Shown here in pieces: positions 1-64,000 of a stretch of 64,000 bases of DNA. Below the pieces are notes generated by a model. It had not been told where the DNA came from, made no database searches, and saw only the letters and a list, made by a program, of their open reading frames with translations. Within the stretch, counting starts at the first letter, position 1, and each line of letters starts with the position of its first letter. The position numbers were made by a program, and so were the translations under genes. Source of the DNA: an uncultured Bacteroidota bacterium (GTDB lineage: Bacteria; Bacteroidota; Bacteroidia; Bacteroidales; 4484-276); NCBI GenBank assembly GCA_903944895.1, contig CAJATL010000247.1:1-64000 (forward strand), read 5' to 3'.

Positions 1-1216
1 GATAAATATCAATCAGCGAACGGATGATATCACGCTCCCTGTCGGGTTGAATAAGGATCAGTAAAGGATTCACAGTACGGTAAGTATCCCAAATGGCGTA
101 ATAATCGTCGTAATATGGTTCATCAGATTTCCAGCACGGGTTTTCGCCTGTTCTGTCTGTCGGCTGTATCATGGTGTGATAAAGTGCTGTGTAAAAAATG
201 GACTTCTGTCCTTCCGTTCCTCCCTTTACAATTATTGAATTTAATGCTTTATTCCAGGTATCATTTGCTTGTTGCCTGACTTTTTCAAAATCCCATGAAG
301 GAATTTCGATGTTGATGTTTTCTCTGGCTTTTGAACAACTTATAAATGAAATGCCTGCTTTCAATTGAACAGTTTGATTGCTGGTTGTTTGGAAGGTCAG
401 ATAAGCCCCGTTACTATTTCCATGATCAACCGCTTGTTCCGATTCAGGATTTAATACGCCGTCAGTCCATGTACCAAAGGACGATGCAGATTTATCCGTT
501 TCGATGCAAAAATAGACAGTGTAAGCTCCTCCCTTGTTCCATCCGCCTCTAACTCTGGTGTATCCTTCGATACGGTTTGCCGAACAGTGGCTAATTTCAG
601 ACCCGACTAATTCCTGATTTTCGCCAAGCGATTTTAAGGAAGATAAAAAGCTGCCTGCATCAATAATAATAGAAGATTTCTCTGAAGCAGGAAAAGTATA
701 TCTGTGAAATCCAACGGAATGACTTGCTGTAAGTTCGGCTTTTACCTGGTACCGCGATAAAAATACAGAATAATATCCTGCCTTTGCTTGTTCGTCAGAA
801 CCCGGTGATGCATAGTTTGCAGGATTTAATTCACCAGTGACTGCCATTACCAGAACATTCCCGTATTTTGCACCGCCACCGGTTCCACTAACATGAGTAT
901 GGCTAAAGCCTTTGATGTCGGTTCCGGTTTTATATCCCGAATTTGTGTTTAGTTTTCCACAATCCGTACTCAGCTTCACCATTCCAAAAGGCACACACGG
1001 CCCCGGTAGGGTATTGCCATTATTGTCAACGCCGATAAATGGATTCACGTATTTTGTTAAATCAGCCAGTGGAACCTGTTGTGAAAAGGCCGGATGGGAT
1101 GCGCTTGCCATTATTACTATTACCAGCATGATCAATAATCTGCGAACCAGAAAATTTGTTTGTATCGTTAAGAATTTCCAGGTTAAATTGTAGTAAGTTT
1201 TGATAAATTCCGCCAT
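1..1216 (-). CDS. GH92 family glycosidase (alpha-mannosidase type), C-terminus cut by window edge
   Basis: The reverse strand is open from an ATG at 1216 to the left edge (405 codons). GH92 enzymes are exo-acting, calcium-dependent alpha-mannosidases, usually outside the cytoplasm. After a hydrophobic signal segment (residues about 24-46, ending AFSQ) come the family's N-terminal signatures: YVNPFIG near residue 56, VPFGMVKLS, and GFSHTHVSGTG. The barrel begins with WDTYRTVNPLL close to the edge. The later GNEPxHH and GQMSAW signatures lie outside the window. The start leaves about 23 residues before the basic RR of the signal peptide, but no later start keeps the positive charges. It is separate from the next upstream gene, whose terminator lies at 1293-1320. 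A -7-like TAATTTTG on the minus strand (1257-1250) sits 34 bp before the ATG. Two more GH92 genes lie in the window. Family is clear; the exact linkage cut is not. Confidence 0.9.
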   Translation of the reverse strand, partial: MAEFIKTYYNLTWKFLTIQTNFLVRRLLIMLVIVIMASASHPAFSQQVPLADLTKYVNPFIGVDNNGNTLPGPCVPFGMVKLSTDCGKLNTNSGYKTGTDIKGFSHTHVSGTGGGAKYGNVLVMAVTGELNPANYASPGSDEQAKAGYYSVFLSRYQVKAELTASHSVGFHRYTFPASEKSSIIIDAGSFLSSLKSLGENQELVGSEISHCSANRIEGYTRVRGGWNKGGAYTVYFCIETDKSASSFGTWTDGVLNPESEQAVDHGNSNGAYLTFQTTSNQTVQLKAGISFISCSKARENINIEIPSWDFEKVRQQANDTWNKALNSIIVKGGTEGQKSIFYTALYHTMIQPTDRTGENPCWKSDEPYYDDYYAIWDTYRTVNPLLILIQPDRERDIIRSLIDIY

Positions 1217-1249
1217 ATTATTTTGATTAGAAGTGAAATTGACATTTTT

Positions 1250-1257
1250 CAAAATTA
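1250..1257 (-). promoter_or_regulatory. candidate -7 element (TAnnTTTG) before the GH92 gene
   Basis: The minus strand reads TAATTTTG, matching the Bacteroidota -7 consensus TAnnTTTG, 34 bp before the GH92 ATG and downstream of the preceding gene's terminator. I see no convincing TTTG -33 element at the usual 19-21 bp spacing, so this is tentative. Confidence 0.3.
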
Positions 1258-1292
1258 ATGTTTTAGCCTCTGCAATAAAATAGTTAAAAATA

Positions 1293-1320
1293 AACCCCGG
1301 AGAGAAATCTCCCCGGGGTT
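1293..1320 (-). terminator. rho-independent terminator of the giant secreted-protein gene
   Basis: Read on the minus strand, AACCCC pairs with GGGGTT and GGAGA with TCTCC around a TTTC loop, with a two-base GG bulge. The stem is followed by a T-rich run (TATTTTTAACTATTTT). It begins 24 bp after the stop codon at 1344, so it should end transcription of the 3240-residue gene before the GH92 gene. Confidence 0.75.
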
Positions 1321-1343
1321 AAAATTTACTTGCATTCCCCCTT

Positions 1344-4300
1344 CTATTGAAGTATTAGTTTCCTGAAGATATTAATACCGTTCATTTCTATTTTGATGAA
1401 ATAAACTCCAGGTTGATATCCGGAAAGGTCAATCTGACAAGCATTCTTTGTAGCAATGGTTGTTGTAAATAACGATTGTCCCTGCAAACCGGTGATTGAA
1501 ATATTTGTTCCGGAATCAATTCCAGTGATGTTTACGATTCCTGTTGATGGATTCGGATAGATAGAAACCCCGCTCATTCCTGTCGCGTTGATACCTGTAG
1601 TTTTCTGTATCAGGTTGTTGATTACTGATAAACCATTTGTAACAAACAAGCCGTTGCTATTGGGTAACTGAGCATCGTAAGTAACATCCAAAACAAATTC
1701 TTCGCCTGTTGATGGGCGTATTACCTTGAAGTTAATAGCCTGACCATCGGCAAAACCATCAATTTCAACAGTTGAAATGTCATCAGCGAAAAGCGATAAA
1801 GCCATGGTATTGTTGTTAGCAATAACCATTCCTGCACATAGTCCTTTGTCGGTGAAAGCCCCGATAACATCACCGATCGCAAGTTGAGCAATTGCTTCTT
1901 CGCTAAACACAATGGCATGGCTTGAGCCTGTGTAGGTAACATCATTCCAGTTGGTGATGTTTTCGGTTCGTAATGGTTTTATAAACGAATAACTGTTGTC
2001 GGTACCACATGCCGGGAAGGTGAACGACCCTGCCTGACTTACTTTTACATAGTAGGCTTTGCCAGGAACAAGTGAATTGAGTGTATTGATTCCTCCCGCA
2101 GGATAGTAAATTCCATTACCTGCAACTTCCCATGCAATAACTAATCCGGGAATATTCAAAAGTTGAGTTGCAGGTACGTTGCATGTTGAAAGAACCGGTA
2201 TCAGGTTCCAACCAGCATTTAATGAAATAGATGAGCCTGAATTTGTACCGTTAAGTGTTAGCAGCGATTCACTGCTCATTTTCGTAAGATACCCATGCTC
2301 ATTGGAGAAGGCTCCCATAGTATTGATGTTATAGAGAGGCCAGAACAGATTCCCAAAATATTGGGAAATGATCATGTTATCTACAACCGGAGCAATAACA
2401 TCAGCAAAGGTAGCATCAGTTGAAGGGTTGATGAAAGATGACCATCCATTCCAGTCAAGCGACAGAATGATATTCTGTGAAGGATTCTGTGCCGGCATGA
2501 CATGAAGTGTTACTGGAACGGTAATAACCGGAGTTACCGGGTCGTTGGACGTGACAACGATGTTGGTAAAATAAGTTCCTTCCAAAAGTCCGTTAGCATT
2601 GAAGGTTACGGTGAGATTCATCTGACCAATTCCATTAATCGTTCCTGAGGTTGTAGCAACAGTTAACCATGGATTTCCACCATAAATTAAACTGAATACA
2701 AGTGTACCTGGGCTCAAATTGTTCACATTAAGGACATCTGATTCAGATTCACCAATGAATATTGATTTAGTAAATTGAGCCGGATTTACGGTGATAGCTG
2801 GTACGTAAGGAACCGCTGCACATAATTCATTCGATTGCGGAGTTTGAAGTCCGGTTGCAACAGCTTTAGATACAGTATAGCAATGAGATTCTCCGTTGTT
2901 TACATCTTCATCATAATAGCTCAAACCGTAAACATTGGCAATATCATTACCATCGCGGAAAACATTGAAATATGGAAAAGCATCTTCGCAGGTAAGTTCG
3001 GCAACATAGTCGTTGAAAAGACCACATGAATATCCATCGAATACCTTTACACCAGCCCACAGCCAGTATGTTCCGGCCGGAACACTAACTGTTGCAACCG
3101 CAGGTGTACAAGGTAAGGCTGAAGCAGAGGATAAAATAGTTTGGCCGGCACAGCCTGCATTACCATCAATTATGTAAACTTGCGACGGGAATTCACCGGT
3201 GACAGTCCATGAAATGGTTTTTGGTGAATCCAGGACAACCTCATACCAGTCGGTATCCCGATTTCCACCATTAGCCCATGCTTTACCGCAAATTACGTCG
3301 CCACTTACGATGGGAGTAGTTTGTGGATTGGCCGGATTATTACATCCGTCATTAATATTCTCACTGCAGGCCTCACCTTCCGGTATTGCTCCGGCCGGAC
3401 ATTCAACCTGGCAAACAGGAACGCTGTTAATAGTAATCGTAAATTGATTTATACAAGCCGTTACTGCATCAATCATCAAATAATAGGAACCAGCGTCAAC
3501 AATTGCACTCATTGTTTTATTTCCGGAACCACCTCCTGGGGTTGTGGTAATACAGTTGTTTCCAATCGGACATTCCTGCGTGAGAAGCATGCCTACCCAG
3601 GGCGTTGTAGATGAAATGGCAAAATCAACCATGGTTACTTCATTTACAACAAGTTTATAAACGATGTCTTCTCTACTGTCGTAATCACCAAGGCAAGTGT
3701 TTGAATAGTCATTACCACGCCCGCAGGTTGTGTTTACATTGGTATATGGAAGAGAACCAATAATTATAGGGTCGTCGCATCTATTTCCAACAGTGGACGA
3801 AATGGCAAATTCAATAGAAGATACTTCAGAAACAATATAGTTGTAAACGATGTCTTCATTGTTGTAATCGCCTACTTCAGAAGGTTCATTGAATTTTTCA
3901 ACAATTTGAATAGCATTGGAACCCGAATTTGTATTGGAAGTTGAAAGTTGCTCAATCACGGTTTTATCAACAGGAGCCGGAGAACCTTCTGTCCAAACCA
4001 GGTTTACACCATTGTAATCTGGTATAGCAGAAACCAATACCGGAGCTGGTAAAATGACCACTGAAGCAGGTCCTGCGGCACTTGATTCGCCTTCATTGTA
4101 AACTGCAGTAACAGTATAATTGTAAGTTCCACTCAACAGTCCGAGGTTGTCGTATTCCGTCAGCGGAGTATTGGTAAGAAGATTGCCATTTCGGTAAATA
4201 TTGAAACTGAGTAATGCTTTGGTAGAATTACGAGTTTTAGAATCAGTATCTGGTACAAGCCACTCAAGGTGAACATTATTGTATTCAAAAACATTTGCCT

Positions 4301-7300
4301 GCAAATTATATGGAGGATCAAGATACAAATCCAGTGCAAAGTTTGCTGAAACGGATCCGTTATAAGGAACGATTACCTGAACCGGAAGCTCCGGATTGTA
4401 ATCAGGATGTGATGCGATTACTGTGCATGCGCCTTCCGGAACCTCAGTTATTGAGTATTTACCATCAGAGCCTGTTGTTGCCGATAAATTTAATTCACTG
4501 GCAGTAATGGTAGCTCCTGCAACTGGTAATCCACTATAACTGTCGGTAACTAAACCGTTAATGGTACCAGTGCCTTTGGTGGTGAAACTCCAGACAGGAC
4601 CAGTAATTTGGCCAACAGAGTTTTTGGAAGTTACTTTCCAACTATGAAGTGACTTAGCAGCAAGTGTAATAGGAATCGTTGAAAGATCAACCGAATTTCC
4701 TGCAAAGAACGCTGATTCATAAACCAGTACCCCAAAAGGACTAGCACCTTTATAAACTTGTACCTTAACCTGTACTGTTCCTAAGCCGTTGGTCCATGAT
4801 AATACCGGACGAAGTGGAACCAGCGTGGCATTATTAGACGGGTCAGGATTAGAAGGAGCAACCGGGGCTCCTGTGGCGGCAACAGTTAAAGTGACCGGAA
4901 CAAGAATAGTTCCATCGGTAACCAGTTGTCCGTTGTGTGTAATCTCAATATTCTTATTATAGGTTCCTTCAAGAAGCCCGGCAGTGTTGAAATTAACATT
5001 TACAATTTGTGTTGCACCCGGATTAACAGTACCCGATGCCGGCAAAACAGAGACCCATAAAGGATTAAGATTTGGAATTGAGGCACTCCAGTCTAATGGA
5101 GCAATACCGCCAATATTGGAGATTTGCATCACGTCTACCGCGGTGCTGTTTGGAACAAGTGTTTGCGTAAAGCTTGACGGATTCACTGTAATATTTGCCC
5201 AAGCAAGATTAAAATTCTGTGTGGTGGTTACATTTGAAGCAATGGTAACTCCTGAAACGGTTTGTGAAATATAACCCGTTGCGGAAGAGGTTACATCATA
5301 GGTTCCCACTGCAACATCAGCGAGTGAATAATATCCGGCTGCATTCGTCGTAGTGCTGTAGGCGCTGAAGGTTACAGTGGCTCCGTTTATCGGAGTTGTT
5401 GTCCCGAATTTATAAACATAACCTTCAATCCATCCAAGGATTGGTTCATAAATTTTTACATTATCAAGATAAAGATTATTCCCATAAGCGCTGATAGCCT
5501 GAAACTTAATCATGTTGGTTCCGGTTGGCAGCGCCAGACTTTGTGATGCCCATTGTGCCGAGGTTGGTACAAAATCATCTTCGGCAGTTCCGCCGGTATT
5601 CAGGATGCCGCTTTCTCCACCAGGCATGGTAAGTAATAAATCGTAACTGCCTCCGCCATCGGTGGAATAATAAACATTCATTTCGTCAACTTCGCCGGTA
5701 TAGGTAGCATACGCATAATCAAACTTCAGGACAGGTGAAGTAAATGTAGAAGCATTAAAATTCAATGTCATGAGGTCGTAAGTACTACCGCTTTCCTGAT
5801 CAAAGAAATTGGCAAGCGCTGAGGCTGTTCCTGCACCATATCCGCTTGCTGCTGTCGAACGCTCCCAATTGAAGTCGCCCACCACCATTGCATTACTCCA
5901 GCAGGTTGGTGGAAAGATTAAGGTTTCAAATCCTTCGGTGAATGGGGCATTGGTTACACCACAGTCTGTGGTAAAAGTAAACGGTCCCGCCCACGAGCTG
6001 AACCTTGAACCACAGTTTGTTCTTACATAATATTGGTAGGTTGTAGCTGCCGAAAGTCCAGAAATTCCATTATTTGTGCTTGAAGCTGTTTGAATTCCCG
6101 TACCTGTGGGTATTGGCAAAGGAGAAACACCATAAACATATTCCCAGGCAGTTTCGGTGCCGCCAGGTGTCCAGCTTAAATTGGCACTGGTGGTAGTAAT
6201 GTCGGTCACTATCAAATTTATTGGTTCTGCACAGCCCACTAAAGTAAGTGATACCGGAACATTTACAACCGGATTTATTGGATCGTTGCTGCTGATATTT
6301 AAAAGCCCTTCATAAAAAGGTTCGGTAAGACCGTCCGAATCGAAAGTCACATCAATAGCAACAGTTTCTCCCGGACTTACTGAGGTTTGAGATGGAAGAA
6401 TACTGAGCCATTCCAGATTTACCGGATCGAATAAAATTCCAGCCAGGTTCCAGTTAAAATTGAAACCGAAATTATGCATCTCTACCCAAACAGCCTCATT
6501 TGCATCTCTTAGCCAGTCTCCAAAACCAGCGACAACAGGGCCATTATCAATACCGGCAGCCCACTGTCCGGTGTGTACCACTTCATAGCTTAGCCATAAA
6601 TCGCTGCCGGTAATTTCAACCCCCTCACCAAGGTCAACTGTGTTCCAGGAATATTGTTTAAGAGAACCTGAAACGACCTGTTCAAAAATCAACTGACCTG
6701 GGATTGTCGGAGTGCCTTCACTGTAAATCTTGACTTTAATACTCGTTGGTATGTAAAAAACAAAGATTTCCATTTGTTTAAGTATCATTCGGGTATAGGG
6801 TTGCATTACCGAAGCGGGGAAATAAATGGCTGCCTCAAAGGCTCCTGGCGTACCACTGCCAAGAGCCCCATAGTTTGAGCCGTCATCGTAACGGATAACT
6901 TGTTGTGTTTTTTGGTTTGGAGAAACAGATTGAGATTCGAACTTCATAGTTTGCCATTTACCAAAGCTTTGGTCAGGAATTGCTGTAGGTGGCGCTGAAT
7001 AATTTGCCTTTGTTTTCGGCAAAATAAAAGTTTTTGTGGAAGAAACAGCTGTTTCGATACTTACATCGAGCATCGAAGTACCTGTATTTGTAATATTTAA
7101 TTGCCTGGTTGTAATTTGCGGTGGTGTAGAATGAATTTCATTTATTGGTGCAAGGCTCACAGAGATTGAAGGACCCGTTCCACCAGGAATATTGGCAATT
7201 ACCGGCCCTGCAGGATCAGATTCACCTTCGGCAAAAACGGCGGAAACTTTATAGGAATAAACGCCATTAGCAAGGTCGTTGTCAAAATAGGAAGTTTCGG

Positions 7301-10300
7301 TTCCGCCAACGGTTGTTAAAAATGTGGCATTCTTAAAAATATTATATCCGGTTACATTATCCGGCGATTTTTGCCCGCAGTCAAGCACAACAAAACTTCT
7401 CGACAACTGATTAGAAGCATTTGCTTCTGGTAACAATTCCTCAGCCAAAGGCAGCGCAGAAGTTTTTCCGTCAAAGGAGGCTTCTATTCCTGCCTGGATA
7501 TTCCAGTTATAATTATAGCCGATATCTTTCAGATCAATCCATGTTACTCCGTCAATTCTGATCATATCGCCATATCCTGGTTGTGCAGGACCAGCATCGC
7601 AACCGGCAGGAAAAACGCCTGCAGGTTGGTCGGTAATGGTGTATCCAACCCACAAATCGTTAGTTGCATTAATTACCACAGGATTGGTGAGGATAATCGT
7701 ATTCCATTGGTTTTGAGTAAGATTATTTAATGTTTGTGTGACTAAAACTGTTGAACCAGCTGCACCGCTCCATACTTTTAGTGTAAAGTTAGTTGAGGCA
7801 TTACCTCTGGGAAATATTTTTACATGCGTGAGCGATTGTCCGGCAAATCCGGCAAGTTGAGCAGGCTTCCAGCGGGCGGCAACAGAAAAAGTACCTCCTT
7901 CTGTAAGGCCTATTCCGTCAAAATTATTGCCACTGTCCCAATGAAGATATTCGCCGGGGAATCCTGCCGGAGTCTCCCAGGTTAATTGAACATCATTATT
8001 ATTTAGAACTCCGGCTTCAAGGTTCAAAGGAGGATTCAGCGCCGGATTAGCGATGTAATTTACCGTTACTGTGGCATTGTCTGAAAGGCTGTTGCTGTTT
8101 TCGGTTAAAGTATAGGTTATTATTGAAGGGTCGATCCTTGAACCTGGTAAAGGATCAAAAGTTAAATTACCTGCCTGATAATTCCAAAATCCTTCACCTG
8201 GTACAAATAATTCGGCCTGGTTTCCGGTAGTGGCCTGGTCAATATCAACTGTTACCAGGGTAGGGGTCGGAACATTACCATCCGACAGTTTGTCGTTGAC
8301 TAAAATTGGAACCACAGCATTTGCGCCAAAGAAATTACCCGTGCTTACATCATTGTTTGCAATCGGCGCAGCTACTGAATAGGAAACCGTTACAGATGCG
8401 ATATCGGAAAGTCCCGAAGCGGTTTCCTTCAAAGTGTAATTTAAAACCGGAGGATTTAAAATGAATCCTGCCTGCGGATCAAAGGTAAGTTCTCCCGTTG
8501 CTGGATTGTATGTCCAGACTCCAATTCCAAAGATTGTACGACTTGTTTGAATTCCAACAACTGCCGGGTTAATATCAACGATTACACTTGCCGGAGTTGC
8601 CGTGCTTCCATCAGATAATTTATCGTTTGAAAGAATAGTAATAACAGCATTCATGCCGGGGGCATTTCCATCGCTTACATCGTCGTTTGCAATTGGTGGA
8701 ACTTTGGTATAGCCCACACTAACAACTGCTAAATCTGAATATCCGGTGGAATTATCAATCAATTGATATTGGATAATTGTTGGGTTGCCACCAAAGCCGG
8801 TTTGGGGGTCAAAAGTCAAAACGCCGTTTCCGGCATTATATGCCCATATGCCTTGGCCGGCAACTGAGAGAGATGCTTGTACTCCCGAAGTTACAAGATC
8901 AAGATCAACGCTTACCTCTGCTGCTGTTGCAGGGCTTCCGTTTGATAAAAGGTCGTTGCTGAGAATATTGGCCACTGCATTTGTTCCAACTGTGTTGGAC
9001 GATGAATTATCGCTATTGGCCGTAGGTGCCTGAATGGCAAGTCCATTGTATGATGCAAATTCTGAAGAATAGTTCCCATCAATCTGTAAAGCAGCTACCT
9101 GGTCATTAAATGGGACAGGTGATGTAAAAGTCCATGCTCCACTACCGTTGGCAGAAGCAAATCCCAAATATTGATATCCCTGGGCTGGTTTTGACGGATT
9201 CCAGTGATACACTTCAACCCTTGCATTGGCTCTTGAGGTTCCTGAAACTGTATTGGGAAGCATTCCGCCGGTGATCACTGGTTTCGAAATCCCATTGTTT
9301 GAGCCATCACCGTTATTATATAGTACCCGTGAATCGGTGTTATTAAAAAATTCGTTACCAGTCCAAAGGACATTTTGTTTGTTGTCGTTGCGAACGGCTA
9401 TTTCGCAATAACCTATTTTATTCTTCAGATTAGAGTCAGTTTTACTTCCGATAGTTACGTTGTCAGCCTGAACTTCAATTCCTGTCTGCATGGCGCTGCC
9501 GATAATTGGTGAACCAAACTGGGTACAACCAATATAGTTGCCCTGGATTGTTGTACTGTTACTGGTCTGTATGCCTCTCTGTGTTCCGGAAATTCTGTTT
9601 CTGTAAAGGTTAATATCGCCGCCAACTATAACGCCGTTGGTCATAATATGAATAATATTCTCACCGGTGGTTGTTGATAGGTTTGTCAATCCATCAGAAC
9701 TTACATTGATATCATTGCCCTGGATTTTTGTTACACCGGTACAGCTACTAAGGATCTCCATAGCCTTATTCGTGCTGCCGCCAATAAGCTGGTTTCCCTG
9801 ACCGAGGGTAAAATCTCCACCAAAAGTACAGTCATCACAATCATTCAGCTTAACAGCGTGTCCGGTTATTTTGGATAAACCTGGAGTATTCAGGCTATCG
9901 GTACCCATGATATTACTTCTGATTGTCAGGATATCACAATCACTATTGACCTCAAGGTAGCAATCGCCACTCAGGTTGTACATGTTGTTTCCCGTAATGA
10001 AGGAATTATCGGAATACTCAACCTGAATGCCCTTGGCTTTCATGTTTTTAAGAACATTACCAACTACGAATGCACGATTTAAATTGTTAAAATAGATGAC
10101 CTGATCCATCTGCCAAATGCCGCCATCACCATTAATATAATTATTTCCGATGTAAGCATCATTTGAAGCCCTTCCAGTCATATAAATCACCTGCGAACCG
10201 GTACAATTCAAGATGGTGTTGTTGTAAATGGAATCCTTTTTTATTGCTGCGGTATTATTTCTTTCGATTTGAATAAATTTTGACTTGCATCCGTTTATGG

Positions 10301-11066
10301 TATTATTTCTAATCAACAGCCGCGTTGGTATGTTTGCAGTCTGGATGGCATGAGCGCCACGGCCACCACCGGCTGAATTATCTTCATAACCGACATTGGT
10401 TAACACATTATCTTCGATGGTGGTAACTACTACACCCGATGAAATAAGTTCAATAAACCTGCGAGGAATATTTGTAATATTACACTGGCTGATTAATAAA
10501 AAGCCGCCGCCTAAGGCTTCAAATACTTTTGCATTGCCATCGTTAGCGAAATTTTCAATCGTACAGTTTTTAACCTGTACTAAGGTTCCGCCCTCAGTTC
10601 TAACGAATTTTTTGTTTTGGTTGTAAGCCCTGCAATACTCCACAAGCAGGTTGCTTCCACTCCATGCGCGGATAGCTGCATCTCCTGTTCCGCTGTTATT
10701 ATTAGTAAAGGTTAACCCTTTAATAGTAACATTGTCGAGGTATTGATGAAAACAATCGTCCCTTGAAGCCCAACTGATGGTAACCATCGAATTGGGATAC
10801 GAGTATCCGGTTGCCGTTGTACCGTCAACGGTAAGACCAGCTTTATTAAGATTTGGCAACTCTGTGGAAATGACTGTTATCACACTCGAACTTGGTATTT
10901 CGAATGTAATTGTTGGAGTCCCGGAATACGCATTGGCGTCAACGATAGCCTGCCTGAGCGAGCCTGCGCCTGCGTCATTGGTGTTAGTAACCGGGAAAGT
11001 CTGTGATAACAGCCTGACCGAAAAAAGGCTGGTAACCAGAATCAGAATGAGCGAAAGTTTTCTCAT
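1344..11066 (-). CDS. giant secreted multidomain protein with parallel beta-helix, Ig/FN3-like modules and T9SS C-terminal sorting domain
   Basis: At 3240 residues this is the largest gene in the window. An N-terminal signal peptide (about 1-22) is followed by GAGSLRQAIVDANA, the CSLREA-like opening typical of secreted beta-helix proteins. Asn-rich right-handed beta-helix repeats occupy about 50-600. Three tandem units of roughly 110 residues, each with ILSND/ILVND and FDPQ-like motifs, span about 685-1010. Later come FN3-like domains, an abnormal-spindle/BACON-type repeat, a choice-of-anchor J-like domain (about 1700-1875), carboxypeptidase-regulatory-like folds (near 1880-1950 and 2165-2250) and a Cys-rich part (about 2420-2690). 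Residues about 2866-3020 and 3039-3153 hold two modules shared with other secreted proteins here. The tail (about 3165-3240) has SIYPNPSTG and ends KLILQ, a T9SS type A sorting domain. Expected at the cell surface or released. The substrate or adhesion target is unknown; domain borders are by eye. Confidence 0.9.
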   Translation of the reverse strand: MRKLSLILILVTSLFSVRLLSQTFPVTNTNDAGAGSLRQAIVDANAYSGTPTITFEIPSSSVITVISTELPNLNKAGLTVDGTTATGYSYPNSMVTISWASRDDCFHQYLDNVTIKGLTFTNNNSGTGDAAIRAWSGSNLLVEYCRAYNQNKKFVRTEGGTLVQVKNCTIENFANDGNAKVFEALGGGFLLISQCNITNIPRRFIELISSGVVVTTIEDNVLTNVGYEDNSAGGGRGAHAIQTANIPTRLLIRNNTINGCKSKFIQIERNNTAAIKKDSIYNNTILNCTGSQVIYMTGRASNDAYIGNNYINGDGGIWQMDQVIYFNNLNRAFVVGNVLKNMKAKGIQVEYSDNSFITGNNMYNLSGDCYLEVNSDCDILTIRSNIMGTDSLNTPGLSKITGHAVKLNDCDDCTFGGDFTLGQGNQLIGGSTNKAMEILSSCTGVTKIQGNDINVSSDGLTNLSTTTGENIIHIMTNGVIVGGDINLYRNRISGTQRGIQTSNSTTIQGNYIGCTQFGSPIIGSAMQTGIEVQADNVTIGSKTDSNLKNKIGYCEIAVRNDNKQNVLWTGNEFFNNTDSRVLYNNGDGSNNGISKPVITGGMLPNTVSGTSRANARVEVYHWNPSKPAQGYQYLGFASANGSGAWTFTSPVPFNDQVAALQIDGNYSSEFASYNGLAIQAPTANSDNSSSNTVGTNAVANILSNDLLSNGSPATAAEVSVDLDLVTSGVQASLSVAGQGIWAYNAGNGVLTFDPQTGFGGNPTIIQYQLIDNSTGYSDLAVVSVGYTKVPPIANDDVSDGNAPGMNAVITILSNDKLSDGSTATPASVIVDINPAVVGIQTSRTIFGIGVWTYNPATGELTFDPQAGFILNPPVLNYTLKETASGLSDIASVTVSYSVAAPIANNDVSTGNFFGANAVVPILVNDKLSDGNVPTPTLVTVDIDQATTGNQAELFVPGEGFWNYQAGNLTFDPLPGSRIDPSIITYTLTENSNSLSDNATVTVNYIANPALNPPLNLEAGVLNNNDVQLTWETPAGFPGEYLHWDSGNNFDGIGLTEGGTFSVAARWKPAQLAGFAGQSLTHVKIFPRGNASTNFTLKVWSGAAGSTVLVTQTLNNLTQNQWNTIILTNPVVINATNDLWVGYTITDQPAGVFPAGCDAGPAQPGYGDMIRIDGVTWIDLKDIGYNYNWNIQAGIEASFDGKTSALPLAEELLPEANASNQLSRSFVVLDCGQKSPDNVTGYNIFKNATFLTTVGGTETSYFDNDLANGVYSYKVSAVFAEGESDPAGPVIANIPGGTGPSISVSLAPINEIHSTPPQITTRQLNITNTGTSMLDVSIETAVSSTKTFILPKTKANYSAPPTAIPDQSFGKWQTMKFESQSVSPNQKTQQVIRYDDGSNYGALGSGTPGAFEAAIYFPASVMQPYTRMILKQMEIFVFYIPTSIKVKIYSEGTPTIPGQLIFEQVVSGSLKQYSWNTVDLGEGVEITGSDLWLSYEVVHTGQWAAGIDNGPVVAGFGDWLRDANEAVWVEMHNFGFNFNWNLAGILFDPVNLEWLSILPSQTSVSPGETVAIDVTFDSDGLTEPFYEGLLNISSNDPINPVVNVPVSLTLVGCAEPINLIVTDITTTSANLSWTPGGTETAWEYVYGVSPLPIPTGTGIQTASSTNNGISGLSAATTYQYYVRTNCGSRFSSWAGPFTFTTDCGVTNAPFTEGFETLIFPPTCWSNAMVVGDFNWERSTAASGYGAGTASALANFFDQESGSTYDLMTLNFNASTFTSPVLKFDYAYATYTGEVDEMNVYYSTDGGGSYDLLLTMPGGESGILNTGGTAEDDFVPTSAQWASQSLALPTGTNMIKFQAISAYGNNLYLDNVKIYEPILGWIEGYVYKFGTTTPINGATVTFSAYSTTTNAAGYYSLADVAVGTYDVTSSATGYISQTVSGVTIASNVTTTQNFNLAWANITVNPSSFTQTLVPNSTAVDVMQISNIGGIAPLDWSASIPNLNPLWVSVLPASGTVNPGATQIVNVNFNTAGLLEGTYNKNIEITHNGQLVTDGTILVPVTLTVAATGAPVAPSNPDPSNNATLVPLRPVLSWTNGLGTVQVKVQVYKGASPFGVLVYESAFFAGNSVDLSTIPITLAAKSLHSWKVTSKNSVGQITGPVWSFTTKGTGTINGLVTDSYSGLPVAGATITASELNLSATTGSDGKYSITEVPEGACTVIASHPDYNPELPVQVIVPYNGSVSANFALDLYLDPPYNLQANVFEYNNVHLEWLVPDTDSKTRNSTKALLSFNIYRNGNLLTNTPLTEYDNLGLLSGTYNYTVTAVYNEGESSAAGPASVVILPAPVLVSAIPDYNGVNLVWTEGSPAPVDKTVIEQLSTSNTNSGSNAIQIVEKFNEPSEVGDYNNEDIVYNYIVSEVSSIEFAISSTVGNRCDDPIIIGSLPYTNVNTTCGRGNDYSNTCLGDYDSREDIVYKLVVNEVTMVDFAISSTTPWVGMLLTQECPIGNNCITTTPGGGSGNKTMSAIVDAGSYYLMIDAVTACINQFTITINSVPVCQVECPAGAIPEGEACSENINDGCNNPANPQTTPIVSGDVICGKAWANGGNRDTDWYEVVLDSPKTISWTVTGEFPSQVYIIDGNAGCAGQTILSSASALPCTPAVATVSVPAGTYWLWAGVKVFDGYSCGLFNDYVAELTCEDAFPYFNVFRDGNDIANVYGLSYYDEDVNNGESHCYTVSKAVATGLQTPQSNELCAAVPYVPAITVNPAQFTKSIFIGESESDVLNVNNLSPGTLVFSLIYGGNPWLTVATTSGTINGIGQMNLTVTFNANGLLEGTYFTNIVVTSNDPVTPVITVPVTLHVMPAQNPSQNIILSLDWNGWSSFINPSTDATFADVIAPVVDNMIISQYFGNLFWPLYNINTMGAFSNEHGYLTKMSSESLLTLNGTNSGSSISLNAGWNLIPVLSTCNVPATQLLNIPGLVIAWEVAGNGIYYPAGGINTLNSLVPGKAYYVKVSQAGSFTFPACGTDNSYSFIKPLRTENITNWNDVTYTGSSHAIVFSEEAIAQLAIGDVIGAFTDKGLCAGMVIANNNTMALSLFADDISTVEIDGFADGQAINFKVIRPSTGEEFVLDVTYDAQLPNSNGLFVTNGLSVINNLIQKTTGINATGMSGVSIYPNPSTGIVNITGIDSGTNISITGLQGQSLFTTTIATKNACQIDLSGYQPGVYFIKIEMNGINIFRKLILQ
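8040..9030 (-). repeat. three tandem Ig/cadherin-like units inside the giant gene
   Basis: Three consecutive coding units of about 330 bp each encode similar segments running from a PxANxD opening through ILSND or ILVND, a WxYN/WNYQ core and FDPQ/FDPL to SVTVSY or VTVNY. Boundaries are near 8700 and 8365. They look like internal duplication of a beta-sandwich spacer, not a DNA-level mobile repeat. Confidence 0.7.
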
Positions 11067-11162
11067 AAACGAAGATTTTATTTGTACAAAATGAATTTAA
11101 ATTATTTCTATTCACAAAATATTCTTAACCAATTAATTAACCTTGATAAATTGTTTTTTTGA

Positions 11163-11190
11163 TAGAAAAAAGGGAGCAAAGGCCTCCCTT
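11163..11190 (-). terminator. hairpin plus T-run between the sulfotransferase and giant genes
   Basis: On the minus strand AAGGGAG (11190-11184) pairs perfectly with CTCCCTT (11176-11170) around a 7-base loop, and the second arm runs straight into TTTTTTCTATC. This is a canonical intrinsic terminator shape. It stands 103 bp before the giant gene's ATG and 614 bp after the sulfotransferase stop. It could end the sulfotransferase transcript, end a small transcript in the gap, or act as a leader attenuator. The shape is seen directly; the role is inferred. Confidence 0.6.
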
Positions 11191-11804
11191 CTCCTCATCA
11201 ATTAATTAAAACCTAACTTTTTTAAGTTTCCTCCAAATAACGAAATTTTATTTTGCATAATAAGAAAAGGTGTATCATAATTTGATATCATCGTTCTTCA
11301 GATTCTTATGACATTTAAATTTTATCTTCAATATTAATTTCTTTAAAAAAAGTTGTTCAAAAGTAGTTTTAATTTGCCAAATGTGTTTATACTTATTGAA
11401 ATAAATTTTAATCAAAATGATAAATCAAATTTAAGTTATGTAAATAATACAAATACAGATATTTACAATAGTTTAACTTCGATAGTATTGGTGTTTTATT
11501 TATTTATAATGATAATGTTCTAACGTAATTTTGCTGCATATTAAATCCTGGTACTTTTATATTTTTAAAGTTGCTTTTATCCTACATCGGCAGGGTGATG
11601 ATAACAATTTTCAGAATGACTTTTAAGCTGGCAGGATTGTTTAAAAGTTAACAAAAACCAGGATAACCTGAGGGGGAATCGGTGAAAAGAATTTCTCCCT
11701 TCAAAATTGTTGTTTTGCGACAAATTTCAAAAGAAAAATGACAAATCATCCTTCTAAAAGCAGATGCGGGAGAAAATTCACTGGATTCAATACCGGTTGA
11801 TGTT
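11191..11804. other. 614-bp AT-rich non-coding gap
   Basis: I see no coding frame of credible composition on either strand. The only signal I can name is a -7-like TACTTTTG on the minus strand at 11365-11358. It would start a transcript running toward the hairpin at 11190-11163 and the giant gene. No good -33 match is visible. Confidence 0.5.
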
Positions 11805-12701
11805 TTAAATTTTAATGTACCACTCACTCAAATCCCGGCCTATCAGTCCTTCGAGTTCCTTAATGCTAATATAATATAGGTCTATTAAAAATGTGGATTT
11901 CATCTTTTCCATGGCAAATGTATTTGGGAAAGGGATTTCATTCCATTTTTTAAAAAGAGGGAGGAGGTGACTATTAAAATATCGAAACCGAGTTATTCTT
12001 TCGTGAAAAACCGGGAATTCCCCAAGGTTGTCCAAAATATGTCCAACCCTATTCGATCGGTAGTTGCAGGCAGATCTTTCAGTAATATTTGTTTGAACAG
12101 TTTCTTCATCAACCCCCAGAAAATTAAAAATTCGTTTAACTGTTTCATCACGTTGCTTTATAAAATCCTCCTCAAAAATGATGATTAAAATTTTTTCTGG
12201 GGAGAAGAATTTGAAATAATTTTTGATCTGCTTTGAATAAAAACCACGATCAAGATAATTTGTGTTAGGATTGTTATTAAGGCCATTCTTCATCCCTTTG
12301 ATGCCTTCCAGGATCGCCTCAGGAAATGAGCGCTTTTCATTTCTTCGGCTAAATTCCATTTTAAAATGTGAAATTGCACGGTCAGCCGGGTTTCGTAACA
12401 GCATGATAATTTTAACCTCATGGCCAAGTGTATTAAAAATACGTTCGGGGATTTCTGGATAAAACAAATAGGAAGGAGTAATTTCACCAATGGCTTTTGC
12501 ATCGCCAGTCCCAGCAAATAATGATGAATAATATGCTGAACCCTTCGCGAATTTTTCAGGAGTATCGAAAAAATGTAACTCTTTGGCGACCGGAATAAAA
12601 ACCTGATGATGCTGATTCAAAATATTGAATAAAGTGGTAGTGCCAGCTTTCTGTGCACCCACAACAAGAAAATTTGGTAAACATTCGTTTTTATGGTTCA
12701 T
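11805..12701 (-). CDS. PAPS-dependent sulfotransferase (Sulfotransfer family)
   Basis: A 298-residue cytosolic-looking protein of the carbohydrate sulfotransferase superfamily, which moves sulfate from PAPS to a hydroxyl or amine. The 5'-phosphosulfate loop is VVGAQKAGTTTLF (about residues 13-25), followed by the usual KELHFFD. The 3'-phosphate motif is MLLRNPADRAISHF (about 100-113). A GEITPSYLF segment between them is also typical of heparan/N-deacetylase-type and bacterial sugar sulfotransferases. Length is normal. It is divergent from the polysaccharide genes starting at 12881, with 179 bp between the starts. That placement suggests it decorates the polysaccharide made by the island. The acceptor sugar cannot be told from sequence. 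Confidence 0.9.
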   Translation of the reverse strand: MNHKNECLPNFLVVGAQKAGTTTLFNILNQHHQVFIPVAKELHFFDTPEKFAKGSAYYSSLFAGTGDAKAIGEITPSYLFYPEIPERIFNTLGHEVKIIMLLRNPADRAISHFKMEFSRRNEKRSFPEAILEGIKGMKNGLNNNPNTNYLDRGFYSKQIKNYFKFFSPEKILIIIFEEDFIKQRDETVKRIFNFLGVDEETVQTNITERSACNYRSNRVGHILDNLGEFPVFHERITRFRYFNSHLLPLFKKWNEIPFPNTFAMEKMKSTFLIDLYYISIKELEGLIGRDLSEWYIKI

Positions 12702-12808
12702 AAAACTATATCAATCCTTACAAAATTTGTAATGCTTTTTTCTAAAAACAAAAGTATCCATTTTATTGCAAAAAAGTACTTTGTAATCTGATTTTATTAT
12801 TTTTGCCA

Positions 12809-12840
12809 TTGGTATGGTCAAATAAATAATATTAATTTTG
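12809..12840 (+). promoter_or_regulatory. candidate Bacteroidota promoter for the polysaccharide island
   Basis: TAATTTTG at 12833-12840 fits the -7 consensus TAnnTTTG. A TTG at 12809-12811 lies 21 bp upstream, within the range seen for -33 elements. The ATG of the ligase-like gene follows 40 bp after the -7 box. The -33 match is partial. Confidence 0.45.
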
Positions 12841-12880
12841 GTTGCTGAATTAGCACATATTCAATAAATAATTTAGTAAA

Positions 12881-15256
12881 ATGAGTTATCAAAAAAAACA
12901 AACAAGACAACAACACTTTTCATCTCTTCCGCTACTTTATTTTTATGCTATTTTCGTTTTCATTGCAATGTCAGTGATTTATTTGCCTGATGCACTTGAT
13001 GCTGTTCAGCCTCCAAGATTGTTGGCGTTAAGTATGTTTTTATTGGTCTTTGGGATATTTCTCTGGAGGTCAGATCTGCTTAACAAGACACCCATTTCTT
13101 TATGGAATAATCCACTGATATGGTGCATAGCCGGATACCTGCTTATAACCGTTGTTTCGATGGTAGTGACAATTAATATTAAAGAATCCTATTTTGACGT
13201 ATTTAAATCCTTTACCTTTTTGATATTGGTTTTATTCACTATTGCAATTGCTTTTAACACTCCAGATTGGTTCGGAAAAATCACAAAGTTTATCATTGTA
13301 TCAGCTTTTGTTGCAATATGTATTGGCATTTTGCAATATGTTTTTTATGTGGTTGGTACTAACAATGAGTACCTTCCTGATGGACTTCCGGTAATTTATC
13401 AGGTTAAGGGTTTGATGGCCCATAAAAATCAATATGCAATCAACCTGATGCTCATGTTACCAATGATTGCTTACGGAATTTTTTCTTTCACTAAAAAATG
13501 GCGTGTTGTATCCATCATAGCAGCTTTTATGATTATTTGCATGATTTTGCTGATTCAAACCAGATCAGTGTGGACAGCAATATTGCTGAGCAGTGCTGTC
13601 CTGGTTTGTTTTCTAAGCTTCTGGTACAAGTTGTTTAATCTTAATGTTAAACAGCGCAATTGGTTGACTTTTACTTATTTTTCGCTGTTTATTGCTCTGT
13701 TTTGTTTAGTAATTTATGTCCCTGCAAAAGATCCACATTCACGATTTGCCTACTTAAAAAGTATTGCTAATCCGGATGCAGGTAACAACATCTATAGATT
13801 GAAAATATGGAACGTAACCACCCGGATGATCGCTGACAATCCTTTAACAGGTGTAGGCGCAGGAAACTGGAAGCTTCATTCGGCAAACTATTACAAAGGT
13901 TTAGGACTTGGAAAAAAACAATTGAACTGGATCGAACCACACAACGATTTTTTATGGGTTTTTGCCGAAAAGGGAGTTTTTGGTATCATCCTGTTTCTAA
14001 GTATTTTCATTATCACGCTTTACTACCTTTTAAAGGTAATAAAAACCAGCAACGATTACCAGTCAAGATTGCTTGCCCTTCTGTTGATCGGAGGTTTGTT
14101 ATCTTATCTCGTAACATCACTGTTCGATTTTCCGCTCGAAAGGATCAATCAGCAGATTTACCTGGCTTTCTTTTTGGCATCGGCAATAATATTGTACCAA
14201 AAATCGAAACAGGTGGTCTCAAAACCTCTCAACCGAAAGCTGGTTTTTGTTATTCTTGTATTGCTTATTTTACCGATTCTCTATAGCAGTGCCATCATTC
14301 GGTCAGATCAATGGCTAACCAGGGCGCGCTATTCGCTCAGTAAATTGTCCTGGAAAAACTTACTTGCTGAAATCAAACAATCGGAAACCTGGGCGAGGGA
14401 CCTTGATCCGGAATCAGTGCCTTTAGCCTGGTATGAAGGCCTGGCCTGGTCGGGATTAAATGAAAGAGAAAATGCGCTCGCTGCGTTCCAGAAAGCTATT
14501 GTTGCACATCCAACCAAAATTTCGGTTTTAAACAACCTGGGAATTGCCTATTATAAAGTAGATGATTATGAAAATGCTATTGATTGTTTAAAAAAAGCTA
14601 TTGCTATTCAACCTGATTACAAAGAGTCGAATGAGGCTCTGGCCTCGATTTATGTAAAATTGAAAGAATACCAACAATCCCTTAAGGTTCTAAATAATAT
14701 TAAGCAGGAAGAGAGGATTCCTGTGGTCCTGGAAAATCTACAAGCATTAAAAAAAATCGTTTTCAAGCAATTGATAGATAGCGCAATAATTCTGCAAAAA
14801 GCGGGCGAAGAAAAACAAGCCTGGATAAAACTCGAAAGTGCTTCCAAAGTTTACCAATCTCCTGATAAGATGCTTCAAATGCTTGAAGTAGATTATTTTA
14901 CCAGGTTAAGCCAAAAAACATTTTTAGAAATTCTCAGACTGATACCAATTAACGAACGATCTAAAAAATTTCAAGGCAAAATAGGCGAGTTGAAGTCTGA
15001 ACTTAGGGTTAACCTTAATAAACAGGGAGATTCTTTTTATAATAGTGGTGACTTTGAATCGGCAGCAAATTTCTATGGAGAGTCGCTTCATGTATCTCCT
15101 GAAACTATTGAAACGCTTAAGAAATTGAGGATGACTATAGAAAAAACAGGACAATTTAAAAGGTTTTTACAAATACTCGAAGAAATTCCGTCGAAAAGAA
15201 GAAATCCGGAAATTGAAGAAGCTATCAGGATTACTAAAAAGAAAATTGAATCCTGA
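12881..15256 (+). CDS. O-antigen ligase/polymerase family membrane protein with C-terminal TPR domain
   Basis: The 791-residue protein has about a dozen hydrophobic segments in residues 15-470, then a soluble tail. Between them lies the Wzy_C/WaaL signature: NPLTGVGAGNW, then a loop ending EPHNDFLWVFAEKGVFG, as in O-antigen ligases and polymerases that join lipid-linked sugars in the inner membrane, active side periplasmic. Residues about 520-620 hold tetratricopeptide repeats (ALAAFQKAI, NNLGIAYYKVDDYENAIDCLKKAI), and more TPR-like helices follow to the end (SGDFESAANFYGESL). Wzy_C-TPR fusions are common in Bacteroidota. It opens the plus-strand polysaccharide island and is 139 bp from the next gene. 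With an ABC-type exporter downstream, ligase is likelier than polymerase, but that is inference. Confidence 0.88.
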   Translation: MSYQKKQTRQQHFSSLPLLYFYAIFVFIAMSVIYLPDALDAVQPPRLLALSMFLLVFGIFLWRSDLLNKTPISLWNNPLIWCIAGYLLITVVSMVVTINIKESYFDVFKSFTFLILVLFTIAIAFNTPDWFGKITKFIIVSAFVAICIGILQYVFYVVGTNNEYLPDGLPVIYQVKGLMAHKNQYAINLMLMLPMIAYGIFSFTKKWRVVSIIAAFMIICMILLIQTRSVWTAILLSSAVLVCFLSFWYKLFNLNVKQRNWLTFTYFSLFIALFCLVIYVPAKDPHSRFAYLKSIANPDAGNNIYRLKIWNVTTRMIADNPLTGVGAGNWKLHSANYYKGLGLGKKQLNWIEPHNDFLWVFAEKGVFGIILFLSIFIITLYYLLKVIKTSNDYQSRLLALLLIGGLLSYLVTSLFDFPLERINQQIYLAFFLASAIILYQKSKQVVSKPLNRKLVFVILVLLILPILYSSAIIRSDQWLTRARYSLSKLSWKNLLAEIKQSETWARDLDPESVPLAWYEGLAWSGLNERENALAAFQKAIVAHPTKISVLNNLGIAYYKVDDYENAIDCLKKAIAIQPDYKESNEALASIYVKLKEYQQSLKVLNNIKQEERIPVVLENLQALKKIVFKQLIDSAIILQKAGEEKQAWIKLESASKVYQSPDKMLQMLEVDYFTRLSQKTFLEILRLIPINERSKKFQGKIGELKSELRVNLNKQGDSFYNSGDFESAANFYGESLHVSPETIETLKKLRMTIEKTGQFKRFLQILEEIPSKRRNPEIEEAIRITKKKIES

Positions 15257-15395
15257 TAATTGTTTTGGTATCAAATAAATTGAATTACAAAGAATGATTT
15301 TAATATTTTTCATGTGGACTTAAGCGAATAGATGAAAATACAATGATTTGATTTCTAAAAATCAGCAATTTTAATAGTAGGGATTAGCAGGCAAA

Positions 15396-16382
15396 ATGGT
15401 TACCCAAATTATCATTATAAATTACAAAACATGGCAGGATACCATCGAGTGTCTGGGCAGTCTTTTGTTGCTTACCTCAAAAAATTTCGGGATAACCATT
15501 GTCGAAATGTGCAACCTGAATGACTCACGCCGGCATTTGAAAAACTGGATTGAAGATCATCCGGAAGTAGCAACTGAAATAATCGAAATCAATCAAAACC
15601 TTGGTTTTGCAGGCGCAAACAATGCTGCCATGCAAAAGGTGCTATCCGGCAATAAGCCCGACTTTATCTGGCTTCTTAATAATGATACTGTTGTTGATAA
15701 TGCCGCCCTTGACGATCTTGTTAAAACCTGGCACCTACTGGAAAACGATCAAAAAGCCCCTGCTTTTATAGGTTCAAAAATCATTGATTTCGACCGGCGT
15801 GAAACCATCCAATCGGTTGGCGGCAGTTTTAATCCCTTGACCGGAATTTCCAAACTTACCGGAATGGGCAGTAAAATTGAGCGCTTCCCGGCCAATGGTA
15901 TTTTACCCACCGATTATGTAATGGGCGCTTCAATGTTTTTTCATAACAATCTTATTCGCTCAATTGGCCTGATGGATTCGGCTTATTTTCTTTATTACGA
16001 AGATGTTGACTGGTGTTACAAAGCAAAGGCTCACGGCTATGGGAATTTCACTTGCCTGAGCAGCCTGGTGTTTCACAAACAGGGAGTTACAACCGGAAAT
16101 AAATACAATAAGACAGCCTTTAATCCGGCAACCATCAAATATCTTCATTCCAGTTATCTTAGGTTTTTCAGCAAGCATTTTCCGATGTATCTTCCGGTTG
16201 CTTTGGTAATGATTTTAAAACAAATAATGGGCATGGTTTTTCGAAGCCATTTTTCTGAAGCCGGCATCATGGCCGGGGTGCTTTTTACCAGCCCTAAAAT
16301 ATTTTTTTCTTCATGCAGGATATATAATTCAGGATGGGTACCTTTCAAAAATAAATCTAAGTTGAACTTAAATGAAGTGTAA
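15396..16382 (+). CDS. GT2 family glycosyltransferase (rhamnosyltransferase WbbL-like)
   Basis: A 328-residue GT-A fold enzyme that would transfer an activated sugar to a growing polysaccharide at the inner face of the membrane. It begins with IIIINYKTWQDTIECL, has NLGFAGANNAAM (the substrate-loop motif of this subgroup), the metal-binding region LLNNDTVVD near residue 95, and FLYYEDVDWCYKAKAHGY near residue 195, where the ED supplies the likely base. The C-terminal 70 residues are hydrophobic and amphipathic, as in WbbL-like proteins. Only 12 bp separate it from the next gene, so they are co-transcribed. Donor sugar is not determined; rhamnosyl transfer is suggested by family resemblance only. 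Confidence 0.88.
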   Translation: MVTQIIIINYKTWQDTIECLGSLLLLTSKNFGITIVEMCNLNDSRRHLKNWIEDHPEVATEIIEINQNLGFAGANNAAMQKVLSGNKPDFIWLLNNDTVVDNAALDDLVKTWHLLENDQKAPAFIGSKIIDFDRRETIQSVGGSFNPLTGISKLTGMGSKIERFPANGILPTDYVMGASMFFHNNLIRSIGLMDSAYFLYYEDVDWCYKAKAHGYGNFTCLSSLVFHKQGVTTGNKYNKTAFNPATIKYLHSSYLRFFSKHFPMYLPVALVMILKQIMGMVFRSHFSEAGIMAGVLFTSPKIFFSSCRIYNSGWVPFKNKSKLNLNEV

Positions 16383-16394
16383 AGGAAAATTAAA

Positions 16395-18353
16395 ATGAAT
16401 AGAAAATTACTTTTCAGCCTGTTGTCAAGTCTCGCATTAGCTATGATTTTTCAGTTTTGCACGCTAACACCCGAAAAATCCGACAAAAGACCTGACATTA
16501 CAACCTATAAAAGTTGCAAGCCTTACACCCGGTGGTGGTGGAATGCTTCAAAATTTACCAAAGCTGATATCAAAAACCAATTGGTTTGGCTGAAGAAAAA
16601 CAATTTTGGAGGAGTCGAAATCGCCTTTATTTATCCAGTAAACCGTAATCCAGAAGCCGAACGTTTTGAATGGCTTGGCCCGGAATGGCAGGAAATGGTA
16701 ATCTACGCCAAAACTTGTGCTGACAGTTTGGGACTTGGCTGCGATTTTACTTTTGGTACACTTTGGCCATTTGGAGGCACTTTTGTAAGCGATGCCGACC
16801 GCACAAAAATTTGGGGCGACAGCAGTTTCAAACAACCTTTGCGTCTTTCGTGGACGCACCCCGACACAGGAAACGTTCTCGATCATCTGAACCAGGAAGC
16901 TTTTGAACGCTACGCCATAGTGATGGGAAATGCAATCGCTCCTGCGCTTAAAGGAGCGCAATCGGCACTATTTTGCGATTCGTGGGAAGTTGATTCCAAA
17001 TTCATCTGGACTACTGGATTTGATAGCTTGTTTGTTGAGAAATATGGTTACGATATAAAACCTTTCATGGACAGTATTTATGCAGGCTATAATTCCGGCC
17101 CTCGTTACGATTATATGAAACTTGTAGCCGATTTGGTGTTGAACGAATTTTACCTTCCATTTAACAAAAAAGCACACGAATTAAATTCCATCAGCCGCGT
17201 GCAATGCTCCGGTTCGCCTACTGACCTTATCAGAGCTTATGCCTCGGTGGATGTTCCGGAAACCGAAGCCATGCTTTACGAGCCAAATTTTTCAAAAATC
17301 CCTGCCTCAGCTGCCGCTCTTTCAAAAAAACCTTACGTTTCCTCCGAAACCTTCACCTGTCTTTATGGCTGGCCGGCCGAAAATATCCGGAAAGAACAAA
17401 CTGCCGACCTTAAATTGGTAGCCGATGCCCTTTTTGCCAATGGCGTTAATCAGATTTTCTGGCATGGTACGCCTTTTAATCCTATCGGAATTGATACGAT
17501 TTATTTTTATGCAAGCGTGCATGTCGGCACCAAAGGCAGCCTGACCGAAGAAATTCCTGCTTTTAACGATTACATGACCAAAGTTACCGAAAAGATGCGT
17601 TTCGGTAAAACTTACTCCGATATTGCGGTGTATTTGCCGTTGGAAGATGCCTGGATTGCCGGCGAATTACCCAAAGAACTTCAGTTGCCATGGGCCTGGG
17701 GAACTTATGAAATGCGTTACGAATACCTCAACTCCGAACTTGAAGGTTACCATCCGCTATGGGTAAACACTGACTTTTTGAGAAAGGGTGAAGTTGTTGG
17801 TAAAAAACTTCTTATCAACGACCTGTCATTTAATGCACTTTACATTGACGCTAAAAACCTGGATAAAGAATCTCTTGAAACGGTCCTTAAACTTGCGGAA
17901 AAAGGCTTGCCGGTATGTTTGAAAAACAAACCCGTGGAAGCCGGTTTCATCAAAGATGAGGAATTTGACGAAATGCTCGAAACGCTTGTTCAGCTTCCAA
18001 ATGTAAAAGAAGAATTGATGCAGGTAATCAATTGCAAACCTTTGATTGAGGGAGAAAACCTACCGGAGTTCTGGTGTCGCACAAATGGTGAATCGGCAAT
18101 AATCTTCCTGGCAAACCCTACAAGTAAAGCTTTAAAATATCCCCTAAAGTATGGCCAGTCGTTCCAGGATTCAACCATAGTTCAAAATGTAACTATTAAT
18201 TTTAATGGAAAAAGCCTTCCTGTCGAACTGTGCTTTGAACCTTACCAGTCGGTTTTACTTAATATCGCCAGGGATGGAAATGTGACCCGGGAAGAAATCA
18301 AATTTGTTCCAAAAACACCAGTACAAATTCCCGATTCGCCAGAAAAAAAATAG
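16395..18353 (+). CDS. GH106-like glycoside hydrolase (alpha-L-rhamnosidase-related), possible lipoprotein
   Basis: The 652-residue protein starts with a hydrophobic leader ending near FQFC at residue 22, a weak lipobox. The mature part opens KPYTRWWWNASKFTKADIKNQL and NFGGVEIAFIYPVN, then GCDFTFGTLWPFGG, LFCDSWEVDS and, later, YVSSETFTCLYGW. These resemble the TIM-barrel domain of GH106 rhamnosidase-like proteins. It is shorter than typical GH106 enzymes (often above 900 residues) and seems to lack the extra beta-sandwich domains. It sits 12 bp after a glycosyltransferase and 54 bp before the export permease, an unusual place for a hydrolase. It might trim or edit the polymer. Family by motif pattern only. 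Confidence 0.68.
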   Translation: MNRKLLFSLLSSLALAMIFQFCTLTPEKSDKRPDITTYKSCKPYTRWWWNASKFTKADIKNQLVWLKKNNFGGVEIAFIYPVNRNPEAERFEWLGPEWQEMVIYAKTCADSLGLGCDFTFGTLWPFGGTFVSDADRTKIWGDSSFKQPLRLSWTHPDTGNVLDHLNQEAFERYAIVMGNAIAPALKGAQSALFCDSWEVDSKFIWTTGFDSLFVEKYGYDIKPFMDSIYAGYNSGPRYDYMKLVADLVLNEFYLPFNKKAHELNSISRVQCSGSPTDLIRAYASVDVPETEAMLYEPNFSKIPASAAALSKKPYVSSETFTCLYGWPAENIRKEQTADLKLVADALFANGVNQIFWHGTPFNPIGIDTIYFYASVHVGTKGSLTEEIPAFNDYMTKVTEKMRFGKTYSDIAVYLPLEDAWIAGELPKELQLPWAWGTYEMRYEYLNSELEGYHPLWVNTDFLRKGEVVGKKLLINDLSFNALYIDAKNLDKESLETVLKLAEKGLPVCLKNKPVEAGFIKDEEFDEMLETLVQLPNVKEELMQVINCKPLIEGENLPEFWCRTNGESAIIFLANPTSKALKYPLKYGQSFQDSTIVQNVTINFNGKSLPVELCFEPYQSVLLNIARDGNVTREEIKFVPKTPVQIPDSPEKK

Positions 18354-18407
18354 AATACGGACTTTTATTTGAATTGTACATAGCAATATTTAACAAATTA
18401 TGATGGC

Positions 18408-19181
18408 ATGATAAAGTTTCTAACGCAACACCAGTTTGAAACCATTTGGGTTCTCGCTAAAACAGACATAAAACTCCGCTACCAGGGTTCAGTGCTGGGT
18501 GTTTTATGGGTGTTTTTAAAGCCACTGGGTATTTTCTTGGTATTAAACTTTGTTTTTTCAACCTATTTCAGCAACACTCCCAATTACCCGATTCGATTGC
18601 TTACGGGCATCATTCTCTGGTCACTGTTTTCCGATGCCACAACCAAAGGCATGGCAAGCCTGGTAACAAAATCGCACATTCTCAAAAAAATCGCACTTCC
18701 CAAATGGGAGATTGTTTTATCGGCAGTGTTGCACAGCGGGATAGTTTTCTTTTTTAACCTAATCATCCTTTTTATTTTCCTGTTTTTCTTTTATCACATT
18801 TTCCCAAACCCTGCCAACATCCTTATGTTTCTGTTTTTTGTTTTGCAGATATACTTGATTTCGCTGGCCTTTTCATTTTTTACAGCATCAGTTTTTGTAA
18901 GGTTAAGAGACCTGGATCAGATTTGGGAGCTGGTGATTCAGATTCTTTTTTACGCAACTCCTATTATTTATCCTATCGAAATACTTCCCGAAAATATTCG
19001 GAAATTCATCTATTTGAATCCGATGACCTATATTATTCAGAGAGCAAGGTCTGTTTTGATTGACCAGCACATAGGCAGAATTAACAATGACATCATTTTT
19101 ATGGTCCTGTTGATTGTTGCCCTTATTGTCGGTATCTTGTTTCTAAAAAACAATTCAAAATTTTTAGTCGAAAAAATGTAA
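18408..19181 (+). CDS. wzm: O-antigen/polysaccharide ABC exporter, permease subunit (Wzm type)
   Basis: 257 residues with about six hydrophobic helices. The N-terminus has the ABC-2 permease pattern LAKTDIKLRYQGSVLGVLW followed by FLKPLGIF, and the later YATPIIYPIEILPE and YLNPMTYIIQ motifs found in Wzm, TagG and KpsM. It would form the inner-membrane channel for lipid-linked polysaccharide. Its ATPase begins 5 bp downstream. Length matches the family. Confidence 0.92.
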   Translation: MIKFLTQHQFETIWVLAKTDIKLRYQGSVLGVLWVFLKPLGIFLVLNFVFSTYFSNTPNYPIRLLTGIILWSLFSDATTKGMASLVTKSHILKKIALPKWEIVLSAVLHSGIVFFFNLIILFIFLFFFYHIFPNPANILMFLFFVLQIYLISLAFSFFTASVFVRLRDLDQIWELVIQILFYATPIIYPIEILPENIRKFIYLNPMTYIIQRARSVLIDQHIGRINNDIIFMVLLIVALIVGILFLKNNSKFLVEKM

Positions 19182-19186
19182 TCCAG

Positions 19187-19918
19187 ATGAAAGGCGAAAT
19201 TGCAATTGAAGTAATAAATCTCTCGAAGTCGTTCAGGCTCCCACACGACAATAGATATACACTTAAGCAAAAGCTGCTCTATTTCGCAAAACAAAATTCG
19301 TATGAAACATTTACCGTCCTGAATGATATTTCTTTTTCGATCAATAAAGGTGATTTTTTCGGAATTATAGGCCGGAACGGTACCGGAAAATCAACATTAC
19401 TCAAAATTCTTGCTGGGATTTATTCTCCCGACAAGGGAAAAGTTATAACGAATGGTGAGATATCTCCTTTTCTTGAGTTAGGGGTTGGTTTTTCACCCGA
19501 TCTTTCGGGAAGGGATAATATTTTTTTGAACGGGATAATTCTGGGATTAACCAAAAAGGAAATCAAAAGAAAGTTTGATGAAATAGTGGCTTTTTCAGAA
19601 CTTGAAAAATTCATTGATCAAAAACTACGGAACTATTCCAGTGGGATGTTCGTCAGACTTGCATTTTCGATAGCCATTTTTGCCAACAAGGAAATTTTGC
19701 TGATGGATGAAGTTCTTGCAGTTGGTGATATCTATTTTAAAGAAAAATGCTTGAACGAATTGAATAAACTGAAACAGGCTGGCCGGACTATCATTTTCAT
19801 TTCACACGACATGAAAACAATTCAGGAACATTGTACCAAAGCAATGTTGCTAAGAAAGGGCAAAATTGCTGCCTTTGGCGATCCAATCACAGTTATCGGT
19901 ACTTATACTGCGAAATAA
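19187..19918 (+). CDS. wzt: O-antigen/polysaccharide ABC exporter, ATPase subunit (Wzt type, no C-terminal binding domain)
   Basis: The 243-residue ATPase shows Walker A IGRNGTGKSTLL (about residues 60-71), the family SPFLELGVGF segment, signature YSSGMFVRLAF (about 148), Walker B ILLMDEVLAVGD and the switch His in FISHDM. The VGDIYFKEKC stretch is typical of Wzt/TagH. It ends soon after the nucleotide-binding domain, so the carbohydrate-binding domain that lets longer Wzt proteins recognise a capped O-chain is absent; export would then not depend on such cap recognition. The stop codon TAA is followed at once by the ATG of the next gene, showing tight coupling. Confidence 0.93.
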   Translation: MKGEIAIEVINLSKSFRLPHDNRYTLKQKLLYFAKQNSYETFTVLNDISFSINKGDFFGIIGRNGTGKSTLLKILAGIYSPDKGKVITNGEISPFLELGVGFSPDLSGRDNIFLNGIILGLTKKEIKRKFDEIVAFSELEKFIDQKLRNYSSGMFVRLAFSIAIFANKEILLMDEVLAVGDIYFKEKCLNELNKLKQAGRTIIFISHDMKTIQEHCTKAMLLRKGKIAAFGDPITVIGTYTAK

Positions 19919-22066
19919 ATGGAACAATACAATAAAACACAACGATTATTACTAGGACTAAAGTTTTCACTGGTAAAAATTCTGAAAAAAATACTTCCTC
20001 ACTACTACTTTGACAGGTGGATAGAACCAATGTGGTACGGGATGAAACGCTTAGGTTACAAAATTCATTATGCGTTAATTGTTTCGATAAAAATAAGACA
20101 TAGGAAAAGCGTGATTTTTATTTCAGGAGAATGGATGACTCCAGGACACTATTACAGAGTAGAAAGGTATGTGGAATCCTATAGAAACTTAGGGTTTCAT
20201 GCCTTTTGGTTTAAACCAGATAGCGTTTATTCAAATAGCAGCATGTTGAACAGGTGCACGCTTTTAATTATCTGGCGCACTGAAATGTCCGAAAATCTTA
20301 GGAGGATTATCCAACAAGCCAGGAATAACAAAATCAAAATAATTTACGACCTGGATGATTTTATGTTTGATCCTGAAATGGCAAGGCCTGAAATCATTGA
20401 TGGAATACGAAGTATGGGGCTTGAGAAAGGTGATGTAAAAAAAATGTATTCTAATATCAGGCAGGCCAGCGAAACCTGTGATATTATTACATGTCCGACG
20501 GATTATCTTTCAAGAGCTGCACAAAAAACCGGCAGAGCCGCCTATGTCCTTCCAAACGGTTATGATGACCAAATGTTGATGAAATCGGTATCACTTTTCC
20601 GAAATAAACCCATCAGCGACAAATTCCTAAGGATTGGATATGCCGGTGGTACCCGCACACACCAGAAAGATTTTCGGGTAGCATTACCTGCATTGATAAG
20701 AATACTTAACGAATTTCCTAATACCTTGATCACAGTTTTTGGTGAGGCTTTGCTTATTGATGAGTTTGAGATGCTCAAACCAATGCGCCACCGAATCGAA
20801 TTCCGTGATATGGTTCCGGTAAAACAACTTCAGGAGGAAATTGCCCGATTTGATATAAATATCGCACCTTTGGAAATTATTCCTTTTTGCGAAGCTAAAA
20901 GTGAGCTAAAATATTTCGAGTCTGCCTTGCTTCAAATTCCGACTATTGCTTCTCCAACAGAACCTTATCGCGCTGTTATCGTTGATGGTTTTAATGGTTT
21001 TCTTGCTTCTGATGCTGATGAATGGTACGATTGTCTCAGAAAACTTATTGTTGATGAGGAACTTCGTAAACGCATCGGCCACCAGGCTTTTAATCAGGTT
21101 TTATGGTATTTTAGCACCGAAGAACGAATCAATATTACCTACGAATTGTTAACAAAAATAGGTGAAGCCGATACTATTCTGATCAATCACAGAAAGCAGC
21201 GTTTACAGGCAATTGTAATGCGTGATAAATTGTTTCATCAAAGCACTGAGCAGTTACCACGTTTTCCAATTATTCCAGATTATGAAGTAGTTAGGGAATA
21301 CAGGAAAAACCGATACTCCAAAGTGGGAGTTATTATTCCTCTTTATAACTATGAAAATTTTGTACTAGCTGCCCTTGAATCGGTAAAAGCTCAAAACCTG
21401 AAAGACATTGATCTGATAATTGCAGATGATTGTTCAACCGACGCTTCATTAGAAGTTGTTTCGCTATGGATTGATAAAAACCATCAGCGGTTCAACAATT
21501 GCGCAATCCTGAAAAATGTAACCAATTCAAAACTCGCTTCTACCCGTAATGCAGCGTTTGATTTTATTCAGACACAATATGTCATGCCACTTGATGCTGA
21601 CAACGAATTGCTACCCCATTGCCTTTCGCTTTGTTTGAAACATATCGAAAATTCGGGGGCTTCGGTGGCTTATCCACAATTGGAAGTTTTTGGTATAGAT
21701 AAAAAATATATTCTTGAAACCTATTACACACAAAAACTTGGATTCAGACCCTGGTTGCCCGAAAGGTTGGCCGAAGGCAATTACATAGATGCCATGGCAA
21801 TGATCAGTAAGGCTGCATGGTCAAAAGTTGGTGGTTATGATACAACATTCCAAATAACTGGCTGGGAAGATTATGATTTATGGTTGCGGTTTATCGAACA
21901 TGGACTTTTTGGAATCAGTGTTTCTAAAGTTGCAGCCAGGTACCGTGTTCATGATAATTCAATGCTCAGGGAAGCTGGGCATGTAAGTTATCAGGCAAGG
22001 CGCCAGGAAATTTTTAAGAGACATCCCTGGGTTAGAAAATATGAATTGCAGGACAATCAAACATGA
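19919..22066 (+). CDS. double glycosyltransferase: N-terminal GT4 fused to C-terminal GT2
   Basis: The 715-residue protein joins two transferase folds. Residues about 60-435 are GT-B/GT4: GHYYRVERYVESYRNLG, IIYDLDDFMFD, YVLPNGYD, IGYAGGTRTHQKDF, and the donor-site region SELKYFESALLQIPTIAS with a conserved Glu. Residues about 466-705 are GT2: GVIIPLYNYENFVLAALESV, IADDCSTD, MPLDADNELLP as the DxD-like metal site, and GWEDYDLWLRF with the likely catalytic acidic residues. It would add two sugar units in succession to the polymer exported by Wzm/Wzt. Start is exactly after the wzt stop and the stop overlaps the next ATG by 4 bp. Sugars are unknown. Confidence 0.9.
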   Translation: MEQYNKTQRLLLGLKFSLVKILKKILPHYYFDRWIEPMWYGMKRLGYKIHYALIVSIKIRHRKSVIFISGEWMTPGHYYRVERYVESYRNLGFHAFWFKPDSVYSNSSMLNRCTLLIIWRTEMSENLRRIIQQARNNKIKIIYDLDDFMFDPEMARPEIIDGIRSMGLEKGDVKKMYSNIRQASETCDIITCPTDYLSRAAQKTGRAAYVLPNGYDDQMLMKSVSLFRNKPISDKFLRIGYAGGTRTHQKDFRVALPALIRILNEFPNTLITVFGEALLIDEFEMLKPMRHRIEFRDMVPVKQLQEEIARFDINIAPLEIIPFCEAKSELKYFESALLQIPTIASPTEPYRAVIVDGFNGFLASDADEWYDCLRKLIVDEELRKRIGHQAFNQVLWYFSTEERINITYELLTKIGEADTILINHRKQRLQAIVMRDKLFHQSTEQLPRFPIIPDYEVVREYRKNRYSKVGVIIPLYNYENFVLAALESVKAQNLKDIDLIIADDCSTDASLEVVSLWIDKNHQRFNNCAILKNVTNSKLASTRNAAFDFIQTQYVMPLDADNELLPHCLSLCLKHIENSGASVAYPQLEVFGIDKKYILETYYTQKLGFRPWLPERLAEGNYIDAMAMISKAAWSKVGGYDTTFQITGWEDYDLWLRFIEHGLFGISVSKVAARYRVHDNSMLREAGHVSYQARRQEIFKRHPWVRKYELQDNQT

Positions 22067-23451
22067 AAACAGCATTAGTTATTCTTGGTATGCATCGCAG
22101 CGGAACCTCAACAATTGCAGGGTTGATGAATCTGCTCGGTTATTATACTGGTAAAGATGTTTTGCCTGCCTCAGATGATAACCAAAAGGGAGTTTTCGAA
22201 AATGAGCAGATACTTGATTTTAATGAATCAATGCTTAATAAACTCTATTTAAACTGGTATTCAACCTACCTTCTGCCAGTTTACTGGTACAAATCCTCAC
22301 AGTTTGAAAAGGAACGTAAACATCTGACTGAAATTCTTGTTGACCAATTTGCCGGAAATGACAAGATTTTACTAAAAGATCCACGAATCTGCATTCTTTT
22401 GCCACTTTATCTTGAAGTATTCAACGAATTGGAAATCGTTCCAAAATTTATTATAACCCTTCGTCACCCTGATGCCGTGGCATCTTCTCTTGCAAAAAGA
22501 AACAGGTTTTCGCCAGCAAAATGCAACCTCCTTTGGCTCGATCATGTTGTGAAATCAGAATATTATTCCCGAAATTACCCACGATTATTTCTCCAGTTCA
22601 CCTCCGTCCTAAATTCACCCGACAAGACGATTTTATCAATTATTAAATATTTTGAATTAGCCCATAATCCTTCCACTGACATTTTAATCCATGCAAGTTC
22701 TTTTGTTAATAAAGGACTAAATCATTACAAGATTCCTGATAAAACAAACCAACCTGATATCCTGACTGAGGTTGAGATGACCTGGGCGCTTTTGAAACAC
22801 TTTCATCTTAAGAAGACCGACAATGAAGACTATATAAAATTTGATACCGTTCGAGGGCAGTTTTACTTCCGGCTTTCCTGCTACCAGGCTTTTGATGTGA
22901 AGTATGAAATCCTTATTACTTTGGAAACAAAAAACGGAACTTCGGTTTCGATGAAAAAACCCGCTATTGCCGGCAATAATCACCTGGTTTTTGATTTGGA
23001 AACCAATCAAAAAATCAAAAGCATCAGCCTTGAATTTACCAATCAGCCTGCTGCTTTTATTATCGAAAATGCCGTGATTGAAAATTCCGATGGTAGCCAT
23101 GAAAACATCATTTGGAGAGAAAAAATTAAAGGCGTTTCACTTGTCCAGGGCATAATTTTTCTTGAATCCGAAATGCCCAGATTATTTTCGATAATGTATG
23201 AAAATTTCCAGCTACAAAAGATAATTCTTGATATTGCAATTTTATCCGCATCTCAGGCCGCCAACCAATTGGTGAATATTAAGAATTGGGAGACAAAAGC
23301 AAGGTATCTCGAAATAGACAAACAATTGATTTTAAATTCATTTAGCTGGAAACTTGGCAATTTCCTTTGCAGCCCGATTAAACTCTTTTATAAAATTTTC
23401 TTCTCAGGAAAATATAAAAACAACCTCGAATTATACCGGATTGATGAATAA
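22063..23451 (+). CDS. sulfotransferase-like P-loop protein
   Basis: A 462-residue protein starting in the ATGA overlap with the preceding glycosyltransferase gene. The P-loop LGMHRSGTSTIAGLM (residues 8-22), followed by a DNQKGVFEN segment, is typical of the sulfotransferase-like proteins often fused or linked to polysaccharide glycosyltransferases; ITLRHPDAVASSLAKR near 140 fits the 3'-phosphate motif. The second half (about 240-380) is beta-rich and may be a sugar-binding or accessory domain I cannot name; the last 50 residues are amphipathic and hydrophobic. As the last gene of the exporter operon it may sulfate the polymer together with the divergent sulfotransferase at 11805. Activity is inferred. 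Confidence 0.8.
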   Translation: MKTALVILGMHRSGTSTIAGLMNLLGYYTGKDVLPASDDNQKGVFENEQILDFNESMLNKLYLNWYSTYLLPVYWYKSSQFEKERKHLTEILVDQFAGNDKILLKDPRICILLPLYLEVFNELEIVPKFIITLRHPDAVASSLAKRNRFSPAKCNLLWLDHVVKSEYYSRNYPRLFLQFTSVLNSPDKTILSIIKYFELAHNPSTDILIHASSFVNKGLNHYKIPDKTNQPDILTEVEMTWALLKHFHLKKTDNEDYIKFDTVRGQFYFRLSCYQAFDVKYEILITLETKNGTSVSMKKPAIAGNNHLVFDLETNQKIKSISLEFTNQPAAFIIENAVIENSDGSHENIIWREKIKGVSLVQGIIFLESEMPRLFSIMYENFQLQKIILDIAILSASQAANQLVNIKNWETKARYLEIDKQLILNSFSWKLGNFLCSPIKLFYKIFFSGKYKNNLELYRIDE

Positions 23452-23463
23452 CGGAATGTGGTG

Positions 23464-23550
23464 AATTTCATTTCTGTTATTTCCATTAAAAGTATTATCA
23501 TTTTGTGTAAACATATCCGACTAAGACTGTATTAGTTTTGGGCTTTATTA
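23464..23550 (+). repeat. non-coding upstream repeat, copy 1
   Basis: About 87 bp that recur upstream of the next secreted-protein gene (copy 2 at 27838-27925). The first 26 bases from 23479 are identical in both, including AAAAGTATTATCATTTT. A -7-like TAGTTTTG lies at 23533-23540, at the same spacing as the matching box in copy 2. It precedes the start at 23859 by about 320 bp. The rest of the 407-bp gap (23452-23858) is AT-rich with no reading frame I would support. Probably a duplicated promoter or regulator site. Confidence 0.65.
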
Positions 23551-23858
23551 TTTGTTCAAAATCGGACAAACAATCGATAATTTTGTAGGATTTGATATGT
23601 TATTAATGGCCCAAAGCTATTTTTTTCACTTCATGGTCAAATAAGAATGGTTGAATTATTAATAATTCAATTTATAATAGTAATTGATATTAAATTCATT
23701 ACAAATAGAAATGATTATTTTTTATTAACTTAAATATTTGCCTATGATATAAAAAAGCGACCTTAGTAATCCAAGGAACAAATAAATTGTGTTGTTCTTA
23801 AATTGTAAAATACGTAAAACAAACAATGCATTAATGATTCAATAATACATTAAAAAAT

Positions 23859-26800
23859 ATGACAAAATTTACAAAATCAATTTTGCTACTGCTAATTATA
23901 CTAAGCAGTGTTGGAAGTTCATGGGCAGAGACTATTACCGTTGGCGCGGGTACTACAGTTTCCCGCTATCCCTTACTTGACGAAAGTGCGCATTCGCGTT
24001 CACAGATGTTGTTTCTGTCAAGTGAAATTAATACTTTTGGATTAATCACTCATTTAAGATGGTTTCGTTCTGATGAAGTTGCCGATCCAAACGCAATTGG
24101 CACTACTGAAATATGGTTGAAGGAAACTACAAATACGACCCTTTCAGGGGTCACCTGGACAGATCCCGGGACGCTCGTGGCTACCATTTCAAATATGAAT
24201 ATTACTGCTGGAAGCGGTTGGAAAGAGATTAATATCGCTGACTTCGATTTTCATGCAAATCAAAACCTTTTGGTATCAGTCCGTACACAAGACGCATCCG
24301 CAACAGATCCTGCCTCCCAATGGAGATACACACAAACCCCAACAGCCAATAAGGCGCGTGTTGGGAAGTCGAACACGGTAAATCCACCAACAATGGCACT
24401 GTCCAGAAACAGGCCTAACATCCAGTTTGAGTTTTTCAAACCGAGCATTAAAGGCATTGTAAAATCGGCTACTACAAACATTCCTATCAGTGGTGCTACG
24501 ATACAAGCTGGTACTTACCTTCCTGCAATCAGTGCAATTAATGGGTTTTACGAAATCCAGGGGGTTACTGCGGGAACTTATAATGTTGCTGCTACTGCGT
24601 CTGGCTTTAATCCTATATTAATCGAAGATGTGGAGGTTTTATCAACAGTGTCGTCAACCTTAAATATTGCCCTTACCGAAATGCCTTTCGTTTCAGGTAT
24701 TGTAACTTCGGCAACTACCTTCGGTCCAATCGAAGGAGCCAGGATACAAGTAGGTACCGAAATTACATTTACAGCAATTGACGGGTCGTACAAGGTTTTC
24801 CTTCCATCTGGGATTTATGAGGTTACTGCTTCTGCACCTGGATTTTATCTTTCCATAATCGAAAATGTTGAAGTGTCAGCAACCGTGCCGAATACCTTAA
24901 ATATTGCACTTAACGAATTGCCGTTCATTTCAGGTATTTTAACTTCGTCCATGACTTCCAATCCAATTGTTGGCGCAAAGGTACAGACAGGTACTGAGAT
25001 TGCTTTCACTGCTTCAGATGGATCGTACAAAATCCCGCTTCTGCCTGGTAATTATGATTTTGCTGCTTCTGCGCCAGGTTTCAACCCTGCCCTAATTGAA
25101 GATGTGGAAGTGTCGGCAACGATTACCAATACCTTAAATATCGCACTTCATTCTCCAACTCTGGTTGTTAACCCACTATTGATTGTAGAAAACTTAAACA
25201 AAGGTGAAACCTCGACCCGCGAAATGACAATTTGTAATAATGGAGATGGGCCGATGGATTGGAGCGCTTCAATTGAAATAAATGGTAAAAACGCGGAAAA
25301 ATTAAAGGATTTTACTAAAGCTGCCCCTAACGGTTCTCGCATCAATCCTATAGATCCCAAGAGTGGAGTTTTATGGGATAATTCGAATATCAACTTTACA
25401 CCATATTACACTTTTCAGTGTGTTGATCTCACAGGAAAAATTCCTGACGGAAGGTCAATTTTAGCCGACGATTTTATTGTACCTCCATTAGAAACCTGGA
25501 CGATTAAAAATGTTTATTCAATAGGTTACTCTGATAAGATGATTTTACCCGATGCTTTTGCTGTCGAGTTTTATGCCGACAATAATGGCCTTCCGGGCAA
25601 TCTTATCTATACAGAAGACATTGTTCCATCCGACATCAATTTTGCAACTCAGAATCTTGACCTTGCCACTCCGCTTGTTTTGAATGAAGGGCATTACTGG
25701 ATTGCTGTGTATGCAGTTTACAATGGAGCTACCGGCACTAATACAACCGTTTGGTATTGGTCAACCGGCACCGTGCCTATTGGCAATAATATAGCCTACA
25801 ACGATTTTGGAAATATTTGGGGATTCTCATCGTGGGGATGGTTTCATTTGGACATTTTTGGTGCACAAAAACCTTCCTGTTATTTCATCATCAATGGTGA
25901 TAAGGCAGGTGCTTTCGGGCTGTCAGAAACATCCGGAACAATTCTGCCGGGGGAATGTCAGGTTATAACACTGGCCTTTGATGCAACCATATTAACGCAA
26001 GGTACTTACCAGGCTACGCTTACTTTTAATTCTGATCCTGATGTCGGGCAGGTTGAGCTACCCCTTACACTTAATGTATTATCTGAAGTAAACGGTGTTG
26101 TTACTGATGCCAATACCGGCTTGCCACATGCAAATGCTGAAGTAACTTTCGCTGGGTACAATCCGGTTTTCACAGGTTTGGATGGGGTCTATACCTTAGG
26201 CGTTTTACCTGGAGAATATGCCGCTACAGTGCAAGCCGACGGTTACTGTGATTTGACGGTCTCAAATATCATTGTAGGAGATATTTCATTAGTTCAGGAT
26301 TTCCTGCTTACCGGGCCATTGTTTTCTATAGAGCCGACTCCAATAGAGAAAAATCTCGATTATGGAACTGTTATTGGTACTTCTGAAGTAATGGTGTCAA
26401 ATCCTGGAACTTGTGATCTGCCATTTACATCTTCCGAATCGGCCGAATGGCTTGCTGTAAACCCTTCAAATGGAATTATTCCGGCTGGTGGCAATGTTGT
26501 TCTTACATTTACCTATAATCCAACAGGACTTTTTTATGGCAGTTATGAAGCCACGCTTGATTTCGAACTTGGGGTTATCACCGACCAATCTGTTAATGTA
26601 AAACTTAGCATTGCTCAGGAAATTATGATTCCTGCAGCAAATCAATGGGGAGGTATTTCGACTTATGTTGATGTTAATGCAAAAGGTGCATCTTCGATAG
26701 AGGCTTTACTGGCTGAAATATTAGATAATATGGTAATTCTCATCGGTGAAGAAGGTATTTTCTGGCCTGGCCAGAATTTAAACACTATTGGCAACTGGAA

Positions 26801-27746
26801 TAACAATTTTGGGTACAAAATCAAAATGTCAGGCAATGATGAACTTTTCTTTGATGGCACTCCTGTAACAAACAAAACAGCGACTTATTCAGCAGGTATC
26901 CACATTATTCCCGTACTTTCCAATGCTGCAGTTTCAACCCAGGCGATTTTTGGCGGTAAACCTATCGAATTTGCTTTTAGTTTCGACGGAAATGTTTACT
27001 GGCCAAACGGCGGAATCAACACTTTGAATCAACTTTTGCCTGGCTTTGCCTACCTCGTGAGGTTTAATGACATAACAACCTTAGATTTTGAAGTAAAAGG
27101 CGGGTCAGCTGCAAACAATCCTCCGGTACATATTAATACTACCAATTGGAATGATGTTACCAGAAGCGGGGATGTTCACATCGTTTCCTTGCCAGCAAAG
27201 GCATCAGCAGACCTACGTGAAGGTGATGTACTTGGTGTTTTCAACTCAGTTGGAACCTGCACTGGAATGTCTGAATTTGATGGAAGCAACCTCGCTTTGG
27301 TTGTTTACGGAAACGACATGACAACAGTTGAAACCGACGGAATGAACACAGGTGATTTCATGATGTACAAAGTTTTCAGGAATGGGGAAGAATTTGAAAC
27401 TTCTGTCACTTACAGCCCACAAATGCCAAACTACGATGGCACTTATGCTGATAACGGTTTATCAATGATTACCAACCTGAAATTAGGTGCTTTGGCAGTG
27501 AGTGAAAACCCGATGGCCGGCATTTCGATTTATCCAAATCCTTCAACCGGAGTATTCAACATCAACATGAACGGTAGCAAACAAACCATTGGAATGGTGG
27601 TTTCAAACGCTAAGGGACAGGTCATTTACAAAACTCAAATGAACGTTTCGCAACAATTCGACCTTTCATCACAACCAAACGGAGTTTATTTCTTAAGGCT
27701 GATTGGCGAAAATTCGGTACGTCTCGAAAAGCTTATTGTAAAATAA
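23859..27746 (+). CDS. secreted T9SS cargo protein with tandem carboxypeptidase-regulatory-like repeats
   Basis: 1295 residues with a signal peptide (about 1-23, cut near SWAE). A beta-sandwich (about 25-190) precedes three tandem 79-82-residue regulatory-like folds (195-432) with repeated motifs SGIVTSATT, TGTEIxFTAxDGSYK and TASAPGF. Two abnormal-spindle/BACON-type repeats follow, with a choice-of-anchor-like part between them (about 500-680) and another regulatory-like repeat (NGVVTDANTGLPHANAEV, about 746-820). Residues about 922-1083 are the unnamed module shared with two other proteins here, and 1097-1210 the second module shared with the giant protein. Residues about 1220-1295 are a T9SS type A sorting domain (SIYPNPSTG, ending KLIVK). 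No catalytic motif is visible, so a surface adhesin or structural protein is likely. A strong terminator follows. Confidence 0.9.
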   Translation: MTKFTKSILLLLIILSSVGSSWAETITVGAGTTVSRYPLLDESAHSRSQMLFLSSEINTFGLITHLRWFRSDEVADPNAIGTTEIWLKETTNTTLSGVTWTDPGTLVATISNMNITAGSGWKEINIADFDFHANQNLLVSVRTQDASATDPASQWRYTQTPTANKARVGKSNTVNPPTMALSRNRPNIQFEFFKPSIKGIVKSATTNIPISGATIQAGTYLPAISAINGFYEIQGVTAGTYNVAATASGFNPILIEDVEVLSTVSSTLNIALTEMPFVSGIVTSATTFGPIEGARIQVGTEITFTAIDGSYKVFLPSGIYEVTASAPGFYLSIIENVEVSATVPNTLNIALNELPFISGILTSSMTSNPIVGAKVQTGTEIAFTASDGSYKIPLLPGNYDFAASAPGFNPALIEDVEVSATITNTLNIALHSPTLVVNPLLIVENLNKGETSTREMTICNNGDGPMDWSASIEINGKNAEKLKDFTKAAPNGSRINPIDPKSGVLWDNSNINFTPYYTFQCVDLTGKIPDGRSILADDFIVPPLETWTIKNVYSIGYSDKMILPDAFAVEFYADNNGLPGNLIYTEDIVPSDINFATQNLDLATPLVLNEGHYWIAVYAVYNGATGTNTTVWYWSTGTVPIGNNIAYNDFGNIWGFSSWGWFHLDIFGAQKPSCYFIINGDKAGAFGLSETSGTILPGECQVITLAFDATILTQGTYQATLTFNSDPDVGQVELPLTLNVLSEVNGVVTDANTGLPHANAEVTFAGYNPVFTGLDGVYTLGVLPGEYAATVQADGYCDLTVSNIIVGDISLVQDFLLTGPLFSIEPTPIEKNLDYGTVIGTSEVMVSNPGTCDLPFTSSESAEWLAVNPSNGIIPAGGNVVLTFTYNPTGLFYGSYEATLDFELGVITDQSVNVKLSIAQEIMIPAANQWGGISTYVDVNAKGASSIEALLAEILDNMVILIGEEGIFWPGQNLNTIGNWNNNFGYKIKMSGNDELFFDGTPVTNKTATYSAGIHIIPVLSNAAVSTQAIFGGKPIEFAFSFDGNVYWPNGGINTLNQLLPGFAYLVRFNDITTLDFEVKGGSAANNPPVHINTTNWNDVTRSGDVHIVSLPAKASADLREGDVLGVFNSVGTCTGMSEFDGSNLALVVYGNDMTTVETDGMNTGDFMMYKVFRNGEEFETSVTYSPQMPNYDGTYADNGLSMITNLKLGALAVSENPMAGISIYPNPSTGVFNINMNGSKQTIGMVVSNAKGQVIYKTQMNVSQQFDLSSQPNGVYFLRLIGENSVRLEKLIVK
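24441..25155 (+). repeat. tandem 237-246-bp coding repeats
   Basis: Three consecutive in-frame units starting at 24441, 24687 and 24924 encode similar domains (residues 195-276, 277-355 and 356-432). Units 2 and 3 are closest in sequence. They show recent internal duplication within the gene and are not CRISPR or mobile repeats. Confidence 0.8.
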
Positions 27747-27773
27747 TTACTTACCCGAAAGGGAATTCTTAAT

Positions 27774-27808
27774 AAAACCCCGTGTTGATTGGTCAGCATG
27801 GGGTTTTT
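27774..27808 (+). terminator. rho-independent terminator after the T9SS cargo gene
   Basis: AAAACCCCGTG (27774-27784) pairs with CATGGGGTTTT (27797-27807), with one G-T pair and a 12-base loop, ending in a T-run. It begins 28 bp after the stop at 27746. Confidence 0.85.
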
Positions 27809-27837
27809 ATTTCGATTGATTGTTTGTTTATAGCAAG

Positions 27838-27925
27838 AAATTCATTTCTTCTATTTCCATTAAAAGTATTATCATTTTATATAAACACTTCGTCAGGATA
27901 CAGTATTATTTTTGCGTTTTATTTA
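27838..27925 (+). repeat. non-coding upstream repeat, copy 2
   Basis: Second copy of the element at 23464-23550, including the identical 26 bases from 27853. The -7-like TATTTTTG at 27907-27914 sits exactly as far from the AAAAG block as in copy 1 (43 bp to the preceding ATTA). It lies about 250 bp before the start at 28170. The remaining gap 27926-28169 shows nothing else I can name. Confidence 0.65.
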
Positions 27926-28169
27926 TTTAAAAACAGCATTATAATAGATATTTATGTGAAACATGTTACACTGAATTGATAGTCCAAAAATATTAAATTT
28001 TGAATGAATTGTTTTCTCCCTTCCGGTGAAATACAGAAACGAGAAAATGAGTAATCAAAATGATTAATTCTTTCAATATAAATTATTTAACCAGTAATTT
28101 GTCAATAGTGTAAAACTTTGAATTTCATTAAACCAGATAAACTTTTTAAAAATTAAAATCTTAAATAAT

Positions 28170-30050
28170 ATGAAGAAATTACTACTATTTGCGCTTCTAA
28201 TGACTGTTGGTCTGATTGGGTATTCGCAATTTAAGCCAATTATCCCAATTGAGTTAAGAAACCTTTCTGTAGTAAGGGAGCGCAATTCTGCCAGCGACCC
28301 GGTTCCACCGATGGAAAATGTTAAATTTTTATCTGCGCCTTACAAATCCGCTGAGATGCTTTTGAATGAGACAGTGATTGCCGAAACTGTTTACGATTAC
28401 CCGACAAACACAATGCTTGGTAACCGTATCTGGGCATGGGATGATGGTTCTGTTTCAGCCGTTTGTACCTGGGGAATGCTTGATCCCGGTTTTCCTGATC
28501 GTGGCACCGGTTACAATTATTTTAATGGAACATCATGGGGGCAGTTGCCAAATCAGCGGATTGAAAATGTCAGATGCGGCTGGCCAAATATTGCCGCCTG
28601 GGGAGCGGGTGAAATTGGCGTTTCACACAACGGTGTCACAGGATTGGAAATCATTAAGCGGGCTGTAAAAGGTACAGGTGCCTGGACGCAAACAAATTAT
28701 CAGGGACCGCCACCCATCGAGAATAGTCCTGTTGGTCCACGCATGATAACTTCAGGCGAAAACAACCAGGTGATGCATATCTTTTATTGTTCCAATGTAG
28801 CCTACGAAGGGATGGCGCCTGCATTGTTGTATTCAAGAACCATGGACGGAGGCGAAACATGGAATCCACGGGACGTAATCCTGGATGGCATGGGTGCAGA
28901 TTATTATAATGATATCGGCATTGACAGTTATGTGTTGGCTTCACGCGGAAATACTGTAGCCCTGTTGTGTGCAGATATGTTTGCCGATATGTTTATTATG
29001 AAATCTGTTGATAATGGCGATACCTGGGAGAAAATTATGGTTTGGGAGCATCCTTATCCGTTTTTTGACTGGGATGCTACCATTACCACTGATACGCTTT
29101 ATACCGTTGACAACTCGGCGGATATTGCTATCGACTTAAACGGAATGTGCCATGTAACCTGGGGAGTTGGCCGGGTTGCCCATTTTGCCGTTGGTGGAAC
29201 CTATAATTTTTGGCCATACACTGATGGAATTGGTTATTGGAACGAAAGTATGGGTCAAATTCCGGAAGCTGATAATCCGCACCGCACCATGCAGCCTGAA
29301 AATCTGGATGCGTTAGGAATGTTAATCGGATGGATGCAGGACATCAATAACAACGGCACAATTGATATTTTTGATTATTCGATTTTGACATACCATCAGC
29401 TTGGTTTATCAACCCAGCCGGCCATCTCTGTTGACGATAATGGCGTAATTGCTGTTGTTTATACCTCGGTAAATGAAGATGCAAACAATACTATCAATTA
29501 CTACAAACGCCTCTGGGCAAGAACTTCTCCTGATTTGGGAACTACCTGGGGAGAGTTTCATAACCTTAACCAAAATATCATTCATGTTTTTGATGAATGT
29601 GTTTTTCCTGTTCTGGCAAAGAATTCTCCAAATAATCAGTTCCACCTGATTTATCAGGCAGATCAATGGCCGGGTACTTATGTTTTTTTACCAGATCCAC
29701 AACATGACCCTGTTTTAAACCAGGTTTATCATGTAGCCATTGATAAAAGTGAGATTGTTGGTGTAAAAAGCGATGAAAACAGTTTGTCTTCGGATGTCAA
29801 GGTTTCACAAAACACGCCAAACCCGGCAAATTCTGTTACCGGTATAATTATCGAAATCCGGAATGAAATGCCTGTGTCACTAAGACTTTACAACCTGACC
29901 GGACAATGTGTTTATGAAATTCCTGTTCAAAACATGAAAGCAGGTGCTAATCGGTTGGTAATTGATGCTTCGGTACTTACTTCCGGGGTTTATTTCTACA
30001 CGGTTTTCGCCGGAACACAATCTGTCACCAAAAAAATGATCGTCGAATAG
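28170..30050 (+). CDS. secreted T9SS protein with Asp-box (BNR-like) beta-propeller
   Basis: 626 residues; signal peptide about 1-19 (ending GYSQ). Three Asp-box motifs are visible: SRTMDGGETWN (about 221), SVDNGDTWE (about 280) and TSPDLGTTWGE (about 453), the hallmark of sialidase-fold propellers. A DINNNGTIDIFDYS stretch near 390 looks like a calcium loop. The C-terminal 75 residues (from about 548, NTPNPANS to KKMIVE) are a T9SS type A sorting domain. I do not see the FRIP motif or a clear arginine triad, so sialidase activity should not be assumed; it may be another exo-glycosidase, a protease-associated propeller or a binding protein. It has its own upstream repeat and terminator and seems to be a single-gene unit. 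Confidence 0.82.
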   Translation: MKKLLLFALLMTVGLIGYSQFKPIIPIELRNLSVVRERNSASDPVPPMENVKFLSAPYKSAEMLLNETVIAETVYDYPTNTMLGNRIWAWDDGSVSAVCTWGMLDPGFPDRGTGYNYFNGTSWGQLPNQRIENVRCGWPNIAAWGAGEIGVSHNGVTGLEIIKRAVKGTGAWTQTNYQGPPPIENSPVGPRMITSGENNQVMHIFYCSNVAYEGMAPALLYSRTMDGGETWNPRDVILDGMGADYYNDIGIDSYVLASRGNTVALLCADMFADMFIMKSVDNGDTWEKIMVWEHPYPFFDWDATITTDTLYTVDNSADIAIDLNGMCHVTWGVGRVAHFAVGGTYNFWPYTDGIGYWNESMGQIPEADNPHRTMQPENLDALGMLIGWMQDINNNGTIDIFDYSILTYHQLGLSTQPAISVDDNGVIAVVYTSVNEDANNTINYYKRLWARTSPDLGTTWGEFHNLNQNIIHVFDECVFPVLAKNSPNNQFHLIYQADQWPGTYVFLPDPQHDPVLNQVYHVAIDKSEIVGVKSDENSLSSDVKVSQNTPNPANSVTGIIIEIRNEMPVSLRLYNLTGQCVYEIPVQNMKAGANRLVIDASVLTSGVYFYTVFAGTQSVTKKMIVE

Positions 30051-30110
30051 CGTCAAATGCGTTATTAAATGGGATAGTAAGGAGCAATTAAATTTCGTTC
30101 AGGAAAGATC

Positions 30111-30145
30111 AAACCTAACCCCGCTTTTGGCAGGGTTAGGTTTTT
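30111..30145 (+). terminator. rho-independent terminator after the Asp-box protein gene
   Basis: AAACCTAACCC (30111-30121) pairs perfectly with GGGTTAGGTTT (30133-30143) around an 11-base loop, followed by more T. It starts 60 bp after the stop codon. Confidence 0.9.
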
Positions 30146-30201
30146 AATCAAAAGGGCATGAATTTTTTTTCCAAATTAAAACACGTAATCAGAATGGGCT
30201 T

Positions 30202-30450
30202 ATGAAAAGGAAATGTCATAATTCTCAAACCATTTTGCTTTCAGCCTCTGGCAGGTTTTGGTTAGAATTGAAAATCAATGTTTGGAGGATGGTAGCAATT
30301 TTCCTTGCATTCTTAATTCTGCCTGAAACATCTCTTTTTGCGCAGGCTACAGGAAAAAACAGGCAAACTGAAATTACACTTCAATCCGCATTGCCATCAC
30401 CTAAGGCAAAATTTCCGGGAAATCCGGAAAACGATATGCTGCGGAAATAA
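30202..30450 (+). CDS. small protein with internal signal-type hydrophobic segment; possible SusC-like leader remnant
   Basis: An 82-residue frame between a terminator and the GH92 gene, ending 24 bp before the latter. A basic, long n-region precedes a hydrophobic stretch MVAIFLAFLILPETSLFAQA (about residues 33-52) and a short polar tail. Long basic leaders of this sort, ending in xxAQA or YSQ and followed by a T/L-rich strand, are seen at the start of SusC-like TonB-dependent receptors. The protein stops just where the receptor would continue. It may be a remnant of a lost SusC gene or a short secreted peptide. No homologue is recognised. Confidence 0.4.
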   Translation: MKRKCHNSQTILLSASGRFWLELKINVWRMVAIFLAFLILPETSLFAQATGKNRQTEITLQSALPSPKAKFPGNPENDMLRK

Positions 30451-30474
30451 TGTTTCACTTAACCGGCTTTTAAT

Positions 30475-33435
30475 ATGAAATCATATTTTGCTTCTTTCGC
30501 CTTCATTATCCTCCTTTTTGTATTGGTCATTTCATCATGCAAAACCTCCCAAAATAAACAGGAAACTGAGGTTTGTCAATGGGTTGATCCGTTTATCGGA
30601 ACCGGTGGTCATGGCCATACTTACCCGGGTGCAACACTTCCTTTCGGGATGGTGCAACTTAGTCCCGACACACGTTTAACAGGCTGGGATGGCTGCTCAG
30701 GCTATCATTATTCCGATAGCGTAATTTACGGTTTTAGCCATACACACCTCAGCGGCACCGGGGTTTCCGACTATGGCGACATCCTTTTTATGCCCACCAC
30801 CGGTAAAATCCAACTCCAAAATGGTGCCGACAGCTCACCCGATTCGGGCTATTGCTCCCGGTTCAGCCATCAAAACGAAAAGGCCTCCCCGGGATTTTAC
30901 CAGGTTTTCCTGTCCGATTATCAAGTTGATGTAAAACTAACTGCCACAAAAAGAGTCGGATTTCACAGTTATACTTTCTCTGGAAATTGCCAGCCCAATA
31001 TTATTGTTGATTTGCAGCACCGCGATCCTGTCATCGAATCGGAAATTCGAATCGTTAACCAGACTGAAATCGAAGGCTACCGAAGATCCACCAATTGGGC
31101 GTTAGACAAAAGGATATATTTCGTAGCCCGGTTTTCGAAACCTTTTAAAACGTCTGGTATTTCAAGCGACAATCTTGTTAAGGAAAATATTTTAAGCGCT
31201 TCCGGCAAAAACCTGAAAGCTTACTTCCGGTTTGATTCTGGTACCTACGAAAAAATTCTGGTTAAAGTGGCCATTTCGGCAGTAAGCACCGAAGGAGCAC
31301 GCAAAAACCTCGATGCTGAATTGCCCGGCTGGGATTTTGAAAAAGTGTCAGAGGCCGCTCATGAAACATGGAATAAAACACTGTCAAAAATTGAGGTGGA
31401 AGGCGGAAGCGATGCTCAAAAAGTAAATTTTTATACGGCGCTGTATCATTCCTGTCTCAGTCCAAATCTTTATCAGGATGTGGATGGCTCCTACCGGGGA
31501 ATGGATAAAAAAATTCATATTGCCAATGATTTCGGGTATTATACGGTGTTTTCGTTGTGGGATACATACAGAACCCTGCATCCGCTGATGACCATTCTGG
31601 AACCTGAAAAAACCAATGACTTTGTAAGAACATTGATTGAAAAATACAGAGAATCGGGGGAATTGCCCATGTGGGAACTTGCCTCCAATGACACACGCTG
31701 CATGATCGGGTACCACGCAGTGTCAGTGATTGCCGATGCTTATCTGAAAGGGATTAATAATTTTAATACTGAACTCGCCTGGGAAGCCATGAAACACAGT
31801 TCAAATGTTGATAAGCGGGGACTTACCTATTACCGGGAACAGGGTTTTGTGCCAGCCGACAAAAGCAGTCAGTCGGTATCAAAAACCCTGGAATATGCTT
31901 ACGACGACTGGTGTATCGCACAATTTGCCAAAGCCCTGGGAAAAACTGATGATTATGAAAATTACATCCGGCGGGCACAATTCTATAAAAATGTTTTTGA
32001 TAGGCAAACCGGTTTCATGCGGGGACGCAGCTCCGACAGACAGTGGATTTCGCCGTTCGATCCACAAAAAGTGAATTATGTTTATACCGAAGGAAACTCC
32101 TATCAATATTTATATGTTCCGCAAGATGTGGGCGGGCTGATAAATTTGATGGGTGGCGAAGATAAGTTCACCGCCTGGCTCGATGCACTTTTTACCACAC
32201 CGCTTACCGAAAAACTTGAAGAAGATACCGATGTAACCGGTTTAATCGGGCAATATGCGCATGGCAACGAACCCAGCCATCATATCGTTTATTTGTTTGC
32301 GTATGCCGGACAGCCATGGAAAACCCAAAAATATGTACGGCAAATTATGGATGAAATGTATTCGCCTGCATCAGACGGATTATGTGGCAACGAGGATTGC
32401 GGCCAGATGTCGGCGTGGTACGTGATGAGTGCCATGGGTTTTTATCCGGTTTGTCCGGGGCAACAGCAGTATGTGCTGGGCAGCCCGTTATTCAGCAAAA
32501 TAACCCTACATCCCGACAATGGTAAAAAATTCATTATCAAAGCAGAAAACAATTCAGTTGAGAACAAGTACATCGCCTCAGCGAAATTTAATAATGAAAA
32601 TTTCACTCATTCTTTCATTACCCACAACGACATTTTAAATGGTGGAAATCTCGAATTAAAAATGTCAGCCAATCCAAATAAAACCTTTGGGTTTCCTACC
32701 GAAGACCGCCCTGTTACACTCATCCCTGAACAGGCGACAGGGATTTCATACATCGTCGGAAACCAGACCGATTTCCTGGATTCCCTCGAAATCGAACTTG
32801 CCTCTGAATCGAAAGATGCAGATATTTATTTCACTACCGACCTTTCCATTCCTACCGTCCAATCAGAGAAATACCGGAAGGCCTTCAGGATAAAATCGAC
32901 AACAAATTTAACGGTACGTTCCTTTAGCCCCGGATTGGTGCCGGGTTATATTGTTTCCCGTGAGCTCAGAAAAGCTGCAGAACCGTTGGCATTGAAATCG
33001 GATGAAATCCTACCAGGACTGACTTTTGATTATTTTGAAGGTGTTTTCAGGTCGTTATGGGATTTTGAAAAAGAATCACCGGAAATGAGCGGAACCTGTA
33101 CTTCGTTTGAACTTCCTGCCGGCCATCGTGACGAATGGTTTGGCATTACCTTCAAAGGATTGATAAAAATTGATAAGGATGGCAGCTATACTTTTTTTAT
33201 GAATGCCGATGATGGAGGCCAGTTAAAGATTGATGGCCGGGAACTTTGTGAAAGCGACGGCAGAAAAAGTTTTCCATTCGAACAGCAAGCCACCGTGAAC
33301 ATAACGAAAGGCTGGCATAAAATTGAAGTGAAATACTTTCAATGCTCCGGTAACAAAACCCTCGAATTGAGTTGGCTTGGCCCTGAGTTCAAAAGGCAAC
33401 CGATTCCGCAAAATGTGTTTTCACACCTGCGATAA
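30475..33435 (+). CDS. GH92 alpha-mannosidase lipoprotein with C-terminal PA14-like domain
   Basis: 986 residues. A lipoprotein signal ends at VISSC (Cys 22), so it should sit in the outer or periplasmic membrane. GH92 signatures run WVDPFIGTGGHGH, GFSHTHLSGTG, WDTYRTLHPLM, GNEPSHH (about 597-603) and GNEDCGQMSAWYV (about 638-650). The GH92 part ends near residue 755. Two additional segments follow: a chitobiase/Fn3-associated-like strand set (ADIYFTTDLSIPTV, about 780-835) and a PA14-like domain (about 850-986; FFMNADDGGQLKIDG, WHKIEVKYFQ) that would bind sugar. The two other GH92 proteins in the window do not show this tail where visible. Family role: removal of terminal alpha-mannose. It has no close partner gene; the next gene is 397 bp away. 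Confidence 0.93.
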   Translation: MKSYFASFAFIILLFVLVISSCKTSQNKQETEVCQWVDPFIGTGGHGHTYPGATLPFGMVQLSPDTRLTGWDGCSGYHYSDSVIYGFSHTHLSGTGVSDYGDILFMPTTGKIQLQNGADSSPDSGYCSRFSHQNEKASPGFYQVFLSDYQVDVKLTATKRVGFHSYTFSGNCQPNIIVDLQHRDPVIESEIRIVNQTEIEGYRRSTNWALDKRIYFVARFSKPFKTSGISSDNLVKENILSASGKNLKAYFRFDSGTYEKILVKVAISAVSTEGARKNLDAELPGWDFEKVSEAAHETWNKTLSKIEVEGGSDAQKVNFYTALYHSCLSPNLYQDVDGSYRGMDKKIHIANDFGYYTVFSLWDTYRTLHPLMTILEPEKTNDFVRTLIEKYRESGELPMWELASNDTRCMIGYHAVSVIADAYLKGINNFNTELAWEAMKHSSNVDKRGLTYYREQGFVPADKSSQSVSKTLEYAYDDWCIAQFAKALGKTDDYENYIRRAQFYKNVFDRQTGFMRGRSSDRQWISPFDPQKVNYVYTEGNSYQYLYVPQDVGGLINLMGGEDKFTAWLDALFTTPLTEKLEEDTDVTGLIGQYAHGNEPSHHIVYLFAYAGQPWKTQKYVRQIMDEMYSPASDGLCGNEDCGQMSAWYVMSAMGFYPVCPGQQQYVLGSPLFSKITLHPDNGKKFIIKAENNSVENKYIASAKFNNENFTHSFITHNDILNGGNLELKMSANPNKTFGFPTEDRPVTLIPEQATGISYIVGNQTDFLDSLEIELASESKDADIYFTTDLSIPTVQSEKYRKAFRIKSTTNLTVRSFSPGLVPGYIVSRELRKAAEPLALKSDEILPGLTFDYFEGVFRSLWDFEKESPEMSGTCTSFELPAGHRDEWFGITFKGLIKIDKDGSYTFFMNADDGGQLKIDGRELCESDGRKSFPFEQQATVNITKGWHKIEVKYFQCSGNKTLELSWLGPEFKRQPIPQNVFSHLR

Positions 33436-33832
33436 AAGAAGACTTAGCGATTCAGCATCACAAAAAAGCAGTGATTTCAGCCTCGGCAAACTCATTTTCC
33501 ATATCGAAACTTTTTGCCAGTAGACACTTTTCGAAATTTGTGGTGTACAACATTTATGGGTGGGAACCTCTTGAACTGCTTTTGTAAGCTTGATTTCTGT
33601 TTCGTGATTCAAATTAGCAATTTAATGCAAGAAAACATGTCATTAATAATAAATAGAAATGAAAATAAATTGTAATATTGCAGCGAAAAGTATTAAAAAT
33701 ATTCAGTTTTATTCTTTTATCATATTACGGATTAGTTTTGAAATTTAGCGACAAAAAGAGCAAATAGAATTTTTGTAATGTGATAAAATTTTTCGAAAAG
33801 ATCATTTTCTTTACAAAACACAAAGGCAGATT
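33436..33832. other. 397-bp non-coding gap with a loose match to the upstream repeat
   Basis: AAAAGTATTA at 33686-33695 and a -7-like TAGTTTTG at 33733-33740 reproduce the two ends of the 23.5/27.9-kb repeat, with a spacing 2 bp longer (45 versus 43). The bases between them do not match. The ATG of the next gene is 92 bp downstream of the -7 box. The first half of the gap holds no frame I would support. Confidence 0.4.
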
Positions 33833-35134
33833 ATGAAAAATATCAGAAATATAATACTTGCATCAAAATTGAATAATCCAAACATAGTGTTTTATGCATT
33901 ATTATTGACTTTCCTTATAGACTCGTCAGTAAATTTCTTCATCAAGATTCCTGTTTTTGTTCCTGTTTCTATTTTATTCCTGCCGTTTTTATGGTTTATT
34001 TCATCCGAAAAAAAGCGATTTCTTCCTTTTGCTATCATTTCAGCCATGTTTATTCTTACGGCCATTGCTAACAATCTTATCTATGGTTTTCACCAGAAAA
34101 ATGTATCGGACTTGCTTTTTATCCTGCTCTTCATTGCATCCTATTTTTATTATCAAAATAATATTAAATTGTTGAAAAAGAGTACAATATATGTTTTTTT
34201 GACAGTTTCATTTGTGATGTTTGTTTTTACTTTTTTTAATTTGAATTCCGATAACTGGCAAGAAAACCAACCACTCTACGAAAAAACGATTCAGGTCGAA
34301 GAACAGGAATACCAATCAGGAACTTCTGAATTTTTTGACGAAAGAAAACCCCTCGACTTTCTTGAAATTTTTAGGAATTATCACAATGGATTGTTCAGAC
34401 TACCTCACATTGCCGCATACTTTTTTGGTTTTATTTTTTTGTTTTTTGCGTTTCAATTTCAAAAGACAAAACAAAGGGCATTCCTGTATTTATCGGGTGT
34501 TTTGCTTATTTTGTTGTTTTATACAGGGGTCAGGTCTGTGATTGTTGGCCTTGGATTATCCGTATTTCTGTTTTTGCTTACAAAACTGAGATGGGGTATT
34601 ATGGCCTCAGTTTTTCTTTTATTTGTCGGAGTTATTTTCATGCGCAATTTTCTTTATGAAACTTTTCAAAATACCTTTCTGGGCCAATACTTTGGAATGA
34701 TAATTACACTTTTTGATAATTTCAGCGGGTTTTCCCGTTTTTTATTATGGAAGTCGTGGTATTACGAAATAAAAAATTTTGATGGCATCGATTTTCTCAC
34801 CGGAAAGGGTTTTATTTCGTCCATGCAAGCTAATACAAGAAATATTTATTTCAAAGAGTGGTTTCACAGCGATCCCTTATCCATTGTTTACGTTTATGGA
34901 ATTCCTGGATTAACAGCATTTTTTTATTTGTTTTACAGGATTTACTCAGATAATGCCAAAGCAATCAGGGAAAATCTGTTCATTTTTTCATTCTTTTTTA
35001 CAATGATTTTTTTGTCGTTGATAAATGGTTTTTATTACTTTTTTCCTGTTTTCCTACTTTTTATTTTCCTGGCGATGATCTTCATTGAAACAAATACAAA
35101 TGATATTGGTACCTCCGAAACTATTAGCAATTGA
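33833..35134 (+). CDS. O-antigen polymerase/ligase-like integral membrane protein
   Basis: 433 residues with about ten to eleven hydrophobic segments and a periplasmic-type soluble loop near 145-190. Pattern and order resemble the Wzy/WaaL group: GVRSVIVGLGLSVFLFLL, then LTGKGFIS in a loop and YVYGIPGLTAFFYLFY, matching the G-x-G then late-loop layout of Wzy_C proteins. It would join lipid-linked glycans at the periplasmic face of the inner membrane. It lies alone between a GH92 gene and a regulator, away from the main polysaccharide island, with no transferase beside it. The assignment rests on topology and weak motifs. Confidence 0.65.
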   Translation: MKNIRNIILASKLNNPNIVFYALLLTFLIDSSVNFFIKIPVFVPVSILFLPFLWFISSEKKRFLPFAIISAMFILTAIANNLIYGFHQKNVSDLLFILLFIASYFYYQNNIKLLKKSTIYVFLTVSFVMFVFTFFNLNSDNWQENQPLYEKTIQVEEQEYQSGTSEFFDERKPLDFLEIFRNYHNGLFRLPHIAAYFFGFIFLFFAFQFQKTKQRAFLYLSGVLLILLFYTGVRSVIVGLGLSVFLFLLTKLRWGIMASVFLLFVGVIFMRNFLYETFQNTFLGQYFGMIITLFDNFSGFSRFLLWKSWYYEIKNFDGIDFLTGKGFISSMQANTRNIYFKEWFHSDPLSIVYVYGIPGLTAFFYLFYRIYSDNAKAIRENLFIFSFFFTMIFLSLINGFYYFFPVFLLFIFLAMIFIETNTNDIGTSETISN

Positions 35135-35283
35135 CCTGCGAGAAAAACACATGCAAAGGAAGTTTCTCAAACAACATTAAGCAGGAAATACGACACAAAA
35201 TAATGGGTGTCCAGTATTACCCTAAGTGAACCCTAAGTTTATCAAAAGGCTATTTTGATTCGTAGAAAATGAAGGAAATTTAT

Positions 35284-35291
35284 TATATTTG
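35284..35291 (+). promoter_or_regulatory. candidate -7 element before the AraC-type regulator
   Basis: TATATTTG followed by CAG is an excellent TAnnTTTG match, 120 bp before the regulator's ATG. A TTTG at 35254-35257 is 26 bp upstream, longer than the usual spacing. Confidence 0.45.
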
Positions 35292-35411
35292 CAGCCTAAA
35301 TTTACATAATTACTGTTAGGCGATTTTTATGTAAATAATTGTCAATGAGCTAAAATGTTAGAAATATCTTTAAAAGTTGAAGATTTTATTTACAAAATTT
35401 GCTAAACTATT

Positions 35412-36326
35412 ATGAAAAAAGAACGTGTTAATTTTTATAAATACTTTCCTGTTTCGGAAGAGGATACAAGTTGGGGGGTTTTTATCGAAAATGTGGGATC
35501 GTCAGTAGTATTGGAAGGTGAGAATTATCCATTAATTGGTCATCCCAACACGCATTATTTCACCTGGGAAAAGGGGCGGTATCTTTCGGGTTACCAATTA
35601 TTACTTATTGCCGATGGAAGAGGTGTTTTTGAATCTGAAACTATGGGCATAATCAGTCTTTCACCTGGTAGTATGATCTTACTTTGTCCAAACGTTTGGC
35701 ATCGCTACCGGCCTTTAAAAAAAACGGGATGGAAAGAATACTGGATTGGTTTTGATGGCGATTTAGCAAGCAGGTTAGTTAAAGGAAGTGTTTTTAATGA
35801 TTTGCTGCCTATACTAATGATTAAAGAGTTTCAGGAAATTCAGAATTTGTTTGACATAGCAGTGAGTTACTCTATCGAAGAAAAGCCAGGCTTTCAGCAA
35901 ATTGTTGTTGGAATCCTTTTACAAATTTTCGGGCATGTTCAATACAACATCAAGAACAAAACGAAACAAAGCAGATCGTTTATGAATCAGATAAACCTTG
36001 CTAAGGAACTAATGAAAAGCAATAAGAGCGAAAATCTTGATGTTCCTAAAATTGCACAGGAGCTTAACATAGGTTATGCACTTTTCCGCAAAAAATTTAA
36101 AGAATTTACGGGTATGTCACCAAAACAATACCAGATGCAGTTTAAACTTAACCAAGCAAAATCACTTCTGCTGGGTACAGATATGCCTGTAAAAATCATT
36201 GCCTTCGAAACCGGGTTCGAATCAATTTATCATTTTTCAAAAGTTTTTAAAGAAAAAACCGGTTCCAGTCCTTCACAATATAGACAGATTGTAATGGATT
36301 CCAACAAGAGTGTTTTGAATCAGTAA
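35412..36326 (+). CDS. AraC family transcriptional regulator, probably of the rhamnose/xylose genes
   Basis: 304 residues with an N-terminal cupin sugar-binding domain (about 40-130; LSPGSMILLCPNVWHRYRP is the typical strand-turn) and a C-terminal double helix-turn-helix (about 190-292). In the latter, LDVPKIAQELNIGYALFRKKF is the first helix-turn-helix and VKIIAFETGFESIYHFSKVF plus KTGSSPSQYR the second, with the family's consensus ending. The gene is transcribed toward rhaB, 238 bp away, as RhaR/RhaS-like activators often are. The likely effector is rhamnose or xylose; that is inferred from position. Confidence 0.9.
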   Translation: MKKERVNFYKYFPVSEEDTSWGVFIENVGSSVVLEGENYPLIGHPNTHYFTWEKGRYLSGYQLLLIADGRGVFESETMGIISLSPGSMILLCPNVWHRYRPLKKTGWKEYWIGFDGDLASRLVKGSVFNDLLPILMIKEFQEIQNLFDIAVSYSIEEKPGFQQIVVGILLQIFGHVQYNIKNKTKQSRSFMNQINLAKELMKSNKSENLDVPKIAQELNIGYALFRKKFKEFTGMSPKQYQMQFKLNQAKSLLLGTDMPVKIIAFETGFESIYHFSKVFKEKTGSSPSQYRQIVMDSNKSVLNQ

Positions 36327-36564
36327 GCCTTAGCAATTATTCCTTCGTACAAATTGTAATTTTCAAAAAAATTTTTTTTTGTTGAATGCTTTGTATTTGT
36401 CATTAATGTGTTATTTTTACACTCTTAATTAATTCTTTTAATTTAGAAAAAAAGATTATTTAAATAATTGGTAAATAGTAATCTAAATTATTTTGAATAA
36501 TAATCATGTTTATATTTTTTCGAGTTTAGTTTAACTTTTTGATAATAATATTTGTCTTTTTTGG
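36327..36564. promoter_or_regulatory. AT-rich control region before rhaB
   Basis: The 238 bp between the regulator and rhaB are very AT-rich. A perfect 14-bp palindrome, ATTATTTAAATAAT, lies at 36455-36468; its low complexity weakens it as an operator. No clear TAnnTTTG is present (TTATTTTG near 36492 and a TATTTG near 36550 are the nearest). Presumed binding region for the AraC-type protein. Confidence 0.3.
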
Positions 36565-38046
36565 ATGATACAATCAACACATTTAGCTATTGACTTAGGG
36601 GCTGAAAGCGGAAGAGCACTTCTTGGAACTTTTAATGGTGAAGTGCTTGATATTATCGAAATACACCGATTCCAGACAGGTATTCTAAATCTGTCGGGCG
36701 GACGACATTGGAATATTTATCGGTTTTATGAGGAAATTTTATTCGCAATAGGTAAAGCCAGACAGATAAGTAAAAACCCACTCACTACGATTGGCATTGA
36801 CACCTGGGGAGTTGACTATGCCATCGTTAATGAAGATGGCTTTATTTCCGGTTTACCCTTCAGCTATCGCGACAACCGGACCATAAATACTGTGGAAGCG
36901 GTTTCAAGAATTGTTGATTTACGGCGGATTTATGATCTTACCGGAGTACAAATCCTTCCTTTTAACACATTGTTTCAATTATTTGCGGCAAAAAATGGAA
37001 GTCCCAATACCTTGGCCAAAGGTTCCAGCCTGCTTTTTATTCCTGACATTTTGAACTATTTTTTAACCGGCATCAAGACTACGGAGTTTACGTTTGCTAC
37101 CACTTCACAACTTTTTAATCCCATGAAAATGACATGGGAAAACGAACTCCTTGCTTTGGCAGGTATAGAGTCAACTGACATGCAGCAAATTGTTCAACCC
37201 TGTACCATCATCGGGCGGCTAAATAAAACAAGCACCAATCAAAACTCATTCGCTGAAACCCTGGTCATAGCGCCGGCCACACACGACACCGCATCTTCCA
37301 TTGCCGCAATACCGGCTACGGGTAGCGACTGGGCATACATCAGCACTGGAACATGGGCGCTGGTAGGTGTTGAAACCAAAAAACCCATTATCAATGATCT
37401 TACCTTCCGCTACAACATTACAAACGAAGGAGGAATCGAAGGTTTCAGGTTACTGAAAAACATGATGGGGCTTTGGTTACTGCAAGGCTGCCGTAAAGTT
37501 TGGGATGAGAATAAATATACTTATGAAATGTTGATGCTTATGGCAAAAGAAGCACCCCAATTTTCCTATTACATAAATCCTGACCACACCAGTTTCTTTA
37601 ATCCTCCTGATATGCCTGAGGCAATTATGAATTATTGCAGGGTAACAGGCCAGCAGCCTCCGAACAACAAAGCTGCTATGATTCGTGGAATATTAGAATG
37701 TCTGGCACTGAAAACCCGAGTTATTCTTGAGCAGATTTCGGAAGCAACTTCTGTCCAGATTAATAAAATTTACATCACTGGTGGAGGTATAAATAACATG
37801 TTATTATGCAAATTTATCGCGGATGCAACTGGTCTTCCGGTTATTCCAACATTCGTCGAAAGCACCGCAATGGGAAACTTATTGGGGCAGCTCATCGCCT
37901 GTAGTAAAATTAAAAATCTGGATGAAGGCAGGGCATTGCTTCGGAAGCACATGGATACGCTGGTTTATTTCCCTGAAAACAACGATGTTTGGAACACTGC
38001 TTTTGAAAAATTCAAAGAGATAACTAACAAAGAATTTAGTCAATAA
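36565..38046 (+). CDS. rhaB: rhamnulokinase
   Basis: The 493-residue FGGY-family kinase phosphorylates L-rhamnulose to L-rhamnulose 1-phosphate in the cytoplasm. It has the nucleotide-binding opening AIDLGAESGRALLG (about residues 8-21), the rhamnulokinase signature IDTWGVDYAIV (about 80-90), HDTASSIAAIP, STGTWALVGVE and the late ITGGGINN adenosine-loop motif. Length matches RhaB (about 489). It starts the tight rha-xyl gene train; rhaA follows after 10 bp. Confidence 0.95.
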   Translation: MIQSTHLAIDLGAESGRALLGTFNGEVLDIIEIHRFQTGILNLSGGRHWNIYRFYEEILFAIGKARQISKNPLTTIGIDTWGVDYAIVNEDGFISGLPFSYRDNRTINTVEAVSRIVDLRRIYDLTGVQILPFNTLFQLFAAKNGSPNTLAKGSSLLFIPDILNYFLTGIKTTEFTFATTSQLFNPMKMTWENELLALAGIESTDMQQIVQPCTIIGRLNKTSTNQNSFAETLVIAPATHDTASSIAAIPATGSDWAYISTGTWALVGVETKKPIINDLTFRYNITNEGGIEGFRLLKNMMGLWLLQGCRKVWDENKYTYEMLMLMAKEAPQFSYYINPDHTSFFNPPDMPEAIMNYCRVTGQQPPNNKAAMIRGILECLALKTRVILEQISEATSVQINKIYITGGGINNMLLCKFIADATGLPVIPTFVESTAMGNLLGQLIACSKIKNLDEGRALLRKHMDTLVYFPENNDVWNTAFEKFKEITNKEFSQ

Positions 38047-38056
38047 TTAATTTGAA

Positions 38057-39304
38057 ATGGAAAAAATTACAAAAAATTTCAATCAAGCCCGGGATCGTTA
38101 TAGTGCCATTCGTGTAGATACTGATATGGTGATTAAAGTACTTGAAAATATTTCAATTTCCATCCATTGCTGGCAAGCCGATGATGTGGGAGGTTTCGAA
38201 AATAACAACAGTGGGTTGACCGGAGGCATACAGGTGACCGGAAATTATCCTGGGAAGGCACGAAAAATGGATGAATTACGAAAGGATATCATCAAAGCCA
38301 TGATGTTGATACCCGGAACTCACCGATTGAGCCTGCACTCAATTTATGGCGACTTTCAGGGGAAAAAAGTTGATCGAAATGAGGTTGAGCCAATTCATTT
38401 TCAAAGCTGGATGGATTGGGGAAAAGCTCATAATATAAAGCTGGATTTTAACTCAACTTCTTTTTCTCATCCAAAAAGCGGAAACCTTTCCCTTGCCAAT
38501 CCTGATAAGGAAATCCGCGATTTCTGGATTGACCACACAAAACGTTGCCGCGCCATCAGCGAAGAAATGGGCAGGCAACAGGCCAACCCTTGTATGATGA
38601 ATTTATGGATTCACGATGGATCGAAAGAGGTACCTGCCAATCGCTTGCGCTACAGGGCAATATTGAAAGATTCGCTGGACGAAATATTTGCCATTAGATA
38701 CCTGAATATGAAAGATAGCATCGAGGCCAAACTATTCGGCATCGGGCTGGAAAGTTACACTGTTGGTTCTTATGATTTTTACCTTGGATATGGGGCAAAA
38801 AACAACAAAATCGTAACTCTGGATACAGGCCATTTCCATCCAACCGAAAGTGTTGCCGATAAAATTTCTTCATTGTTGCTCTTTACTCCGGAAATTATGT
38901 TGCATGTAAGCCGCCCTATCCGATGGGACAGCGACCATGTTGTTATCCTGAACGATGACCTTACCGACCTGACCCGTGAAATTATCCGTTGCAATGCTTT
39001 AGACCGTATTCATATCGGTTTAGATTTTTTCGATGCTACTATCAACCGCATCGGCGCTTATGTAATTGGAACAAGGGCTACACAAAAAGCATTGCTGATG
39101 GCTTTGCTCGAACCCATCGAAATGCTGATGAAATATGAAGATAACAACCAGCTTTTTGAAAGACTTGCCCTCCAGGAAGAATTGAAATCAATGCCCTGGC
39201 AGGCCGTTTTCGATTATTTCTGTTTGAAAAATAATGTTCCGGTTGGAATGGATTTTATAACTGAGATTCAGCAATATGAACGAGAAATTACAAGCAAGCG
39301 GTAA
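38057..39304 (+). CDS. rhaA: L-rhamnose isomerase
   Basis: A 415-residue enzyme interconverting L-rhamnose and L-rhamnulose with a divalent metal. Family signatures include SIHCWQADDVGGFE with the active-site His/Trp, GGIQVTGNYPGKAR, LHSIYGDFQ, LDFNSTSFSHPK with metal ligands nearby, and TLDTGHFHPTESVADKISS. Length matches RhaA (about 419). Its last 29 bp overlap the start of rhaD, a sign of translational coupling. Confidence 0.96.
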   Translation: MEKITKNFNQARDRYSAIRVDTDMVIKVLENISISIHCWQADDVGGFENNNSGLTGGIQVTGNYPGKARKMDELRKDIIKAMMLIPGTHRLSLHSIYGDFQGKKVDRNEVEPIHFQSWMDWGKAHNIKLDFNSTSFSHPKSGNLSLANPDKEIRDFWIDHTKRCRAISEEMGRQQANPCMMNLWIHDGSKEVPANRLRYRAILKDSLDEIFAIRYLNMKDSIEAKLFGIGLESYTVGSYDFYLGYGAKNNKIVTLDTGHFHPTESVADKISSLLLFTPEIMLHVSRPIRWDSDHVVILNDDLTDLTREIIRCNALDRIHIGLDFFDATINRIGAYVIGTRATQKALLMALLEPIEMLMKYEDNNQLFERLALQEELKSMPWQAVFDYFCLKNNVPVGMDFITEIQQYEREITSKR

Positions 39305-40088
39305 TAACATCCAAAACGAATTACACCGCATCGCCGAAGTTGCAGGTTTCCTCTGGCAACGCAACTGGGCTGAGGCTAACGGGGGCAATATTTCTGTAAA
39401 TCTGACTCACCTGGCAGATTATGAATTGCTTAATTTGCCTGCTTCAACAACCGGTTGTAACCTGGCAGAAGAAGTTCCTGCAATTGCCAACAACATTTTC
39501 TATGTTACAGGAACCGGTAAGCGAATGCGCGATGTCGCAAAATCACCAATTGAATTTGGTGCAATTATCAGGATTACTGCGGATGGGAAAAAATTTGAAA
39601 TCATTTCGGAAAAGCCTGTAAAACCAACTTCCGAGTTACCCTCACATCTGAGTATTCATAACTTTTTGATGGCAAAAGGAAACAGCAAAAGCGTGGTTTT
39701 GCACACCCATCCAACCGAACTGATTGCTTTAACGCACTCAAACACGTTTTTAAACGCAGAACATTTTACACAAACGCTTTGGGCGATGATTCCCGAAGCT
39801 CGCGTAATTATCCCAAAAGGACTTGGCGTTGTGCCGTATTTGCTGCCCGGCACTGTCGAACTAGCCCGTGCTACCATAAAACAACTCGAAAAACATGATG
39901 TTGTGATGTGGGAAAAACATGGCACTTTAGCCGTTGGTGAGGATATCGCCGATTGTTTCGATGTGATTGATACTTTGACAAAATCAGCCAGGATTTACCT
40001 CTTTGCCAGAACTGCAGGTTTCGTGCCACATGGATTGACAAAAGCGCAATTGGATGAACTGGCACGGGCATTTAATCTAAATTTGTAA
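39276..40088 (+). CDS. rhaD: L-rhamnulose-1-phosphate aldolase
   Basis: A 270-residue class II zinc aldolase that splits L-rhamnulose 1-phosphate into dihydroxyacetone phosphate and L-lactaldehyde. Visible motifs are RNWAEANGGNIS (phosphate-binding Asn/Gly), TGTGKRMRD, VVLHTHPTELIALTH with the paired zinc His residues, and MWEKHGTLAVGE with the third His. Length is as in E. coli RhaD (274). No lactaldehyde reductase or dehydrogenase follows in the train, so its product must be handled by genes elsewhere. Confidence 0.95.
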   Translation: MNEKLQASGNNIQNELHRIAEVAGFLWQRNWAEANGGNISVNLTHLADYELLNLPASTTGCNLAEEVPAIANNIFYVTGTGKRMRDVAKSPIEFGAIIRITADGKKFEIISEKPVKPTSELPSHLSIHNFLMAKGNSKSVVLHTHPTELIALTHSNTFLNAEHFTQTLWAMIPEARVIIPKGLGVVPYLLPGTVELARATIKQLEKHDVVMWEKHGTLAVGEDIADCFDVIDTLTKSARIYLFARTAGFVPHGLTKAQLDELARAFNLNL

Positions 40089-40113
40089 TGAAATAACGAT
40101 ATTTTTCCCGGAT

Positions 40114-41472
40114 ATGAAAACAACAGTATTTGGTGCCAGAATTTTATTTATGTCTTGTCTTTCTTTGCTTAATGCACAATTCATGCTTTCTCAAAATCCA
40201 ATCTCACCACCAGGAGTTTACATTGCTGACCCAACAGCCAGAGTTTGGAATGATGGAAAACTTTACATCTATGGTTCATTAGACGAAAGTTGTGACGATT
40301 ATTGTTCACCCCGGCATTATTTACTCATCACCGAGGACATGAAAAATTGGGGACTTGTCGAAAATATTTTTACATCAAAAGGAAATGGTGATGGCGTTCC
40401 GTACAACGACAAAGTGTTGTACGCTCCTGATGCAGCATACAAAGATGGAATCTGGTATTTGTACTATTGCCAGCCCGACAGGGAATTTGCCGAAGGTGTC
40501 GCAACCGCGTCAAAACCGACTGGTCCTTTTCAAAATGGTGCAAGTATTAACCTAAAAGGCTACAACCAGATTGACCCGGCCACCTTTATTGACGATGACG
40601 GAACGGCTTATTACCTCTGGGGACAATTTACATTGAAAATGGGTAAATTGAAACCAAACATGAAAGAACTGGATTTAAATTCGGTGAGGGACAGCATCAT
40701 CACCGAAGGTGAACACCATTTTCACGAAGGCGCTTTTATGACCAAAATCAATGGGCTTTATTACATTGTTTTTGCCGATCTTTCCCGCGCCGACATTCCA
40801 ACATGCATCGGCTATGCCACGGCATTGTCACCGTTTGGCCCCTACAAATATGGAGGTGTGATAATTGATAACAACCATTGTAATCCCGGAAACTGGAACA
40901 ACCACGGTTCAATTGCCGAATTTAGAGGGCAATGGTATGTTTTTTACCATCGCTCAACTCATGGTTGCAACACCATGCGCAAAGCCTGTGTTGAACCCAT
41001 CGAAATACTGGAAGATGGGTCAATCCCGGAAGTGGAAATGACTTCCCAGGGTGCCGCTGAGCCTTTAGATGCAACAGTACTTATTGATGCCGGGCGGGCT
41101 TGTATTCTCAACGGCAACATCAGGATTGAGCAGCTTGGATATCAAAATGAAGAATTAACCAAAATTCACAGCGGCGACAAGGCAGGCTACAAATACATCA
41201 ATTTTGGTGATGGAGTTGATAGCGTTACCTTCAGGATTTCCGCCGGACCGAAAGGTGGAAAAATAGTGGTTTCACTTGATAAGCCCTGGCATACCAGGCT
41301 TGGTATTTTAGAAATACAACCAGGGAATGGTGAACAATGGCAGGACCTGACTTTTCCTATTCAACGTGCTAGCGGGGTTCATGCGCTTTGGCTGCATTTT
41401 TATGGCGAAGACGAACAAATGTTTTCGATAGACTGGTTCACTTTTTCAAAATCAAAAAACAAAAATCAATAA
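40114..41472 (+). CDS. GH43 family glycosidase with C-terminal CBM6-like domain
   Basis: 452 residues with a signal peptide (about 1-26, ending LSQN). The five-bladed propeller motifs are present: VYIADPTARVWNDGKLYIYG with the catalytic-base Asp, LYAPDAAYKDGIWYLYY, QIDPATFIDDDGTAYYLWG with the second Asp, and HEGAFMTKINGLYYIVFAD with the acid Glu. Residues about 310-450 form a CBM6-like beta-sandwich (KYINFGDGVDSVTFRIS, VHALWLHFYG). GH43 enzymes remove beta-xylosyl or alpha-arabinosyl units. Its position between rhaD and xylB (25 and 21 bp gaps) suggests it feeds xylose or arabinose into the pathway. Exact specificity is not visible. Confidence 0.92.
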   Translation: MKTTVFGARILFMSCLSLLNAQFMLSQNPISPPGVYIADPTARVWNDGKLYIYGSLDESCDDYCSPRHYLLITEDMKNWGLVENIFTSKGNGDGVPYNDKVLYAPDAAYKDGIWYLYYCQPDREFAEGVATASKPTGPFQNGASINLKGYNQIDPATFIDDDGTAYYLWGQFTLKMGKLKPNMKELDLNSVRDSIITEGEHHFHEGAFMTKINGLYYIVFADLSRADIPTCIGYATALSPFGPYKYGGVIIDNNHCNPGNWNNHGSIAEFRGQWYVFYHRSTHGCNTMRKACVEPIEILEDGSIPEVEMTSQGAAEPLDATVLIDAGRACILNGNIRIEQLGYQNEELTKIHSGDKAGYKYINFGDGVDSVTFRISAGPKGGKIVVSLDKPWHTRLGILEIQPGNGEQWQDLTFPIQRASGVHALWLHFYGEDEQMFSIDWFTFSKSKNKNQ

Positions 41473-41493
41473 TCTAAAATCAAAAATCATGGT

Positions 41494-42981
41494 ATGTACA
41501 CTTTAGGAATTGATTTGGGTAGTTCATCGGTAAAAGTTTCGGTGCTGGATGTTGATTCCGGCAAATGTTTAGGTTCGGCCTATTCTCCGGAACAGGCCAT
41601 GGCAATCATCGCGCCAAAGGCTGGTTGGGCCGAGCAGGATCCCACAACCTGGTGGGAAAACACAAAGCTGGCCATCCTGAAAGTTTTGTCGGCAGGCAAT
41701 ATTTCGGCCAGGGACATTTCCGCTGTTGGCATCGCTTACCAAATGCATGGACTGGTAGCTGTAGATAAAAACCACTTACCTGTCAGACCTTCCATAATCT
41801 GGTGCGACAGCAGGGCTATTGAAACCGGAGACCGGATTTTTTCAGTTGCCGGAAAAGATAAATGTATGTCGCACTTGCTTAATTCGCCTGCAAATTTCAC
41901 GCTTTCAAAATTGCTGTGGGTTAAAGAGCATGAACCGGAAATTTATGAAAAAATCCATAAAATCATGCTGCCTGGCGATTACCTGGCAATGCGGCTTACA
42001 GGAGAAATAAACACCACTGCTTCCGGTCTTTCCGAAGCGATACTTTGGGATTTTAAGGCAGGTGGCATAGCCGGGTTTGTCCTGGAAGCCGCGGGAATCG
42101 AAAAATCGTTGATCCCGGAATTAGTCCCGACTTTTGGCATTCAGGGTTATTTATCAAAAGAAGCAGCATTTGAACTTGCCCTTCCGGAAGGTATTCCACT
42201 CACTTACAGGGCAGGCGATCAGCCCAATAATGCGTTTTCGCTAAATGTACTAAACCCCGGCGAAATTGCAGCAACAGCAGGTACTTCCGGAGTTGTTTAT
42301 GGAGTTACCGATGAAATTATATCTGATCCTTACTCCAGGGTAAACACCTTTGCTCATGTTAACCATAGTGTTGTTGATCCAAGGTTTGGAGTGTTACTCT
42401 GCATCAACGGAACAGGAATTTCAAACAGTTGGATCCGCAAAATTACAGGAGCTGCCGATTTCGAATTCATGAACAAAAAGGCGTTGGAGGTTTTGCCTGG
42501 TTCGGAAGGTTTGCTTTTTTTGCCATTTGGGAATGGCGCAGAGCGAATGTTAAATAACAGGCAACTTGGTTCCTCATTTTTCAACATAGATTTCAACACG
42601 CATCGCTCCGAACATCTTTTCAGGGCTGTGCAGGAAGGAGTTGCTTTTGCTTTCAATTATGGAATTCAAATTTTGGCGCAAATGGCAATGAAGCCAACAT
42701 TAATCCGGGCCGGAAATGCAAACATGTTTTTGAGTAAAGTTTTCTGCAATTCCCTTTCTGCAATTTCAAATACAAGTATCGAACTTTTTAATACCGATGG
42801 CTCGGTTGGCGCAGCAAGAGCTTCGGCTTTTGGGGCAGGATTTTATAAAGATTATTCCGAATGTTTTAAAAACCTTGTCAGGATTAGCGAAGTTGAACCT
42901 GATCCGATCATCCGGGAACAACTTTTAAACGCTTATTATAATTGGGAAAAGATTATGTTAAAACAATTTTTACAACGATGA
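41494..42981 (+). CDS. xylB: xylulokinase
   Basis: A 495-residue FGGY kinase that makes D-xylulose 5-phosphate. It opens LGIDLGSSSVKVSVLD, then has GWAEQDPTTWW, IAYQMHGLV with the substrate His, WCDSRA, the RAGDQPNNAF sugar-binding stretch with catalytic Asp, and AGTSGVVYG. Length and motif order match XylB. It overlaps the downstream GH31 start by 4 bp (ATGA). Confidence 0.94.
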   Translation: MYTLGIDLGSSSVKVSVLDVDSGKCLGSAYSPEQAMAIIAPKAGWAEQDPTTWWENTKLAILKVLSAGNISARDISAVGIAYQMHGLVAVDKNHLPVRPSIIWCDSRAIETGDRIFSVAGKDKCMSHLLNSPANFTLSKLLWVKEHEPEIYEKIHKIMLPGDYLAMRLTGEINTTASGLSEAILWDFKAGGIAGFVLEAAGIEKSLIPELVPTFGIQGYLSKEAAFELALPEGIPLTYRAGDQPNNAFSLNVLNPGEIAATAGTSGVVYGVTDEIISDPYSRVNTFAHVNHSVVDPRFGVLLCINGTGISNSWIRKITGAADFEFMNKKALEVLPGSEGLLFLPFGNGAERMLNNRQLGSSFFNIDFNTHRSEHLFRAVQEGVAFAFNYGIQILAQMAMKPTLIRAGNANMFLSKVFCNSLSAISNTSIELFNTDGSVGAARASAFGAGFYKDYSECFKNLVRISEVEPDPIIREQLLNAYYNWEKIMLKQFLQR

Positions 42982-45422
42982 AGCACATAACGACTTTAAC
43001 TAAACTCATGATACTGGCTTTTATAGTGCTTGTATCATCATGCAAACAAGAAAACACAACCGAAAAAATCGCAAGCGGTGTCATTTTTCGGGGAAAGAAC
43101 GAAAATCTGAAAATCAAATTCTTTACCCCCAAAATTGTTCGCGTAACTCATGCGCCAACCACCGAATGGTCAAAAAGAGGAAGTCTGATTATCTCTAAAA
43201 TAAAAGAACAAGTTGAAATTAGCATCCGGGAAACTTCAGAATCCATTGAAATAGAAAGCGATTCATTGTTAATTCTTATCGAAAAAAAGAGTGGAACCTG
43301 TCATTTTAAAGAGAAGGACAAAAGGACAATCCTTGCCGAAAAATCCTCAAAATGTAAAATGGACACAGTCGCCAATGAGACTTGTTATAATATCCTGCAG
43401 TCGTTTATACTTAACAGCGATGAGGCGCTTTACGGACTTGGCCAGCATCAGGATGGAATCATGAACTGGCGGGGCAAAGAGGTTACCCTGGTTCAGACAA
43501 ATGTTCATGCGGTAAGTCCCTTTGTCATTTCTACCCGGAATTATGGTATTCTTTGGGATAATTATTCAAAAACCATCTTTAAGGATGATAGTACCGGTGC
43601 ATCTTTCTGGTCGGAAGTTGCCGATCAGGTTGACTATTATTTTATTGCTGGAAAAAACATGGATGATGTGATTGCCGGTTATCGCGACCTGACCGGACAA
43701 GCGCCTATGTTTGGAAAGTGGGCTTTCGGATATTGGCAAAGCAAAGAAAGATATAAATACGACAAGGAAATTCTGGGTGTAGCTAAAGAATACAGGGATC
43801 GCAAAATCCCCATCGACAACATCGTTCAGGACTGGCGATATTGGGCGCTTTTCGATTCGGTTGATGTCGAAAAAAGCAGGCAAAGCGCTAAAGATAGCTG
43901 GAGTTCGATGCAGTTTCATCCGTCCACATATTCTGATCCGGCAGGAACAATCAAAGAGATTCATGAGAAATACAACATGCACTACATGATTTCCATTTGG
44001 CCTATTGTTGGAAAAGAAACAGAAATTTTTGCCGAATTAAACCAAAAAGGACATTTACTTCCTCCTGAAACCTGGACTACAGGCTTCTTGTATGATGCCT
44101 ACAGTCAGGAAGCCAGGGATATTTACTGGAAATACATCCGCAAAGGTTTGATGAAACAGGGTGTAGATGCTTTATGGATGGATGCCACCGAGCCTGAAAT
44201 GAACGACCAGCACACCTACGAAGTTTCCGAAAAGTGGATTAAAAAGTTTGGTAAAACACAAATCGGAACGATGTCAAGATATTTAAACCCGTATTCATTA
44301 GTCACCACGAAGGGTGTTTACGAAAACTGGCGGCGGGATATACCTGAAAAAAGAGTTTTTATCTTAACCCGCTCCGGATTTGCCGGCCAGCAAAGGTATG
44401 CAGCAGTTACCTGGTCGGGTGATATTAATGCAACCTGGGACATTTACAGAAGACAGATTTCGGCAGGGCTTAACTTTTCGATGGCAGGAATGCCTTACTG
44501 GACCATGGATATCGGAGCATTTTTTATGAATGGCCACGACAGAGGTTACGGAGAAGGAAATTATAAAAGCAGCAAAGAACCGGCCTACCGGGAGTTGTAC
44601 GTCCGCTGGTTTCAGTTTGGCGCATTTTGCCCTATTTTCCGCTCGCATGGAACCCATTCTCCGCGAGAGGCGTGGCAGTTTGGAGAGCCTGGCTCCATCA
44701 CTTATGAATCGTTGCTAAAATTTGATAATCTTCGCTACCGGCTTTTACCTTATATTTATTCAACTGCCTGGAGAGTAACAAACCAGGGTTACACCATGAT
44801 GCGCGGACTGGCAATGGATTTCGGAAATGATCCAAATGTTTTACAAATTAGCAACCAGTATTTGTTTGGACCTGCTATGATGGTAACACCGGTTACTGAG
44901 GAACAGTATTTCCCGGCCAGCGGACTCACCACCCGCGAAGTGAAAGGTTTCGAAACCTATCTTCCTGCGGGCTCGGAATGGTACGACTTCTGGACTGGCG
45001 AAAAACTTGCCGGTGGAGAAAAAACCTGGCGACCAACGCCGTTGGATATTATGCCAATTTATGTGAAAGCCGGTTCCATCATCCCAATGGGGCCTTTTAA
45101 ACAATACTCCACCGAAATTCCTGAAGATCCCATCGAGCTTAGGATTTATCCGGGTTCAGATGCTAGTTTTGTGCTTTACGAAGATGAAAACGATAATTAC
45201 AATTACGAAAAAGGAACCTTCGTCACCATTGCTTTTAGCTGGAATGATCAGGAGAAAATCCTTACTATCGGTAAACGAGAGGGAAAATTCCCCGGAATGT
45301 TAACCAATAGAAAATTTGATGTGGTAATTGTTGGCAATGAGCATGGCACGGGCGAAAAAGTCACCAAAAAGCCTGACAGGGAAATCATTTATTCCGGACA
45401 GGAATTAAAGATTGAGTTTTAA
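42978..45422 (+). CDS. GH31 family alpha-xylosidase-type lipoprotein
   Basis: I place the start at ATG 42978, giving 814 residues: it forms an ATGA overlap with the xylB stop and yields a clean lipoprotein signal (VLVSSC). An upstream in-frame start at 42942 would add 12 residues inside xylB and spoil the signal. After the N-terminal beta domain the barrel shows GKWAFGYWQSKERY, DNIVQDWRYWAL, LWMDATEPEMN with nucleophile Asp about 402, and TWSGDINATW with the acid/base Asp. The WMDATEPE form is common in Bacteroidota alpha-xylosidases. It would release alpha-xylose, as from xyloglucan pieces, for XylE. An alpha-glucosidase remains possible. Confidence 0.92.
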   Translation: MKHITTLTKLMILAFIVLVSSCKQENTTEKIASGVIFRGKNENLKIKFFTPKIVRVTHAPTTEWSKRGSLIISKIKEQVEISIRETSESIEIESDSLLILIEKKSGTCHFKEKDKRTILAEKSSKCKMDTVANETCYNILQSFILNSDEALYGLGQHQDGIMNWRGKEVTLVQTNVHAVSPFVISTRNYGILWDNYSKTIFKDDSTGASFWSEVADQVDYYFIAGKNMDDVIAGYRDLTGQAPMFGKWAFGYWQSKERYKYDKEILGVAKEYRDRKIPIDNIVQDWRYWALFDSVDVEKSRQSAKDSWSSMQFHPSTYSDPAGTIKEIHEKYNMHYMISIWPIVGKETEIFAELNQKGHLLPPETWTTGFLYDAYSQEARDIYWKYIRKGLMKQGVDALWMDATEPEMNDQHTYEVSEKWIKKFGKTQIGTMSRYLNPYSLVTTKGVYENWRRDIPEKRVFILTRSGFAGQQRYAAVTWSGDINATWDIYRRQISAGLNFSMAGMPYWTMDIGAFFMNGHDRGYGEGNYKSSKEPAYRELYVRWFQFGAFCPIFRSHGTHSPREAWQFGEPGSITYESLLKFDNLRYRLLPYIYSTAWRVTNQGYTMMRGLAMDFGNDPNVLQISNQYLFGPAMMVTPVTEEQYFPASGLTTREVKGFETYLPAGSEWYDFWTGEKLAGGEKTWRPTPLDIMPIYVKAGSIIPMGPFKQYSTEIPEDPIELRIYPGSDASFVLYEDENDNYNYEKGTFVTIAFSWNDQEKILTIGKREGKFPGMLTNRKFDVVIVGNEHGTGEKVTKKPDREIIYSGQELKIEF

Positions 45423-45464
45423 CCGGATTTTTTGGGATTGTAAAAAACTAAAATCAACATAATT

Positions 45465-46769
45465 ATGGAATATTTTAAAGATATTAAAAAGATAAAGTAT
45501 GAAGGTCCGGATTCAAAGAATCCGCTGGCATTCAGATGGTATGATGAAGACCGGATGGTCGGCAACAAAACTTTGAAAGCGTATCTTCGTTTTGCCGTTG
45601 CTTACTGGCATTCATTCTGCGGTGAAGGTGGTGATCCTTTTGGCCCGGGAACAAGAAAATTTCCTTGGGATTTGCCGGCAGATCCTTTGGACAAGGCCAA
45701 AAACCGGCTCGATGCTGCTTTTGAGTTCATCACAAAAACGGGTATCCCGTTTTATTGTTTCCACGACACCGACCTTGTTGGCGATGGAAGTGTTTTTGAA
45801 ATCGAAAAACGGCTCGGACAAATCATTCCGATAGCAAAAAAAAGGCAGGAAGAAACAGGAGTGAAATTGCTCTGGGGTACTGCCAACGTCTTTTCAAATC
45901 CGCGTTATATGAATGGCGCGGCTACAAATCCTGATTTTTTAGTAGTTGCCAATGCTGCAGTTCAAATCAAAAATGCCATCGAAGCAACCATCGAACTTGG
46001 AGGTTCAAACTATGTTTTCTGGGGCGGCCGCGAAGGCTATTTGTCGCTGCACAATACAAATACAAAAAAAGAGATCGAACACCTCGGAATTTTTCTTTCG
46101 ATGGCCAGAGATCACGGGAGAAGAAAAGGTTTTAACGGAACTTTCCTTATCGAACCAAAGCCGATGGAACCCACAAAACACCAGTATGATTTTGATACTC
46201 AAACGGTGATTGGATTTTTGAACAAATTCAACTTGCAAAACGATTTTAAACTAAATATCGAGGTTAACCACGCCACTCTTGCTGGTCACAGTTTTGCCCA
46301 CGAACTGCGCATGGCTGCTGATGCAGGATTGCTTGGCTCCATTGATGCCAACAAAGGCGATTATCAGAACGGTTGGGATACCGATGAATTTCCTACAAAT
46401 ATTTTTGAAGTTACCGAAGCAATGCTCGAAATCATTCAGGCTGGTGGTTTTACCAATGGTGGGATCAATTTTGATGCAAAGCTGAGGCGAAACAGCACCG
46501 ACTACGAAGATCTTTTTATCGCACACATCTCAGGCATGGATGCTTTTGCCAGGGCATTGATTATTGCCGACAAAATCCTTCAGGAATCCGATTATCTGAA
46601 ACTGAGGCAAAAACGCTATTCTTCCTTCCAGGCCAATGATGGAAAATTATTTGAGGAGGGCAAACTCACGTTAAAAGATTTGTACGGCATTGCTCAAAAC
46701 GGAGGCGAACCTAAGATGATAAGCGGCAAACAGGAATTTTTAGAACAAATGATCAGCAGGTATATTTAA
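45465..46769 (+). CDS. xylA: xylose isomerase
   Basis: 434 residues, the size of class II (long) xylose isomerases. The enzyme turns D-xylose into D-xylulose. Key motifs: [30 protein letters not shown] with the active-site His, [35 protein letters not shown] (first metal Glu), [19 protein letters not shown] and [20 protein letters not shown] with the metal Asp residues. Gaps of 42 and 10 bp to its neighbours support one transcript with xylB and xylE. Confidence 0.97.
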
Positions 46770-46779
46770 AACACGAATC

Positions 46780-48186
46780 ATGGAAGCAAAAAAAAGGCTT
46801 TATGTAATTTCGCTTACCCTTGTGGCGACTCTTGGAGGCTTACTTTTCGGCTATGATACAGCCGTCATTTCAGGCACAGTATCTGCCCTGGAAAACTTTT
46901 TTATCACTCCTTTAGGATTGCAGGAAACAGCCGCCAACTCACGTTTGGGATTTGTGGTTTCAAGCGCTTTAATCGGTTGTATTATCGGTGGCTTTTCCGG
47001 CGGGCTCGTAAGTCTGCACCTCGGAAGAAAAAAAGGGTTAATATTAGCAGCGGTTTTATTCCTGATCTCTGCGATAGGCTCGGCAATACCCGAAATGGGT
47101 TTCAGGCTGGTAGGTGAAGGCGATCACACTTTCCTGATTCATTTTGTGATTTACCGCATTATCGGCGGTATTGGTGTAGGACTGGCCTCCCTGCTTTCGC
47201 CCATGTACATTGCCGAAATTTCCCCACCTGAAATTCGGGGGAAATTGGTTTCATGGAACCAGTTTGCCATTATTTTTGGGATGTTGGTGGTGTATTTCGT
47301 AAATTATATCATCGCTCTTCAGGGTACTGATGAATGGATAAACGCCATTGGCTGGCGATGGATGTTTGCTTCTGAAATTGTACCTGCATTAATGTTTTTG
47401 GTAATGTTGTTTTTTGTTCCCGAAACGCCCCGTTATCTGGTAATAAAAAACCGTCCCGACAAGGCCTTGTGGGTACTTCAAAAAATTAATGGTGCCGAAA
47501 AAGCGCAGGTCATCCTGGCCGAAATCCGGGATACCGTTGTCAGCCGCTCAGGAAAGCTGTTTTCCTATGGATTTGTGGTAATTATCATTGGGATATTACT
47601 GTCTGTTTTTCAACAGTTTGTTGGCATAAACGTGGTTTTGTACTATGCCCCCGAAATTTTCAGAAACATGGGTTCGGGCACAAATTACGCTTTGCTGCAA
47701 ACCATCATCGTGGGTGCCATTAATCTTACTTTCACCGTTGTAGCCATTATGACCGTGGATAAACTTGGACGAAAACCACTTCAGATTATCGGAGCGCTGG
47801 GTATGGCGGTGTTTATGTTTGCGTTGGGATTTACCTTCTACTTCAAAACACTGGGATTGGCAGCGCTCATTTTTATGCTGGGATATGTTGCCTGCTTTGC
47901 TGTTTCGTGGGGGCCGGTTACCTGGGTGCTGTTGTCCGAAATTTTCCCGAACCGCATCCGTGGAAAAGCAATGGCTGTGGCTGTTGCCGCACAGTGGATT
48001 TCCAATTATCTTATTTCGTCCACCTTCCCAATTCTCGATAAGTCATCCTGGCTCATCGAAAAGTTTAATCATGGTTTTGCTTATTGGATTTATGGAGTGA
48101 TGGGAATACTGGCAGCCTGGTTTATGTGGAAAATGGTTCCCGAAACAAAAGGGAAAAGCCTTGAAGAAATGGAGAAATTGTGGTAA
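46780..48186 (+). CDS. xylE: D-xylose:proton symporter (MFS sugar porter)
   Basis: The 468-residue, twelve-helix sugar porter is very close to E. coli XylE over its length. Shared stretches include TLGGLLFGYDTAVISGTV, YRIIGGIGVGLASLLSPMYI, FQQFVGINVVLYYAPE and TVDKLGRKPLQIIGALGMA, plus the closing VPETKGKSLEEME. These carry the sugar-binding QQ/N residues and the proton-coupled Asp of helix 1. It would import xylose released by the GH31 and GH43 enzymes. It is the only inner-membrane sugar transporter visible in the locus. Confidence 0.96.
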   Translation: MEAKKRLYVISLTLVATLGGLLFGYDTAVISGTVSALENFFITPLGLQETAANSRLGFVVSSALIGCIIGGFSGGLVSLHLGRKKGLILAAVLFLISAIGSAIPEMGFRLVGEGDHTFLIHFVIYRIIGGIGVGLASLLSPMYIAEISPPEIRGKLVSWNQFAIIFGMLVVYFVNYIIALQGTDEWINAIGWRWMFASEIVPALMFLVMLFFVPETPRYLVIKNRPDKALWVLQKINGAEKAQVILAEIRDTVVSRSGKLFSYGFVVIIIGILLSVFQQFVGINVVLYYAPEIFRNMGSGTNYALLQTIIVGAINLTFTVVAIMTVDKLGRKPLQIIGALGMAVFMFALGFTFYFKTLGLAALIFMLGYVACFAVSWGPVTWVLLSEIFPNRIRGKAMAVAVAAQWISNYLISSTFPILDKSSWLIEKFNHGFAYWIYGVMGILAAWFMWKMVPETKGKSLEEMEKLW

Positions 48187-48216
48187 TAGGTTGAATTTTA
48201 TTAAATTATAATTTTT

Positions 48217-50124
48217 ATGAAAATCAGGTTTGCGCGCATTTTATGTACTTCAGTGGTGATTTTATTTTTATTGTTGTCCTGTGGCGAAAGCAAAATTTCG
48301 ACACCTGAACAGGAATACCTGGCTATCAAAAAAAAATTGGCAAACGGTTGGAACACATGGAATACCAGGAGTGTTCTTTCCCATGTTTTGTTACCCGAAG
48401 GCCTTTCCATAAATTTGATGATGAAAGACCTCACAAGCGGCGATACACTTAAAGAAGCGCTGATAGGTCGGCGCAAACCCGGCTGTGAAAGAATTTGGGT
48501 GGGTGATCATACCAATGATGGGGCTTACACTGGCCTTACCCTTGAATGGAGAGGTAGCAAAATCAAAATTCAGACGGCAACTCGTGAAAATGAACTTGTA
48601 GTTTGGATTGAACCTGAAAAACCATCGGATTCGGTAACACTTTTTGTTGATGTTTCGATACTTTGGAAAAAACCAGGCACCGTAAGCAAAACCGGGAATG
48701 GTTTTGAGGCTGAAATCGGTAATAAAAAATATCCGGTATTTATTTCTGCATCCGGCAATGCCCCAAAGGATGGCTTTTTGGAGATTCCATTATCTGGTGA
48801 AATATTCATTTCCAGTGGAAAAGAAAGAGAGAAAGATGAAATCATAAAGATTATAACTGAAAATCATGAAGCATTTTTGGAGATAAAAAATTCATTCGGT
48901 ACACTTTCGAATCTTTACGAAGCACAACATAATGCTGTTGCCTGGGATGTAATTTACGACCCGCTCAACGACAGGGTGATAACCCCCGTTAGCCGCTTGT
49001 GGAGCACTGGCCAGGGAGGATACATCCTTTTTGTATGGGACAATTTATTCGCTGCTTACATGCACTCGCTCGACTCAAAAGAACTTGCTTATGCCAATGC
49101 TGTTGAGATAATCAAAGAAAAAAAGGATTTGGAATTTGTACCGCAGTTTGTTACCGGCAAAGGTGTGCGTGGGAAAGACAGGTCGCAACCACCGGTCGGT
49201 TCGTTTGTGATACGTGAATTATACAGGAAATACCAGGAAAAGTGGCTGCTTGAGTTGGTTTTTGATGACCTTTATAGTTGGAACCAATGGTGGCTGAAAG
49301 CTCGCCAGACCGATAGCCTGTTTTGCTGGGGCAGCAATTCGTACCCACATACAATCGACCATTGGCTTGATACTTTTGGTGTCGGAAACTTTCAGGGACC
49401 AAAACTGGAGTCTGGAATGGACAATTCTCAAATGTATGACAACATGCCGTATGATTCAATCACTGGCAAACAGGAATTGATTGACGTGGGTTTATCCAGT
49501 TTTTATATCCTCGATTGTGAAGCCCTGGCGGACATTGCCGCGGTTCTCGGTAAAGATAGTGAAGAAAAAATCCTTCGTGAACGCGCAAAGATTTACAAAA
49601 CGAAACTGGAAACGCTTTGGTCTGAAGAAAAAGGAATTTATCTCAACCGCCGGACCGACACCCAACAATTTAGCGAACGGCTATCACCAACCTGTTTTTA
49701 TCCAATGTTCACCGGCCTTCCCAGCAGGCAGCAAGTTGACCGGATGATGAATGAACATTTTTATAACAAGGAGGATTTCTGGGGCGACTACATTATTCCC
49801 GTCACACCCCGAAACGATTCCGCTTATAAAGATAATACCTACTGGAGGGGCAGAATATGGGCACCAGTTAATTTTCTGGTGTATCTCTGCCTGCGGGAAT
49901 ATGATCTGAAAGTACCTAGAGCCGACCTTTGCAAAAAATCACAGGAGCTGATATTAAAATCATGGGAAACCGACAGGTATATCTTTGAAAACTTCAATGC
50001 TGATAACGGTTCTGGCGATGATGTAAAAGACAGCGACAAGTTTTATCACTGGGGCGCATTGTTGTGTTTTATTTCCTTTATCGAACAGGGATATGTGCCG
50101 GCACCCGAAGAACCAATTAAATAG
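48217..50124 (+). CDS. GH63/MGH1-like glycoside hydrolase lipoprotein
   Basis: 635 residues with a lipoprotein signal (LFLLLSC, Cys about 22). An N-terminal beta domain opens LANGWNTWNTRSVLSHVLLPEG. An (alpha/alpha)6 barrel follows with the MGH1/GH63-like landmarks: LWDNLFAAYMH-type VWDNLFAAYMHSL, SGMDNSQMYDN near 400 (likely acid Asp region), YWRGRIWAPVNFLVYLCL near 550 and a late HWGALLCF. Clan GH-G enzymes invert alpha-glucosidic or related bonds. It follows xylE by 30 bp and probably ends the operon. Its substrate is not evident; an alpha-glycosidase acting on the same glycan as GH31 is plausible. Confidence 0.85.
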   Translation: MKIRFARILCTSVVILFLLLSCGESKISTPEQEYLAIKKKLANGWNTWNTRSVLSHVLLPEGLSINLMMKDLTSGDTLKEALIGRRKPGCERIWVGDHTNDGAYTGLTLEWRGSKIKIQTATRENELVVWIEPEKPSDSVTLFVDVSILWKKPGTVSKTGNGFEAEIGNKKYPVFISASGNAPKDGFLEIPLSGEIFISSGKEREKDEIIKIITENHEAFLEIKNSFGTLSNLYEAQHNAVAWDVIYDPLNDRVITPVSRLWSTGQGGYILFVWDNLFAAYMHSLDSKELAYANAVEIIKEKKDLEFVPQFVTGKGVRGKDRSQPPVGSFVIRELYRKYQEKWLLELVFDDLYSWNQWWLKARQTDSLFCWGSNSYPHTIDHWLDTFGVGNFQGPKLESGMDNSQMYDNMPYDSITGKQELIDVGLSSFYILDCEALADIAAVLGKDSEEKILRERAKIYKTKLETLWSEEKGIYLNRRTDTQQFSERLSPTCFYPMFTGLPSRQQVDRMMNEHFYNKEDFWGDYIIPVTPRNDSAYKDNTYWRGRIWAPVNFLVYLCLREYDLKVPRADLCKKSQELILKSWETDRYIFENFNADNGSGDDVKDSDKFYHWGALLCFISFIEQGYVPAPEEPIK

Positions 50125-50284
50125 TGCGTATTCCTTCTTAAAAATAGATTTCTAAATAGTGTAAACACAGAATTGTTGGATACTTTGAAATCGGTGAATA
50201 AATCCAAAAATGGAGCAGGGAACATTTCTGAGAAAACAAACTCCGGCAGATGAAATTTAATATCAATGTGAAAATTTTAAAAAA

Positions 50285-52609
50285 ATGAAAATGAAACTTT
50301 TACTCTTATTTCTTTTAGCATCAGAATTTTGTTTTGGTCAGACAAGAACTGACAATCAACCAAAGTCAGGAACAATAGAGGTTCAAAACCTTATTGAGTT
50401 TGTGAACCCAATGATTGGAACCAAAAAAATGGGGCATACTTTTCCGGGAGCATCTGCCCCTTTTGGGATGGTTCAATTAAGCCCTGAAACCAACTATCTG
50501 ATGATGTTTAAAAATAAGAAATATAATCCCGAAGCTTATCAGTACTGTTCAGGCTATCAATACAACGATTCCGTTATTTTCGGCTTTAGTCACACACACT
50601 TCAGCGGGACAGGCCACTCCGACCTTGGTGATTTTTTGATTATGCCCACCCTCGGGAAATTAGAACTTAAACCAGGAGAATCAACCAAAACCGAAAACGG
50701 CTTCAACTCAAAATATTCACACAAAACAGAGATTTCTCAACCGGCATATTATAAAGTTAAATTAGACGACTACAATATCACAGCTGAACTTACCGCGACA
50801 GAAAGGGTAGGATTTCACCAGTACACTTTTCCAAAATCTGACAGCTCCCACATTCTGTTGGATTTGATGTACAATATTTACAATCATAACGATAAAAATG
50901 TCTGGGTTTTTATAAGAGTCGAAAACGATTCAACAATTACCGGATACCGGCAAACCAACGGTTGGGCGAGAACCCGGGTTGTGTATTTTGCCATGAAATT
51001 CTCAAAACCCTTCATTTCCTACGGTCATCAAAAATACGACACAAGCTCCTACAGAAGCTTTTACCGTAGGTTTAATGAGGCAGAAAACTTCCCCGAAATG
51101 GCCGGGAAAAATATCAGAGCCTACTTCAATTTTAAGACCGTGGAGAAAGAGAAGATTAAAATTAAATTCGCGTTGTCTTCCGTTAGTACCAAGGGAGCGA
51201 TGCGAAACCTAAACGTTGAAATACCCCACTGGGATTTTGATAAAACGAAAAATGAAAGCCAGGAAAAATGGAACCGCGAGTTATCCAAGATTATTGTCGA
51301 GACACAAACAAGAGACGAAAAAGTAATTTTTTACACCGCATTATATCACACCATGTTAAGTCCGGTTTTGTATGAAGATGTAGATGGTTTTTACCGCGGA
51401 CTCGATCAGAACATCCATCAGTCAGAAGGATTCACCAACTACACCATTTTTTCGCTTTGGGATACTTACCGTGCCTTGCATCCTTTGTTCAATATCATAC
51501 AACCGGAACGAAACAATGATATGATAAAATCAATGATTGCCCACCACGACCAGAGCGTTCATAAAATGCTTCCCGTCTGGAGCCATTATTCCAACGAAAA
51601 CTGGTGTATGATTGGATATCATTCGGTTTCGGTAATTGCAGATGCCATTGTTAAAGGAACAACAGATGTTGATATCAACCAGGCACTAAATGCCTGCGTC
51701 AATACTTCCAAAGTAAAATATTTTGATGGCCTGGAGTATTACATGAAAATGGGTTTTGTTCCGGAAGACAAAAGTGGCAGCTCTGTTTCTAAAACATTGG
51801 AATTTGCCTATGATGACTGGTGCATTGCCCAAATCGCGAAAAAGGCAAACAATACTGCGGTTTATGAAGAATATTTAAAACGTTCTGAGAATTATAAAAA
51901 CGTTTATGATTCTGTCATTGGCTATATGCGTCCAAAGTTGGCAAATGGTCAATGGCGTGAAAAATTTGACCCTTTAGATACCGAAGGACAGGGTTTTATT
52001 GAAGGAAATGCTTTAAACTACGGGTTGTACGTTCCTCAGGAAATTGACAAGATGATTTCGATGATGGACGGGAAAACTGCATTCGCAAATCATCTCGACA
52101 TGATTTTCACCACCAAACTTGACGATAAACACATCGAAAAAAACGAAGACATTACACGAGATGGGCTAATTGGAGCTTATGTTCATGGAAATGAGCCCGG
52201 GCATCACATTCCCTATCTTTATAATTGGACGGGTAAGCCCTGGAAAACACAGGAACGCGTTAGGATGATAATGAAAACCATGTATGCCAATTCTGTTGAC
52301 GGTTTGTGTGGAAATGATGATGCCGGGCAAATGAGTGCCTGGTATGTTTTCAGCGCTCTCGGTTTTTATCCCGTCATTCCAGGTGCCGACCATTATGCAA
52401 TTGGAAGTCCTGCAATAAACGCTGCAATCATGCATCTTGATAATGGAAAAACTTTATGGATTAAGACGGTTAATCAAAGCCCGGTAAATGTTTATGTTTC
52501 AAAGGTTCTGGTCAATGGAAAAGAAATCAGGAGAAATTATCTTTTGCACAGCGAATTGATAAATGGTGGCGAAATCACCTTTTATTTAAGCAATAAGCCT
52601 GCAAAATAA
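50285..52609 (+). CDS. GH92 family alpha-mannosidase
   Basis: 774 residues with a signal peptide (about 1-19, ending FCFGQ; I read it as cleaved rather than lipid-anchored). GH92 signatures are complete: FVNPMIGTKKMGH, GFSHTHFSGTG, WDTYRALHPLF, GNEPGHH (about 636) and CGNDDAGQMSAWYV (about 678). Unlike the GH92 at 30475 it stops right after the catalytic unit, with no PA14-like tail. It is 160 bp downstream of the GH63-like gene, so it may have its own promoter or be the last gene of the locus. Confidence 0.94.
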   Translation: MKMKLLLLFLLASEFCFGQTRTDNQPKSGTIEVQNLIEFVNPMIGTKKMGHTFPGASAPFGMVQLSPETNYLMMFKNKKYNPEAYQYCSGYQYNDSVIFGFSHTHFSGTGHSDLGDFLIMPTLGKLELKPGESTKTENGFNSKYSHKTEISQPAYYKVKLDDYNITAELTATERVGFHQYTFPKSDSSHILLDLMYNIYNHNDKNVWVFIRVENDSTITGYRQTNGWARTRVVYFAMKFSKPFISYGHQKYDTSSYRSFYRRFNEAENFPEMAGKNIRAYFNFKTVEKEKIKIKFALSSVSTKGAMRNLNVEIPHWDFDKTKNESQEKWNRELSKIIVETQTRDEKVIFYTALYHTMLSPVLYEDVDGFYRGLDQNIHQSEGFTNYTIFSLWDTYRALHPLFNIIQPERNNDMIKSMIAHHDQSVHKMLPVWSHYSNENWCMIGYHSVSVIADAIVKGTTDVDINQALNACVNTSKVKYFDGLEYYMKMGFVPEDKSGSSVSKTLEFAYDDWCIAQIAKKANNTAVYEEYLKRSENYKNVYDSVIGYMRPKLANGQWREKFDPLDTEGQGFIEGNALNYGLYVPQEIDKMISMMDGKTAFANHLDMIFTTKLDDKHIEKNEDITRDGLIGAYVHGNEPGHHIPYLYNWTGKPWKTQERVRMIMKTMYANSVDGLCGNDDAGQMSAWYVFSALGFYPVIPGADHYAIGSPAINAAIMHLDNGKTLWIKTVNQSPVNVYVSKVLVNGKEIRRNYLLHSELINGGEITFYLSNKPAK

Positions 52610-52920
52610 CGGGAAGATAAACTTACATGCCGGCATGTATTCGATGAGTGTACTATTCCAGAGGTAGATTCTTTTACCCTGAATTTATGGAATGGATTAA
52701 TCTAAAGAATGTTAGGGTAAGTTAATTTGTTTTACCATAGGGAAAGTATCCTTTGGTGATCGGACCATTTTGAAAACCCTTATCTGGATGAATTAACTAA
52801 CCACCAACTCAACCTCATCCGGAAAATTCTTACTCTCAAAGCGAACAACCACGATCAACCCTGATTCGAGTTTTCCTGCACTGAAAATCATTGCACTTTT
52901 CAACCGCCTTTAAATGAGAC
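52610..52920. other. 311-bp gap with one short minus-strand open stretch
   Basis: No full gene. On the minus strand from about 52904 to 52791 there is a 38-codon open run ending at a stop, with coding-like content (SAGKLESGLIVVVRFESK). It could be the tail of a lost gene; I do not recognise it. The gap adjoins the pruA pseudogene, so the whole stretch looks like a decayed junction. Confidence 0.35.
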
Positions 52921-53869
52921 TTTCCCTTTAAACCTACAAGGTTTTTAAAAGCGCTCATAAAGATTTTTGAGCAAGGTCTTCCTGAATTATTTTAATCTGA
53001 AAATGAATCAAAAAAAATTCGGGAATCTCAAATGGTTTTTGAAACCAATCAAAACTGATAAATCAAAATTTTGGTTTCGCCTCATTATAAATCATATCCA
53101 AGATTGGTTGGCGAAACTGGCGGGAAAAATTTTGTTTTTGTTCATCCATCCATCAGCAACAGCAAAAGAAGTGGCTGTAAATGCTTATCGCGGAGCTTTT
53201 GAATTTCAGGGACAGAAATGTTCGGCAGTTTCGAGAATGTATGTGCCGGTGTCGTTGTGGGCCGAGATTAAAAATGAACTTCTCAGGATTGGTGAAGATG
53301 CCAGAATGGGCGACATTAACGACCCGATGAATTTTATAAATGCTGTGATTGATGAAGCATCGTTTGATAACTGCCTGAACTACATAAATTTTGCTGAAAA
53401 ATCAGAGGAAGCAGAAATAATTCTTGGTGGTAATGGAAACAAAAGCAAAGGTTTTTTTGTTGAACCGACCATTATCGTTACCAGCAATCCAAAATTCAAA
53501 ACGATGGTTGAGGAGATTTTTGGGCCAATATTAACGATATTTATTTACGACGATAACAAACTGGAAGAAACTATCGGACTATGCAACACTACTTCGCCTT
53601 ACGGCCTGACTGGTGCGGTGTTTTCGCGCGACAGGGTTGCAGCGTCAAATATCTGTGAACAATTGAGATATGCAGCAGGAAATTTCTACATCAACGATAA
53701 ACCAACAGGTGCAATTGTTGGTTTACAACCATTTGGCGGATCCAGGGCTTCGGGAACCAACGACAAAGCCGGCGGTGAATTTAATTTGATCAGATGGATC
53801 AGCCCAAGAACAATTAAAGAAACTTTTCAGCCGGCATCGGAATACCGGTATGATTATATGATTGAATAA
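52921..53869 (+). pseudogene. pruA: decayed L-glutamate gamma-semialdehyde (P5C) dehydrogenase, C-terminal half
   Basis: The enzyme oxidises glutamate semialdehyde from proline breakdown and is normally about 540 residues. Here a 300-codon frame (nominal TTG start 52967) matches only the C-terminal half, including FEFQGQKCSAVSRMYVP with the catalytic Cys, EEIFGPILTIFIY and GLQPFGGSRASGTNDKAGG. Upstream pieces are in another frame: KPTRFLKALIKIFEQGLPE (52930-52986) and KSYPRLVGETGGKNFVFVHPS (53089-53151, 21 residues shown in part elsewhere). Between them lie stop codons and too few bases, so a deletion has occurred. At 53143-53154 CATC occurs three times in a row; removing one copy joins the frame to the downstream part. 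The N-terminal half is missing. An ALDH7-type gene follows 33 bp downstream. Confidence 0.85.
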
Positions 53870-53902
53870 TAATAAATTAACTAAGAATTGATACTAACAA
53901 AC

Positions 53903-55438
53903 ATGAAGATTGATTTAAGGAATTTAGGGATTGATCCCGTAAATGCAGGTGCGAGCACCGGTAATGGTTGGCTCGAAACTCACGGCGACGAAACAGCATC
54001 GTTTTCGCCCATTGATGGCTCGCTTATTGCAAAAGTTAAAAATGCCACGCTGGATGATTACGAGCACCTGATGGCTAAAGCCCAGGAAGCATATTTAAAA
54101 TGGCGGATTGTTCCGGCACCCAAAAGAGGCGAAGTCGTTCGTCAGATTGGCGAGGCATTGCGGAAACATAAAGAAGAACTCGGGTATCTTGTTGCCCTCG
54201 AGATGGGCAAGATTTACGAGGAAGGCCTTGGCGAAGTGCAGGAAATGATCGACATCTGTGAGTTTGCCGTGGGGCAGTCGCGTTTGCTTAATGGAGCTAC
54301 CATGCACTCGGAGCGGCAATTTCACCGCATGTACGACCAATATCATCCCATCGGTATTGTAGGAATTATTACTTCCTTTAATTTCCCGGTGGCTGTTTGG
54401 GGCTGGAATGCCATGCTTGCGGCCATTGCCGGCGATGTTGTCATCTGGAAGCCAAGCTCCAAAACACCCCTTTGTGCGATTGCCGTCCAGAAAATCATTT
54501 CCGAAACACTCAGGAATAATCAGGTTCCTGAAGGTGTTTTTAACATGATTATTGCAAAATCGTCGGTACTTGGCGATAATTTTGCCGGCGATAAACGAAT
54601 CCCGCTTGTTTCGGTGACCGGTTCAACCGAAGTTGGAAGGAGGGTTTCGGCGATTGTTGGAAAACGCCTTGGCAAAACAATTCTGGAACTTGGTGGAAAT
54701 AACGCAGTAATCATCTCACAACATGCCGACCTTGAAATGACGCTTCAATCGGTTGTTTTTGGCGCTGTTGGAACCTGTGGCCAGCGTTGTACTTCAACCC
54801 GCAGGCTGATTATTCACGAATCGGTTTACGAAAACGTGAAAGATCGCCTTGTAGCGGCATATAAGAGTATCAGCAACAGGATTGGCGACCCAATTGACAA
54901 AGAGACTTTGGTTGGGCCTTTGGTTGATGGAACGGCTGTTAACAATTTCCTTTATGCAATCGAAGAAGTCCAGAAAGAAGGCGGGAAATTAATTTACGGT
55001 GGCACAAGGCTTACCGGCGAAAATTATCCCAACGGAAATTACGTCCTTCCTGCGGTAGTTGAAGCCGAGAATCATTACAAAATGGTTCAACACGAAACAT
55101 TTGCACCCCTGCTTTATCTCATAAAATATAGAACCATCGAAGAAGCAATCCGTCTTAATAATGAGGTTCCACAGGGTTTATCGTCGTGTATCTTTACCGA
55201 AAACCTTGTCGAAGCCGAAAAGTTCCTGTCGGAAACTGGCTCAGATTGTGGAATTGCAAATGTAAATCTTGGGACTTCAGGAGCCGAAATAGGTGGTGCT
55301 TTTGGTGGCGAAAAAGATACCGGCGGTGGCCGTGAGTCAGGCTCGGATGCCTGGAAAGCTTACATGCGCCGCCAGACAAATACCATCAACTTTAGCGGAC
55401 AAACTGCATTAGCCCAGGGAATTACTTTCGATTTTTAA
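53903..55438 (+). CDS. ALDH7-type aldehyde dehydrogenase (alpha-aminoadipic semialdehyde/piperideine-6-carboxylate type)
   Basis: I start at ATG 53903 (511 residues), since the upstream in-frame start at 53888 is a TTG. The protein has SPIDGSLIAKV, TSFNFPVAVWGWNAMLA with the NAD-site Asn, WKPSSKTPL, SVTGSTEVGRRV, catalytic Glu in LELGGNNAVII, and catalytic Cys in GTCGQRCTSTRRL, then ETFAPLLYLIKY and GGAFGGEKDTGGGRESGSDAWK. The last is characteristic of ALDH7A1/AmaB enzymes of lysine catabolism, NAD-dependent oxidation of aminoadipate semialdehyde. Neighbouring pruA debris is of a different ALDH family, so this is not its paralogue by tandem duplication. Substrate is inferred from family. Confidence 0.9.
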   Translation: MKIDLRNLGIDPVNAGASTGNGWLETHGDETASFSPIDGSLIAKVKNATLDDYEHLMAKAQEAYLKWRIVPAPKRGEVVRQIGEALRKHKEELGYLVALEMGKIYEEGLGEVQEMIDICEFAVGQSRLLNGATMHSERQFHRMYDQYHPIGIVGIITSFNFPVAVWGWNAMLAAIAGDVVIWKPSSKTPLCAIAVQKIISETLRNNQVPEGVFNMIIAKSSVLGDNFAGDKRIPLVSVTGSTEVGRRVSAIVGKRLGKTILELGGNNAVIISQHADLEMTLQSVVFGAVGTCGQRCTSTRRLIIHESVYENVKDRLVAAYKSISNRIGDPIDKETLVGPLVDGTAVNNFLYAIEEVQKEGGKLIYGGTRLTGENYPNGNYVLPAVVEAENHYKMVQHETFAPLLYLIKYRTIEEAIRLNNEVPQGLSSCIFTENLVEAEKFLSETGSDCGIANVNLGTSGAEIGGAFGGEKDTGGGRESGSDAWKAYMRRQTNTINFSGQTALAQGITFDF

Positions 55439-55676
55439 AAATTTTTCTGGTCGGATTTGATGCAAGATTTATTGGCATCTAAATCCTCAAACATCACGAT
55501 ACTTTAAGGATTTTTGAAAATGGAAAGTTTTGTGCTTTAATCCAGAGGATTGTAGTCGGTAAATCATTCACATATTCCTGGTACAACCATAAATTGGTGC
55601 ATGTTATCTGTAGCCAGACTTAGCCATTTGGATTTTATTGATGATCGGGAGGATTATGTAGGTTGGATATTTATCA

Positions 55677-55684
55677 TACCTTTG
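55677..55684 (+). promoter_or_regulatory. candidate -7 element before the propeller/FISUMP gene
   Basis: TACCTTTG matches TAnnTTTG, 45 bp before the ATG at 55730. No convincing -33 element is seen. The rest of the 291-bp gap (55439-55729) holds nothing else I can name. Confidence 0.35.
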
Positions 55685-55729
55685 TTTCTGTTTCAACCAT
55701 TTAAGCAGTAATTTTAAATATCTAAGAAA

Positions 55730-58700
55730 ATGAAAATCACCAAAATGTTTTTAAGCCCGAAGTTAATCTTTCTGTTCCTGTTAGCAGCATTGATTTTAAA
55801 TCTCATTAATTCACAAAGTCTGTATGCCCAAAGTTGGTCAGGGTTTCCTGGTGGTGGGATGAATGATTGGGTTTATTCGACGGTAGTTTATAACGGTGAT
55901 TTGATTGTTGGTGGCAAATTTACCAGTGCTGGTGGAGTTAGTGCAAATTATATCGCCCGCTGGGATGGAACTTCGTGGACAGCTTTAGGCGAAGGTGTAA
56001 ACGGAAAAGTAAATGCACTTACAGTTTATCAGGGAAACCTGATTGCTGCCGGTGAATTTACCAGCGCAGGAGGGTTTGCTGTGAATTTCATTGCCCAATG
56101 GGATGGCTCTGCATGGAATGATCAACTAGGTGGGGTAGGCAGCACGGTAACTTCACTGGTGGTTTTTAGAGATGAATTGTATGCCGGAGGCTATTTTACG
56201 GAAGCTGATAATACACCGGTTAACTATATTGCAAAGAGGGATACTGCCGGCTGGATAGCTTTGGGCAGCGGAACGGTGGGTACCGAAGGCCAGGTAATGG
56301 CTTTATCGGTTTTTAATGGTGATCTTTATGCCGGTGGTTTTTTCACAAACGCCGGTGGGGTAAGCGCAAACCACATTGCAAAATGGGATGGAACTTCATG
56401 GTCTGGTCTGGGTGCAGGCATTAGCAACATTGTTTACACTTTGGGCGAATACAAAGGAAATTTGATAGCAGGCGGGTTATTTTTGAGTGCTGGTGGTAAT
56501 CCGGCAAATCATATTGCTTCCTGGGATGGTTCAGCCTGGTCGGCTTTGGGCGGTGGAATGGGCGGTGTTTTTTACCAATATGTTTTTGCGCTTCAGGAAT
56601 ATAATGGTGAATTGATTGCCGGTGGATATTTTACAACTTCTGATGGTTTAACAACCAATGGCATCGCTAAATGGAATGGCTCATCGTGGAGCGATATGAA
56701 TGGCGGATTATTTTACCCGGGCAATGTTTATGGTGCGCATACCTTATGTTTGTATGGAGCCGATTTGATTGTTGGAGGATTATTTAATTCGCCAAGCTCA
56801 CATATTGCAATCTGGAATTCGCCTGCTCCTGTTCCGGCGCAGCAATTTATTACAATTCCTCAAGGTTGGAGCGGAATTTCAAGCTATGTAACTCCAGATA
56901 ATCCTGATATTGAAACGCTTTTCCTTTCAGTCCAAAATCAATTAACAATACTTCAGAATCCACAAGGAATGTATTTTCCGTCGCAACAAATTAACACTTT
57001 AGGAAACTGGGACTCACAATCAGGCTACATTGCCAAATTTAATCAGGCAACAACAATTGATTTCTCAGGAGTGTTAATTCAGTTTGGAACGCTAAACCTC
57101 GACGTCGGCTGGAATCTGATGCCTGTTTTATCAACTTGCCCTGTAATTGCCGAAACGTTTTTTGCTGGTTACGATGTTGCTTTAGTTAAAGCTGTTGCGG
57201 GATCCGATTTATACTGGCCGGCAATGGGAATCCATTCGCTTGAGTTGCTTTTGCCTGGCAACGCTTATTATGTTTTGATGAATAGCCCCGCAACCATTGG
57301 TTTTCCTGATTGCAGCGGCTCAAACTGGCAATGTGGAAATCCTTTTGTGGATATTCGTGATAACCAGATTTACCACACGGTGCAAATTGGAAACCAGTGC
57401 TGGATGGCCGGGAATTTAAATGTTGGTGACCAGATTACCGGCACCCAGGAAATGAGAAATAACAGCATAACCGAAAAATATTGCTACGATAATAATCCGT
57501 TGAACTGCAACACTTATGGCGGTTTATATCAATGGAAAGAGTTGATGCAATATTCCGCAAATCCCGGCACAAAGGGTATTTGCGCCGATGGCTGGCATGT
57601 GCCTACTGACGATGAATGGTGTACACTTGAACAAACTGTTGATCCGACAATAACCTGTGGAACTACCGGACTGCGGGGTACCGACGGTGGCATAAACCTT
57701 CAGCAGGGTGGATTTTCCGGTTTTGAAGCAATGGTAGCCGGATATCGCAGCCCTTCGGGCGGACTTTTCATTTCTCTTGGTTCGGGGGCATATTTGTGGT
57801 CATCAAATGCATTTGATTTATCCACAACATGGAGTCGAAACCTAAATGCAGGCGGTGGTGGGATTTTACGCACAAACGATATTCATTTAAATGGTTTCTC
57901 AGTCCGCTGTATCAAAGAAAACTGTATTTCAGCACCGGGCGCTCCTGCTTCAGGAACCCATGTGCCATCAATGACTCAGATCATTTGGAACTGGAACTCT
58001 GTTCCTGAAGCTACTGGTTATTTTTGGAACACTACTAATGATTTAACAACCGCCCTTGATTTGGGTGCAATGACATCTAAAACAGAAACTGGTTTAGTCT
58101 GCAATACGGTTTATGCCAGGTTTGTATGGGCTTACAATGCCTGTGGAAATTCAATTCCGCTTACAATATCTCAAACCACATTTTCATGTGGAGGCCTGCC
58201 CACAATTACAACCACAGTCGTTTCAAATATTGGTCCGGTAACTGCAAGCAGTGGTGGCAATGTAACTTCATCAGGTGGAACTAATGTAACAGCACGAGGT
58301 GTTTGCTGGAGCACTTCGCCCAATCCGACCATCGCAGACGGCAAAACCACAAATGGTACTGGAACAGGAATTTTTGTAAGTGATGTTACGGGATTGGAAA
58401 CAAACACCGACTATTTTTTACGGGCTTACGCGACTAATGGGGCTGGCACCGCTTATGGTAATGAGGTGGCTTTTACAACTACACAATTTGAGATCGGCCA
58501 AAGTTATGGCGGTGGCAAAATCTTTTATATTGATGGAACAGGTCAGCACGGATTAATTTCATCCACAGCCGACCAAAGTACGAGCGCTCAGTGGGGCTGT
58601 TCAGGAACACTGGTTGGTACCTCCACCGCCATTGGAACCGGGCAAACCAACACAACTGCAATTGTTAATGCCTGCAGCCAGGCTGGAACCGCAGCACGCA

Positions 58701-58933
58701 TTTGTAACGATTTGGTGCTGAATGGTTACAACGACTGGTTTTTGCCATCAAAAGATGAGCTCTACCTGATGTACCAGCGACAAGAGGATATTGGGGCTTT
58801 TGCGATTAATACTTATTGGAGTTCATCCGAACAAGGAGCTCCCTTTGCCTGGTACAAGTTTTTTGATGATAATAATCAGAGCTATTCCAGCAAAACCTGG
58901 GGTTATTATGTTCGTGCTATCCGGGCTTTTTAA
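55730..58933 (+). CDS. secreted protein: beta-propeller repeats, shared module, FISUMP domain and DUF1566-like domain
   Basis: 1067 residues with a signal peptide (about 1-33, ending YAQS). Residues about 35-360 hold roughly seven repeats of about 47 residues, pattern GGxFTSAGG then IAxWDGTSWxALG, a propeller-like array. Residues 371-530 are the module shared with the proteins at 1344 and 23859 (GWSGISSYV, NTLGNWDSQSGYIAKF, GWNLMPVLSTCP, YWPAMGIHSLELLLPGNAYYV). About 540-735 is a FISUMP (Fibrobacter major paralogous) domain: IGNQCWMAGNLNVG, GWHVPTDDEW, GFSVRCIKE. An FN3-like pair follows (about 745-920), and the end (about 925-1067) is DUF1566-like (GYNDWFLPSKDELYLMY, YYVRAIRAF). No T9SS tail is present. 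Lectin-like folds in the last parts suggest binding rather than catalysis. Confidence 0.88.
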   Translation: MKITKMFLSPKLIFLFLLAALILNLINSQSLYAQSWSGFPGGGMNDWVYSTVVYNGDLIVGGKFTSAGGVSANYIARWDGTSWTALGEGVNGKVNALTVYQGNLIAAGEFTSAGGFAVNFIAQWDGSAWNDQLGGVGSTVTSLVVFRDELYAGGYFTEADNTPVNYIAKRDTAGWIALGSGTVGTEGQVMALSVFNGDLYAGGFFTNAGGVSANHIAKWDGTSWSGLGAGISNIVYTLGEYKGNLIAGGLFLSAGGNPANHIASWDGSAWSALGGGMGGVFYQYVFALQEYNGELIAGGYFTTSDGLTTNGIAKWNGSSWSDMNGGLFYPGNVYGAHTLCLYGADLIVGGLFNSPSSHIAIWNSPAPVPAQQFITIPQGWSGISSYVTPDNPDIETLFLSVQNQLTILQNPQGMYFPSQQINTLGNWDSQSGYIAKFNQATTIDFSGVLIQFGTLNLDVGWNLMPVLSTCPVIAETFFAGYDVALVKAVAGSDLYWPAMGIHSLELLLPGNAYYVLMNSPATIGFPDCSGSNWQCGNPFVDIRDNQIYHTVQIGNQCWMAGNLNVGDQITGTQEMRNNSITEKYCYDNNPLNCNTYGGLYQWKELMQYSANPGTKGICADGWHVPTDDEWCTLEQTVDPTITCGTTGLRGTDGGINLQQGGFSGFEAMVAGYRSPSGGLFISLGSGAYLWSSNAFDLSTTWSRNLNAGGGGILRTNDIHLNGFSVRCIKENCISAPGAPASGTHVPSMTQIIWNWNSVPEATGYFWNTTNDLTTALDLGAMTSKTETGLVCNTVYARFVWAYNACGNSIPLTISQTTFSCGGLPTITTTVVSNIGPVTASSGGNVTSSGGTNVTARGVCWSTSPNPTIADGKTTNGTGTGIFVSDVTGLETNTDYFLRAYATNGAGTAYGNEVAFTTTQFEIGQSYGGGKIFYIDGTGQHGLISSTADQSTSAQWGCSGTLVGTSTAIGTGQTNTTAIVNACSQAGTAARICNDLVLNGYNDWFLPSKDELYLMYQRQEDIGAFAINTYWSSSEQGAPFAWYKFFDDNNQSYSSKTWGYYVRAIRAF

Positions 58934-58973
58934 TTTGCAGTTTTGGTCGATTCGCTGATAGCCTGAGTGGATC

Positions 58974-59222
58974 CTATATTTCGGGTATCGGATTTTGATT
59001 TACAGGCTTTTCGATAAGATCTTTTAAAGTTGTCCGACTCAATAAATTAAAGGAGTATTCGCGGATATCCTTAAAAACATGCCGGATGGTACAATCGGGT
59101 TCATTTTTACAAAATTTGCACGGTTGATACGCCTTTTCCGAAACGGAATAAAGCAAAGCAATGGTTTCTTCAAAATGCCTGACGATGATGGCCAGGTTAA
59201 TCTCATCTGGTTTAACTGGCAC
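58974..59222 (-). pseudogene. C-terminal fragment of an Rrf2 family regulator
   Basis: The 82-codon frame resembles the second half of Rrf2 proteins: PDEINLAIIVRHFE (the wing-to-linker region), then Cys residues in CKFCKNEPDC, where Rrf2 proteins often carry a metal or Fe-S cluster, and FKDIREYSFNLLSRTTLKDL. Full proteins have about 140-160 residues and begin with a winged helix; that part is missing. Upstream on the minus strand a stop codon interrupts the frame just before the MPVKPDEIN start, and I find no helix-turn-helix in the next 200 bp. It is therefore probably a broken gene, though a translated fragment cannot be excluded. It is divergent from cysteine dioxygenase. Confidence 0.65.
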
Positions 59223-59447
59223 ATCTTAGTCGGGAATAAGCGGCACAATCGATCCGGTTTGACTGAGCACACTTTGGAGCAGTTAATCCATTTTGGAAAA
59301 ATAAAGATGTTTTGTAAAATCTAATGAATATATCTTTAAAAGATTTCTGACTTTTGCAGATGCAAAAATCCAAAAACAGAAACACCGTTGTGCTTCATCG
59401 GGGGAAAACATAAATCACTGATTTTAAATATTTAATAATTGTAAAAC
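59223..59447. other. gap between Rrf2 fragment and cysteine dioxygenase
   Basis: 225 bp. Frame traces upstream of the Rrf2 fragment on the minus strand are interrupted by stops, so part of this may be its decayed N-terminal region. No clear promoter element for the plus-strand gene was found. Confidence 0.4.
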
Positions 59448-59993
59448 ATGACTTTCGACGAAAAAATCAACAAAATTGATCAGCTTTTTGAAGCATCAAA
59501 ACAGAACATCCATGGTCCTGCAGATTTTAAGGCCATCCTTGAGAAATTTACATTCGATAAGGAGGAAATGACCGAGCATCTGCTTTACCCCGAAGACCTG
59601 CCTTATGGAAGGAAATGTGCCTTTCAGTCACCGAATTTTGAAGTGGTTGTGATGAACTGGAAACCCAATGAACAAAGCAATATCCACGATCACGCAAACT
59701 CATTTGGTTGTGTTTATTCGGTAAGCGGCAAGGCTAACAATGTTTTGTACAACGGGAATCTTGACGAGATTGCCTGTATCCCGCTGGTCAACAATACAAT
59801 TGCTGAGGTGCCAAAGGGAGTTTATCACATCATCGAAAACAAAAACGACGATTTTGCTGTGTCGTTGCATTTCTATGCACCACCGATGGACGGAATGAAA
59901 GTCATTGACAAAGAAGATAAAACAAAAAATTATTTCGTGAAAAATGAATGTGGTGCATGGAATCCAAAGCCTGAAGAAGTACTCGTAGCTTAA
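59448..59993 (+). CDS. cdo: cysteine dioxygenase type I
   Basis: A 181-residue cupin that oxidises L-cysteine to cysteine sulfinate with a mononuclear iron. The metal motif is IHDHANSFGC (two His, about residues 82-84) and the third His is in VPKGVYHIIEN. In mammalian enzymes the crosslinking Cys lies five residues after the second His; here that place is Gly, as in many bacterial CDOs, followed by a Cys one residue later. FYAPPMDGMKV is the usual near-C-terminal motif. Length is normal for bacterial CDO. It stands alone next to an Rrf2 fragment, a family that includes cysteine-responsive regulators. Confidence 0.9.
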   Translation: MTFDEKINKIDQLFEASKQNIHGPADFKAILEKFTFDKEEMTEHLLYPEDLPYGRKCAFQSPNFEVVVMNWKPNEQSNIHDHANSFGCVYSVSGKANNVLYNGNLDEIACIPLVNNTIAEVPKGVYHIIENKNDDFAVSLHFYAPPMDGMKVIDKEDKTKNYFVKNECGAWNPKPEEVLVA

Positions 59994-60197
59994 AACAGGA
60001 AACTGGTGATAATTGAAAATCCTGTGACTGGTTATTTCAATAAAACTCTAATTTGGTTTTTTCCGCGCAGGTGTATGCTGCAATGGCATCACAGTGGTTT
60101 GGTAAACGCAATCGCACGCATGAAAGATGGCAGTCTGAAAGTGAGGATCGAAGGTTTGTTTATCGGATAAACGACCGGTAAAAAGCATGCCTGCTGT
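59994..60197. other. 204-bp gap with a short plus-strand open stretch
   Basis: A coding-like plus-strand run at about 60066-60170 reads WHHSGLVNAIARMKDG and KVRIEGLFIG before a stop, with no start codon context or upstream continuation. It could be the tail of a lost gene. I do not recognise it. Confidence 0.25.
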
Positions 60198-60719
60198 TTA
60201 ACCGGAATTTCTTTCCAGAATTGCAATTTTCCCGGTTTTAAAAGTAAAATATCGCTGCAGGGCGTAACTGTAAATTACGACGATAACAGTGATGATCATT
60301 TTAGAAACGGTTGGCCAGATGAACAGATATTCGACAAAAAGTTTGAGTAGGACGTAGTTTAAGATAATCGAACCTCCAACCGAAATTCCATATCTGACTA
60401 ATTGCGTGTGTCCGCGAAGTAGCGAATCGGTAAAAGTGATGTATTTGGCAAACAGAAAACCGGTGGTAAATGTGATGGGGAAAACAAACAAAAATGAGGC
60501 AATGTAAGGGCTGACGGCAACAAATCCAAAATCGATAATCTGTTTTTGCAGGATAAAGTTGTAAAAAACAAAATACAGGAAAATATCAAGCACCACATTA
60601 AACCCGCCGGTGGATGCGTAACGAAATGTTTCGGGTGGAATAAATTTACGAAATGGAATGTATGCCCACGCAATGATTTGAAGCACGGTTGTTCTGATAA
60701 ATTTTCGTCTTCCTGCCAT
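60198..60719 (-). CDS. GtrA family membrane protein
   Basis: 173 residues with four predicted helices. The first helix has the family pattern FRYASTGGFNVVLDIFLYFVF. A second signature, SFLFVFPITFTTGFLFAKYITF, matches the GtrA consensus ending in an aromatic-rich turn, and the last helix ends YALQRYFTFK. GtrA proteins are thought to flip lipid-linked sugars for glycosylation of cell-surface glycans. The N-terminus has a basic amphipathic stretch. It is 46 bp downstream of the ATPase gene, so may be on the same transcript, though the functions seem unrelated. Confidence 0.9.
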   Translation of the reverse strand: MAGRRKFIRTTVLQIIAWAYIPFRKFIPPETFRYASTGGFNVVLDIFLYFVFYNFILQKQIIDFGFVAVSPYIASFLFVFPITFTTGFLFAKYITFTDSLLRGHTQLVRYGISVGGSIILNYVLLKLFVEYLFIWPTVSKMIITVIVVIYSYALQRYFTFKTGKIAILERNSG

Positions 60720-60765
60720 GTTAAATATTTCAATAATAAGATTTGGGCTGCAAATGTAGCAGGAA

Positions 60766-61203
60766 TTATAATTTAAGTGTTTTGGTCATCACAAGATAGT
60801 TTTTGTTGTCTTTTCGCTGATACTCGACGGTATCCATGATTTTTTTGATCAGGAATATTCCTAAACCACCAACGTTCCTTTTTTCGATGGGCACATCAAA
60901 ATCAGGGTCAGGTTTTTGCGTGGGATCATATTCCGAGCCATCATCGGTAAGCACAATTTTAAGTTGGTCACCATTTTTCGAGAAATTTAAATCGATGACA
61001 TGTTGCTTTTCGTCGTTGTAAGCATAAAAAACAACATTGGTAAATGCTTCTTCCAGCACCAGGTTTAACGACATGGCGAGACCCGGAGATAGTTCCCACT
61101 CCTCAACAAGATTCTCAACGAAATCTGTGATTGCCGATAATTGGGAAATTTCGTTTATCAGCCGGAGGTTCTTATTTTTTTGATTATTATCCATAAAATA
61201 CAA
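60766..61203 (-). CDS. RsbW-like anti-sigma/serine kinase ATPase (HATPase_c_2)
   Basis: A 145-residue GHKL ATPase of the anti-sigma type. The N-box is LEEAFTNVVFYAYN, G1 LTDDGSEYDP, and G2 GGLGIFLIKKIMD. Such proteins bind a sigma or anti-anti-sigma factor and phosphorylate the latter; the neighbouring RsbU-like phosphatase would reverse this. Start at 61203 overlaps the upstream stop by 17 bp; the Met at residue 4 (61194) reduces the overlap to 8 bp and is also possible. No STAS partner or sigma gene is in the window. Confidence 0.88.
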   Translation of the reverse strand: MYFMDNNQKNKNLRLINEISQLSAITDFVENLVEEWELSPGLAMSLNLVLEEAFTNVVFYAYNDEKQHVIDLNFSKNGDQLKIVLTDDGSEYDPTQKPDPDFDVPIEKRNVGGLGIFLIKKIMDTVEYQRKDNKNYLVMTKTLKL

Positions 61204-63139
61204 TTGTCATCATGGTTAAGTCATCCGATTGGGCATATTTATCTACATGTAAAGCAACATCGTCGTCAACGCATTGTATGAGTTGCTTTGTAGTTGCTGT
61301 GATGTTTTTCTGTAATACCGAAACCAGTCGTTCAGTGGAATACAGCACTTTGTCGAGGTTTTCAGCTTCCGTAACTCCATCCGTGTACATAAATAATTTG
61401 TCGCCTTTTTGGAGATGAACAACGGATTCGGTATATTTTATCTCTTCGAAAAGTCCGATTGGAATTGATTTGGTGATTTCAAACATCTCAACTTTACCAT
61501 TGTTCCGGATCATGAAAGGTGGATTATGACCGGCATTTGAGAATTTTAGTTCTCCGGTTTTAAGATGGAGCATTCCAACAAAAAAGGTAACAAACATGCT
61601 CGACTCGTTATTGTAAGAAAGCGATTTGTTGAGTGAACTGACCACTGCCGAAGGTGAGCCGTCGATGGTTGAAACCGACCTGAGCAGTGTGCGGGTGACT
61701 GCCATAAACAACGATGCGGGAACACCTTTGCCTGAAACATCGCCGATGGCAAAACAGAGCTTGTCTTCACCAATAAGGAAAAAGTCGTACAAATCGCCAC
61801 CAACTTCTTTTGCTGGTCGCAGCAATGCAAAAAGGTCAATTTCGGAAAGATTTGGAAAAGGCGGGAAAATATGTGGGATCATGCCCATTTGAATTTCGCG
61901 GGCGATGCGAAGTTCACTTTCGATTTTTTCGCGCGCTGAGGTGGTTTCCTGAAGGTTAACAACGTATTCGGCAAGTTTTTTTTGCATATAAACAAACGAA
62001 TCGTGCAGTTCCTTCATCTCATCTTTTGTTTTGATGTCGGGCAATTCAACATTAAAATCGCCTTCAGCAATTTTTTTTGATGCATGCGACAAACTTCTCA
62101 GCGGGCTTGTAATCGACCTGGAGATTCCAATGATGACGATTAAAATAATAATCAATCCTGCCAGCGCTAAAGCAAATATCCGCAACGACAAAGTGTTTAC
62201 ATCGGCCATAAATTCTTTAACCGGAAAAACGATCCCGATCGACCACCCGTTCACCGTAATGGGTGCATAAGCAATCCAGCTAAGTTGCCCGGTAGTTAAA
62301 TTATGATATTCGATTTCGGCAAAACTCGACTTGCCCCGAATCATGTCGCGTCCTATTTCGCGCAATTGTGTCGAATTTTGTGCTTCGGCAATGCTGAAAA
62401 TCGTTTCATTCATGATCAGTTTGGTGGTGGGATGGGTGACCATCGTCCCGTTTTGTGAAATCATGAAGCCATATCCGGTTTGGTTAACCTTTATGGAATT
62501 TACAAATTTCTGCAGCCAGTCCAGGGATACATCAGCAGTGAGAATTCCGATAAATTGCTGTTGCCCGTTGAAATCGCGATACAGCGGTACCGAATAGGTC
62601 GACATGATTGTATTTCCTGCTCCTTCATCAAAATATGGTTCACTCCAAACCGGCCGCTTGAGTTCTTTGGGTATCTGGTACCAGTCCATCGTAAAGTAAT
62701 CATAACGTTCGCTGCCCAGATATAATAATTCGAGCCGGCCTTCTTTTCTGAAATAATAAGGCATGAAATATTTTTCATTTTTATCGAACAGGTTCGGTTC
62801 GAAGGCGAGTGCAGCCCCATATATTTCAGGGTTTATCTCGACAACCTGTTGCAGTATTTTTTCAAGTGTTTCCTTTGAATAGTCGGTGTTTTCAATAATT
62901 TTAGCGTAGTTATCCGGGATTTTCTGGATCGAATACAATATCTTTTCGATTTGAGAAACACTGTTTCTGGTCAGGTTCTCAGCATTCATTTTCAGGTTTT
63001 TTTCGACGATAGATTTTGAGAAATCATAGTTGTACAAAAAAATCACAAGAAAAATTAAAGCAATGCTGGCAAAAATGGAGGTGATCAGTTTAAAGGCCAG
63101 ACCCTTTTTACTTCTTATGATTTTGATTGGGTTGAACAT
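61187..63139 (-). CDS. RsbU-like PP2C serine phosphatase with extracytoplasmic sensor and HAMP
   Basis: 650 residues. A first transmembrane helix (about 15-38), a large outer region (about 40-310) with the dCache pattern (DYSKETLEKILQ, PYYFRKEG, GILTADVSLDWLQ, GYGFMISQNGTMVTHP), a second helix (about 312-335) and a HAMP domain (SRSITSPLRSL to ELHDSF, about 338-385). A coiled coil leads to a SpoIIE/PP2C domain (about 415-650) with RPAKEVGGDLYDFF, GDVSGKGVPASLFM and the end DDLTMMTIVFYG carrying metal-binding Asp residues. It probably turns a signal outside the cytoplasm into dephosphorylation of an anti-anti-sigma protein. It lies 17 bp downstream of a substrate-binding protein gene and overlaps the RsbW-like gene. 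Confidence 0.92.
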   Translation of the reverse strand: MFNPIKIIRSKKGLAFKLITSIFASIALIFLVIFLYNYDFSKSIVEKNLKMNAENLTRNSVSQIEKILYSIQKIPDNYAKIIENTDYSKETLEKILQQVVEINPEIYGAALAFEPNLFDKNEKYFMPYYFRKEGRLELLYLGSERYDYFTMDWYQIPKELKRPVWSEPYFDEGAGNTIMSTYSVPLYRDFNGQQQFIGILTADVSLDWLQKFVNSIKVNQTGYGFMISQNGTMVTHPTTKLIMNETIFSIAEAQNSTQLREIGRDMIRGKSSFAEIEYHNLTTGQLSWIAYAPITVNGWSIGIVFPVKEFMADVNTLSLRIFALALAGLIIILIVIIGISRSITSPLRSLSHASKKIAEGDFNVELPDIKTKDEMKELHDSFVYMQKKLAEYVVNLQETTSAREKIESELRIAREIQMGMIPHIFPPFPNLSEIDLFALLRPAKEVGGDLYDFFLIGEDKLCFAIGDVSGKGVPASLFMAVTRTLLRSVSTIDGSPSAVVSSLNKSLSYNNESSMFVTFFVGMLHLKTGELKFSNAGHNPPFMIRNNGKVEMFEITKSIPIGLFEEIKYTESVVHLQKGDKLFMYTDGVTEAENLDKVLYSTERLVSVLQKNITATTKQLIQCVDDDVALHVDKYAQSDDLTMMTIVFYG

Positions 63140-63156
63140 TTTAAAAATTCTTAAGT

Positions 63157-64000
63157 TTATCGTGAATAGTTTGTGTAGTGTTTGAAGAAGTCTTCGTAAG
63201 GCACAATTTCCTGAATCAGGTTGCTTTCTTTCATGACTTTGGCGGCAAACATATAATCTTTAACCGAAAGTTCGGTTGTTGTTTTGCCTGAGGCGAAGTA
63301 CAAATCACGGTATCTGTCGAGCATCCATCGCTGGTGAACCCTGTTTACGGGGATATTTGCTTTCTGAGCACAGGCAACAACAATATCGATGGCTTTTTCG
63401 GGATTGTTAAAGGCAAAAGTCCAGCTTTCGGCGGTAGCCTTCACAAAATCAGCACACAGCTTTGGGTCTTTGCTTAAAGTTGTCGAAAGGCAATAAATGC
63501 CGTCTTCAAGGAAATTCAACCCATAATCGGCAAAAAAGAAAGTGTTTAATTCGTCGGGATTATAGCCAGAATTTATAATCGAGTGATATTCGTCGAACCA
63601 GTTGGCTGCCGTAATATCCACACCATCGTGCAGGAAGAGGTTGTTGGTACTTCCGATAGGAATATGCTCAACATTGAGATGAAATTTTTTAAATAAGGTC
63701 ATGGGCTGTAATTCGAATCCTTGCCAAACTCCAAGCCTTTTATTGTTCATGTCCTGGATTTCGTTGATGCCGCTCGATTTTTTAGTTACCAGCATCAGCG
63801 ACGACCGCGACGAAAACTGAGCAATATTCACAATATCGATGCCCGAAGCTTTTACACCGATTGCATTTACCAGCCAAATTGCAGCAAAATCGGCTTCACC
63901 GGTTCTGAGTAATTCGTTGGAAGTATAAAATGGCTGGAACTCGATAATGTTGAGATCGATCCCGTATTTTTTGAAGATTCCCAGTTCTTTGCCAGCATAA
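63157..64000 (-). CDS. NMT1/THI5-type ABC substrate-binding protein, N-terminus beyond the right edge
   Basis: The frame is open from the right edge to a stop at 63157 (281 codons visible). It begins YAGKELGIFKKYGIDLNI, the classic opening of NMT1/SsuA-like binding proteins of taurine, sulfonate, nitrate or pyrimidine uptake, then GEADFAAIWLVNAI. The inner GTG at 63831 is not the start. Later parts show NNKRLGVWQGFE, a ligand loop, and DFVKATAESWTFAFNNPEKAIDIVV. No permease or ATPase gene lies downstream; instead a 17-bp gap leads to the sensor phosphatase. It may serve as a periplasmic sensor partner rather than a transporter part. Confidence 0.88.
   Translation of the reverse strand, partial: YAGKELGIFKKYGIDLNIIEFQPFYTSNELLRTGEADFAAIWLVNAIGVKASGIDIVNIAQFSSRSSLMLVTKKSSGINEIQDMNNKRLGVWQGFELQPMTLFKKFHLNVEHIPIGSTNNLFLHDGVDITAANWFDEYHSIINSGYNPDELNTFFFADYGLNFLEDGIYCLSTTLSKDPKLCADFVKATAESWTFAFNNPEKAIDIVVACAQKANIPVNRVHQRWMLDRYRDLYFASGKTTTELSVKDYMFAAKVMKESNLIQEIVPYEDFFKHYTNYSR

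Follow-up and report, generated by a model that had tools for sequence, protein, structure and literature searches.

Cargo proteins of the type IX secretion system (T9SS) require a C-terminal signal, of which types A, B and C have been described (PMC10202324). We characterized a protein module that resembles the type A C-terminal domain (CTD; PF18962 / TIGR04183) in its surroundings: it is C-terminal on the same kind of signal-peptide proteins (C25 peptidases, PKD/GEVED arrays), paralogs bear one or the other domain, and its hosts are T9SS-positive Bacteroidota. It is unlike the type A CTD in that HMM and hhalign comparisons reveal no sequence relation, in that it is twice the size with a two-repeat fold, and in that the two are often placed together; its predicted model also has no match to the compact Ig-like beta-sandwich of solved CTDs. 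The type B and type C (ChiA-type) CTDs are C-terminal signals that are likewise unlike type A in sequence (PMC10202324).

The module is encoded three times in a stretch of 64,000 nucleotides (the window), where a sequence-only reading had proposed that three secreted proteins share a domain on otherwise unlike scaffolds. The three segments are indeed homologous, lie in open frames and are found close to where they had been placed. Aligned over their whole length, they are 32-34% identical over 154-165 residues and have 33 invariant columns; BLASTP E-values for the three pairs are 1.5e-27, 3.5e-26 and 2.6e-28. Smith-Waterman scores reach 230-238, whereas 500 shuffles per pair gave 64 at most, which confirms a similarity far above chance.

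In the giant protein (3240 residues; 11066-1344, minus strand), the module spans residues 2863-3020 (2007..2480, minus; E 1.5e-78 against the HMM of its own three-member profile), with repeat 1 at about 2241-2480 and repeat 2 at about 2007-2240. It is followed by a second domain, D2 (1575..2006, minus), conserved in 62 copies in the genome, and by a type A T9SS sorting domain (Por_Secre_tail, PF18962; 1353..1562, minus; E 3.6e-13). The range of 1600-2475 first assigned to the shared domain thus contains the giant protein's module (2007-2480) and also spans the separate, unnamed D2 (about 1575-2006). The cargo protein (1295 residues; 23859-27746, plus strand) has the same arrangement, with the module at residues 919-1080 (26613..27098, plus; three-member profile HMM E 2.6e-76), D2, a separate all-beta domain in the AlphaFold2 model, at 27099..27525 (plus), and the type A sorting domain at 27528..27740 (plus; PF18962, E 3.3e-13). 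In the propeller protein (1067 residues; 55730-58933, plus strand), the module occupies residues 371-528 (56840..57313, plus; three-member profile HMM E 3.0e-79; repeat 1 at 56840-57079, repeat 2 at 57080-57313) and is followed by FISUMP (Fib_succ_major, PF09603; 57380..57916, plus; E 8.4e-27), with Lcl_C at the C-terminus (PF07603; 58568..58924, plus; E 6.2e-13). Pfam and NCBIfam scans found no T9SS sorting domain in this protein; FISUMP, the C-terminal domain type that follows the module in this CTD-less protein, belongs to a family of its own and is annotated apart from the module.

The module is about 160 residues long and consists of two repeats of about 80 residues, each opening with GW(N/S), continuing through a central (Y/F)WP...(I/L)NT stretch to a GY/AY end and closing with a short hydrophobic strand. 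An internal duplication had been suspected from the likeness of the two halves, and profiles of the N-terminal and C-terminal halves, built from 125 sequences, bear this out: 77 of 80 columns align (hhalign probability 99, E 1.7e-17). The most conserved positions are aromatics and Gly/Pro/Asn, including W10, W91, Y63, Y143, P47 and P127. The compact fold that had been anticipated is also what AlphaFold2 predicts from the 125-sequence alignment for the propeller protein's copy (pLDDT 97.3, pTM 0.90), every repeat being modelled as short strands plus one short helix. Foldseek returned no significant match to this model in the PDB (best E 0.8). The only fold match of note is viral, to a phage protein annotated as a putative hemin binding protein (BFVD A0A8D9C8P8, E 2.7e-3, prob 1.00, TM 0.61). 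When module, D2 and tail were modelled together (pLDDT 91.8), the three parts came out joined by low-confidence linkers; the tail of this composite model matches the CTDs of NucA (8glk_D, TM 0.89) and mirolase (8qb1_A, TM 0.74) and so serves as a positive control for the fold search, the remaining significant matches being to generic beta-sandwich multidomain proteins with low TM-scores.

That the module could not be matched to a named family was borne out as well: Pfam-A and NCBIfam annotate its neighbours (CarboxypepD_reg, BACON_2, Por_Secre_tail, FISUMP, Lcl_C and others), and no family in either library covers the module itself. No consistent family emerged when the 125 members were scanned singly against Pfam, and five distant members and two D2 copies gave nothing above the curated cut-off. 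Against PDB chains, the sequence search gave one chance match and the profile search none, and a text search of open-access papers for the GWNL motif found no describing paper. With the Pfam, NCBIfam and PDB sequence searches empty, identity with a known domain is rejected; the domain family is new, being undescribed in the libraries searched. A divergent type A CTD is rejected too, by an hhalign probability of 1-2%. Matches to PF18962 / TIGR04183 are restricted to the separate tails of the giant and cargo proteins. The NCBIfam sorting-domain models matched neither the module nor ten module-ended proteins, in a copy of NCBIfam that may lack a type C model.

The scale and regularity of the family became apparent in the genome of origin (7.17 Mb in 424 contigs), which has about 115 module copies (114 matches in the profile search, 117 unique copies in the fetched loci). 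Placement was scored on the 101 untruncated copies, those whose reading frame is uncut by a contig or locus end: 96 stand at the C-terminus or in a fixed setting near it, and five lie elsewhere. In 34 of the 101, two of them broken genes, the protein ends at most 9 residues (0-9) after the module; in 62, another 200-236 residues follow, corresponding to D2 and the type A tail. An independent count, made from the tail side in two genome scans, places a module 430-493 bases upstream of 39 of the 150 tails listed. The sequence-only reading had held, from the propeller protein, that the module sits mid-chain and is not just part of the T9SS tail; its profile is in fact unrelated to the type A tail, and mid-chain placement proves exceptional. 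That reading missed the scale of about 115 copies, their strongly non-random C-terminal placement and the ability of the module to occupy the position of a T9SS tail.

D2 itself is an unnamed domain of about 145 residues with the motif TPWN..GDxIGAF..GxC.G..FGDDxTT; in 62 proteins here it separates the module from the type A tail, and it is found in other classes too. The D2 copies tested, among them that of the cargo protein, match nothing in Pfam. Mid-chain copies with FISUMP-type sequence after them form a small third class (the propeller protein at 55730-58933, plus strand, and loci L138, L142, L060 and L106). A maximum-likelihood tree built from 99 copies requires about 19 changes of placement, of which well-supported branches force at least six; the D2-tail unit must thus often have been gained or lost, or the module moved. 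Two supported clades consist solely of terminal copies (L198/L156/L194/L197 and L203/L209/L211). Sequence marks dividing terminal from tailed copies were sought and discarded: few columns differ, probably by kinship.

The proteins that end with the module are encoded by real genes. A simple heuristic finds a signal-peptide-like start in 28 of the 30 with a complete 5' end, and no sorting domain was found in the ten scanned by Pfam and NCBIfam. Pfam bodies among these ten include C25 peptidase with its propeptide, M14 carboxypeptidase, Exo_endo_phos with LTD, multiheme cytochromes, CUB/PKD/GEVED/BACON arrays and cohesins; the C25, M14, ExeM-like nuclease and multiheme cytochrome bodies are of typical extracellular kinds. 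The smallest of those scanned, in L197 and L209 (314-327 residues), are composed of a signal peptide, a cohesin, the module and a stop. Recoding of the stop codon is rejected, because TAA (18), TGA (10) and TAG (6) all occur at the module end and no tail lies downstream. Downstream of module-ended genes, no D2 or tail sequence was found in any frame, with the exception of the two broken genes: L175, whose module is interrupted by an in-frame stop, and L161, which has a D2 remnant downstream in another frame.

The genome has 21 cohesin matches and one dockerin match (contig C213), and one protein (L259) carries several cohesins and a dockerin-like stretch at its end. Together with the cohesin proteins of L197, L209 and L198, these matches may represent a candidate surface cohesin system in a T9SS bacterium.

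Related proteins of this genome also show natural exchanges of their ends. Two C25 (gingipain-family) peptidases (L141 and L258) are 65% identical over 1225 residues, sharing propeptide, catalytic domain and PKD/GEVED part, and differ solely at their ends, which are the module in L141 and a type A CTD in L258. Neighbouring genes in L166 are 53% identical over 1065 residues and have unlike ends. Four more pairs lose their homology 3-6 residues ahead of the start of the module (L203/L255, 62.6% over 687 residues; L146/L253, 56.9% over 694; two L151 proteins, 74% over 462; L221/L273, 32% over 539). With ends trimmed, homology of at least 250 residues to CTD-ended proteins was found for 10 of 31 module-ended proteins versus 7 of 78 other signal-peptide proteins (Fisher p 0.006), the comparison proteins coming from the same loci; the fetched loci are a non-random sample of the genome.

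The idea that every module-ended protein has a PorP/SprF shuttle of its own is rejected, as the genome has just five PorP/SprF-family genes, far fewer than it has module-ended proteins. Three PorV-family genes lie above the cut-off and two more are weak; the PorV and PorP/SprF-family genes are on contigs C335, C387 and C284. A PorV paralog could act as a dedicated shuttle for module-ended cargo.

The module extends well beyond this genome. Among relatives, 21 of 59 genomes searched are positive (own genome included), with from 28 to at least 63 copies per searched family member, and in a sample of the phylum 84 of 393 genomes are positive, in many families and also outside the class. SprA_N is present in all 84 module-positive genomes versus 320 of the 393 overall (hypergeometric 2.9e-9, a statistic that ignores shared ancestry). 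Distant copies are mostly terminal or placed before D2 and a type A tail. Very divergent doubles of the GWNLVSLPV type in three families (f72, f87 and f101; four genomes, 16-74 copies) have the same placements: in 20 of their loci, 8 end at most 7 residues after the module and 10 have a type A tail. A single scan of genome contigs placed relatives in Bacteroidota MAGs and in one contig labelled Alphaproteobacteria (L126), where several modules occur along with what looks like a type A tail; it is probably a misbinned Bacteroidota contig. Spread by phages or plasmids is rejected on null searches, tblastn giving no match and no relative being confirmed in viral contigs.

The module resembles the CTD in position and in its exchange between paralogs, and the simplest reading is that of a localization domain able to take the CTD's place. 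We give an even chance to the proposal that it serves exported T9SS cargo as a C-terminal localization domain and can replace the type A tail in delivery to the surface or in anchoring there. An undescribed, duplicated, mainly beta domain of Bacteroidota with the type IX translocon would then occur in two main placements, as the last domain, where a type A CTD would otherwise stand, or directly upstream of the all-beta spacer D2, with a type A CTD after it. Module-ended proteins would be exported, and the module itself would carry the information that delivers them to the cell surface or holds them there. It may be an export signal read by the T9SS or, equally possibly, an anchor that acts in retention after export. 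Since 62 proteins have both module and type A CTD, it would not be needed there as a signal, which argues that it is not solely one. Points against the localization domain are the mid-chain copies before FISUMP, the absence of profile or fold likeness to CTDs, and the commonness of SprA in the sample. As a mechanism, it would be at most a variant of T9SS C-terminal targeting. The stronger form, in which the GWN-repeat domain alone directs cargo such as gingipain-family peptidases and cohesin proteins onto the cell surface, as an additional T9SS signal type beside A, B and C throughout the phylum, is more doubtful, and we put it forward only tentatively.

The same coexistence with a type A CTD in 62 proteins, and the same mid-chain copies before FISUMP, would be natural for an ordinary binding or adhesive domain, for instance for a surface glycan or extracellular ligand, that lies near the C-terminus of proteins exported by another, unrecognised signal. 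The conserved aromatics and Gly/Pro/Asn would suit a binding surface, or just the core of the fold. We consider such a domain a possible but somewhat unlikely explanation: so strict a placement, at the very end of 34 proteins or right before the D2-tail unit, is unexpected for a free domain, as is exchange with the CTD on closely similar bodies. Improbable is a third explanation, that module-ended proteins once were T9SS cargo, have lost the CTD and now are periplasmic or take another route, the module being a remnant of the module-D2-tail unit: the broken genes L175 and L161 do indicate that decay occurs, and about 19 placement switches fit with it, but the remaining module-ended genes have no downstream D2 or tail in any frame, intact terminal modules recur in distant families, and the supported all-terminal clades point to a stable terminal state.

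Should the module be a further CTD family, cargo catalogues would be incomplete for many Bacteroidota, here by about 30 proteins, proteases and multiheme cytochromes among them. As an accessory domain only, it would still be a family with neither a Pfam entry nor a solved fold, carried by roughly one in five of the genomes sampled from the phylum and present in more than a hundred copies here. The natural end swaps make the question of targeting directly testable.
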